NCBI GenBank assembly: GCA_030063045.1
Contig: JAQSEB010000042.1
Coordinates: 1,860,001-1,924,000, forward strand
Length of the DNA stretch: 64,000 nt
Reading direction: 5' to 3'
Origin: Pratylenchus scribneri
Lineage: Eukaryota > Nematoda > Chromadorea > Rhabditida > Pratylenchidae
The notes beneath the pieces were generated by a model that worked only from the letters and a program-made list of their open reading frames with translations, had not been told where the DNA came from and did no database searches. The position numbers and the translations under genes were made by a program. Of this stretch, positions 1-64,000 are shown piece after piece (positions within the stretch are counted from its first letter, which is position 1; each line of letters opens with the position of its first letter).

Positions 1-4891
<4,891 letters not shown>

Positions 4892-5777
4892 TTTGTGGCC
4901 GCGTTTTTAATCATTTTATTCGTTTAAATAAAATATTTTGCTAATAAATTCTTTATCATTTTTGGATATAAAAAACATAAATCCAAATAGACAGGAAATT
5001 GCAATAAAAAATCCGAAAAGCATTTTCCCTTGAAATTGGCCAAAAGAGAAGGAAAAGGATTGGATTTTTTGGGAAAGGAGAATAACTTTGTAAAGGGGTT
5101 TAGGGCCGTCGTCGGGGACAGAATCAATCGGAACTCAATTAGCCCCCCCCCCCCTCTCCTTTTCCATGTTTGTGCTTTTCGTCAAAGGATGGACCAAAAA
5201 CGAATTGAATTGGCCAAAAGAAGAGGGCAAAGGGGAATTCTGCCCCGGGGGCGTATCATTCCCCCAAATATATTTCCCAGCCACGGCTTATCCTCCATTT
5301 GGCCCCCAAATTTGGGTTGGCGGTGTTTTTCAAGAAGATGGCCATGATGGGAATGGGGAGGAAGGGGGCAATTGCTTGGCAAAGTCACACAAGTGGAGGG
5401 AGTGGAAACTTCCTATATTGGCCATAATATTGGAAAGGAAAATTGGCAAATTTTGGAAGGAAATAATAATAATAATTTATTTGAAATTTTAATTGAATGG
5501 GGGATATTAAAAGATTAATAATATAATAAAATTAATGACTCAATAATGAATTTATTTAACTTCTTACCTTTTAATTTTAATAAATTATTATATGAATATT
5601 TTTTAGCAACTCATGTCTTTATTATAAATATTATATTCTTTTGTATCTGCCTTGCAAAAAATAATTTGACAATAAAAAATGAAATAATAAATTTGAGGAG
5701 ATCAAAAAATGGACAATCAAATAATAGTACAAAAATATAACAAAACAATTTAATTCATTTCAATTTAATTAATTAAT
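4892..5777. other. Intergenic, convergent-free spacer with a 12-base poly-C tract
   Basis: Separates the TRPC start from the 3' end of the next minus-strand gene. Open frames here on both strands (about 5030-5490) lack splice context, signal peptides or recognisable motifs and I treat them as chance. A run of C occurs at about 5143-5154. The upstream part presumably holds the TRPC promoter; no specific site is recognisable. Confidence 0.5.
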
Positions 5778-8086
5778 TCAAACATCTGTCCAAGCCTGCT
5801 GCCCAAATTCCATTCTTTTTATATTCCTTTGGATTACGGTAATATTACTGTAAAATAAAGATAATTTTTCAATATTCAAAGCCCCCAATTCACCTTTCGC
5901 TTTCCTCCGTTGCCGTCGACAAATCCAATTTTCCATCCATTCCATCTGGGGGACTAGTGGGAATGCCAAGGAATGTTGCCGTTCGGCTGGACCCAATGGA
6001 ACGGTCCATTTCGGAGGGGGCACGTCGACTATAAATAAACAAATTATAAATGTTAATAAATTCATTTTTTGTGATCACTTTGGTGAACTCAAAATGGACT
6101 CTAGCCTGTCCCGAATTGTGCCAATTTTTTGTTGATTTCCGTGAATTCCTCCTCCATTCGATACTCCCAAAAATGTTGGTGCCCCATTGCTGGAGGATGC
6201 CAATGTGTCCTCTGTGGTGCTTCGTTCGGAGGATTCCGTCAATCGACGGTCAAAAAGGCGGGCGGCCAAAGGATTTTGGGTAGAGGACAAGGGTAACAAA
6301 TTCGTAATGGATCTAAAAAGGATGAAATTATATTCGAATAATTAATTAATTTTGGCTATTGACTTGCTAAATCTATGATTGATTTGTCCATTTTGGGGGG
6401 CATCTTGTTGTTGTTGGAATGTATTTATTCGAATGGCATTGTCCCCCAAAATTGGTGGCACTTCACTCAAAATTGTTGGCTGATAGAGGCGATGAGTGGA
6501 AATGGAACGAATTGGCTGAAAAAAATAAAAATTATAGAGTGAATTTATTTCAATTTCAATGCATTTTCATTCTATTTTGTATCCAAATTCAAACCCAAAA
6601 CATCCGCATTAATTTCCAACGTCCGTTTTTCCAATTTGTTTATTCCATTTATTGTTTTTTGTTTTTAATTTTCATCCCATTTCCCTTTTTTCAATCCAAT
6701 TTATGCCTTCCTAAATCATCCAACTTTTCATTCATTTTACCAAATTTTTCATCAACAAAATTTCCAATTTTTTTCCTTCCAATTTAATTCCCCTTAAATC
6801 TATTTTTCTTTATATTTTCCTTCCTCAATAAACCAAAACCACTCCAAAAATGAATTCGAGAAGTGGCAACTATTCATTGCTGGTCCTACTTTCTTTCAAT
6901 TCCAAAAAAATAGTTAAATTCCCCTTTATATTTATAGTAATTTTTTACTCAAATTTAATCCAAAAATTTCACCAATGATTTTTTTAAAATTTTTTAAAAT
7001 TAAGGCCAAACTTTGAAATTTAAATGGCTAAATTCCATTTTCTCATAATTATTCCAATTTTTCTCCTTTTTATTTTGACTATTTCAATGCTCAAAGCAAA
7101 ATGTAAATTCACATTTAAAATTTATTTTTTAATTTAATTATTAATTTTATTAAGCCCGCATTTTCTGGGACCCAACATTGCATGGAATTACGCCGGAATT
7201 GAAGAAGGAATTTGAATATTCCCTCACAAAAGGAGACCATCGAAGGGCGGAACAAATCCAACAAATTGTGGCCCAGGAAATTGTGAATGCTTTTTGGGCA
7301 GGGTCCACAAAAATAATTAAATTAATTTGAACCAAAATTTCATATTTTAGTGTCAATGTTCGTTCCCTTCGACCAATCATGGAGGAATGGAATATTGATT
7401 TGAAGGGGAGAAAATAAATAAATGCGCAAATTTTTTGTGTGAATTAATTTGAATAATTATAATTTTTAGCAATTTTGATTACATTTTCCTATTTTAATAT
7501 TTCTTCTTTTATTTAACCAAATTTGACTTAAAATTAAATATATTTTTACTGGTTTTGGCCATTCCTTCTCCTCCCTTTCCCTGTCCATTTCCAATTCCTT
7601 TGTTCTTTCTTCCATTTCCATCCTCAATTTATTTTCGGCCATTGCCGGTTTCCCAATTGGGAATGTGGAAAGTGGAATTTGTGGAGGACATTGTTGGCCA
7701 CCTTGGTCCACTCCAAATGTGCTACTGCCCCAGCCAATTGGCATTTGTTCCATTGGGGAGGAAATTCCTGAATAAAAATTGTCAAATTAAACAGTTTTAC
7801 CGGTTTTTGTACCTTTTGCATCCGGCAATGGCACAATCAATGGTGTTCTCCTTCCCCCGGTGGAAATTGACGAATTGTCGGCACTGCTCAAACTTTTTGG
7901 TGCCAAATATTCGGAATCGCCGGGAAATGTGCTAACCGGTTGAATCTGAATAAATTATATTAATTTAAATTTTATTTCCATTTTTTGTCAAACCAATTTC
8001 CCTTTTGGCGGTTCCCTTTTTAATCCGCCCCCTCCAATTGATGTGCTGGCCAATGGGACGGGATCATAAAAATTGAATGGTCGCAT
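5778..8086 (-). CDS. Ser/Pro-rich protein of unknown function, C-terminal TDV
   Basis: Not recognised. Seven exons join in phase to 344 codons: about 8086-7994, 7945-7813, 7767-7550, 6515-6364, 6312-6079, 6028-5894 and 5847-5778. The product starts MRPFNFYDPVPLASTS, has a charged, coiled-coil-like stretch (ENKLRMEMEERTKELEMDRE) near residue 120, Ser/Pro-rich segments, and ends QAWTDV, which fits a class I PDZ ligand (T-x-V). No signal peptide or membrane helix: cytosolic by inference. The start could instead be an internal exon, because a good acceptor (TTTTAG) lies just upstream of the ATG; I chose the ATG because the TIL gene starts divergently 120 bp away. The third intron, about 1 kb, contains a complete opposite-strand gene. 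Confidence 0.65.
7024..7417 (+). CDS. Small secreted protein of 97 aa, nested in an intron
   Basis: Three exons, 7024-7102, 7155-7302 and 7351-7417, with GT-AG introns of 52 and 48 bp and consistent phase. The first exon is a classic signal peptide (MAKFHFLIIIPIFLLFILTI) followed by SMLKAK. The mature part is mostly charged and helical (ITPELKKEFEYSLTKGDHRR, EQIQQIVAQEIVNAFWAG) with no cysteines and ends WNIDLKGRK. I do not recognise a family. It lies wholly inside the third intron of the minus-strand Ser/Pro-rich gene. Its exons are too short to show as a plus-strand open frame of 60 codons. Secretion is inferred from the signal peptide; function unknown. Confidence 0.7.
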
Positions 8087-8206
8087 TTTCCTAAAAAAAA
8101 TATTAAATGTATTAAATTAATTCAATATAAGCTGAATGTTGGCATTCCCCCTACTTTTGCTTTATTTTTCCACCGTTCCATTCCCCGTCTATTTTTGTCC
8201 AATTTT
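8087..8206. promoter_or_regulatory. Candidate divergent promoter interval
   Basis: Only 120 bp separate the proposed ATG of the Ser/Pro-rich gene (minus) and that of the TIL gene (plus). If both starts are right this is a shared upstream region. It is AT-rich with a TTAAATTAATTCAATATAA stretch; no binding site can be named. If the minus gene has an upstream exon the interval is different. Confidence 0.35.
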
Positions 8207-9719
8207 ATGAAAATGTCGACTTTGTCTATTTCTTCTCTTTTTTGTCTGATTTTCCTAATTTCCCTCAATTTCGATTCCATTTTGGCCAAAAAACATAAAA
8301 TACATTTAAATGGGCATAAAAAAGTGGTGCGCCACAAAAAGTTGGATGCCGCAAATTTGACAATGCCCGAAGTAATTTAAAAATTTAATATATTTGTCCC
8401 AATCTAGGCCTAAAGTTGTTTGGGGCGAGAGCTGGGCCTAGGCTCTAACCCTGGGCCTTCGCCGGAGTTCTAAGCCCCCAATGGCACAATGATGGGATAG
8501 AGGGAGATCGAATTAATTTTAAATTATTTTTTATTATTGTGAGGAAAATATTAGAATAATGTGAAGGGAAAAAGAAGGCAGGAGAGGAAAAAAGGCAGAT
8601 TGGGGCAATATTTGATTGATAGGGTGACAGGGAGTTGGGCTAAAAAGAGGAGGGTACTGTGGGGGTACAGTAGATGAATAGGAAAGGCCCATAGTCATTA
8701 TTGACAGAATATTTCCCTAAATATAATTTCAAAGTTATGCTCAAATCGGCCAAATTCAATTTTGCACAAATGTGCCGCCGGCTACAATGAATGTTTGCCG
8801 AGTTGTGCCATCCCAAAACCGGACCATCAAAAATGTTTCAAAACCAATGATTGCATTCCCCGTTGCATTTGCCAAAAAGGATTCGTGTCCGAATTGTCCA
8901 ACGGCGAGGGGCAATGCCTCAAATTGGAGGAATGCCAAAATAAGGTGGGAGGGAATATGGCCTAAATTCAATTTAATTTCATTTTAGGATTGCGATGATC
9001 CGCATGCGGAATTGAATCGATGCACTGCTTCGATTCGATGCATTCCAACCTGCGAACATCCAAAACCACCTAGGGAGTTCGGCTGCTGGACGGCTGCCGG
9101 GGAATGTTCAATGAATCCAAGGCCAAGGTGCATTTGCAAAAAGGGATTTGTCTCATTTGGGCCAGAGGGCCAAGGGCCATGTGTGCCATTGGAGGAATGT
9201 CCACAAAAAGAGGAAATACATGAACCTGCACCGCCGCCTTTGGATGAGGAAGAGGAGGAAGATGGGAATAATATTCAAATAAGGGGAATATTGGATGGCA
9301 AAACAATGGGGGAAAATGAAGAAAATTGGGACGAAGACAATGGAAATGGATTGAATCGGGTATAATTGAAAGGATTTGGACCTTATTTTTGTGTTTAGAT
9401 TTGTGGTGATCCAAATGCATCGCCACAAATTTGCCAAATTGAGCCCGGATGCATTCCATCGTGCCAAAATCCACCGGATTCAATGCCAATGGAATGTTCA
9501 GAGCCTTGCCAAAAGGCGAATAAACCATTTTGTTTATGTAATCCGGGATATGTTAACGAAAGAATGGATGGAAAGGGAAAATGCATTAAATTGGAGGATT
9601 GCGCGAAAAAGAGGAAGAGGGGAGGCAAAGATGATGGCTCAAAACCACAACAATTCCCGAATGGTCCACCAATGAGGGGAATGGATGGAAATGAATTGGA
9701 GAAAGAGGAGGAGGAATAA
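8207..9719 (+). CDS. Secreted protein with three TIL (trypsin-inhibitor-like) domains
   Basis: Four exons (8207-8371, 8735-8944, 8988-9359, 9399-9719; all phase 0) encode 355 aa. Exon 1 gives a signal peptide (MKMSTLSISSLFCLIFLISL) and a basic linker. Exons 2, 3 and 4 each carry one cysteine-rich TIL domain, recognisable by spacing such as KCAAGYNECLPSC, NDCIPRCICQKGF and GQCLKLEEC in the first and KPFCLCNPGYV ... GKCIKLEDC in the third. Domains 2 and 3 are separated by a Pro/Glu/Asp-rich spacer (PPPLDEEEEEDG) and the C-terminus is a Lys/Glu tail. TIL proteins are usually serine-protease inhibitors; the reactive-site residues cannot be assigned safely here. One domain per exon suggests growth by exon duplication. 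An R1 element occupies intron 1. Confidence 0.88.
8390..8715 (-). mobile_element. Dispersed short element, family R1, copy C
   Basis: In intron 1 of the TIL gene. Shares with copy A the blocks GGCAATATTTGATTGATAGG, GTACTGTGGGGGTACAGTA and GTCATTATTGACAG in the same orientation, and begins with the G/C-rich module (GGGCCTTCGCCGGAGTTC). Non-coding. Confidence 0.7.
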
Positions 9720-10600
9720 ATGGGATAATAAATAATGATATTAATTAAAATATAATTAATAAAATTGAATGCATATTTTTGAATGAATTAATACAACCAT
9801 TGATGGAAAATAATCAAATAATGACAATATATTGGACAATGGAATCAATAATAATTCAATGTTTCTCCGAAACATTGAATTGAGTACCCTGAAACCATCT
9901 TTTGAACATAGCTCAAAAAGGAAGCAAATAATGATATGCCGTTCTAAATCCAGAAAAGTCCTCTAAAATGAAGAAACTATTCTGATTTATAATTTTTCAT
10001 ATTAAAATATAATTTAAAATAAGTTATCTTTCTTTAATTTTGAGTTTATATAGCAAATAGTAATCTTAAAATTAGAATTCATAAAATCTAAAATAAATAG
10101 CTATATTTAAAGTAAATTTAGGACTTTCGAATGGCATATATCGCTCGCTCTCCAAAATTGGTTATTGCCTCGTTAATTATGGGCCATAAACTAGGCATAA
10201 ATGAGACGAAGAGTTGTTACTATGATATTTCCACTTATTAATGAAAACCGAGGGAATCCCCTGCCTCTGATCATTGCCATTTTTCCTTAATTTTATTATC
10301 TTTATAATTCTAATTTTAATTCACGTGAACACAATAATATTTAATATTAAAATTTTAATCATTGAACATTGAATAATTTATTTATTTCAATTTTATATTT
10401 CTTTTTTACCTTCACCAAAAAATGGCGGCGTATCATAAAATGGCAAAGAAATTTAATCGGTTAAAAATATTCATTGAATTGAATTATATTAAAAATGAAT
10501 TTTTGATGATTTAGATTGAGAGGAGCCTCCATAAAAGGGTGAATCAATTCGAATTCATTTTCATTTTAATAATTTTTCCATCCCCAAAAATCATTCAAAA
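9720..10600. other. Intergenic, no gene seen
   Basis: AT-rich spacer between two plus-strand genes. Neither strand has an open frame with splice context or protein-like composition. The last 100 bases are presumably the promoter and 5' UTR of the Thr/Met-rich gene. Confidence 0.5.
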
Positions 10601-11080
10601 ATGTTCAAATATTTTCTTCTCATTTTATTTTCCTTCATTTCCATTGCCTCCATCAATGGAATGCCCACTGGGCAATGGATGGATTCAACACCAATGATGG
10701 AAGAATCAACCCCGATGATGGAAACCAATTCGCCCCGTCCACTTCCCACGTTGGATTCGGCCACTGGAATGATGCCAGAGGAAACAACAATGATGGACGA
10801 TGAATCAACAATGGGACCAACAACAAAAGTGCATCGAATGGGGACAATGGAGCCAATGACCACCAAAATGTATCCAACTTCCTTCAAACCAACGGAGGAA
10901 CCAATGACCGGGCCAACAATGGGAATGACAACGATGGGACCAACGAAAATGCGCCGCCGTACTGGGAATACTGGACCGGCATGGACTAGAATGGATTCAA
11001 TGGGAATGGGTGGCCACACTTCTCCAATGCCATCGGAGGAATCCACAATGCGAATGCCGTTGCCAACTACTTCCCAATAA
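10601..11080 (+). CDS. Secreted Thr/Met/Pro-rich low-complexity protein
   Basis: Single exon of 159 codons with a signal peptide (MFKYFLLILFSFISIASING) and a low-complexity mature region full of MMEE, STPMM, TTMGP and PTSFKPTEEP-like repeats. Such Thr/Ser/Pro-rich secreted sequences are typical of O-glycosylated mucin-like or cuticle-associated proteins, but no domain is recognised. The high methionine content is unusual. A polyadenylation signal AATAAA at 11144-11149 fits the 3' end. The antisense frame of 196 codons is an artefact of the repeat composition. Confidence 0.75.
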   Translation: MFKYFLLILFSFISIASINGMPTGQWMDSTPMMEESTPMMETNSPRPLPTLDSATGMMPEETTMMDDESTMGPTTKVHRMGTMEPMTTKMYPTSFKPTEEPMTGPTMGMTTMGPTKMRRRTGNTGPAWTRMDSMGMGGHTSPMPSEESTMRMPLPTTSQ

Positions 11081-11143
11081 GAAGTGAAGAAATTGGAAGA
11101 ATGGATGTTAATTTTGGGATATTTTGGTTGAATGTTTCCATTG

Positions 11144-11149
11144 AATAAA
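11144..11149 (+). promoter_or_regulatory. Poly(A) signal of the Thr/Met-rich gene
   Basis: AATAAA lies 64 bases after the stop codon and before the converging claudin-like gene's stop at 11207, so it fits a 3' UTR of roughly 80-90 bases. Confidence 0.55.
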
Positions 11150-11206
11150 GTTGAAGTTAATATTCGGTCCCATTTTATCAATTTTTATGACCATTTTAAT
11201 ATTCAA

Positions 11207-13587
11207 TTAAACTGGCCTTTTATCCTCAATTGGCGTCTGTTGCCTTTCCTGCGCCATTTTCAATGTAGAATCATTGAATGATTGTTGGTCAACATATTCA
11301 TAAATAATGTCCATCGATGGGGTGCCAACATTTTGAGGCTGATTGGCGTTGATATTTTGGCTAAGGATTGGTTGACGGCGAGGAATGAATTGCTGTGAAA
11401 TTTGGCCAACACATTTAGAGGAAAATGAAATAAATTTATATTACCTTTGTTTGAATTGGTTCAGTGATTGCCTGGGAAATGTCCGAATTGGATTGGCCAA
11501 TTCCGCCGCCACCTTTTTTCATAGAAGGCATCGAATTTGTCCGTTTGAATTGGCTCATCTAAAAATATTATAAAATAGTTAAAAAATGGGAAATAGTGAA
11601 TGATTTTGATTTAGAATTTGCCATATTCCTTCCATTTCCATATAATTGAAGGCGATACCATAAAAGATAAAACCTCTTTTAATTCTCCACCCTTAAATTC
11701 TGGGGACATATAGCTCTTCTCAGTGTGAATTTGTTTATGTATTTTCTTAGTTCCTTCAAAGCTCTACAAAATCAGCTATAATTTGTTCAAAAATGTCCAC
11801 AAATTAAGGAATTAGACCCACCAATTTTCCTAATTTTTAATAGGTTGAAAAATAATTCCCCATTTGGAATTAAAAGAGATAATACGGTAATTTTGATTTT
11901 GTCAAGGAATTGGCTTCAAACATGCCTATGGCAAATTCAATTATTTCCCCCCCTTTTCCCTCTTTTTTCCTTTTTTACTTGTGCTTTTTGTTTTTGCCGA
12001 ATACTCCTCATTGCCTCCTTTTCCCAACTTCTCAATTCCTGCGAGTCAATTTTGTAAACCGTCGAACGGGAACGGCGAAATGGCTGTTGTTGGGGACGCT
12101 GAATAAATTAATATTAAAATAAATATTAATTATTATATTTTTGTACTTGTAATGATCCAATTGATGTTGTCCCAGTCGATGAGCCATTTGTGCCACAAAT
12201 TTGATTGAGTAAATGGGCATTATCATCATCAAGCTCATTCAACTTAAATTCAACAAAAAATACAAAAAAGATGAATGTAAATTTGCCTGAATTTTAATGA
12301 ATTTTGTCCTTTGTCCATTGCCGAGTACAATTTTTGTGGCCACACATCCAATCATTGAGCAAAATAGCATCAACAAATTGCCAATTAGGGAAACCCAAAA
12401 TGACCAACCAAAGTGTTGCTAAAAATAATTTAATAATTTAATTAATTAATTAAATGGTCATTGCCTCATAAATGCCATCCTCCTCTTTGATGATATTATT
12501 GTCCTGATCAGAGGCGAATAAATAAAAAAGAATATTGCCAACGAGGCCAGCGAGGACGGCGATAACAACCAAAACGGCGGCAATGCAAGTGCAAAGACTA
12601 ATTAATGAATTAGGAATTAATTAGGCAAAAAATATATTTAAAACCGATGGCAAAATGCGCAAAAAAGGGAAATAACGGCGAATAATGCGCAAATGGCCGA
12701 GAGAAGATGGGCGGCCAATGAGGCAATTTTCCAGCCTAAATTTGTGTTCAAAATTCAAATAAAATGGAATATTTGTTGACCCAAAAATAAATGTTGATAA
12801 GCATCGCCCCACAATTTATTCTCGTCATAATTATGCTCGAACCAATCCTCATCATCCAACCAATAATCAAATTTGAACACACAATTCAGTGAAGGCAACC
12901 AAAATTGGTCGAATGGACCGGCCAAATCAAATCGCCTTTAAATTAATAAAATGGTCAATTTAATTAATTAAAAATAATCCAAATTTAATTTAGCTTAAAT
13001 TCTCTTAAAACCCCAGCCTGTAATAATTCCCCGCCCTCAATTTTGAGGACCCATAGTTCTTGTTAGGATGAATTTTAAAAATATATTTTTTATTACTTTT
13101 TCTTAGTTCCCTTAAAACTCTACAAAATCCCCTATAATTTGTTCAAAAATGTCCACAAATTAAGGAGTTTGACCCCAAAAAATAATTCCCGAGGGGTATT
13201 AATAGAGGAATTTAGCCGTAATTAAGTTTTCCTTTAAATTTAAATTATTAAAATGGTCAAAAAATGTTAAAAATTTCCTATTAATTTTATTTAATTTATT
13301 GAATTAATTCCCCACCTGTGCAATGTTTCATAATATTCCCTTGGTCTTCCATAATCATAGGAGAAATCCCTTTTACAATCAAGCCAAAGGCCATGATGAT
13401 GTTCGGTTCGGCCATCCTTCAATTCAATTAAAATTAAATTATTAAATTGTGAACATTTTTGCACCTCCAAATAAACAATTTGCCAGCTTGGAGTGAGTAA
13501 TCCAAGGAGAAGGGCGGTTGTGGCCAAAACCAACAAAAAGAGGAAAAATGAAAGCCAACAACCCGTCGTCCGAATTCGATTCGCCAT
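11207..13587 (-). CDS. Claudin-like four-TM protein with long C-terminal tail
   Basis: Claudin/PMP22-type tetraspan, an adhesion or channel-modulating membrane protein. The first exon (from ATG 13587) has TM1 (LSFFLFLLVLATTALLLGLL), TPSWQ and the claudin W-x-GLW-x-C signature (HHGLWLDC), provided a 45-bp intron after IVYLE is removed. Later exons give an extracellular loop rich in Trp/Asp (about 12780-12925), TM2 (LSAICALFAVISLFCAF), TM3 (VLVVIAVLAGLVGNILFYLF) and TM4 (FWVSLIGNLLMLFCSMIG). The remaining exons form a roughly 150-residue cytoplasmic tail (NELDDDNAHLLNQ; SRSTVYKIDSQELRSWEKE; EYVDQQSFNDS) ending KRPV. This tail is much longer than in the second claudin-like gene. Two R2 elements sit in introns. 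Exact paralogue not identifiable. Confidence 0.82.
11655..11895. mobile_element. R2 MITE, copy 1
   Basis: About 240 bp in a tail intron of the claudin-like gene. The ends are imperfect inverted repeats (CTCTTTTAATTCTCC near the left, GGAATTAAAAGAGATAATAC near the right). The central block CTACAAAATCAGCTATAATT and GTTCAAAAATGTCCACAAAT is shared with copy 2. No coding capacity. Confidence 0.7.
12985..13230. mobile_element. R2 MITE, copy 2
   Basis: About 245 bp in an earlier intron of the same gene. Left end TTAATTTAGCTTAAATTCTC pairs imperfectly with the complement of the right end (AGAGGAATTTAGCCGTAATT). It shares TTCTTAGTTCC, CTCTACAAAATC and TTCAAAAATGTCCACAAATT with copy 1, in the same orientation. 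Confidence 0.7.
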
Positions 13588-15599
13588 TTTTTTTTATTAA
13601 TTATTAATGGCACTTTTGGGGAAAAATTAATGAAAAAATTAGCATAAATTATTGTTTTGATGGGGAAAGTGGGCTATCGATTTCCGTGCGCAAGTCCAAA
13701 AATGAGGAAATGATGAAAAGGATTCCTTCCATGTGAACGCCCAAGGGGGAATATGGAATAGAGGAAGGGGAATGGACGCCGCTATGAATGAATGAAGGAC
13801 AGCCGGAATAATGGTTGGAAACACCGGCGGGGACGGCAATTCGCCTCCTCCGTTGTCCATTTTTGCCCCTTGGGGAAAGTCAAAATTCGCCCAAAGCATT
13901 TTGCCCATTTTGGGAGGAGGAGGCTGACCATTTTGGATGGATGGATGGATGGCGTCAAGCCTTCAAATTTATTTTGCGCATCGAAAGCAGATGGTCGGGT
14001 TGGGGGAAGGGGGAGAGGAGAATGACCGGCTGACCAATGCCAAAACAAACAAATATAGGAAGGAGGATATTGAATTGAATTAAATTCATTGGAATGTTTC
14101 AAAAAATAAATTAATTTCAATTTCAATGGAAAATTTACAAAAATATTCACAGCCAATCTTTTAGCATTCTATCAAATCCACCCAAATTCAGAGGCTAACT
14201 ATGACCATGAAAACATCACAGACATCTCCAATAATCGGTTTTTCTTCTTTGCCTCTCCTTCCTGGCTGATGGTTATCGGCGAAACCAATAAAAATTTTTG
14301 GAAAAAAAGTTGCGCAAGGCTGACTAAAAAGTATGGAAAAAAGGAAAAGGCTTTTTGAATTTGAAATAAATTTGGTCGAAAATTATTTTATTGAATGGAA
14401 ATATTGCAATATTTTTATATTAATTTTAATTAATTTCATTTTTGGATTGTTTTGTGAATGCAACCCAAGGCAAGGACCCAACCCAACCTTAAATTGCGCG
14501 AAGCAATAATAATAATAAAATGATGATGAGAAGAAGGTCATCTGAGGCGAGAGGCAGGGAATGCGCGGCAAAACAATGTTCACACCCACAAAACCCCATT
14601 TTGTCCTTTCCTTCCACTTTAGCATGAAATATTCAAGCAAAGCAATGAAAAGGAATATAATGAATTGAATGAATGGGGAAAGAATTTGTTGGGATGAAGA
14701 ATGCATATTTTGGGGGAAATTTTTGGATTTGTGGGGCGAAGGTCAAGAATGAGAGGGAATAAAAGGTTGGAAATTGGCGACAAAATGGCAAAGATTTCAT
14801 TAGACAAATCCAATTGTTCCAACCAAAATTGGGGACAATTTGGACCTAAAGGCAGAGGAAATATGTAGATGATGGAATTGGGGACAACCACCTTTTTAGT
14901 TGGATGGATGCCCCAGAGGCAAATCCGGATTTGCTGGATTCGCGATTTTGGGAATGTGTAGAGGGAGGGGAAGAAGACAGGTAATCTGCATGCATTCCTC
15001 CATTTTACATTTGGGGGAAAGAATGAGTCATCAACGGCCTCAATTCAATATTGTTGAATCCATCAACGGTAGTATCTCTCATTAAACAGATTCATTATTT
15101 ACTGCGTTAGTATACAAAATTGGTCATCAGGAGTATTTGGAAGAAATTGATTCATATTTGGCCATTTTTTTATAAAAATTTTGTGCCATAATTCAACAAA
15201 TCCTATTGATGGGCCTCATCCGTCGCTCCTTCAATTCTAGAATTAATAAAAATTATTTTTTTAGCAAAAAAAGTTACATAAATAATTCAAGAAATCCAGA
15301 ATGCTAAAAATGTGCTAATTCTCAAAAATTTCACAATTAAAAAAATACAATTTTATTCATTTAATATTTAAATTATTTTTTATTGTTTGAATAAAAATTT
15401 TGAGGCAACAAAATGATGGGAAAGAACGGGGCAAAAATTGAATGGGGAAAATGAACAATTTATGAATGAATTTATTTAAATTAAATAATTCTCTCCCTTT
15501 TCCAATCATTTATTTATTTATGTTTTTGGCCAGCAGGGAGATCGGCAATGCATCCATTTATTATTTAATTATTAATTCAATTATATTTTTCCATCAATT
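13588..15599. other. Intergenic, no confident gene
   Basis: Upstream region of the first claudin-like gene. Several overlapping open frames occur at 13640-14160 and 14380-15085 but none has a consistent strand, splice sites or a recognisable motif. Short GGAT and TAAT simple repeats are present. Confidence 0.45.
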
Positions 15600-16747
15600 T
15601 TAAACGCATGTTTCGGATTTTCTGCGAATTCGGCCAGCCATAATGTCGGACTGAAAATGGCATATTTATTTACAAAATAAATAAATTATTTTCACTTGAA
15701 TGCTTCTATTATGACTCAATTCTGGCATTGAATCGGCCACAGCCCGGTCAAATTCCTCATTTTGTTGTTGTTTTAAATAATAAGGTGCCCGGGGTTTGGC
15801 ACTTGGATTCGGGTTTTGTTGCACAAAAACTGGATGCTCAAAATCCATTGATCTGGGTTAATTATTTAAATTGTTATAATTAATTAAATGTATTTATTTC
15901 CATCATTTTTAATGCAATATTTGAGAATAATAAGCTCATTGACTAAAATATATAAATTTCATGCACAGAGTCATCAAAACGGATATAAACAATTTGGATT
16001 AAATTCAACATTAATTTTGTGTAGCAAATTGGCAAGAATTGAATGTATTTATCAGTTATTCCGGACCAGATTTTTTGGAACAACATAGAAAATGTTACGG
16101 TAACCCCAATGGGTCATCCGGTATAAGGATAGGGTCATCCAGGAATAGGTTATCATCTCACTTATCCGTTACCATTCAACTCACGCATAAGAAGGAGGAC
16201 CCTTCATTTTAAAAGCCATCTAGTCCGGGATATCAGATAAGTACCGAATTGAATACAATGGGCAAATAAAATGAACAAAATGAATGGGATAATAAATGTG
16301 GATGTAATTGTCATTTTTGAGTTAACAATGAGATTAAAATATTTTTGTGCCTTCATCTAATATTCGTTTCCAATAATTGGAGTGAGGCATGCCGTGAAAA
16401 TTCGGCATAATCCTGCTGATGCCGAATTGTTGGAGTTGATGCGCCGGTGTGGGTGGTGGGGAACACAAAATTGGGGGTTAAACGTGGATTGTGCTGGGGC
16501 AAAGGAGGTGGGGCAGATTGCATTGAAATTGAGCCCTGGGGGGTTGGAGGGCCCCTCGGAATGGAGTCGAACAAAATTGCAGAGGAGGAAACGGGTCGAG
16601 AATGGAATGAAGGTGGGGCCATTGGATGAAGAAGTGGTCGACTGCCATCACGGTCAAAATTGGCCCTAAAATGGGGGAAATATTGGTTGGGAAAATAGCC
16701 TTTTTTACTTCTGCTCATTCATTTAATGTTTTTTGGACTTTTCTCAT
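15600..16747 (-). CDS. Pro/Gln-rich protein of unknown function, possible PDZ-ligand C-terminus
   Basis: Probable gene, incompletely resolved. From ATG 16747, a 45-bp intron joins MRKVQKTLNEQK to a Pro-rich exon (SRPLLHPMAPPSFHSRP; PRGPPTPQG; APPPLPQHNPRLTPN) running to about 16360. A second cluster (about 15848-15705; EHPVFVQQNPNPSAKPRAP, NEEFDRAVADSMPELSHNRS) splices in phase 0 at GTGAAA to a last exon ending RRKSETCV, a class I PDZ-ligand pattern (T-x-V). I could not find a canonical donor linking the two clusters; a GC donor (CACG|GCATG) would keep frame but is weak, so they could belong to different transcripts. No membrane segment within the confident part. Upstream exons may exist. Confidence 0.45.
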
Positions 16748-17204
16748 TGTGCTGATTGGCAGAAAATTAATTAAAAATGTGCAAAAAAATATATTGAATG
16801 AGCAGAAACTAAAAAGGCTTTTTTAAAGGGGGAAAAGTGCATCAAAAAATGAGGAAAATGGAGGAATTTTGGTTGAGGAATAACATAAATTTTAATAAAA
16901 GTTCAACTTTCTTTTTTAATATTATATAAAATAAAGAGGAAAAGGTAAGGTTAAATTTGATAAAAACGAATAAAAACAATTAATTTTAATTATAGCACAA
17001 TGAGAAAAGGATGGAAACAAAGAGCGAGCAGTTTTTTCGATGAAAATTATCCCCTGTGGCCCAATTTACCTGCCCATATTTGTCATATTCGTGTTGGAGG
17101 ATTTTTGAATGGAAAATCGTTCTCGGTCCAAGGCAACTCCCTTTCGAGTGAATGCAAAACTGAAAATAAAAATAAATTTCATTTAAAGTTCCAATTTGAA
17201 TTTA

Positions 17205-18545
17205 CTATGTGGCCACCATCGCAACGAGGAATGCAATGAAATGGAAAAAGCAGGCGGCCATTTGGAGGAAAAATGCCAGGCCAACACGTTGCTGAATGAA
17301 ATGAGAATAATAAAATATAATAAATTGAACTTATTTACCTCATAAGTGCCAACAATGCCTTTGATGAATCGATTGTCGGCTCGATGGGAGAAAAAGAAGA
17401 AAACACCTTCGGCAACGGATGAAAGAAAAGCTAAAAATAATTTTTGGATTAATTTATGATAAATTAGGTGGCACAAACTTGTCAATAATGTGGTGGCAGT
17501 GAACACCAAGGAAAGGGAGGCATAACAGCAGCCACATGCCCCCAGGCAAATTGAACTGAATGAAATGATCAATGCCAATGCCTGGGAAGAGGGAAGGGTA
17601 AATATTACGGTACGCCTACGGTACAAATGGGGGAAGTCTCAACTGGGTGATGGCTTGTAGCTAATTAATAACGAAACCGATTAAGATGATTTTGGTATCA
17701 AATTAAAGAGCGCATTTCTAGCTCTTCGATTTATATAAAATTTATTTGGTTTGGTTCAGAATTAGTAGAGTTGCACTTAAACTATTATAAAAGACTATTT
17801 TAAATAAATTTGCAAATTTTTTCATAGTTTTTTGAATTCAATTCCACCAAATATTGATCAAATCAAATAAATCTTATATTTATTGATAGCCAAAAGTGCG
17901 ATCTTTAATTTGACACAAAAATCATCTTAATTGGTTTCGTACTTAATGAGCTACAAGCGACGTCGCCCAATTGACACTATCCCAAATATTATTATTATAT
18001 TGTTGAATATTATTTGTTCATTAATTATTAATGAACTTTTAATCGAATTTCATTTAGAATTGATGTCAATTAATTTAATTTTTTGTTTCGAACCAGCATG
18101 ATTAAAGTGGCCGTGTGCCATCCGTAGAATTTGTGCCGATTTACCTCCCCCACTGGGGAATTGTCATCTTCCAAATCGAATGTGCCCGAATATTTGTCAT
18201 AATCGAATTTATAAACGCAATGCAATGGTTCAGTTACGGTGGCATATCTTCAAAATAATTTAATTAAAATTAATTTTAATTTGAATATTTACCTCCTCAA
18301 AAGGACGCCTCCCCCATCGCGGGCGTGTCTGGTGCAATCCAGCCAAAGGCCATGTTCATGAATTGAATTGTATTCTTGCAAATTCACAATCTACAAAGGA
18401 AAAGGGTCAAAATATTTATTCAAATTATTCCCTTTTTTTATACCTGCCAAGAAGGTGTCAAAATGGCCGCAATTGAGAGGCCCATTCCAATCATTGTGAA
18501 AACGACTGAACAAAAAATGACCGCTTTTCGTATTGTTTCGGCCAT
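17205..18545 (-). CDS. Claudin-like four-TM protein, 211 aa
   Basis: Six exons join cleanly (18545-18444, 18390-18293, 18247-18094, 17581-17479, 17430-17339, 17291-17205; phases agree) to 211 aa, a normal claudin length. TM1 is VIFCSVVFTMIGMGLSIAAI, followed by LTPSWQ and the GLW-x-x-C signature in HEHGLWLDCTR. The extracellular loop ends near LHCVYKFDYDKYSG. TM2 is split by an intron (YGWHTATLIML, then ALALIISFSSICLGACGCCY); TM3 and TM4 follow (VFTATTLLTTFLSSVAEGVF; VGLAFFLQMAACFFHFIAFL). The protein stops directly after TM4 with almost no cytoplasmic tail, unlike the first claudin-like gene. The 512-bp intron inside TM2 holds a fold-back MITE. Confidence 0.88.
17625..17985. mobile_element. 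Fold-back MITE, copy 1
   Basis: The element is mostly two inverted arms of about 130 bp. The left arm runs GGCTTGTAGCTAATTAATAA ... AAGATGATTTTGGTATCAAA ... AAGAGCGCATTTCTAGC ... ATAAAATTTATTTGGTTTGG. The right arm is its imperfect reverse complement and ends AGCTACAAGCGACGTCGCCC. It is related to the element at 61475-61812. It lies entirely within one intron of the second claudin-like gene. Confidence 0.8.
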
Positions 18546-21500
18546 TTTGAATAAATTTTATTTTTTGGCTTAAATGAGAATTGGGAACATTTGAATGAAT
18601 GGATTTTTGTTATGTTTTCATGAATAAATTTTTGGGGAGCATTCTTTGTCTTTTGTGCATAAATTCAGTGGACCATGAATTATTGTTCGCCACAAATCAA
18701 TAAAATATTAATAATTGGGGGGGGGGGGGGTTGTGCTTTTGCTGCCAGCCGACATGGAAAATTAACATAAAGGCCAAAATATTCAATAAATTTGCAATAT
18801 TTTGACTATTATAAAGATTGGCATTAACAATTGAATATTATTTTAGGTCACATTTTCATTAAAATGACCGACTGGCAGAAATGCAAATGAAAAATATCCG
18901 ATATTTTGGGGGAATATGGAGGAGAATGACCATTCGGCTTCCTTTCACATTTGGTCAGTGCAACTCCTTCATCTTCAAGGTCATCTTCCCGTCCCAACAA
19001 CGGAGAAGACAGACCAAGCATGCGGCGAAGATGGTTGCGTTGCGCATTGAAAGAATGAATGGGGAATGGGGGAATGTTGTGCTCATTGCCCCCGGAGGCG
19101 AAAATCGCCACCCTCCGATATATTTTTGGGAATGGATGGCTGGCTCCTGTACAGGTTGCCTGCTGTGTTGGGCAATTCAAATTCGCCCTTTGTTGACCGG
19201 TCGATTGGCATTTTCATCAGTAGAGCAAAGGTTGAAATGTGGAAATGTGGAATGGACACCCAAAAATGGGGGAAAGGCAGATGAAAATCACCGAAGCAAA
19301 TTCGCCGCGCAGAGTTGGTTGCCCACCTCCGACTGGCTGCCAATTTCGATTTATGACCGAGGGCATCCGAATTCTGAATGATGGGGCTGGAAGGTATAAA
19401 ATCGGGTAAAAAGGTAAAATTTTGAAAGGAAGATAATAAAATGGGTGGTTTGGAAGGGAAAAGATTTAAGCGATTAAAACATTTATTTGTAAAGGGAAAG
19501 GGTGAATAATTGAATAAATATTTTTGGATTATTCCAATCATTTTTTTTTGTAATAATTACAAATCTAGGCCATTCATTGGGCACAGAAACCCATTATAAG
19601 GGAATTGCGTCGCCTGCTGATTGTAGGGACAGAGCAAATTGTAAATAAGCCGAAGCAAACAATTCAAAAGTGGGGGGCCATCCGCTGAAAGTGGAGGAGG
19701 ATTGATGACAGCCGATGGACGATTTTGGCCGATTGAAGGACATTTTTGGAGGACAAATAGCTGGGAATGGGGTTTGGTTGAATGAGAGGAGTGGGCATTT
19801 TGGATGAGATTGAATGGGTGGATTGTGAGGGGAAAATGAGATGATCGGTTGGCAATATTTCCGTTTAAAAAATGAATGACCTTTGGCGATAAACTTTATG
19901 ATTGATTTGAAAAATTGGAAATGAAATTTGAGATAATTTAATTATTATTAAAGGAATAAACTTATCCCATTCATTTGTTAGCAAATTGATCGAATTAAAA
20001 ATGCCCTAAAATTCATTTGAAAAATGAAAGTGCGAGTGAAATGTAGAGAATATTAGCAAATTAAGAATGTCAGTCGATGATTAAATCAATTTTTGATCAA
20101 CTATTTGTGGCCTCCGCCTTATCTCCACAAAAATCTTTAAAAACATTGGGACTCAAATTTTGTTGTCTCATTCTGCGCATTTTCCAGTCTTGTTTTTGGT
20201 TGTAAACAAAAATAGAAGAAATAAATAAATGGGCAAAATGGAAATGAAGGAGAAAAATGAATGTTTTTATTAACAAAATAATGGAATATTTACTGTAAAC
20301 TCAACCATGAATTTGGGGTAAAATAAGGCAAGAATATTCTTTGCATTCAAAGAAATCATCAATTTTTGCAATTAATTTTATTTTGGTTGAATGTGCGCAA
20401 CTCAAAAAAGAATATTCAATATGAGAATCCCCTCATTATTTTGCCCCCTTTTTTATGAATCATCGATGGAAAGGGTGCATCCATCCAACTTTTTATGGGA
20501 AGCAATAAAGCGTGGAAGGCAGCAGAAAATGTGCAAATAAGCTAAATAAAAAACGTGAATTTCTGGTGGTCAAATGTGGTCAAAAAATACATCAAAGGAT
20601 GCGCATTTTTAGTTGCCTTTCCTTAAAATTAAAATGGCTACTTCTGAAATGGAATATTTCAAGGATAATGGAGAATTCTGGAGATAATAATTGGAAAATA
20701 TATTCGAAGAAACAAAGAATAAAAATTTAAATTATAAATGAAATGAAAATCGAGGATTATGAGTGCGGGATGACCTGCGAAGGATGGGAAATTGGGGGAA
20801 TGGGAATTCACCAAAACAATCAACAAATTCAGAAACAGGAATTCAACCTTCCATCCTCCCGGCTGGTAAAAGATTGTCACATGCCCTCAAAAGTGCGGGC
20901 CAACAAAAGATCAATAAAATTGGGGGAAAAGAATGGCCAAAACAATTAGAACAATTTATGGGAGGATTATTGACAAAAAATGTAGGTGGATTTAATATTG
21001 AATTGTTCCAGCCGAAAGAATAATTAATCCATTGGATATGGGCGGATGATTCATCCAATCCATTCATTCATTCATTCATATTGAAGGATGTGTCCAGCAT
21101 TTTCAATTTGAGCAAAGCATCAAGCCATCTCCAACCGGTTTCCCTTTTCCAATCTTATTCAAATCCAAATTGATGGATGGAATTGGGGGATGGAAAGAAT
21201 GGAGGAAGGCTGAGGGAAAGATGCAACCAGCCGCAACTTATTTGAGAAATGAAATGTTTTAAAATCGAAAAATTGGTTTAATTAATGGATTAAGAATAAA
21301 TTAAATCAGAAGATTGGTAAATTTTAAAGAGAAATATTAAATTAAATTTAAAAATATAGAATTCAAAATGATGAATGAACATTTGTGATTCTTTTGTTAT
21401 ATAATTGGCATCAAAAATTTTAGAATGTTTCGGATATTTTCCTCCCCCAAGGCGGATTGAAATTCAAAAAAGAAGGAATAAATTGTGGGGAATGAATGGA

Positions 21501-23432
21501 ATGAGTCAGCGCGGATTTAGTTGGGTTGAAGTGGGGGAATGCCATCAAAATCTTTTAATCGGCAGTCGAATTTTCTCCTCCCAGCTGGAAAATTGGTTGT
21601 TTGGCGGTGGAGGAATTGGGAGGAATGATGAGGGAAATTGGGAACGAAAATTGAGCGCATGGGAAAAGTTTTTTTTTGAATTTTGATGGAATGAATCATT
21701 GTTGGTTGAATTTTGATGAACAAAAAATGGAATCAACAAAATATGCACTTTGGGGTTAATTTTGCGTGAAAAATATTATAAAACATTAGGCCCAAATTTG
21801 ATTGAATTAAACCACTCTCTTTTTGGCATTAATTTGTGGTAATCAACAATGGATTTTGAATAATGGAATATAATGAATAATACATGCCTTTTGACCATTT
21901 TGCACTTTGCCCAATCAATTCTTTATAATTTTCCCTTTGGGCATTGCTAAACTGTCCCTAACTAAGGCCACAATATCCGCTTATTCTCCCCCTTGCATTA
22001 TTGTTTGTTGTGTCGGCTGTCATTCCGCACATTTGGGTGCCATGGAAATTGTTGACTGGCTGGCAATTTGGTTGAATGAATGGCATTGGCATTGAATTTG
22101 GCGGAATGAAAAGAAAATACCCATTTTGAATAAACGAAGATTATTGCAGGGAATTACAAAGAATAAATTGAAGAGAATAATCAAGAAAAAAGAAATATTT
22201 AACAATTAATCTTTTATGAATAAACCCAGATTGGAATACATTTCTTTAAAAGAAACCCAAAATTGTGATATTCTCTTACTTAAATTCTCTGTTTATTTTC
22301 ACTTAATTCCATCTGCTTTTTCTGCGATCTTTGACTTTCATTTTTTCCTATTCTCCAAGTGCTCAGCCATAGTCCTAATCATAAATCCAAGCTTAAACTT
22401 AAACCCTAGTTATGAAAAAACAAAAAAAATGATAGTGAATACTTCGCCATTTACCAGTGATTCTGGACTTTGATTGACAGGTTCAATTGCCTCACAGTAT
22501 CCCTTCTAATTGTGGGGCCCAATCTCATTGTACCGAGAATATGGATAAAATGATAAAAAGAATATGAAATGAAATGATTTTAATTTATTTTGCTCAAATG
22601 CAGATAAATTAATTGTTCCAAAATGTTGATTTGATCTCTCAGTCAATCATAAAGAAATTTTCTTAAATTGTATTATAAATGCCAATTTTTACTCGAATTA
22701 ATCTGCTGATGAATTGTTCGGACAAATGACATATTAGTATTCTGCAGTCCTATATCTCATTAAATTTAATTAAATGGCCTCAGAAATTCTTATCAAAAAT
22801 TATCAACAGTTCTTCCAAAAATGCGAAATCATCGAATCAAAATGCATGGATATGAGGGAATGAATTGTCTTTGTCCAAAATTCTCATTTCAATATATTAT
22901 CTATTTATGTAATAGTCCATTTTATTTTTAAGCTTCCAATCCTAACCAAAAGTGAGAAGGTAAAATGGAATGGGGAAGGGGGAATTATGTTCATTGAAAT
23001 GAATTTGTTGTTGACGATGCGATGATGTTTTTGTGTTGATGAGTAAGCTAAGCTGCCGTCCGTGGAATTACTTGGACAGAAAAACATTCATTGGCCAATG
23101 GATGGATGGGATGGATGTGGATGGATGGATCGATTCTAGCCATATCATTTTGTCCTCTCCATTTCCATTTTTGCACTTTATTTTCATTTTCAATCCAAAC
23201 CATTCTCTTCCACCTTTATCAAAATTCATTCACGGTTTAATTTTAATCCAATTTAACTGGTCTGAATTTTGGAAAATGCCATTTTAGAATAATAAATTAC
23301 TGTATGTGGAAACTAATTCCTAATAGTATTCCCTTAAATAGCATAAAAAGAATATTCTCACCCATCTAAACTCATTTTAATTAGCAAATTGTTTCAATTT
23401 TCAAGTGTCTTTTTGTGAATTAATCGGCCTTT
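18546..23432. other. Gene-poor stretch with unassigned GC-richer islands
   Basis: No confident gene. A G homopolymer lies at about 18718-18730. Three islands look more protein-like than their surroundings: 18900-19380 (minus frames with NHLRRMLGLSSPLLGRED and ELPNTAGNLYRSQPSIPK), 20763-21023 (plus, 86 codons, ILPAGKRLSHALKSAG) and 21517-21690 (minus, SFLPIPPPPNNQFSSWEEK). None can be linked by splice sites into a model, so I do not call a CDS. A TTCA simple repeat occurs near 21060-21080. Confidence 0.4.
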
Positions 23433-24572
23433 ATGATTATGGTCACCACTTCACAAAAGTGGAAATCTCTTCCAAAATTGGTTGCCAAATATTTGCCCTC
23501 GCCGGGAATCCCAAAATGGCTCCAACAATTTGGATGGCCCATTTTTGTGTTGATCCTTTTCTTCTGTTGGTTTATGCTTTCCCTGGCCATGATCGATAAT
23601 CAACTTTTTTGGGTCAATGTTCGATTGGACAAAGCCGAAGCCGCAATTCGCCATTTGGAACGGTGCCAATCCAAAATTTGAATATTTTCCCATTTCATTT
23701 TCAGCTCCAATTCCAATCCATCAACCATGGCCCCAAATAATCCAACTGAGGCCACAAATTCGATGATGGCCACCAAACAAATTCCACCACTTAAGGCGAA
23801 TCGCCGGCGCAAAATTCTTCTCCGCCCCAACCGAAAGATTCGATCTATTGATGAGGAAACTGGAAAAATGAAACCACAAAATGAGGAAATGAAGGGATTT
23901 GATGATGGGAAAGAATTATTGGAGGAAAAGGTTAATAAATAATTAATTAATAAATAAATTAATTAAATTCATTTTAAGCAGGGATTTATCGACCTGAATT
24001 CTCCAATTCCTCCAATTCAATCAAAGGATTCATTCGAGGAAAAGAAAGTGAGGAAAATTATTAAAATTCCTTTAAAAATATTTTTAAGGCCAGCCCTTGG
24101 ACTTCATTGAGCGCCGACCAATTTGAATTGGACATTGAGGTGGCCAAAAAAATGGAGGAAAATTTGCGGCGATTTCGACGAAATTCGGTGAGATTTAATT
24201 TGGCAAAAAATAATTTTTGAATTTTTGTTTCAGTCATTTGAATCACCGAACGATAAGCAAAATAGGGAAGCGATGGACCAATTCTTTGCCAGTGATAAAA
24301 TACACAGGAATCGGAATACGGCACCGCCTCATTTGCTGGTGGAGCCAAAAAAGATGGAATCCATTTTGATGCTGGGAATTGTGGGTTTTACTTTTGGGTG
24401 AATTATTCAAAATGTAACAATTTAGTTTGCTATTCTTGCCATTTTATTGGCCATTGGCATTTGGTTTGGTTGGCGCCTTTTCCACAATCGCCGGGCATCT
24501 CGTCGCTATAATTGCCGATCCGACACAATTGTTTGGATTACGCAGCCATTTGAGGCAATTCGAACAAATTAA
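23433..24572 (+). CDS. Predicted two-TM membrane protein, 304 aa, unrecognised
   Basis: Six exons agree in phase: 23433-23662, 23705-23930, 23982-24047, 24089-24187, 24234-24380 and 24426-24572. Residues about 29-51 form a membrane helix (WPIFVLILFFCWFMLSLAMI), followed by a short helical segment (VRLDKAEAAIRHLERS). A long hydrophilic, basic then acidic middle follows (KANRRRKILLRPNRK; DEETGKMKPQNEEMK; DQFELDIEVAKKMEEN). A second helix lies near the C-terminus (LMLGIFAILAILLAIGIWF), then basic residues (LFHNRRASRR) and the end EAIRTN. I know no matching family; a nematode-restricted membrane protein is possible. The final intron uses donor GGAATT|GTGGG, chosen because it preserves the helix. 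Confidence 0.7.
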
Positions 24573-25475
24573 TTGGGGAAAGGATGGATGAAGAAATAAT
24601 AAAAACCAGTGAAATTTACCCAGTGCATTAATTTTAATTATTTCATTCCCAAAATTGCCATTCCATTCCACCATGCCATTATATATTTTGCATTTTTAAT
24701 CAATCTCGAATTAATTCATTCCCTTAACCCAATAATAATAATAAATTCTTAAAATATTTTTATTTTACTTTATTCTTATTTGATTTAAAATTGATAAAAT
24801 TGTTTTTATCCTCATTTTTATAAAAATAGAACGAGGCGAAAACAATCATTTTCCATTTGGCGGAAAACAAATTTGTGCACCAAATTAAAGTTTGTAATAT
24901 TTACGTTAAATTTAGCAAATTTATTGCAATTATTCTTAAAGCCTTATGAAATGATCAGATAAAGAAATTAGTGGATTTGATTGAAACTTCAAAAAGTTAA
25001 ATTAATAAATGATAAATAACCAAAATTTTGTGGTATTATTATGACAAGGAAAGAAAATGTCACTGAAACTTGATATAAAATAGGCCTCTGGTAAATTTCA
25101 AACAAGTGTACTGTATAGTATACGGTATGCCATATTCTCTTCTCTCCCATCTTTTCATTTATTGCTGCAGGCAACATCAGCAGCAGAGGAATTGCAAACA
25201 AAAGGAATAAACAAATTGAGGGAAAGTATTCTGGGTTCTGGCCAATTAAATTGATTTAGAATGCTCTAAAGGCTAACGAGATAAATTTTTTATTTAATAA
25301 TTTGAAAGATTACTAGGAAAAGGAATTGGTTAATGCAAAAACTTGGGTCCTATCCTAGGTAAATCGTAAATTCAAGGGCATAAAATTCAACTGTAAATAT
25401 TTCAATAATACTTTATTTGTTTTTATTGAATTAAAACAATGTAAAAAATAAGAAAATTGGCTCATCAATTCCATT
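24573..25475. other. Intergenic between convergent genes, no gene seen
   Basis: AT-rich spacer between the 3' ends of the two-TM gene and the CUPID-domain gene. Open frames here have no supporting motif. Confidence 0.5.
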
Positions 25476-28400
25476 TTAGACCATTGTGCTGGTCGATGAT
25501 ATTGCTGAGGCCGGTGAATTGCACAAATCGCTGTTTCCTCCTCCAAATGAATTATTTTCTTCATTTCGTTTTTGACTGTGAATTGAGGCCAACAATGCTT
25601 CCATCCGTTCATCTTTTGATGGCAACTAAATTAAATTCGTATTAATTTTAATAATATTTTCATTCTTTTACTTGTCTATTTGAATTCCCTGCAATTTTCT
25701 TTTGATGATCCAAAACAGCCGAAATTGACCGAAAACGAGCAAAATCAGTGGTTTCCAAAGGGCGGCTGGAAAATAGGGTAAATTTAAAATAAAATAGAAT
25801 AAATTTTTTTGGATACATTGTTTCAGTGACTGGAAAAGTTGTGCTTTGTTGTTGTTTTTGCCCATTTTCAATCAAAATTCGGTGATGGCCAAATTCCTTC
25901 GAATGAGTGGTCAAAAATCGACTGAAAATGTTCAAAATAATCATTCTTTAATTTTATTTTAATTTTATTTGCCTTGTATTGGCATTGGCCGCGGCCATTC
26001 TCATTGCCCTCCGGTCCAAACTTTCAGTGGAAAATGAGGATTTAGCCAATGAATTATTATTGAGTCGATTAAATTGGGGAAGGGCAGAGGAGGAAAGAAA
26101 TGGATGGCAAGGAATTGGCCTGGAATTGGATGGATGGCCGGAATCAAGCTAAAAATGAATAATTAATTAATTATTGATTTTATTGATTGATTGATTGACT
26201 TGTCTGACAATTTGGCCCATTTGATTTGAGGCAGCCGCCGTCAAACTTTGATTATCGACCAAAAGTCCATTATAATAAATGGGAATTTGTTTCTAAAAAA
26301 TTATTTGATTTCAATCCAAATTAATTTTATTTACATTTGCGGAAAAATTAGTGTAATTTTCAGAGGCATTTTGTTGGCAATTTTTGGAACTTTGCATTGT
26401 GGGAAAATTTGATTGTCGATAGGCACTTTTGTATGGGACTGATGAGAAATAACCAATGTTGGCATATCTCAAAAATTAATATATTTTTGGATATGCCCTG
26501 AAGGCAATAATTCCCCAAAATATTTACAAATGATTTTCCAAATCCTCCTCTCGACTTTTTGAATTTTCGGCTTTTGTTATAAAATGATCTCGACTGGCAC
26601 TTCTCCTTTGCCTGGGCGGAGTTGGCCTTCGAACAATGATGGCACAATTTCCGGCAGAAGAACGGCGAAGTGGCACTGAAAAAATGAAAATTAAATTAAA
26701 TTATGGGATCAAAAAAATGACCAGGTGGGGCAGTGAGGAAAAGATTTGAGGTGGAAGCCAATGATCCATTTGCAGCCGAGGAAATTCCACTACTTGTGCT
26801 GGTCGACGTCGATTTTTGATTATTTTTTGGGGAAACACCGGGCACATTCAATGACAATGAGGAGGAGGATGAAGGACATCCGCCATCACTTCCATTGCTG
26901 GCAGAATCAGCGGCCGATGAAATTGAGGATTTGGTGGATTGTTGTTGGCTTCTAAAACTAAAAAATTAATTAAATAGAACCCAAATAAAATGTAATATTA
27001 AAATTTATCAAATTAAGATGTTCAAAAATTAATTAAAAATTAAATTATTAACAAAATAATTCAATTTTGTACCTAAGCAAATTGTGCAACTTTTTTGTGG
27101 TCGATGGTGTTTGTTTTCGTGCTTTTTGCTGATTATTGTGAATTGTGGCACTTAAATCGGGCACAGATCCCCTTGGAGTGGATGGACATGATTTTGTGGT
27201 TATTCGAATGCTATTAAAGAAATTTGGCCAATTCCCTAAAATGGGGAAATTAATAGAAATTAATTAATTTTTACTCACTCAAACTATTCAATGAGAATCC
27301 ACTGCCAGCATTCACCAATCCAGCAGATTTGGTGCCATCGGCAAGGGAGGAAACATCGGGTTTGGAACTGGACAAACGCATTCGATTTAGACCTGCAAAA
27401 ATTTTGGCATTGAATTGATGAGGAATTGTTTAAGAAGAGTGGTGGAATTTGAATATCTCTGCCAATAATGCTTATGGGTCTTTCTTATTTATCCTACTGT
27501 ACCCACAATTTTTTCCTAATCACCTGTCACCCTATCAATCAAATATTGCCCCGATCTGCCTTTTTAAATAAGGAGAGGAAATTACGGTAGCAGAGGTGCC
27601 CTCTCATTCAGTCAATCAGCAATTGGAAATACCTTGAGCAGTGTTGTCCAAACGTCCTCGTCATTCGTCTCGTCCTCGTCTTCGTCCTCGTCTCGTCTCA
27701 AAAAAAAGACGAAAAGACGAGACGAATGACGAGGGGTAAAAAAGGCCAAGACGAAAGACGAGACGAATGACGAGGGGTTGAAAAAGGCCAAGACGAGGAC
27801 GAGACGAATGACGAAAAAATGAACAAAATGACGAGAAAATGACGAAAAATGAGACGAAATGACGAGACGAATGACGAGGGGTAAAAAAAGCCAAGACGAG
27901 AGACGAGACGAATGACGAGGGGTAAAAAAAGCCAAGACGAGAGACGAGACGAATGACGAGGGGTAAAAAAGGCCAAGACGAGAGACGAGACGAATGACGA
28001 GGGGCAAAAAAGGTCGAGACGAATGACGAGACGAATGACGAGAAATTTAACATTTGGACAACACTGACCTTGGGGCTATTTTCAATTTCAATCAAATATC
28101 CTTTCCCCTTTCCCCTTTTCCTTTGCATTTTAATTTGATAATTATATGAGGTGTAAAAACCAGCTCTATTTCCAACTAAATATTCACTTTTAAGAAGTTT
28201 TGTTATACATTTTTCTCAAACAAAAAATAAATTATAATTTTAATTTAAATTACAGTTCCCTTCAAATCCCTATCCCGATTTTAGGCCACGGAGGCTTAGG
28301 CCTAGCTGCCAAGGCCCGATGAGAACCAAGGCCCACTGTTGCCCAAATAATTTTAGCCCTATTTTAGGACTAATACCCACCTTTTTCCAATCCCCGTAGC

Positions 28401-30524
28401 CTCAATGTGGCCGCTTGCAAATCTTTTCGTCTCTTTTTTCGTACACTTTTATTCGCACTTCGATCATTTGCCAGCCGTTCGGCGGCTGCCACAATTCTCC
28501 GATTCAATTCAATTTCTACTTCCAATTGGCCAATTTCATCGCCCTAAATATAATTTTTGTTCAATCAATTTATATTTTTTATTCCCACTTCATTTTCTCT
28601 TTGTTGAATTAATTCTTGCGGGAATTTGAATGCCGTCCCAATTCTGGTTCGCACATGCGGTTCCGGTTCACCGGGCAAAAGTGTTTTATAAACTTCTTCG
28701 GGCATTTGGCCAGTTAATTCCTTCACAAAAATAATATTCAAATATTATTCCAATTAATTCCCAATTAACCCCTTCGGCAATGCACAATTTTTTCAATTCT
28801 TCAATTCTTTGGACCAATTCCTCCTCCAATTGTTCTCTTTTATCCAAAAGCATTCGGCACAATTCCTTTGATTTTTCTATTTTTTCTTCCTCTTTTTCTT
28901 CTTCGGTAGATGATTTTACTGAAAGAATTTGATGCGGTAAATTAAATTCATTGTATAAATTTTGAATGAAAATTGGGGCAAATGGGTGAATGGAGATTAA
29001 AATTAGGGCTGCCATAATACCGGGGAAACCCGGCATTTCCCGGGTTTTTGATGTCCCGGCCGGGGTTTTGCCGGGGTTTTGAAAGTGCCGGGTTTTTTGC
29101 CGGGTTTTTCATATTTTGCCGGGTTTTGCCATGTTTTTAAATTTTTAGCTAAATTTTTCGCTGCGCGGCCATTTTTGGGTCTAATTTTTCGCTGCGCGGC
29201 CATTTTTGGGTCTAATTTTTCGCTGCGCGGCCATTTTTGGGTCTAATTTTTCGCTGCGCGGCCATTTTTGGGTCTAATTTTTCGCTGCGCGGCCATCTTT
29301 GGGTCTAATTTTTCGCTGCGCGGCCATTTTTGGGTCTAATTTTTCGCTGCGCGGCCATCTTTGGGTCTAATTTTTCGCTGCGCGGCCATCTTTGGGTCTA
29401 ATTTTTCGCTGCGCGGCCATTTTTGGGTCTAATTTTTCGCTGCGCGGCCATTTTTGGGTCTAATTTTTCGCTGCGCGGCCATTTTTGGGTCTAATTTTTC
29501 GCTGCGCGGCCATTTTTGGGTCTAATTTTTCGCTGCGCGGCCATCTTTGGGTCTAATTTTTCGCTGCGCGGCCATTTTTGGGTCTAATTTTTCGCTGCGC
29601 GGCCATCTTTGGGTCTAATTTTTCGCTGCGCGGCCATTTTTGGGTCTAATTTTTCGCTGCGCGGCCATTTTTGGGTCTAATTTTTCGCTGCGCGGCCATC
29701 TTTGGGTCTAATTTTTCGCTGCGCGGCCATTTTTGGGTCTAATTTTTCGTTGCGCGGCCATCTTTGGGTCTAATTTTTCGCTGCGCGGCCATTTTTGGGT
29801 CTAATTTTTCGCTGCGCGGCCATTTTTGGGTCTAATTTTTCGCTGCGCGGCCATTTTTAGCTAATTTTTCTTCCAATCAGGGCCCATTTTTAGCTATTTT
29901 TTCTCCCTATCAGGGCTTTTTTAGCTACTTTTTCTACCTATCAGGGCCATTTTTAGCTAATTTTTTTCCTTCCTTCGCGGCTTTTTCTGGCTAAACTTTT
30001 TGACGGCAGACCGATTTTTAAAGCTTATGATATCTTTATTTCATAACGCACATGCTCAAAAAGTCAATTAAAAATATAAATCTGAAGTAGAAAATTTTTA
30101 CAAGCTTTTACTAAATTGCATTTTAACACGTTTTAAAAGATGCCGGGTTTTTACCGGGGTTTTGAAAATTTTTGCCGGAGTTTTGCCGGGTTTTTAGACC
30201 CGAATGCCGGGGTTTTGACTTTTGGAGATGGCACCCCTGATTAAAATGGATGATAAAAATTGGAAGATTTGGAATAAATGAGGAAAATATGTAAATTTAA
30301 ATTAATTTATTTCCATTTTTGTATTTTCCCTCACCAGCAGAAATATTGGCCACATTGGAAGATGACAAATTTTTGGCCAAAATGAATGAATGGCTATTCT
30401 CATCGGTGGCATCATTTTCGTGCCTTTCCATTTTCTCATCAATTTTATTTTCTTGAATAATTTTATTGGAATGTTTGAGGGAAATTGAGGCCGGCGAACG
30501 GTCGGCGACACGGGCGGCCGGCAT
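25476..30524 (-). CDS. CUPID-domain protein (FRMD4/INAVA/CCDC120-like), no FERM domain
   Basis: Starts at ATG 30524 (MPAARVADRSPAS). The second to fourth exons (about 28918-28376) encode a CUPID (cytohesin ubiquitin protein-inducing) domain: ELCRMLLDKREQLEEELVQR, IEELKKLCIAEGELTGQMP, LLPGEPEPHVRTRIGTAF and then LEVEIELNRRIVAAAERLAN with KSVRKKRRKDLQAATLRL. In vertebrates this domain binds cytohesins (ARF GEFs) at cell junctions. The rest is a long Ser/Thr-rich tail (SSSKPDVSSLADGTKS; SISSAADSASNGSDGG; RRPTPPRQRRSASRDHF; PIYYNGLLVDNQSL) ending SSTSTMV with a class I PDZ-ligand pattern. It has no FERM domain, so it resembles INAVA or CCDC120 more than FRMD4. About ten exons follow the domain. 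One intron (25922-25972) has a GC donor. Introns 1 and 4 carry hAT-type MITEs. Confidence 0.82.
27465..27605 (+). mobile_element. R1 element, left half (copy D), split
   Basis: Matches the left half of copy B: GCCAATAATGC, TTTCTTATTTATCC, TACCCACAATT, CACCCTATCAATCAAATATT, then diverges just before the hAT MITE at 27639. The right half is at 28258-28385 in the same orientation, suggesting one R1 copy later separated by insertions. Confidence 0.6.
27639..28066. mobile_element. hAT-type MITE with internal ~41-bp minisatellite
   Basis: A 428-bp element bounded by 14-bp perfect inverted repeats (CAGTGTTGTCCAAA at the left; its complement at the right) and a near-perfect 8-bp target duplication (ACCTTGAG at 27631-27638; ACCTTGGG at 28067-28074). 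TIR start CAG and 8-bp duplication are typical of hAT elements. The interior is nearly all a degenerate tandem repeat of GACGAGACGAATGACGAGG plus a GGTAAAAAAGGCCAA-type spacer. No transposase. Sits in an intron of the CUPID-domain gene. Confidence 0.8.
28258..28385 (+). mobile_element. R1 element, right half (copy F), split
   Basis: Matches the G/C-richer right module of R1 (AGGCCTAGCTGCCAAGGCCC; ATTTTAGCCCTATTTTAGGA). It lies about 190 bp beyond the hAT MITE and in the same orientation as copy D. Confidence 0.6.
29004..30239. mobile_element. hAT-type MITE, 1.24 kb, with internal 31-bp minisatellite
   Basis: Ends are 12-bp inverted repeats with two mismatches (TAGGGCTGCCAT at 29004; ATGGCACCCCTG ending 30239), a standard hAT terminus. 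An exact 8-bp target duplication ATTAAAAT flanks it at 28996-29003 and 30240-30247. Both subterminal regions are packed with CCGGGTTTTT and CCGGGGTTTTG motifs, possible transposase-binding repeats. The middle is a long 31-bp tandem array. No transposase frame, so non-autonomous. It occupies most of intron 1 of the CUPID-domain gene. Confidence 0.85.
29135..29860. repeat. 31-bp tandem array (about 23 units) inside the hAT MITE
   Basis: Highly uniform unit containing TAATTTTTCGCTGCGCGG and CCATTTTTGGGTC. Two variants, ATTTTT and ATCTTT before GGG, alternate irregularly, which suggests homogenisation by unequal exchange. Each unit contains the self-complementary core GCGCGGCC-type GC block in otherwise AT-rich DNA. 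Confidence 0.9.
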
Positions 30525-30942
30525 TCAAAAAATGGGTGGCAAAAATGTGGAGGCCAATTTTAATAAATTTATAATATTTGGATGAGCTTAATATATTAAA
30601 ATGTAAAATTATTATTTTTATAAAATTGAGGCTTGGATGACTCCAAAATAAATTTCAATTTTCGGTCGATGAATGGGAATGTGAGGAATGCGCATCCATA
30701 AAATTTTCCCATTAATATTATTAGGCAATAATAAATAAAATATTCACAAATTCGCGCATACATTCCCCCTATTCCCCTTTGTTGATCGTTGGAGTGGAAA
30801 ATTTAGCAGCAAAATTGGTTTTGGTTTGGAGCAAAACAAAAATGGAATGAAAAAGGGAATTACGGAGGATTCTTGGCAATGATTCAAATTCAATATTGCA
30901 ATATTTGGGGCTAATTATGGGATGTTTGTTTTTTCCGAGATT

Positions 30943-31460
30943 TGTATTTCATTCCGGAAAGAATTAATTTGCACTTTTTTTTTGTGTTTCATTCCGGAAA
31001 GAATTAATTTGCACTTTTTTTTTGTGTTTCATTCCGGAAAGAATTAATTTGCACTTTTTTTGTGTTTCATTCCGGAAAGAATTAATTTGCACTTTTTTTG
31101 TGTTTCATTCCGGAAATAATAAATTTGCACTTTTTATTTGTGTTTCATTCCGGAAATAATAAATTTGCACTTTTTATTTGTGTTTCATTCCGGAAATAGA
31201 ATTAATTTGCACTTTTTTGTGTTTCATTCCGGAATGAATTAATTTGCACTTTTTTTTGTGTTTCATTCCGGAATGAATTAATTTGCACTTTTTTTGTGTT
31301 TCATTCCGGAAAGAATTAATTTGCACTTTTTTGTGTTTCATTCCGGAAAGAATTAATTTGCACTTTTTTTTGTGTTTCATTCCTGAAAGAATTAATTTTC
31401 ACTTTTTTTTTGTGTTTCATTCCGGAAAGAATTAATTTGCACTTTTTCCGGAAAAATTTG
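30943..31460. repeat. 40-bp satellite, locus 1 (about 13 units)
   Basis: Unit reads GTGTTTCATTCCGGAAAGAA then TTAATTTGCACTTTTTTTT. It contains the 8-bp palindromes TTCCGGAA and AATTAATT. Length varies by the T run. It lies upstream of the CUPID-domain gene. The same unit, inverted, forms the array at 52019-52735. Confidence 0.92.
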
Positions 31461-34400
31461 TGTTTCATCCAGTTAGACTTGTATTTTGGAAAAATATAAA
31501 AAATTGTGATGGGGAACTTTTTTGCCCTTTTATGGATGTTGGATTGGGTCGAAATCTTTTCATCTATTTTCCTCGGGCAAATGTAAGAAAGAAAGAATTG
31601 TTGGGAAACCGGATGGATTTGCTGGGATTTATTTTAGCACTGCTAAACCCACAAAATCCTCGTTGTTCACATTTTGGACTAAGGAAGGATGACCAAAAAA
31701 GGTAAAAGAATTCAGCAAATTTAATTGGATTATTTCAACAAGTGAGCAAAAATGCAGAAAATTATCCCTAAAAAGAAATGTCTTATAAATCTAATTGGCA
31801 CAAAATTATTACAAAATGAAGTGAATACTTATAAATGAATTTGGCAAATTCAACAGTGCGCAAATCTTCCATTTTTGCTGCCACATGATTTTTTCGGCAT
31901 TTTTTTATAAAAAGGTGTCAATTTTTTGTCAAAAGAACAGTTTAGAAAAAGGTCGATAAAAAGGCCGAAAATGTAAAAAAAGAATTGATGATGGACGGAA
32001 AAGGCAAAGGACAAAGAATGGAATATTCGGCGGGGAAATTACATTTTTTGATAAAAAAATGGGAAGAAAAAGATTTAGTAGATTTCATTGGAGTTGGAGA
32101 GGAGGAGATGACGTGCAATTTTGCCCATTGAATAGTTTTTCAAGGGTAAAAACATGGAAAATGGACATTCAATGCCTTAAAATTTGGATAAGATGAAGAA
32201 TTTGGGGAAAAGGGGGAATTCTTGAGATTTAAAGGGAGCATTTTACCGACGGGAAGTATATCGCGTCAGCGGTAAAAAAGCGCAAATAAAAGGGCAAAAA
32301 AGGTGCTTAGGGGGTCATCACAAAAGATGAGAAAAAAGGGGAAGGAAATGAGTAAAAAGAGGGGAAATTGTGCTTTTCACGGAGGACAAAGTGGCCACTT
32401 TTTTTCATATTTGAATAAGGCTATGTATTTTATATGCGCGAATAGACAAGATGAATTAGAGTAGTGAGAAGGATATTTTGTTTGTTATGAATTTCCGGTT
32501 AAATTCATTCATTCAGGCCTTATACACCCAACAAAAACATTCTTCAAAAATCCATAAATTATTCCTCAGCATTGATTATTGGTCTGGAACATTTTGACAT
32601 AGGGAATTACAAAATTAGCCCCAATTTTGGCCGTTTAAAATGTGAAAATTGAGTCACGCGAATTTTTGGTTATATTTTGGAATTGTCCGATTTGAAAATG
32701 AATCATCGAGAAATGAAGGATAGTTTTGAGGAAAGGGGGAATGAAATGCGGATTACAAAATGGGAAGAAATTGAAGGTGAAAAAATGATTAAAAAATAAG
32801 AAATAGAATGACAACCAAAAATTGGCTTCCAAGGGAACGGAGGAATTGGCCATAAAAATGAATGATTCAAGGGAAAATGAATGGATTGGCCAATGAATGG
32901 GAATTAGAAGGGGGTGTGTGAATTTGAATGGGGATATGAATATTGAATTAAAATGGAATGGGCATTTATTCAAAATAAACTAAATGGAATTAATCTGGGA
33001 ACGTCAAAAAATGAATAAATTAAAGGGAAATATTCCGATTAATGCCGTTTAATATTTACACAGGTGAATGGGGAATATTTGGGGGAAATATTAGTTTGGA
33101 TTGGATTGAATGAGGATTATGGCCATTCATCAAAATTGGCCAATTCAAATATATTTGGGTGGGCTAAATAAATGTAATTTAATATATTTAAAAATATTCA
33201 CAGATCATAATTTTTGCAAAGAATTGAATTCCATGGAATAATTAATGGGGGAGGGAGGAATTCCTCCAAATTCAAATCCTTTTGCGCACCCAACCATTGG
33301 AATTAATCCCCAAAGGGCCACCGACAATCACAAAAGGGTGGGGGATGGGATTATTTGGTGGATTTGCGTTCAAAAATGTGAAGGAGGGAATGAATGAATG
33401 AATGTGAACATATGTTCCCGAAATCCAATTGGAATTGGGTTGACCTTTTCTTGCGGAAATTGGGCGGCCAATTGAGCAGAAATTGGTTGTTGACCAAAGG
33501 GAAAATAACATCAAGGACCAAATCATTGATGGGAAAATAGCATCAAGGAATGGACCACCAAATCATTTTGATGGGAAAATATTTAAATTGGAATATATTT
33601 ATTTGATTATTTAATAGTTAATTTTAAAATAGAATGATTTAAATTTCCTATGAATTCCCGTTTCTTCGTAAAATTTTGTTCTATTTTTAGGCGCGAAGAA
33701 TATTCTTAAAAATGTGTTTGGATGCGATAAAATTTCCGGAGAATGTTTATGCAAAAAAAGGACAAATTTGGATGGGCCAAAATGGGAAAAGGATGGGAAG
33801 AAATGGATGGACGAAAATAGAAAAAATTTAGAGGAACAACATTTTTTACAAGGAAGAAAGAATCAATGCAATTTGGCCAAAAATGTTTGAAAATGAAACA
33901 TTGATTTGGGAATATGGCGAAAACATTATCCGCACTAAAAATTGAATTGTAAAGGTAGTGGTGGACTGTGGAAAACAAATTAAAACATTAAGCGGCTTAA
34001 ACGGAGGAATTTGGCTGTTGAGCATTGGCTTAAAGTTTCATAGTATTTTGATAAACATCTTTCTGTAGAGAAACAATTAGAATGATTAATTTAAAAATAA
34101 AAGGCCAGAATGTTATGGCCATAAAAGGAAAACTGCGAGATTTTGACCATTTTTGTTCTTTGGTCATAAAAATTTGACAATTTCTTTCAAATCTACTAAT
34201 TTTTCTCTAATCAGTTGATAAGAAATAATTTTAAAATTAAATATTTAATTGAAAATCTAAGCCAAAAGTGGAATATATAAGGGAGAGGTATTGGCTTCGA
34301 CCTGTGACCGATATGAAATAATGGCCTATTCCACTGCTAACCCATCTCAACAAAATTCATCCATTTATATATTCCACATCCACCGTTTTATTTTGGTTTA

Positions 34401-37400
34401 GTTTAGGTGGGAAGGAGGCAAATGAGGGGTGGATTGAAGGTCATCTTCGCCACCTCCAAAAAGCACTTAGCATTTGGCGCATTTAGCCAAATGGATGATG
34501 AGATGGTGGCTGGTTGGTGGTTGCAGATTGAAGGCAAGGAATCAGGGGGAAATGCTGGGTTGTTGCTAATGTTGAACAAATTTACATTAGTAAAGGTGAA
34601 AATGTATGGAATGGGAGGGAAAGAACATAAATTAAACCAAACCAAATCCAATCTAATAAGGCAAAAGAGATTATTTTGGGAGGTGAGGGAATTAATGCTC
34701 ATTTTCTAATTCATTTTTGAAGAGAATAAATGCGTCCCAAATTTCAATTTTTTGAATTCAAAAAGGCCCATTCAAGGTCAGCCCATCCATCCATCTCCCG
34801 CCGGGGTTTTTCTCCCTCCCTTTCTCGGATGCTCAAAAAGCTGCGCGCGCGAAAATGGGTGAATCCATCAAAATGTCAAAAATGTCCCATTTTGGCCTAT
34901 TTTTCCCAATTTTTCGTACTAAACGGGAAAATAGTTTTGGTGTCTTTTTTGAGAAAAGCGCGTCTTTTTTTTCAAAAAAACAAAAGCGACAAATGGAAAC
35001 CAAGGGAAATGGATTTCGGGGAGGGGGATCATTGGCCTTGATGATGTTGGTGATGGGGGATTTGTTGAGTGTTTTGTCTCGGCTTTTGAACAAAAAGAAT
35101 GAATGAATGAATGGTTAAGTGGAAAAAGGGAATTTGAGGGGATGGAGGAGTCATTGGCCTTGATTTTAGTTACTCATTTGAGGGGATTTGACCATTCTAA
35201 TTTGGTCCATTTTTGGCTTAAAAATTGGATATTCTCCACAAAAAATGATATTGCCATAAAGGATGGGTCAAATTATGGCATCGATGGAGGAAATGCCAAC
35301 TTTTTTTGGCCTTTGAACATCCGTCCATTTTACCTTTTCTATTGTTTGCCCATCAAATATCTTCGCCCTTCCTCACTTTGCCCTTTGTTCTCCATTTGGA
35401 CTTTGTCGGGGATTGCGCATTTGAAAAGTTGAAACATTATTCTTCCCTTTTCCTTTTCTCGAGCCAAATTTTGGCCCATCCATTTGGCCACAATTTCCCT
35501 TTTTGCCATTCAACCCTTTTGACCGCCTTTTATAGGATGGAACATATTCCCCCCTTTTGCTATGCAAATAAATGGAAGGGACAAAAGGAAATATTTGATG
35601 GGATCAGAGAATAAATAAAATATTATTTTCAAAATTGCATTCATTTTGGTTTGGTTCATTTATTTGCAATGGAATTTGTATTTTTGGATCGCGTGCCATC
35701 ATTTTATTTCATTTCTTGCCAATTTTTTGAATATTCCACTGCCCAAAAATTCCATTTTTATTAATAAAAGAGGACAATTGAATAAAAGTAAGGAAAAGTA
35801 TAAAGGCCAATAAAAAATGAAGAAAAAAGCCGCCAAAAGACAATAAAAAATAGAAAAGAATTGGAATGGGCATTTTGGCAATTTTGAGAGGGGAAATATT
35901 TTGGGATAGAATGCGCAATCAAAAAGGAGGAATAAAGGAAGGAGGGAGGATGCCATTTTGACGGTCCCCCACAAATGTTGTCCATCCTTTATTCTTTTCG
36001 GGCAATAAATTTTGGCAGCCGGCCTTCGCCCCCAAAAGCCCGACCCCAATTTCGCATTTATGAAGGCCATGCACCGCCGCCCATTCTACGGGGACTGGAA
36101 TTGTTTTGGTGGGTGGATTGGATGATTGAAGGGGATATTGGGGATGGAATGGGATATTTTTCATTATGCCATTCTCCTCTCACCGGAAATCATTCCGGAA
36201 ATGTTGCCGCCCAACAATCTACCGGCCAATTTTATTTTTTTCGTTCTTTTGAAGGTCTATGTATGATGCTATAATTTTCATATTTCCAATGGTTTATTTT
36301 GTGCTTATTTTTAATATTCTTTGCAAATTAATTTTGAATTAAAATATTGTCAAAAATGGAGGAAATATTGTCCCTAGGAACTGTTTGGATGGAAAGGTAG
36401 AAATGTTTTTGTGGGCGCAACTTTGGAATGAATGAATGGATTGTTGCTGAGAATGAATGAGCGGTGGGCGGATTATTCACCCCAAATTCCCATTGCCATT
36501 TGCCTTTGCCCCCATTCCAATTCATTCATTCAAAAAAGCTCAAGAGCAAGCAAACACCCCTTCCACCCCATTACAAATATATTCCACCTTCTCGCCGTTC
36601 CCCTTTGAGAGGAGGAATTGAGGCCTTACAATTGCAATTGTGCAGTCAAAATAAATTGTTGTTAAAGCCAAAATACAAAATAGGAAAACATTTTAGAAGG
36701 AGTCCATTTTTTAGGGTCAACAATGAACTTTTTTTTATTTGTCAACAAAAATTCCTTCAAAAAAACCCGAATTGTGGAATTTTCGGACATAACGGAATTT
36801 GTGACAAATGAAGAGAATATTTGATTTTATGATGGGAATGGAATTTGGGGCGAATATGAATAATGATTTGGATGGAATTATAGGGGAATTTATTGTTGTA
36901 TTTTATCAGTGTTGAAGAAAAAGCAACAATTTTTGGATTATTTTATCGAACGAAAAAGGTAATGATGAATGATTTTCTGGATGGAAAAAACGATGATGAC
37001 TAATTGAAGTGGTGGAATAATGAAAATGATTAAATGGCGAGAAAATATAGTGGGGTGAATGAATTTATTTGGAGAGGATTTGGGGATGATAAAGGACCCT
37101 TCAAATGGAGATCATCTTATAAGGCCGGGGGACTGGATCATTTGAATGAATTGGGCAACAATTGAAGGAGGGAAATTGGTCGGGAATGGATTAATAATGA
37201 ATGGAGGAATGGAAATTATGCAAGCAAAATTGGACCAAAATGAAGGAATTTTGACCATTTTGATGACAGTAAAAATGATAATAAGGCCATGAATATTTAT
37301 ATTTTATTGACATTGAATAAATCCGAAAAATTTGTGTGGTCCAAAATCTCAGAGGTGGAAAATTTTGCATAAATGGAATATAAAAGTAGGTGTGGAAAGG

Positions 37401-40400
37401 AATAAAAATGGGATGGAAAAAATCGTAAAAAAGTTTAGGCCACTTTTGCTACCTTTGCATTACATTCAAAGTCGGCGAATAATAAATGGACTTTCTGGAT
37501 GGATTTAAAAAAAACAAATGTTTTTGCTTCTTCCCTATATTTAGGGCCAGACGGCCGTCCATCGAAGAATGTTAATCGACTGGAATTGGAATTGAAAAGG
37601 AAAGTGAATTAATGTGGAAATGAAAGGGGAGAATATAAATGGATGGACACATTGGAGATTGGACACTCACTCAGAATGGAAAGCAAAGAAGATTTATTTC
37701 CTTTTATCCTTTATTGCTTCAATTTCCTTCGGATATGGCCAAAAGTTATTCTAATTTTAATACAAAATTTCTAAATGTTAATAAACATTGAATTTAAGGT
37801 TTTTTTTTTCTATTTAAAATGAAATCCAATTTTCTCAAAAATGGCATAAATTTTGAGAAAACAAAGTGCTAAAATTATTTCATTTTTGGGTCAACGGAGA
37901 ATTGGAAGGAAAGAAAGGAGAGTGGAAGAGAATTAATTAGTGAAGCCAAAGTCCACCTATTTTTAATTTATATTTGAGAGTGGCCGATTGGCAGAATGCC
38001 CGGGGACCGTTTGAAGGCCATTTCCCCTTCGATTTTTCCAACTTTTTGCTCATTGTCAGTCGGACTTTGTCTTGACAAATTACTCCAAAATGGATGAAAA
38101 AATAGGAAAAAAGGTGAGATTTTATTGGAAATTTTTAAAATAGAAATTCAATTAAAAATTGAACATTTTTTTTGCTAGGATGAATGAATGAATTGAATAT
38201 GCACAGTTAATTATTGTTATTTTTGTATTGAAAATGAAGAATAATTTTGAATGCGCAACAAAATGGAAGGATGGATGAATGCCTTCAACAAAAAAAAACT
38301 TGTTAAAAATAATTGCACAGAGTGGATTTTGATATTATTTAGGAATAAATTAATTTTATTATTAATTTTTGATGATCAACTAAATGAGAAGAAGGCAATT
38401 AAAGTGAAGAATGAATAAATGAATGAATGTGCCCGGCGGCGGATTGTGCCCATTTCTGATTTATTATTTTAGCAAAAACCAATTCAATTCAATTCAATTC
38501 CAGATTCCACTTTAAAACCAATCAACGTAAAATGCATTGAACAGGATGGAATAAAGTAGAATTGGGGAGGAAATGTTGAAACTTTGAAGAACATTTTGAG
38601 AAGGGGAATTGTAAAAGAATGCCCTGAGGGCAAAATGCAGCAAATGCACTTGTGTGTCCATGCATGACCATTTAGAGGATTGGAGAAGGATGATTGGCTA
38701 TGGTGGTAGATTTGGTTTTGGGAAATGTGAATTTAGTGAGGGAATTGTTGTGTTTTATTGTAACAAGGATTATTTTGGTAGATTGATTCCACCAAATTTC
38801 TTCCATTTTACAAGCAATTTCGTCGGGGGCAATTAGAAAATGGAGGAAGTACCAAAATTGGAATTGAAATGAATGCTAAATGTTCTGTTTAAAACAATTC
38901 AAAAAATCATTGGGATTTTTGATCTTTTCATTTCGATTGAAAATATAAAAGGAAAAAATAAGCCATAAATTAAGAATAACGATGAAAAATGGTTGAGGAA
39001 AATAGGAAAGTAGAGGTGGAAAATGGGCAATTGGATGGGCTTGAAGAGCCGGAGAGAGGAACATTGCTGCGCGAGGAAATGGATGAGGATGTGAATGTTT
39101 AGGGATGGATGGAAGGGAATGAGGATGGAATTGTCCAAAAAGTGATGATGTTTTGTTATGTCCCCGTGGGCGATGATGTGTTCTTTTTTCCTTGTTCCGC
39201 TGATGGATTGGCTGAGTTGGCTGGTACGCATCAGCGCAACCCGCCGTTTTCCCCAATTTCCCCATCCAATCGAACAGAGGACCGTTCGCCAATTCACCGT
39301 TGGATTAATCAAAGTAAAATAGAAAAAATTCCCTGGATTTTTTCCCGAAGATTCTGACTTTTATTGACAAAATGGGGCATAAATTTAAATAAAATAACCA
39401 AAAGGGATGTTGGCACTTTCACAAAAATATTACATAATAAATTGTGGCATAAACATATTTACGGCAGTATGGTCATCAATTTTGAATGCCCATCCCATCC
39501 ATTTATTCCCTCAAATTTTCCCAATGGCTATGGCTCTCGATGGACATTAAAAAATTTGCATAATTTGTTCATCAAAAAATGGCACAATATTGAATCGAGG
39601 GAAGAGAATTGAGGATGGCAAGAGAAAATTGATGGGACATATTTGACAAAGAATTGGTGAAAATACATTTTAATTCCTAGTTTATCCATTCACTTATTCA
39701 TTAAAAAGGGAGCATTAATTAAGGTAAATGTCCTTGTGGACGCATTCTAATCATCAAAAAGCACATGAAAATGAGAAAAATGGTAGAATGGACTCTCGAG
39801 CAAAAAAGATGGATGGGAAAATGAAAAAGAAAAAATGGGATGGATGAGAGAGGATTCTTGGGAAAAATGGGTAATGAAGGCCAATTAATGAGAGGGGAAT
39901 AAATACATTTTATAAGGACATTTGTTGGATTGACTCATTTTGAATATTATTAAAATAATTATAAATAATGGAAGTGCAGTTGCGCAACAAATGGATTGTC
40001 ATACAAAAATGATGAAAAGAACCGAGATTGGCATTGTCAGAATTGTTGGAGGATTGAATGAGAAGGGTGAAATAAATTGTGAGTAAAAAATGAAAAAAAA
40101 ACATTTACAATTTTCTTTATTTTTCCACCCCCCTTCCCCCCTTCCTCCAAACCCTCATTGATGATGCCGTTAGGCATTCACAAAGGGGCCACTTCGTTGC
40201 CAGAATCCTCGCAAGATACTGTTTCTTTTCCACTGTTACATTTTTTTGAATATCTTAATCCCACTTTATTCAGCTATTTCCACCCGTTTGTAGGGTTCAT
40301 GTTTTCAGCACACATCATGCTTCATCGTGGTGATATTAATAAACAGATTATTTAAATATTTAATTATTTATTCAATTGATGATTTAATTCATTTACAATT

Positions 40401-40478
40401 TACATGAAAATAAATTATTGGCACTTTATTCTAATTTAATTTTCTGGGAACTCTTTAATTTATTTCACTGGCATTCAT
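31461..40478. other. Nine-kilobase gene-poor region
   Basis: I see no gene model. Many open frames of 60-140 codons occur on both strands (for example near 34400-35600, 35700-36280, 38880-39360) but composition, overlap and absence of splice context argue against them. No tandem arrays and no copy of the R1, R2 or fold-back families was noticed here. Simple repeats such as GAATGAATGAATG (33390-33400, 35097-35110) are present. Confidence 0.45.
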
Positions 40479-41658
40479 TCAATTTGACTGGTTCAGAATT
40501 TTGGCAATTGTTGCACGGGAATATTTCACCAAATTTTCCTGGTTTCGCAATTTGCAAACGGCGGACGGGAATTTCTTCATTTTATTCACATTTTGGTATT
40601 GATTTGCAACCAAATTTGTTTCATCAATGCAAGCAACAACATTGGTGGCGGCATCTTCCTGCAAAAATGGACAAATTAATTAACATTTTAATATTTCCTG
40701 AACATTTAATTATTATTGGGGGAAATTAATAAATATTATTATTTGCACTTTTGGATTAATTGAAAATGATTTGGACTTTTAGAAATAAAAAAAAGGAAAT
40801 TAAATTTTTAGAAATTGAAATTTTTTGGTTTCTAAGAAAAAAAGCAATGCCCTTTAAAAGTTCTTACCGGTTGAATCATGATTCGCTTGAGGAAGAAGAG
40901 GAATTTTTTAATCCGTGGATTGATCCCCGCACAATCGGCCATTTGAGTGCGAACGGCGCCCGGATGGACGGCAATGGCACTGATCAATTTTTGGTCATTG
41001 TTTTGTTCATTGTTGGCCAAATATTGGGCCAAAAGGGCGGTGGCGAATTTGCTAAGGGCATAGGCTTTCCATCGTTTTGCGTCAGCGAACATTTGTTCCC
41101 ATTTGGTTGGGTCCTTCTCCACCGGGAACACGGGGCCCACCAATCGGTGCATCACCGACGTCAGACTGACCACCCTCAATGGCCTCATTTTGGCACGTTG
41201 ATGGGCAATAATTCCTTCGCAAAGTAGGAAATGGCCAAGGAAATTCACTTGGAATGTTGGTTCCAGCCCATCCACCGTTTTTGCCTCTTTTGGCAGCAAA
41301 ATCCCCGCATTCAGCACCAAAACATCAAAAACACTGTAAATTTGGCCAAAATTGTTTTGAATCATTGTTTTCCATCAACTCACATTCCATCCTCCACAAT
41401 TTTGTCCAAAAGTGCCTGCACTGAGCGAAGATTGGCCAAATCCACCGGCAACCATCCAATTTGTTGTTCATTTCCATTTTTGGCCTTTTCTCCTATTTTT
41501 CGCACTGCTCCCTCGGCCCTTTCCCTGTTTCGGCACCCAATTGTGATGTCATATTCACCTTTGCCCGCCAACAACATTGCCGTCGCCAATCCAATTCCCT
41601 GATTTCCACCCGTGATCAAAACGTGTTTATTTTTGTTGTTTGATTTGGTCATTGTCAT
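40479..41658 (-). CDS. Short-chain dehydrogenase/reductase, copy 1, 306 aa
   Basis: Three exons (41658-41384, 41333-40868, 40658-40479) in phase. Classical SDR of the retinol-dehydrogenase/WWOX-like type, a cytosolic or membrane-associated NAD(P)-dependent oxidoreductase; substrate unknown. The cofactor motif TGGNQGIG is at residues about 17-24, NAG follows LVLNAG, the catalytic serine is in LTSVMHRL and the catalytic pair in YALSK; PGAVRT follows. The start MTMTKSNNKNKH is the most proximal ATG to the Rossmann strand. Exons 1-2 and their intron are almost identical to copy 2 at 47.6 kb while exon 3 is strongly diverged. Confidence 0.9.
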
Positions 41659-44600
41659 TTTTTGGAGATTTATTTGAGAATTGAGGATTACTTTATCAAT
41701 TGGAATCTGGAATAAAATGGTGAAATTGCCGCAAAAATTGGCACTTTTATTTGGGCCTAAACCCCGCCCCATTTTTGCCCTTTTTTCGCGCATTCGGCAA
41801 TAAATAATTTGCCGCACCCAAATATAATGAAATTGTATTTTAGGGTGAGGGAATGGGCGTGCCAATCCAATTTACCTTCATTTGAGAATGCAAAAGGGCA
41901 AAATGGCACCATTTTGTGGGTTTATTTTATGTGGTGGGACTATAAAAAATGGACACGCAAAAACTTGCGTAAATAGCAAAATGGGTTTTATGGGAAAAGG
42001 TTGCCTATTTTGGAGGTAAATATGGCATTTTAGTGTTCGGACAGGGAATTAATATATTGGTGGGAAATAAAATGTACGAAATTAAATTCAATAAAATGTA
42101 TGAAACAAAGTTCGGGCAGCTGACATATTTTTTTGTGTCATTTGTGTGTTTAGCTTTTGGTTAAATTTTCATACATTTTTTAAACTATAAAAATTCTGCA
42201 AATTTTTGCTAATATTAATTTTAAAAAATTATTTTAGGAATTTTAATTTTTTATTTCACTCGTCTACACCTAACTTTTTTTTTATTCTGACATGAAAATT
42301 TAAATTTAAGCATTTAAAATGGTCTCTAATTCATTTCTAAATTGAGTCCTTTTTGCAGCTTTTTTTTTGTATTTATTCACATTAAATTGAGGGGCAATTG
42401 AACAAATGGATTATTATAATTTTGATGGCGTAAATCCGAGAAAAAAGGCCAAATTCCACGATGGTCCTTCTATTCTCGTTTCAGACACAAATTATTTATT
42501 TTTGAGGTAATCGACCAATTCCGAGGACATTTTTCAAATAATTGCCCATCCTTTTTTGCAATGATAATGAATTAAATTTAGGCTTATTCTGGTTTGAAAA
42601 GAATTTAAAAAATGTTGGTAAAATTTGGAGTAGAACTGAGTGGGTGGTAAAAGGATGAGCCCTGGAGGTATGGAGGATAATAAATAAAAATGAAATGAAT
42701 AGGAATGGAATTCTGATGAGGTGATAGAGGCTACATTTTTAATAACGTATCTTCCGGATTTAAAGGAATTTTGGAATGAATAGATGCAAATATTCCATGA
42801 ATTTATTTGAAAATTTGGGCCGAATTGATGATTCCAGCATTGAGGATTTTAATAAAAATTCCAATAGTTTGTTCAAATTCAATTTTTGCCCTTTCCCAAA
42901 AAATGTTTCAAATATTCTTCCATTCATAATTTTTATCATTTTTCTATTGGCTTATCATTGAAATTGCATTTTGCTGCCTCCCAAAAATGTTAATCCCCTT
43001 TTTTCCATCCAATTTGGCCAATTTGGTGCATCCCTTCTTCCCCACTAGTCCAAAAGTCGCCAAAATTTTTTGGAGTTTGACCCTCAAAAAAAATCATTGG
43101 ATTGAAATTGGAGGAAATATTGAACAATGAAAAGGTGGAATGGGAATGGAGTTTTGGTTGATGAGGGATAGGCAAAATTTGAGGTAGATGGCCAATTTTG
43201 AACATTTAATTGAGGACAAATATTGCTTTGCTTTTTATATATATTTATTTATGTATTATGCGTCATTTCATAGCATCATTTTAATTCCATTGTCTACATT
43301 TTGATTCATTATTCTCCAATGCTTTTTAAGGATGTTTTGTGTTTTGTTTACTCATCTTCCGATGGAAATAATAAAAAACGTGAATCAGGCAACAAATTCA
43401 TTTCATTGCATGATGTCAGATTGCACTTTTATTTTTCCTATCAATTCTAAATATTTGATCAATTTTTCGATTCAATTTGGCCAAATTCATTAGCAGTTCC
43501 TTTTCCCATTATACCCATTTAAATGAATTCATGTCTGTTCCGTACCAGGCTGTACTGCTTTTGATCTCCAAAAGTGCATTTCAAAGTGAAAAAATGCCGT
43601 GACTGCCATTTCAAAATTTGAATTCAATTTGGCCAATTTTATGATTTGTGTCTTCCTGCGTCAATTTGACTGGGAAAATTGTTCGAAAATTTTATTAGTG
43701 CGCGACGAATTTTGCGAAATGGTTTTAAAATGCCACCCTCAAATAACATTTTGGTTCATTTTCACAAAAAAATGGAAAAAGTGCATTTCCCTCACTCCAA
43801 CTTATGGCGGACAAAATACATTTTTTGCCTTTAATTTTCATAAATTTCAAGTCTATCAAAATTCAGATATTTCTTCAATTTAATAGCCATGAATAATGAG
43901 AATTGAAATTTATGAGGAAATTATAAATTTTTCAGTACATTTTTCAATAAATTTATTGAAATCCCAATTCAAAACTTAAGCAATTAATTTAGCATCAAAA
44001 ATTCAATTTCTAAATTTAGGAATTCATTTTTTCTGAACTTTTTTCATTTCTAATAAAATTTTCTGCAAATTTATTACCAAAACTTTGGCCAATTTAGAAA
44101 TATCAGCATAATATTTTAAATATACAAATTCGCATCATAATTTCCCAATTCAATGATCCATTTTCTATTTATTAATTCATTTAATTGATTCATTTTTTGC
44201 TAATATTAATTCTTTTTCAATTTTCTTTGCTACAATTCATAAATTTATTTTAAGAATTTGGATAAATTTTTTGGGAAAACTGGCCAATGATTTTTTTCAT
44301 TTTGTGGTTTTTGCAAAGAAAGTGGTATTTTAATAAAAAAAAATAAAAAAAAATTAAGAATAAAATTAAAATAATTCGCAATTTTTGTTCGATTAATTTA
44401 ATTTAATATACCCAATTAAAATTAATTTATGCAATCATCAAAACAATGGAAAATGAATGCACTTTGACCGGAAATATATTCACAAATTTGGCAATTCATT
44501 TTGTCACAAATTTGTGGGAAAAACGAAGGGCATTGAATGACCAAGTGCAAAATTCCATAGGGAAATAATGCATAAATTTGTAGGTAAAATATTGGGAAAA

Positions 44601-46740
44601 TGGGCCATAAATCACTCAAAACCACAAAATTTCGGAAGAGGGTTTAGGTTTTAGGGTGGGAATGACATTTAAATTGGCCATGCAATTCCATTCGGTGTTA
44701 AAATAAATTGTAAATAAATTATATCCCAAAAAATGCAGAGAAAATAGAAATAAAAATAAAAAGAAATTAAAAACACAAACTTTGGGTTGATTTGGTTGGA
44801 AAACACAAATAAATTTAACTCAAAATTCATTTATAATTAAATAAATTTAGTCAATCCCCATTTGATTCATAAATGTCTCTAGGCATACAGTCAATGAATT
44901 TTGCCACCTTTTGCACTTTTAATATCCCCGAGGCAATGTTTTTGTTTTTCCTCTTTTTTCCATTTTGTATTTGCCATTTTTGTCTATCACCTGCACTTTT
45001 CCTCCCTATAAATACATTTATTTGGTTGTTTTTGACATAAATTTATTTGTGCCAAAAATGGGCACCAAAGATGATTGGCTAATAAAATAATAAAATAAAT
45101 ATTGTAAATATGCACTTTGGATATACAAAATTATAATTTTGGCAGGTGAAAATAGTGAGTGATTTCATTTGTAATTAATTTAAAAAATGAAAAATGTTAA
45201 AATGTTTTATTAAATGAGAGAAAAGGGTACAGTAATTCGGAAAGTGATGGCACTGGTAACATAAAAGAAAATGCATTTAGTCAAACACATAAAAACATAT
45301 TTATTCCAGAAATACACCTTCTCCCATTAATTAAATCAATTTCCCCTTTTTAAAACATCTATTTTTCCATTTTTTAACATAATTTTAATAATTAACATAT
45401 TTGACTGTTGTATTAATTCATTTTGTACCATAGAATAAAATCATGTATTCATTTTTTATATTTTTTATTAAATTTCAATGTAAAATGCAAAGTTCGAAAG
45501 TGCCTATTTCCTCCCAATCCCAACCAATCTCCATTTATTTGCCAATAAAATTTTGGACTGGGAAACATTGTAATCAAATTGCGCAAATGTAGAACGATCC
45601 CATTTCGCGGCATTTTACAAATTCTACTCGATGGCCAATTTCCCATCCATTTTTGTGCCATTTGTACTTTTTTTCATATTTTTTACGGCAACCAAAGATT
45701 TGTGAAAATGAAGCGAAAATTTGATTTGATATTTTTCTTTCCGAACTCAAAGAAAACTACAAATTAGTTTATTTGTGGGAAATTTTGTTCCAAAATGAAC
45801 TCAAAAATGCGCAAAATGAGCTGATTTGGTGGGAAAATTAGAATCATAATTTTTGCCTAAAATGTGACCAATTTGGATTTGGGTTGTCATCAACAGAAAT
45901 TGAAATACTTTGGAGGGACCAAACTTGGTTATAATTTTTTGTGTTATTTTATAATTTAAAAATATTTTGTGGCCAAATTTTTGGACATTTAAGCAATCAT
46001 TCAATTAAATAATTAATAATAAAATAATATTGATTGAATATTCCAATAAAAAGATGGAAATGATCCCAAAATGAATGCAAATTGAGGGAAATTATTTTGC
46101 ACTTTTCCCATTGACATTTTACGGATGTTTTCTTCAAATTTGTATTTATAATTGGGAAAATGTTTAGTAAAAATGGTAAATACCGGACAAAAGGTAGCAT
46201 TCAACAATTTGGCATTTAAAATGGCAAATAAAATTTTTGTGCCATTTCCGCGCGCCAAATTAACCTTTTGTCCAATTGTTGGCCAAATTTATGAAACAAA
46301 TACAAAAATAGTTGATATTTATTTTTATGCACTTTTTTATTCCATTTTAAGCCAAAAAATGTTTATTTCCCTCGAAAATGTCAAATTTTGTACAAAATTG
46401 TGCGGGAAAATTTTACGAATAAAAAGTGCAAAATAAAATGTACGGTTTTTTGGGTAAAAATGGAATTATTTTTCGTTAAAAAATTGAATCAGCCAAAAAT
46501 TGAACATTTTATGGAATTAGGAATAAGGAAAACGATCGAAATAAAATAAATTTTATTTATGCATTTTGAAAGAATTTTGCACTTAAAAAATAAAACCAAA
46601 ATATTTTTGACATCCAAAAATGAATGAAGGAGGAGGAAATTAATTAATAGAAATCAATGGCATTTGTTATAAATAAAAAAATATTATTTTGGAGGACAAA
46701 TCACTGGGAATTTTTTCTGATTAAATTAAATGAAAATAAA
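41659..46740. other. Intergenic between the SDR copies, no gene seen
   Basis: About 5 kb, AT-rich. Short frames at 42776-42961, 43599-43883 and 46013-46436 have no family signal. The duplication that produced the SDR pair is not visible outside the genes, so the spacer is either unrelated or has decayed. Confidence 0.45.
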
Positions 46741-47776
46741 TTATTTTGAATTTGGTGAAATTCTTTGATTTATCATTCGTTTGGCAATTTCCACCAAATT
46801 TTGTTGATTTCTCAATTTTCGGACCGCTGCCGGCAATTTCTTCATTTTGTTGGCATTTCGATATTGGCCCATTCCCAAATCATTTTCAATACAGAAAAAT
46901 ACATTTTCGGCTGCTGTTTCCTGGAATAAATTTAAAATTTTCAAAAATTTAATATTATTTTTTGTACCGGCTGAATCATAATTCGCTTGAGGAAGAAGAG
47001 GAATTTTTTAATCCGAGGATTGATCCCCGCACAATCGGCCATTTGAGTGCGAACGGCGCCCGGATGGACGGCAATGGCACTGATCAATTTTTGGTCCTTG
47101 TTTTGTTCATTGTTGGCCAAATATTGGGCCAAAAGGGCGGTGGCGAATTTGCTAAGGGCATAGGCTTTCCATCGTTTTGCGTCAGCGAACATTTGTTCCC
47201 ATTTGGTTGGGTCCTTCTCCACCGGGAACACGGGGCCCACCAATCGGTGCATCACCGAGGTCAGAGTGACCACCCTCAATGGCCTCATTTTGGCACGTTG
47301 ATGGGCAATAATTCCTTCGCAAAGTAGGAAATGGCCAAGGAAATTCACTTGGAATGTTGGTTCCAGCCCATCCACCGTTTTTGCCTCTTTTGGCAGCAAA
47401 ATCCCCGCATTCAGCACCAAAACATCAAAAACACTGTAAATTTGGCCAAAATTGTTTTGAATCATTGTTTTCCATCAACTCACATTCCATCCTCCACAAT
47501 TTTGTCCAAAAGTGCCTGCACTGAGCGAAGATTGGCCAAATCCACCGGCAACCATCCAATTTGTTGTTCATTTCCATTTTTGGCCTTTTCTCCTATTTTT
47601 CGCGCTGCTCCCTCGGCCCTTTCCCTGTTTCGGCACCCAATTGTGATGTCATATTCACCTTTGCCCGCCAACAACATTGCCGTCGCCAATCCAATTCCCT
47701 GATTTCCACCCGTGATCAAAACGTGTTTATTCCCATTTTCATTGTTGCTTGATTCTGCCTTCTGGCATTTAATCAT
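46741..47776 (-). CDS. Short-chain dehydrogenase/reductase, copy 2, 312 aa
   Basis: Three exons (47776-47484, 47433-46968, 46920-46741). Same catalytic features as copy 1 (TGGNQGIG, LNAG, LTSV, YALSK). In the shared part of about 245 residues I count three amino-acid differences (AVRK/AARK, SLTS/TLTS, NNDQ/NKDQ). The N-terminal residues before KHVLITGG and the whole of exon 3 (TAAENVFFCIENDLG versus DAATNVVACIDETNL) differ clearly. Both copies appear intact. Confidence 0.9.
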
Positions 47777-50700
47777 TTTATTTGATTTTATAGAGGAATA
47801 TTATCTAAAAATGAATATTTTAATTTTAAATATTCCGCTTTTTAAAACGGTTTAATTTATTCAGGAAATTGTAAGGAAAATTAGGGGAATTGGTAAGGAT
47901 GGCGAAAAAGAACAGAAGAATTAATTAATTTGTTTTAATAATGAATAAATTCATTGCCAATTTTAAATGAATTTTTATATCAACATTTCCTCCTCATTTT
48001 TATTGTCCATTTTTTTGCAATTTATTATAAAAGTCCATTCACCAAATTACGTAACTTAATTTTACACTGTTTAAACTTTAAAAAATGAATCATAAATGTC
48101 ATTGAGAACAACCCAAAATGGTCCTCCCTCCTCTTCGCCTGTCCCATTTTAATGGCCATTTTTGGGAAACATTTATTTTAGCAACTTTCCCTTTGTGACG
48201 AAAGCAACAAAAAAAGCTCAAAGTTTACACAAAAATCAAAAAATGTTCATTAATATTCCCTCCTTCCTTAATTTTAATTATCGGAAATTTAAGAATTTAA
48301 TTCTTTGCTGCTGTAACATTTATAAATTTCTCTACATCAAAAATAAGAGGGAAATTTTGATGATTCCCTCAGCAGGGCTAAATTGATGACATTTTTGCCC
48401 TTTTTCAGAGATGTTAATGGTGCCTTTCATTTTGGCATTTCAAAAGGGCAACCTTTTCGGGTTGTTTTTGCCCCCTTTTTTTTTGATTTATAATTTTCTA
48501 TTTTTGGCATTTTTTCTTTCTTATGTTTATCAAATTTGGCATTTCGGCACCATTATTTATATTCCTCCCTCCAACATTTTGTGCCGTTCCCATGCCCAGG
48601 GAATGAATGGCATTTTGAGGTAAAAATTAATAAAATTGAATAGGTGATCTCTGAGTGAATATATTTTTTGGCCAAATGCGAAACAATTAATTGAGCTAAA
48701 ATTTGGGCAAAGTACAAAGATCCGAAATATATATAATATAAATTTTGTGAACAGAAAAAATTATTTAAAATGAATGAGAAAAGGGGAAATTTGGTAAAAA
48801 AATGAGAAAAATACCTTCGAAAAAATGGACAACAAATAAAAGGACAAAATCATAAATTTTTATGGGCCAAAATTTATGATGGAATTGGGTTTAAATGAGC
48901 TGAAATATGGCCGAATGAATTGGAATTGGAACGCATGATTGCGGAATTGATGAGCCCCAGACGGAAATTGGCATAAAAATGAGGCAATAAAAATGATGGG
49001 AACTGAGATTTATGGCCATAGAAAAGGCCATAATTCTTAAAGTGCATTTTTCCTTTTTTTTGTTCCTTATTATTTTCGCATTTTGTTGTTCTTTGGATTG
49101 AAATAATAAGCTCATATCCCTTTTAATATGGAAACAACATAATTCACTATTAATTTCCAATTATTCCTTTCCATCCATTTCTTCATGAATATCATAATTT
49201 TTCTCAATGCTACTAAATTTGGGAATTTTGTTCTTTGCCCAAAGATTGTATATTAGGTTTAGCTCAATTCATTATTTTGTATTTGGCCTAAATATATTCA
49301 CAAAATCACCTTCAAAATGTAATAATTTTTTGACTCAAAAATGAATTCGCCCAAAATGCCATTCATTCTTTTGGCACGGGAACAGCACAAATTGGGAAGA
49401 GGGATAAATAATGGTGCCGAAATGCCAAATTTGGTAAACAAAGGAAAGAAAAATGTCAAAAATAGAAAAATTGTAAATCAAAAACAAAAAGGCGGTAAAA
49501 CAACCCGAAAAGGTTGCCCTTTTTGAATACCAAATTGAATGGACCCAAAGCATCTGATGAATCTGAAAAGGGCAAAGATCTCATCAATTTTCCCTAGGGT
49601 AAATCATCAAAATTCCCTCATTTTGGATTTGGATGGAGAGAATTTTTCATGAATAAATGTTACACTTAAGGAAATAATTAATTCATTTTTAATTTCCGAC
49701 ATTTAAAATTAAGGAATGGAGTTTAAGTCTCTAAATTTTAATTTAATTTTTTAGAAAATGAATGAGAAAGGGAAATTTAGACAAATAATCGAGAAAAACA
49801 CCTACGAAAAAAAGGACAAATAAAAGGACAAAATCGTAAATTTTTATAGACCAAAATTTAGGATGGAATTGGGTTTAAATGAGCTGAAATGTGGGAAAAT
49901 GAATTGGAATTGGAACGCGTGATTGCGGAATTGATGAGCCCCAGACGGAAATTGGCATAAAAATGAGGCAATAAAAATGAGAAAAAAATGGGATTTATGG
50001 CCATGAGGGAGGCCACAATTTTAAAGTGCATTTTCCCTTTTTTGTTCCTTATTATCTTCGCATTTTGCTGTTCTTTGGATTAAGGAAGTTTTCAAAGAAG
50101 TTGGGACGGGTCGACGAGACCCGAGACTGATTCGGTGAGCTGATTTTAAAAAACTGTCATTAAAAGTGCATTTTATTCGCCTTTGATCCATAAAAATAAT
50201 ATTGTAAATATCCAGTTTATTTTTTTCGCTTTTTGATGCCATTTTTAGCCAAATTAAATTCATTTTCGCACTTTTAGCCAATTTTTGACGATTTCATTTC
50301 TTTCTAATTAAGTAAGTAAGCTTGTTTATGTTTATATTATTCCCTCTCAAAATGAAGTAAATGAGATTTGTGATGTTTGAGTTGATTGACCATTTACAAA
50401 AAAACAAAATTTTCTTATTTTGCAATTTGCACTTTTCTGTCAATGTTTTTCATTGCAAATTAAATTTCAAAATATTTTTGTCAAGGTTAATTGAAATTTG
50501 TGACGGTCTTTTGGAAGGGAAATTGGTCAAATTAAGAGGGCAAATTGGCTGATGATTGGATTAATTTTTATCCACCACACTAATATGCCTTGCAGAATTC
50601 ATCAATTGTTGGAGGAGATGTGACAAATTCACGGTATTTGATGAGTAATTAAACAAATAATAAAATTGTATTCGGTGAATTGAACAGAACAAAGTGCATT

Positions 50701-50815
50701 TTCGGACGAATTTTTGGTGTGAGCAAATTTTAAAAATGACATCAATTTTTTAAGAACTCTCTTTTATGCAATGAATTTTTTAACATTTTGACATTATTTG
50801 GAATTATAAATAAAA
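47777..50815. repeat. Intergenic with local direct and inverted duplications
   Basis: No gene. 48770-49105 and 49755-50090 are direct repeats about 985 bp apart, best conserved over GGAATTGGAACGC ... GATTGCGGAATTGATGAGCC and CCAGACGGAAATTGGCATAA. 48411-48623 and 49335-49553 are inverted relative to each other (AGGGCAACCTTTTCGGGTTG in one, complement in the other; both with AAATTTGGCATTTCGGCACC). Interleaving of the two pairs suggests a duplication with partial inversion. Confidence 0.75.
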
Positions 50816-53800
50816 TTATTCTTTGGGCTCTTCTTTGTTGGCAAAGAATTCCTTCAATTCGACAATTTTCTTCTCCAATTTTTCTTTGATTTGTTCATTT
50901 TCTTGGTCTTTTTGTTTTATGCTGGCCACAACCAATTTTTGAGTTTCATTCAGTAAAAAGGCCAATTCCGGAGGAAAAGATTGAGTTGGTTGATCGCCAC
51001 CGGAAACAATTTTGGTGGAAATGAGAAAAGCAATCAAGGAGGAAACAAATTTGCCTAAAAAGTGGATTTAATTGAATATTATTCAGTTGGACCTGAAGCA
51101 TGGATGGCCAATCCATGGAAATGATGAAAGGAAAGTAGGATTGCCAACAGCAAAAAAATTGGCGGATCCGAACAATTTGCCATTTGATTTTGCAATTCAA
51201 TGCCAAAAGTGGCCAATCGATCAGCCCTAAATTTGTTTTTAATAAACCCCTTCCATTATTTGGCCCACCTTTCCTTCTTGTCCGGTTGTTTCAATATAAA
51301 TCCTGCCAAACTGGCCAATCGACCCACCGCCTCATGGAATTTCTCCATCATCGGTTCCTGCAAGGATTCGAACAATATTCTCACTCTTTTTTGCATTTCT
51401 GTCGATTCCAAAGTCCCAATCAAATTTTCCTTTTGTTTGGATGTGAGTGAGGTTGAAGATTGCGGGGATTTTGGATCGGCCAATGCCAGCAAAAGGGAAT
51501 TGGCCATTTCAGTGCCCAAGGAACGAAGTAAATAGGAAAGTAAATCATCACTTATTGATTCTGTAAAATGTATCCAAAAATAATAATAATAAATTTGATA
51601 AATTCCACCTTCCAAAGCCTCAGCCCCCTTTTGGAACATGCAAATTGCCGAATATGTCTCCCCAACTTTGATCATTTTTTCCTCATATGCCTTCCTCATT
51701 TCTTGCTGTTCTCCAGAATCCGCTGTCATTTTCTGCCATGCTTCTTTAATTCCATTTTTATACATTTTGTTGGCTTCATCCACAAAATCATCGGCCAATT
51801 CATCCAAGAGTGCAGCCGGAATTTGAAATTCCGTTGGTAATTTTCGTTGCAATTCACTGAATAATTCATCTGCAGAAATTTGAGCCGAAGAGAGTGGATC
51901 AACTCCTTGTAAATATTCTTCAGTGGTTGCTCCCTTTTGCTGCTTTTTTCCTTTAATTTTGAAAATAATTTGTATTTGATTCTCCAAAATTGTGTTTGAT
52001 TTGTAATTTAATGAAAATGAAACACAAATAAAAAGTGCAAATTAATTCTTTCCGGAATGAAACACAAATAAAAAGTGCAAATTAATTCTTTCCGGAATGA
52101 AACACAAATAAAAAATGCAAATTAATTCTTTCCGGAATGAAACACAAATAAAAAGTGCAAATTAATTCTTTCCGGAATGAAACACAAATAAAAAGTGCAA
52201 ATTAATTCTTTCCGGAATGAAACACAAATAAAAAATGCAAATTAATTCTTTCCGGAATGAAACACAAATAAAAAGTGCAAATTAATTCTTTCCGGAATGA
52301 AACACAAATAAAAAGTGCAAATTAATTCTTTCCGGAATGAAACACAAATAAAAAGTGCAAATTAATTCTTTCCGGAATGAAACACAAATAAAAAGTGCAA
52401 ATTAATTCTTTCCCGAATGAAACACAAATAAAAAGTGCAAATTAATTCTTTCCGGAATGAAACACAAATAAAAAGTGCAAATTAATTCTTTCCGGAATGA
52501 GACACAAATAAAAAGTGCAAATTAATTCTTTCTGGAATGAGACACAAATAAAAAGTGCAAATTAATTCTTTCCGGAATGAAACACAAATAAAAAGTGCAA
52601 ATTAATTCTTTCTGGAATGAAACACAAACAAAAAGTGCAAATTAATTCTTTCCGGAATGAATTACAAATAAAAAAGTGCAAATTAATTATTTCCGGAATG
52701 TAACACAAATCTTTCCGGAATTACCGGAATGAGAGACATATAACTTTCTGGAATACAGTGCTCATTCCCTCATAATCATAACTTAAAAAGTATTACAAAA
52801 CTATTTCTTACCCATTTGTTGGCTCCCTCCTCCTCCTTTCTTTCCGCCTCCTTTTCCACCCTTCTTTCCGGGTTTGTCAAATTCCCATGATTCTTCCTTC
52901 TGTTGTTGTTCCTTTATCCCCGCCTTTTGTCCCTTTTGTTGTTGTTTTGCCATCATTACCATATTCAAATGCTCTTTTCGCAATTCAGGTGCATCTTTTT
53001 CTGCCTTTTCCATCGCAAATCCTTCAATTCCTTTCAACCATCCTTGCATCAATTCCGGATGCTCGAAAACAACCGAACGATCCTCGGTTGCACTAAAAAC
53101 ATATTAAAAATGGTGGAAATGTTTCGGACCGTAAATTTGTTCCATTGCAAAATTGTTGAAGGCGTTCCACAACACGGCTATAATCTTCGTCCAAAAGGAA
53201 GGTAAATTGAGAGGGGAGAATGTCCTCAAGGAGGCAAAAATGATTGGATTGAAGCAAATTTTTGGCCAATGAGTCGCACTCTCGCCAAAGTTTTGATTCG
53301 GAAAGGACAACGGAAGGCCAGAAAAGCAAATCCTGAAAATCTTTTGCAGGAAGAAGGTCACGGAAAAATGCACTCGGTTCAGTGGGAATGGAAAGTTTTT
53401 TGAGGATGGAACATTCTAAAAAGGAATAAATTAATATTATAACTTAATTGATTAATTCACCAATAAAATGATGTTCCGCAATTTGTTGTTTTGCAAATTG
53501 TTTTGCCAATTTTTCATGAATATTTGGCACATACAAAGATTTTAGGGAATTTTTTGTGCCAATCAATTTGCCGGGTAATTTGCCTAGATTTTTGGGAATA
53601 AGGATTATGGAAAAGGAATATGGCAACCATTTTCAGCCAATCCATTCCAAAGTTTGAAGAAGAATGATTGGCTAATTGCCAAATGTGAGTGAATATCGGC
53701 CAATGGAATTGGTTTGGTCAATGCAATTAGCAATGCTCTCAATTTATTTTCCAGCGAGGAAATATAGCGAATTGTGCAAAGTTGGTCTTCGAAATGGATG

Positions 53801-56043
53801 GCCGAAATGCGAGTGCCAATTTGAGGCAAAATGTGGAAATTGAGTAATTCAGTTGGAAGCTAATGAGAAAGAAATTAAAGGGCATAAATTCAAGTTTTAT
53901 TCACCTCCCATTGTCGAGTTAATTGTAACATTGAAAGATGACCCAATTCTTGGAGACGGGCATCCAATCGAGCAAAAAGATCATCGATATATTCACTATA
54001 AAATAATTCAATTAATTTACATCCAAATACAAGTACTTATTGGTTATCCCTTGGTGGATTTAAAACACTACTAATAAGGATTGCTCCTATATCAATCGTC
54101 TTATGTTGATTCTACTAATAGGGCCTTAAAATAATATTGTTGGGATCGTAGGATACCATATTCCTCACTTTTTGCCCAAATATCAATCATGCCTCCCTCT
54201 ATCAATCATATTTTGCCTCAGGCCTCTTTTTAAACCAGTTTATTTCCCCATAATATGTTCACTTTTCGTCGACATAATGTTTTTTTTTCCATTTTTGTAC
54301 TAATCAGATAAATATTTATTAAAGTCCAGCCCGATTAATCCCGTTCATTGGGCCACCTGTGGGTTTAGGTCCCCGGTGAAGGCCCGGTGCAAGAGCCAAT
54401 GCCCAGATCGACCCAAACAACTTTAGCTCTAGATTAGGGCTAATAGCACCTAGGGGTGTCTTTGGGGGTGTTCAAAATCGCCCGGGTATAACCGATAAGT
54501 ATCCAAAATTCATCCAGCAATTCTCACCGATGGATCAATTCGCCGGCACAAACAACGAATTCTGCTGCACCGTGATCGCCTTCCTGATCCACCTCTCCCT
54601 CCCCAATTTCTTCCCCTCCTCTTTGATTTTGTTGTTTTGCCAATATTTGGCCCACCGCCGTATTCACATGGTCCAAATCAACATTCAATTGGGTGGCCAA
54701 TTCCGTGAGGGCAATTCGCCCTCCGGCGGCCAAACATTCATTGGCACATTCCGTTTGTAAATATTTTCGTGTGATATATTCCTTCAATGGGAAATGCCGT
54801 AAAAATAATTCTATTTTTAATTACTTTTCCATCGGCGCTGATCACCAAATCGATTAAACCCCTGGCCATCAAAATGCTAACCAATTCAACGCAATTCGAA
54901 TCAGTCAATCTATTTTTGTTTAAATTTAATTAATTTTTTATATTTTTATTTTTTTTTATAATTATTTTTAAAATTAATTTTCTTTATTTTTTAATCTTTT
55001 TTAAATTAATTTTTTTTATATTTTTTTAATAATATTTTTTTTATATTTTTTTTATTATTTTTTTTTATTTTTTAAATTAATTTTTTTATATTTTTTTAAT
55101 ATTTTTTTTATTTTTTTAATATTTTTTTTATATTTTTTTATTATTTTTTTTTATTTTTTAAATTAATTTTTTTATATTTTTTAAATATTTTTTTTATATT
55201 TTTTTAATATTTTTTTTTATTTTTTTTTTATATTTTTTTAATATTTTTTTATTATTTTTTTATATTTTAAAATTAATTTTCTTCATTTTAAATTATTTTT
55301 TAAATTAATTTTTTTAAATATTTTTTTTTATTTTTTAATTATTTTCTTAATTTTTTTATATTAATTTTTTAATATTTTTTATAATTTTTTATTATTTTTT
55401 AATTAATTTTTTTTATTTTTTAATTATTTTTTAAAATTAATTTTTTAATATTTTTTTTATTTTTTTAAATTAATTTTTTTAAATATTTTTTTTATTTTTT
55501 AATTATTTTCTTTATTTTTTTTTATTAATTTTTTTTTTATATTTTTTTATTATTTTTTAATTAATTTTTTTTATATTTTTTTTAAAAATTTTTTTTATTA
55601 TTTTTTAAATTATTTTTTAAATTATTTTTTAAATTATTTTTTAAATTATTTTTTAAATTATTTTTAAAATTATTTTCTTTATTATTTTCTTTATTATTTT
55701 CTTTATTTTTTTAATTAATTTTTTATATATTTTTATATTTTTTAATTATTTTTTTTTAAATTAATTTCCTTTATTTTTTAATCATTTTTTTAAAAATAAA
55801 TTTTTTATATTTTTTATTATTTTTTTTACTTTTTTATATTTTTTAAAATTAATTTTGTATATTTCTTTTCTAATTATTTTTTTAAAAATAATTTTTTAAA
55901 TAAATTTTTAAAATCATTTTTAATTAATTTTTATTTTATTGTTTCTATTTCATATTTTCGCACCGTTTTGCACTTTCGGTCAGCTGAACTCTTTGCAAAT
56001 CGGAGGCCAACCGTTGAATATCGGCCCAAGTTGTTGCCGACAT
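50816..56043 (-). CDS. UFL1: E3 UFM1-protein ligase 1
   Basis: UFL1 transfers the ubiquitin-like UFM1 to substrates, notably ribosomes at the ER. Start ATG 56043 (MSATTWADIQRLASDLQRVQ). Exon 2 (54909-54825) gives LTDSNCVELVSILMARGLID and exon 3 EYITRKYLQTECANE, GGRIALTELATQLNVDLDHV, both closely matching the UFL1 N-terminal winged-helix region. Later exons give EYIDDLFARLDARLQELG, RTISAIHFED-like and ENKLRALLIALTKPI, SLYVPNIHEKLA, a divergent middle, a Lys/Gly-rich disordered segment (KKGGKGGGKKGGGG), and the C-terminal helical half (about 51957-50816; LPTEFQIPAALLDELADDF, SYLLRSLGTEMANSLLLALA, IFLLLAILLSFHHFHG, FVSSLIAFLIS) ending NKEEPKE. About 12 exons. Three introns are expanded by a T-tract, an R1 element and a 40-bp satellite. 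Confidence 0.9.
52019..52735. repeat. 40-bp satellite, locus 2 (about 18 units), in a UFL1 intron
   Basis: Very regular unit AACACAAATAAAAAGTGCAA then ATTAATTCTTTCCGGAATGA. Most units are identical or differ at one base; the last units decay. It is the reverse complement of the unit at 30943-31460. It fills the intron between the Gly/Lys-rich exon (donor GG|GTAAGAAA) and the C-terminal half of UFL1. Confidence 0.95.
54085..54470 (+). mobile_element. Dispersed short element, family R1, copy E
   Basis: In the UFL1 intron between exons 3 and 4. Carries CTATCAATCATATTTTGCC, AAATATTTATTAAAGTCCAG, CATTGGGCCACCTGTGGG and TTTAGCTCTAGATTAGGGCT in the order of copy B. Non-coding. Confidence 0.65.
54925..55945. 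repeat. About 1 kb of nearly pure A/T, T-dominated, in UFL1 intron 1
   Basis: Composed of TTTTTTTTA, TTTTTAATATTTTTTT and TTTTAAATTAATTTT blocks with only a handful of G or C. T predominates on the plus strand, hence A on the sense strand of UFL1. It separates exon 1 (ends 55964) from exon 2 (starts 54909), so it makes up nearly the whole intron. Confidence 0.9.
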
Positions 56044-56387
56044 TTTAAATTCAATTTTTAAATTCTATTCTATAAAATATAAAATTGTTTAAAAATTATT
56101 TTAAAAAATATATAAAAATATATTGAAATAAAACGAATAAAATAAAAAATAAATATTTAAGTAAATAATTTAATATCAATAAAAAGGGCAAAAATTCCAA
56201 ATAAAATTACAAAAATTGCACTTAAATATATTCAAATAATAAGGAATATAATTTATTTTGGCAACCACAACGAAAAACAAAGAACCGATTTTGATATGAA
56301 AAATAGATAATTAATAAATAAATATCAAAATAATATTTAATAAATATCACAGAATTAAATAATTTATTTTATTATGTCCATTTTCTT
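56044..56387 (-). promoter_or_regulatory. COG2-UFL1 intercistronic spacer
   Basis: 344 bp between the COG2 stop (56388) and the UFL1 ATG (56043), same strand. An AATAAA is present on the minus strand about 25 bases past the COG2 stop, and a TTTTATAG acceptor-like site lies about 25 bases before the UFL1 ATG. This arrangement is compatible with a nematode operon with trans-splicing of UFL1, but independent transcription is not excluded. Confidence 0.4.
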
Positions 56388-59366
56388 TCATTCCATTGCA
56401 TTATTGGCCAATGAATTTGTCACTGCCATTGCCCCCCTCTCCTCAATTCGCTTTAATCTCCCCAAAGTGCCTTCATCCACTCCATATTCCTATAAAAATA
56501 TTAATTTAATTCCAATTTTTGTGGATTCACCTCTGCCCTTTGCCTAACCAAATTCACATCAAAACATAATTGTGCCCGAATTTTTGCCTCATCCGTTGTT
56601 TCGCTGCCGCCCATTTCGGCGGTGGTGGCATTTTGTGCGGCCGCTTTTCTTTGTTTGAAACGCAAAAGTGATGAACCGGTTTGTTCCACCGCATCCAAAA
56701 CCTCAAAATTATATTTTTAAAATTATTATTTTTTTATTTTTTAAATTATTTTTTACTATTTTTGGCCCACCTTTTCTGCTCGTTCACAAAAATCCATCCC
56801 AGCATTGGCCATCGATTCGCCGATTATTTTGCGCATTTCCGCCTCATCCCAGCCCAATTTCTCCACTGTTTCTTGACCAAATCGCTCACAAATTTGAAAG
56901 GCGGTGGCCAAATATTGGGAAAATCCAATTGGTTGTGGCCGTTTTGTCCACCGATATTGGCGGGGAATTTCACTGACAGCGGCCAAATTTTTGACCAATT
57001 CAGTCCCAATTTGGCCAATCAATGCCCGGTCAATGTCCTTTGCCTTTGTGGCCAATTGTTCGGAAAAATGTGAAAGACATTGGCCAAAAGGGGTTGGGTC
57101 GACCCCAAATTGACGCAAATGAATCCATCTTTTTGGGGTAAATTAATTAATTAAATGAATTAATAAATTTACATATTGGAAAGGCAAAATTGGAAAAGGT
57201 TGGCATCGAAAAGTGCCAAATCACGTTTTAGTGCGGCCAACGAAAGCCAATTTGGGGTTGGCGGCAAAAGGGCAATGGGGGAAGGTTCTGAAAATCGAAG
57301 GGAATAATTTAATTGGAATTTAATTTTAGGGAACCTCTTTGTTGGAATGGAGAAGCAGATCGCCTTGTCCCTGCAATATTTGAAGCAGATGACACCGTTG
57401 GAATTGTTGCCGTCGATTTTTGTTCATTTTTGGTTGATTCCAATGAATTAAAATAACTTAAAATTTAAATTAAATTTAAAATTAATTGTGAATTAACTCA
57501 ATCATTTTTGTTGTCCATTTCGAATAATCCTGCATTCGTTCCAATGTAAAATCCCAAAATTTATTGGCCAAAGTAGGCAAAAATATTTCGGGGGAATAAA
57601 TTGCCTCCAATGTAGAAAGGAGGGAATTGGAAAATGGACAAAGGCAAAGAGGAGTGCCAGAATCATTCATTGATGGCACCTGAATAAAATAATTAATTTA
57701 AATTGAATAAACTCTGACTGTAAATGTGAATGCTTCGGGGGCAGATTGGTCCTTGAGTGGGAGAAGAAGTGGCTGAGAGGCCAATTTGAAATAAACCACC
57801 AAATTGAATTTAGCCAAAATTGAGCGGAGAATTTGCATTTGTTTGGGACATTTTTGGGAAGGCCATCGGCGAATTAAACGGCCATTTATTAATTGGAAAC
57901 ATTGATGGAATAGGCGGGCATCGGATGGAACCAAAATTGTGGAAAAATGCTAAAAAAATTGAAATTAAAAATAATAATTTATTTAACCTCATCCAAAAAG
58001 GAAATGACAAAATTAAGTAGGCAAATATCCAAAAATGTTGCAATTTCCTCAATGAATTGATTCGATTCTTTTGTGTATTTTTTCCATCGATCGCGTAACT
58101 AAAATTAATTATTTTAAATAAATTGATATATTTATTTTAACCTTTAATAATTCATCCAACATTTTTTCCAATAATAAATCTTTTCTTTGTTTTCCAATTT
58201 CCATTTTTCCAATTTTTTCTATTATTTTCGGGCCAATAACTTCGGAAATAATTTGGCTGATTGCATCCTCTTTTTGGTTAATTAATTGAATTTGGGCAAA
58301 AATAATTGGCAAATTTGTTTTCTAAAAATTTAAATATAATTATTTATTATATTTATAAATTTACTCCAATTTGTAAATTATTTCCATCGGCAATTTGGGC
58401 CAATTCTTCACAAATTGATTCAATCAATAAATCCATCACTTTTTGATAACATTTTGATTTGGCCAATTCAATTTGTTGAAGAATTTCCGCTTCGGATGAA
58501 ATTTGTCCGCACCGTAATTCAACGGAGGAAACCAAAATAAGCAATTTTGAGAACCTTTAAATTTAGGTAACATTAATGTTTTTGCCACTCTATTTTTATT
58601 GGTTATGGTTTATAAAGATGATTTAATCATCAAAATAAAAACGCCATTTTTAGCTCAGTGGTTTGATGCTTTTTTGTAAAATTGAGGTTGCGGGTTCGAA
58701 CTCTCTTCGAGGCGAATATTTTTTTTGGGCTTGATTGTCACTTTTTATGCATTTTTTTATATATTCTATTTAAATTTCTAGTAAAAAAATACAAATTTTT
58801 GGTGCCTAAGCACTAGTCTAACATAAATTTTTAATAAATTCACAAAAATTAAATACCATGAATAATTGGCCTTTTTTGGTTGGTCAATCAAAAATGAATG
58901 CAATCTTTGAATTGATTGGACAAGCGAAATTTTGTTTCGGGCCATTGTTTGCCGATGACGTGCTTCCACCAATTCAGTCAAACATTGTTCCACCGAATCG
59001 GCACATTTTTCCAAATCCGAAATTGAACAATCGAATTTTGACCAATTCGTCTAAAACAATAAATTAGTTTTATTAATTTAATGCCAATACCTTGACATCT
59101 TCCCTAACTTTGTCCACGGATTCGTGTAAAGCAGCCAATCCGGAAGATAAATTCACAAAATCGGCATAATCATCATTGATCAATTCAATCATTGAATTTT
59201 GTAAATGTCGAAGATATGTCCGTAAATCATTGTGCAATTGGTCAAGTGTGGCCCTTTTTCTGGCCAAATTCACGAACCTCTCTACTTTGAAGTCAGATCG
59301 TTGGAAATGGGCACAATTGAAGCAAAGTTGAAGTTGATCATTGTCATTGCCCGGATCAGTTGCCAT
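56388..59366 (-). CDS. COG2: Conserved oligomeric Golgi complex subunit 2
   Basis: COG2 belongs to lobe A of the COG tethering complex for retrograde Golgi traffic. Exon 1 (59366-59091, 92 codons) has the family N-terminus: DFKVERFVNLARKRATLDQL, LRTYLRHLQNSMIELINDDY, ADFVNLSSGLAALHESVDKV. The next exon continues a coiled coil (EKCADSVEQCLTELVEARHR, ISLVQSIQRLHSFLIDQPKK). Middle exons give ILAKFNLVVYFKLASQPLL and FLPTLANKFWDFTLERMQDY, which align with the human NLPVYFQIRF and LWRLTLQILARY regions. The C-terminal exons read WDEAEMRKIIGESMANAG, LLRFKQRKAAAQN, DEAKIRAQLCFDVNLVRQRA and end ANNAME, again family-like. Around ten exons, about 700 residues. A tRNA-like sequence lies in intron 2. Confidence 0.9.
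58643..58713 (+). pseudogene. Degenerate tRNA-like sequence (Thr-TGT-like)
   Basis: Has a good A box (TAGCTCAGTGG) and B box (GGTTCGAAC) at tRNA spacing and a TTTGTAA-like anticodon loop, but the anticodon and T stems do not pair and only about three or four acceptor pairs (GCC / GGC) remain. Probably a tRNA pseudogene or the head of a tRNA-derived SINE. It is antisense to COG2, in its intron. Confidence 0.5.
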
Positions 59367-59614
59367 TTTTATTAATTTAATCTCTAAAATTATGCAAATT
59401 AAACTCTTGAATCATCTTTCGTCTATTCTCGAATCTCGAACTATTAAATTAAATTCCAATTCCTCTATTTTTATTTTTATTATTCGTTGGCAAATTAATT
59501 TATAAATTGCCAATAAAAATATTTTAAATTTAGATGAATATTCCTCTTCTTTCTTTTTTCCTCGTTTTACCTTTTATTTTTTCCATTATTTTTGGCCATT
59601 TTTAGAGGAAAAAT
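59367..59614. promoter_or_regulatory. Bidirectional promoter interval COG2 / DPM1
   Basis: 248 bp between two divergent start codons, each of a confidently identified gene. Pyrimidine-rich acceptor-like sites precede both ATGs (for DPM1, TTTTTAG at about 59600), which could be trans-splice acceptors. No named binding site is evident. Confidence 0.6.
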
Positions 59615-60601
<987 letters not shown>

Positions 60602-60743
60602 AAAAAGGAATATATTTGTGGAAATTAATTGCTTTAATTTATTCACTTTTACACAACAAAAAATGTTATTTTATGATTTATAATTTGAATAAAAATATTT
60701 AATTTATTCACCCGTCAAAAAAATTAATTCATCAATTATTCAT

Positions 60744-62118
60744 TCATCCAGTTTTGTACCAAGAATTGATCATTTCCCCATCCTCTTTTCCGTACCAAGC
60801 AATGAATCCGCAGGTGGCATGCCCGGAGGCATTGAAAAATTCCAATTGATCGCAATGCTCCCCGCCAATTTGGGAACGTGCCTTCAACTATAAAATACAC
60901 AATATTTTAATAATATTTTGATTTAATTTGTACTTTTCTCTCAAAATGGTTTACGGCACAGCTCAATTCCCCGCATTTGCCCACTGAATTATCATAACGA
61001 CAGTAAACATTGTGATTGTCCATTGCTCCCATCCATCGACCACTCCAAGTGCATTCCGATGGATCACTCCTTCATTTCATTTAATCACAATAATTTAATT
61101 AATAATTGGAATTACTTGCAACAATATCGCTTTTTGAAGAATCCCCCAAATAAAGTTGAGCAAGGTTCACCGAAGGATTCATCGGGAACACAAAAACCGG
61201 AAAGCCAAAAATTAGAGCATCGGCCATTTTCGCGACGAATTAAATCATATTCTGGAGGGCAACTGTATTCGAGGGGAAATAAACTAAAATGGCAATGTTT
61301 CGATGGCCTCACTGATGATGGCAAAATGGTGCAGTGCCAAACCATTTGCATCCTCCATTTGATGGAACTTGATGGAAAGTGGTCAATTCCTCGACGGCAT
61401 GCGAAGTCATTCCTTGAGGGAAAATCAAAATGCAAGAATAATAAAAAAATGAATACGATACGCTAAAAATGGGCGACGTCCCAACAAGGCGATGGTGCTT
61501 GTAGCTAATAAGGGCCTAACTGATATTGATGATTTTAGTATCAAATTAAAAAGCACATTTCTGGCTATCAATAAATATAAAATTTATTTGATTTGGTTCA
61601 GAATTAGCAGAGTTATACTTAAAAACCATTAAATAAGATACTATTATAATTTTGCTAAATTTTCACATTTCTGAACTAAATTTCACCAAATCTTAACCAA
61701 TCCAAATAAATTTTATATCTATCGATAGCCAGAAGTGCGCTCTTTAATTCGATACTAAAATCATCCTAATCTATTAACTACAAGCGCCTTCGCCCAGTTA
61801 GGAAGTCGTCTAGTTTACCCTCTCCCAAATGGATAAATCCCAATTCAAACCAATTATTCCACTGATTACGGCCAATCCCAGAGTGGCTCCATCTCTTTTC
61901 CGCCTTTCTTTTCCAATTGAATTTTTGCCCATTAAATTAAATTTCTGTTCTGCAATTTCGTTCAATCGAACCAATTCCTCTTTTTCTGGTGGGGATTTTG
62001 GCCAAATTGCTGCATTTTCGAATAAATAATTTGCATTTTCTTCAGCAGATGAATTTGTTGAGTCAAAAATATAGCAGAATAAAATTAAAATAAATGGCAA
62101 TTCTTTTAATTTAAACAT
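60744..62118 (-). CDS. Secreted Cys-rich protein of unknown function
   Basis: ATG 62118 opens a signal peptide (ELPFILILFCYIFDSTNS), followed by an acidic segment, a dibasic site (KERRKRDG) and GLAVISGII. After an intron containing a fold-back MITE, exons give HAVEELTTFHQVPSNGG, CKWFGTAPFCHHHCPPEYDL, GRCSNFWLSGFC and KKRYCCK. The last exons read SDPSECTWSGRWMGAMDN, VYCRYDNSVGKCGELSCAV and EHCDQLEFFNASGHATCGFI, stopping after SWYKTG. About 20 cysteines in all. The CKWxGTAPFC...CC part resembles a cysteine-rich module seen in nematode secreted proteins, from memory only. The donor for the first intron is uncertain (ATTG|GTTTG keeps frame). Joining of exon 1 to the rest is inferred. Confidence 0.62.
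61475..61812. mobile_element. Fold-back MITE, copy 2
   Basis: Two inverted arms of about 130 bp: left GCTTGTAGCTAATAAGGG ... GATGATTTTAGTATCAAAT ... AAAAAGCACATTTCTGGCTA ... ATAAAATTTATTTGATTTGG; the right arm is the imperfect complement, ending CTACAAGCGCCTTCGCCC. Same family as 17625-17985. Located in the first intron of the Cys-rich secreted gene. Confidence 0.8.
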
Positions 62119-62815
62119 TTTCTAAAGGTAAAAACAATTAAAATTAAATTTTGGGGATGATTCATGCGGAATTTTATTGTGAATGGATCGATGAGAATTT
62201 AACTTTTGGGTAGGAGGTGGGTGTTTTGCATCATTCTATTCTAGTTTAGTTCCACTTTTACAAATTTCCCTTCGGCGATGGGCGGTGATTTAATTTTGTC
62301 ATCCGCCGCTCTAAATCGACCCATCTGCCAGCAAATTGTCCAAAGAACAATGAAAATTTTGTTTGCTCATTTGCTCGGGGGAAAATATGAAGAAAAATTG
62401 GATATTCAAAATGTTTGGAAAAAAATGAAAATAAATTGAAAAATATTGAAGCCTAATTATTGCAAAATAAATGGACACTGGACATGTAAATGATTGGGCC
62501 ATTCCATTTGTTTGTTTGACCAAAGCAAAGTGTCTGTCCATTATGGCCACTTTTTGAGAAGGTCACAAAATTGTTGGTCGGCTGGTTTCAAGCTAATATC
62601 CTTCCTTTCCTCCTTTCTTTTTCTTGACCTTCATTTTACTCTTGCTTAAACTAATTTTGTTGAAATATTGACTTCTTCCGAAACAAATATTTCAAAGTCC
62701 ACTGAAATTTCAAATTATTCCCTTTGATTAAATTTCACTTAATTAATTGGCCAATTTTAATTGCACGTATTTTCTGTTGGACATTACTTTTTTTAAGTAG
62801 CCAACCAAATAAAAT
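62119..62815. other. Intergenic, no gene seen
   Basis: Upstream region of the Cys-rich gene. A 79-codon minus frame at 62311-62550 has no supporting signal. Confidence 0.45.
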
Positions 62816-63591
62816 CTATTCCAATTCATTCTCCGCTGAATTTAAATCGCCCAATCCCCCCTCGATTGGATCATCAAAATCGCCTCTTTTCCCCTTTCCT
62901 TCATCAATGCCTTTTCCATCCCCCTCCCAGCTTCACAAATTTTTGAGCGCGACGATTAGATCGAAAATCGACTAAAGGGAGGGGGTTGGGGGGCATTAAT
63001 GGCCTCGGCCCCCAATTCGCCGTTGTCCTCGGGAATTCGAGAATGAATTGACCATCCAATCCAATCCCCTCCTCCTTCCAATATCTCCTCCAGCAAATCG
63101 CCGCCGATTAAATTTGTTGAAAACAAAGGAGGAAAATGCAATGATTTTTTTTGAAACGTCCAAAGGCAATATCATCTTTTTGTCCTTAAATTCATTCAAG
63201 AATTTCCGCAACTGGAGCGCGTTATTTCGCACAATAAAATTGGAATTAAATGCCAAATTTATGATAAATTTATTGCCTAATTTAAGTTAAAATATACTCA
63301 ATTCATAAAGAAGATTCCAAACAATATTCTCATTAATTTTCCACCCATTTTTTGCCCTCTCATTTGTGTTGCATTCCAAAATTTGCATCCTCCGATTGTT
63401 GCCCCCATTTTGGTTGGATTTTAACCTCATTTTTGGCATTCTTATCGTCTCATCCAATCTTGCTTTTCCCTCCTTTTTTGCACCATTTTTCCCATGCCCA
63501 CTTTTACATTCAATGTTCTCATCCATAAAACCAATTTTTCTTCAATTTTTAATTGCAATTCCATGGGGATTAAATGATCATATGCTTTCAT
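62816..63591 (-). CDS. Possible gene, exons unresolved
   Basis: Weak candidate. On the minus strand I see protein-like segments KAYDHLIPMELQLKIEEKLV (about 63591-63530), GGDLLEEILEGGGDWIGWS with EDNGELGAEAINAPQPPPF (about 63110-62965), and after a short intron (donor A|GTCGATTT) GKGKRGDFDDPIEGGLGDLN ending ENELE at 62816. The first and second segments cannot be joined with certainty because competing frames overlap. No signal peptide or known domain. Composition (acidic, no repeats) is the main support. Confidence 0.3.
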
Positions 63592-64000
63592 GCTTAATCT
63601 ATTCAATATAATTTGATATTGAAAGGTAATACAAATTAATTTAATCAATCCCTTACTATTATTAAGATGTATTAGGATTTGTCAATAAATGAATGTGAAT
63701 TGAATGGATTTGTTGATAATGAGGGGGAATGGGGGGGGGGGGGGTTAGGGTCAAAGGCAAATATTCTTCACGCACCATCCATTCCCCCATTCCTTTCGCC
63801 ACCTTCATTCCCGAGGGGATCATTGCGCCCTGATGGACTTGATCCCTTCCATCCCACGTTCCTTCCAATTTTATCCCCCTCCATCCTTTTTCTTTCTGAT
63901 CCGTTCCATCCAAATCCAAACCCAAAATAATTATCAACCCATCCACCGATGGGGCAGAGCATGCAAAGAATGTTGCTTGTGGGAGGTTATTACTTTTGTA
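63592..64000. other. Right-edge sequence with poly-G run, possible exon
   Basis: A G homopolymer lies at about 63730-63745. Two overlapping minus frames (63662-63946 and 63768-63962) are open; one ends at a good donor (ATG|GTGCGTG near 63770) and could be an exon of a gene entering from the right. Not enough to call. Confidence 0.3.

What the first reader, a model, noticed from the sequence alone, without database searches (positions are those of the whole stretch)
29004..30239. hAT-type MITE that carries its own 31-bp minisatellite
Exact 8-bp target duplication (ATTAAAAT), 12-bp TIRs of the CAGGGGTGCC type and CCGGGGTTTTG subterminal motifs define the element's edges. Inside is an array of about 23 units of 31 bp. 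A MITE that contains an expanded satellite could seed tandem arrays at new sites whenever it moves, a route for satellite spread.
Basis: partly seen in the sequence, partly recalled or inferred. Interest (0 to 1): 0.75.

Follow-up and report, generated by a model that had tools for sequence, protein, structure and literature searches.

The report
Jumping DNA carrying a stretchy repeat
The window holds one of about a hundred nearly identical, recently moved, gene-less jumping elements that carry a tandem repeat whose length differs between most copies, and the same repeat unit also sits inside other families of jumping elements in the same genome.

Summary
Observation confirmed. Window 29004-30239 is a non-autonomous hAT-type element with an exact 8-bp target duplication and 23 units of 31 bp. 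Three diverged homoeologous loci are uninterrupted with a single ATTAAAAT. The genome holds 109 exact left ends of this type, 29 of a sister type and 133 right ends. All 57 + 20 sequences with both exact ends have perfect 8-bp duplications. Three 3.0-kb relatives share the ends, encode a hAT transposase C-terminus and lack the array. The MITEs are very young, yet 527 of 562 pairs identical outside the array differ in unit number (2-27). One insertion on two contigs has 11 versus 5 units within 2,400 identical flanking bases: length can change after insertion. Unforeseen: the unit also lies inside other hAT-like MITE families, two of which align to this one only in and beside the unit. None of 10 other unit loci read is a free satellite; the longest arrays found are about 1 kb. 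The array travels inside MITEs; seeding of stand-alone satellites is not supported so far.

The parts
28996..29003 (.). left 8-bp target site duplication ATTAAAAT
   Evidence: single copy in three homoeologous empty sites L109, L110, L111
29004..29015 (+). left TIR TAGGGCTGCCAT (C in place of the first T in the other 99 of 100 listed left ends)
29004..29146 (+). left end shared with the 3.0-kb transposase-bearing elements (98.6% over 143 bp between MITE L063 and L048), with CCGGGG/CCGGGTTTT subterminal motifs
29152..29870 (+). 31-bp minisatellite, 23 units; not found in the four transposase-related elements examined
29849..29970 (+). degenerate edge: diverged 31-33 bp repeats related to the array unit
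   Evidence: (TRF), reading
30050..30239 (+). approximate right end related to the 3' end of the 3.0-kb elements (85% over about 190 bp between MITE L063 and L048), with GCCGGGGTTTTG motifs
30228..30239 (-). right TIR CAGGGGTGCCAT (reverse strand)
30240..30247 (.). right 8-bp target site duplication ATTAAAAT

Best explanation
A young, non-autonomous hAT element (MITE) mobilised in trans by 3.0-kb hAT elements with the same ends. It consists of the left and right ends of such an element around an internal cassette of 31-bp repeats. Shown: element boundaries, 8-bp duplication, empty sites, many near-identical copies, transposase-bearing relatives with the same ends, an array length that varies far faster than the rest, and one change after insertion. 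Inferred: mobilisation by that transposase; array change by replication slippage, unequal exchange or gap repair after excision; each jump copying whatever array length the donor has. The unit is shared with other hAT-like MITE families, so the cassette predates this family or has passed between families.
For: Exact ends 109, 29 and 133 times, with 0 matches of the reversed control patterns. 57 of 57 and 20 of 20 perfect 8-bp duplications, 76 of 77 different. Seven of seven homoeologous sites found, for three of four insertions searched, are unoccupied. L048, L078 and L087 (3,016-3,022 bp) have the same ends and perfect duplications; the last coding stretch of L048 matches Dimer_Tnp_hAT at 24.6 bits (cut-off 21.4), and four places in the genome match it at 99-100%. 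37 of 52 type-1 MITEs have no substitution from consensus over about 469 sites, while unit number runs 2-27; 527 of 562 pairs identical outside the array differ in unit number. L098 and L101 share target duplication and 2,400 of 2,400 flanking bases but have 11 and 5 units, explained by one block of six units.
Against: The MITE right end is only 85% identical to that of L048, the left end 98.6%, so L048 is not the direct parent of both ends. Only one of four coding stretches of L048 matched a transposase family, and Hermes matches it only weakly (E 0.11). One of the four best genome matches holds a stop codon. No transposition was observed. Array lengths come from one assembly; collapse or expansion errors cannot be excluded. 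The post-insertion change rests on one pair, which could also be one locus assembled twice.
Confidence: 0.88

Rival explanations
1. The unit was captured repeatedly: tandem arrays moved between otherwise unrelated MITE families by recombination or by template switching during gap repair, so this is a mobile cassette within mobile elements.
For: Representatives of families B and E align to family A only in and beside the unit region (BLAST at E 1e-4), with 27-28 bp exact between A1 and each. Family E has another TIR (TAGGGTTGCGCCCC).
Against: The array has the same orientation and starts about 150 bp from the left end in the representatives of A1, A2, B and C, and the A1 and B left ends agree over CAGGGCTGCCA. 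Both fit common descent with fast-changing subterminal motifs better, at least for A-D.
Confidence: 0.35
2. The array changes mainly during transposition (abortive gap repair at the donor or target) rather than at rest.
For: Copies identical outside the array usually differ in length (527 of 562 pairs).
Against: L098/L101 are one insertion on two contigs with 11 and 5 units and no flanking change.
Confidence: 0.3
3. Unit number variation is largely an assembly artefact.
For: Tandem arrays are a known weak point of assemblies (general knowledge); L098 and L101 could be redundant haplotigs.
Against: Arrays of about 60-840 bp are short for long reads (the read type of this assembly is not known here). 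Variant units are ordered differently in different copies, as expected of real arrays.
Confidence: 0.1
4. A composite of chance terminal motifs around an ordinary minisatellite.
For: Only a single copy was seen in the window.
Against: Many copies, 77 of 77 perfect duplications, empty sites.
Confidence: 0.01

Closest known systems
miDNA4, a Tc1/mariner MITE containing a satellite monomer in Xenopus tropicalis (Scalvenzi and Pollet 2014; seen only as described in passages of PMC9659126)
   Same: A MITE with a tandem repeat inside that expands; MITE bursts spread the array.
   Different: Listed there as Tc1/mariner; here hAT with 8-bp duplications, and the unit is shared by several MITE families with different termini.
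Xmix MITE / Xstir tandem repeats in Xenopus (Hikosaka and Kawahara 2004; seen only in passages of PMC9659126)
   Different: The review's table places the Xstir source in the TIR; here the array is internal and starts about 150 bp from the left end.
DINE/Helitron central tandem repeats in Drosophila (passages of PMC9659126)
   Same: Non-autonomous DNA element with an internal array.
   Different: Rolling-circle element without target duplication; satellite arrays are reported for it, whereas no stand-alone array was found in the limited sample here.
Hermes, a structurally solved hAT transposase
   Same: The C-terminal stretch of L048 aligns to Hermes residues of about 441-505, weakly (E 0.11).
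   Different: Too distant for family assignment.

Membership tests
hAT superfamily non-autonomous element (MITE) | 8-bp target site duplication | tested here: met
   57 of 57 type-1 sequences with both exact ends (window and four transposase-related ones included) and 20 of 20 type-2
hAT superfamily non-autonomous element (MITE) | short TIRs beginning CAGGG-like (label recalled) | tested here: met
   TAGGGCTGCCAT / CAGGGGTGCCAT, 10 of 12
hAT superfamily non-autonomous element (MITE) | related element with the same ends encoding a hAT transposase | tested here: met
   L048, L078, L087; Dimer_Tnp_hAT over its curated cut-off in the last of four coding stretches of L048; the other three matched no transposase family
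hAT superfamily non-autonomous element (MITE) | empty site with one copy of the target | tested here: met
   window: 3 of 3 homoeologs found have a single ATTAAAAT
hAT superfamily non-autonomous element (MITE) | cross-mobilisation by that transposase | not testable with these tools
   needs a transposition assay
MITE-driven satellite (miDNA4-like) | tandem array inside the MITE with length variation among copies | tested here: met
   2-27 units in 52 type-1 MITEs
MITE-driven satellite (miDNA4-like) | stand-alone satellite arrays derived from the element | tested here: inconclusive
   10 of 10 further fetched C1 unit loci are in MITE sequence, 9 of 28 C1 clusters were not read; longest arrays found about 1 kb, 40 of 498 candidates scored

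The most novel reading that the evidence does not exclude
The 31-bp unit is a conserved, selected cis-acting module of MITEs (for example a transposition enhancer or a site for a host factor) that is kept while termini and subterminal motifs turn over; its tandem amplification tunes activity, so that several hAT-MITE families share one repeat core while the transposase-bearing relatives lack it.
Probability: 0.18. Interest if true: 0.75.

Novelty: new variant of a known kind. Interest (0 to 1): 0.5.

Why it matters
It is a clean natural system for asking how tandem repeats spread and change: about a hundred near-identical insertions with exact boundaries, arrays of 2-27 units, empty homoeologous sites and candidate autonomous partners in one genome. 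That one repeat core recurs in MITE families with different termini raises a testable question: descent, exchange or function? The two sister types on non-overlapping contig sets also make the family a possible marker of subgenome history.

Tried and rejected
Link to telomeres: the G-rich CCGGGGTTTT motif suggested root-knot nematode telomere repeats. A text search found neither CCGGG nor GGGGTTTT in PMC10844300, and the only CGGG in the text of PMC10630426 is a 19-bp centromere box unlike the motif. The sequences of those telomere repeats were not compared directly, and the species of the window is not identified here. A folding explanation of the unit: the unit, a dimer and the left end fold no better than shuffles (z -0.30, -0.48, -0.12). 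Rfam found nothing in the window. ARAGORN's tRNA-Pyl is taken as a false positive in a eukaryote (judgement). The protein search with the last coding stretch of L048 gave 8 proteins of 149 candidates, without organism names, so it did not help to place the family. Prior descriptions: six paper searches listed no title or abstract start describing a hAT MITE with a 31-bp array; only passages of PMC9659126, PMC10844300 and PMC10630426 were read, so this is not a claim of absence from print.

Full report
Check of the observation. The sequence shows ATTAAAAT on both sides of 29004-30239, TIRs TAGGGCTGCCAT and CAGGGGTGCCAT, CCGGGG-type subterminal motifs and a 31-bp array at 29152-29870 with 23.3 units at 97% matches. 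A scan of the whole window for CAGGG-like ends with an exact 8-bp duplication at most 6 kb apart gave this element only. The window is part of contig C42 of a 227-Mb genome in 276 contigs.

Copies. Exact end patterns occur 109 times (left, this type), 29 times (left, sister type, in which the 14 bp CCGGGGAAACCCGG are replaced by their reverse complement CCGGGTTTCCCCGG) and 133 times (right), with 0 matches of the reversed control patterns. The 109 include transposase-bearing relatives: 6 of the 60 fetched left-end loci (L048, L078, L085-L088). Of these 60 loci (L029-L088), 56 have an exact right end and a perfect 8-bp duplication (57 with the window), two more have an inexact right end and a perfect duplication (L049, L074), and two (L085, L086) match only the left 1.6 kb of the 3.0-kb element and have no right end in the stretch fetched. 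All 20 fetched sister-type loci have perfect duplications. Over these 77 the duplications are 76 different words; only L098 and L101 share one. So the two ends do not occur independently.

Empty sites. The joined flanks of four insertions were searched (37 matches). For three of the four, uninterrupted loci were found and fetched: three for the window (85-87% identity), three for L046 (89-91%), one for L048 (93%). All seven are unoccupied. The three window homoeologs each hold one ATTAAAAT; the L048 one holds one ACTTGGGC; at L046 the target itself has diverged in two of the three. For L087 no full-length empty site was found.

Transposase-bearing relatives. L048, L078 and L087 (3,016, 3,022 and 3,020 bp) have the same ends and perfect duplications, are 99.3-99.4% identical pairwise, and contain several coding stretches. 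The last one of L048 (176 aa) matches Dimer_Tnp_hAT at 24.6 bits against a cut-off of 21.4; three further stretches matched no transposase family. Four places match the last stretch at 99-100%, one of them with a stop codon, and four more at 90-91%. L088 is a 1,690-bp internal deletion of such an element. None of L048, L078, L087 and L088 carries the 31-bp unit. MITE L063 matches L048 at 98.6% over the left 143 bp and at 85% over the right 190 bp; the region between, which holds the array, has no counterpart apart from a 25-bp stretch.

Array dynamics. In 52 type-1 MITEs (59 type-1 sequences less four transposase-related ones, two longer than 1.5 kb and L051) unit number runs from 2 to 27 with 16 distinct values; mean pairwise substitution outside the array is 0.19%, and 37 of 52 show no substitution from consensus over about 469 sites. 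527 of 562 pairs identical outside the array differ in unit number. In 20 type-2 copies the range is 3-13, and 32 of 39 such pairs differ. In type 1 most arrays end in the same last unit while inner units vary in order. L098 (C23) and L101 (C59) share duplication and flanks (2,000 of 2,000 upstream and 400 of 400 downstream bases compared) but have 11 and 5 units; the shorter unit string follows from the longer by removing six consecutive units. This is one case, and redundant assembly of one locus is not excluded.

The unit in other families. The 21-bp unit core occurs 2,662 times. The 100 listed places form 28 clusters on C1: 9 in type-1 elements, 10 others that I fetched, 9 not fetched. All 10 fetched lie in hAT-like MITE sequence of other families: B (L116, L117, L118, L120, L123; GCCCCCTTTT motifs), C (L119), D (L122), E (L121, L126, L127; TIR TAGGGTTGCGCCCC; L126 and L127 match L121 at 98% and 100%). 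The seven with both ends in view have perfect 8-bp duplications; L119, L126 and L127 were cut by the fetched stretch, so theirs is untested. Representatives of B (L120, L123) and E (L121) align to family A (L063, L092) only in and beside the unit region, with 27-28 bp exact against L063; C and D are diverged relatives of A. The array starts about 150 bp from the left end in the representatives of A1, A2, B and C, at 161 in D and at 284 in E. Two explanations remain: common descent with fast change of subterminal motifs, or exchange of the cassette. Two of the nine unread clusters (3925616 and 4451610) lie about 180 bp from an exact family-B left end in the same orientation.

Stand-alone satellites. 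The 40 of 498 array candidates that were scored reach at most about 1 kb; two of the longest that I fetched (L124 on C42, 31 units; L125 on C23, 27 units) also start with a family-A left end, though their right ends were not in the fetched stretch. Hence there is no evidence of arrays that left their element, within this limited sample.

Distribution. The 100 listed of 109 type-1 left ends lie on 33 contigs, the 29 type-2 ones on 16 others; none is shared, whereas shuffled labels give 16 shared on average and never fewer than 7 in 20,000. Nine type-1 places are unlisted and were not tested. Of 49 family-B left ends 32 lie on type-1 contigs, 0 on type-2 contigs, 17 elsewhere. Against a strict split, of 17 other A-like left ends 2 lie on type-1 and 6 on type-2 contigs. 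With the diverged homoeologs this suggests subgenomes with separate recent transposition histories (inference).

Judgement. Membership in the hAT superfamily is well supported; cross-mobilisation is inferred. MITEs with internal tandem repeats are known (PMC9659126, passages read). New here, as far as my six paper searches and the passages read show, are the hypervariable 31-bp array in a young hAT MITE family and the same unit inside MITE families with different termini.

Noticed in passing
window 30941-31447 and 52016-52710: Two arrays of one 40-bp unit (TTTGTGTTTCATTCCGGAAAGAATTAATTTGCAC...) in opposite orientation, 13 and 17 copies, without hAT-like ends in the scan.
   Followed up: no
window 40832-41374 and 46941-47474: Two near-identical short-chain dehydrogenase coding stretches on the same strand, probably a local duplication.
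   Followed up: no
left ends of type 1 versus type 2 copies: A 14-bp subterminal palindrome-like stretch is the exact reverse complement of itself between the two sister types, as if a small hairpin had flipped.
   Followed up: partly
L032 (C1:1912861-1915707): A MITE copy with about 1.2 kb of extra sequence that begins TAGGGTTAATTACCCG and ends in its near-inverse, apparently a different nested element.
   Followed up: partly
L085 and L086 (C60): Two loci matching the left 1.6 kb of the 3.0-kb hAT element up to the same breakpoint, without its right end in the stretch fetched.
   Followed up: partly
window 54925-55944: About 1 kb of AT-rich degenerate tandem repeat.
   Followed up: no
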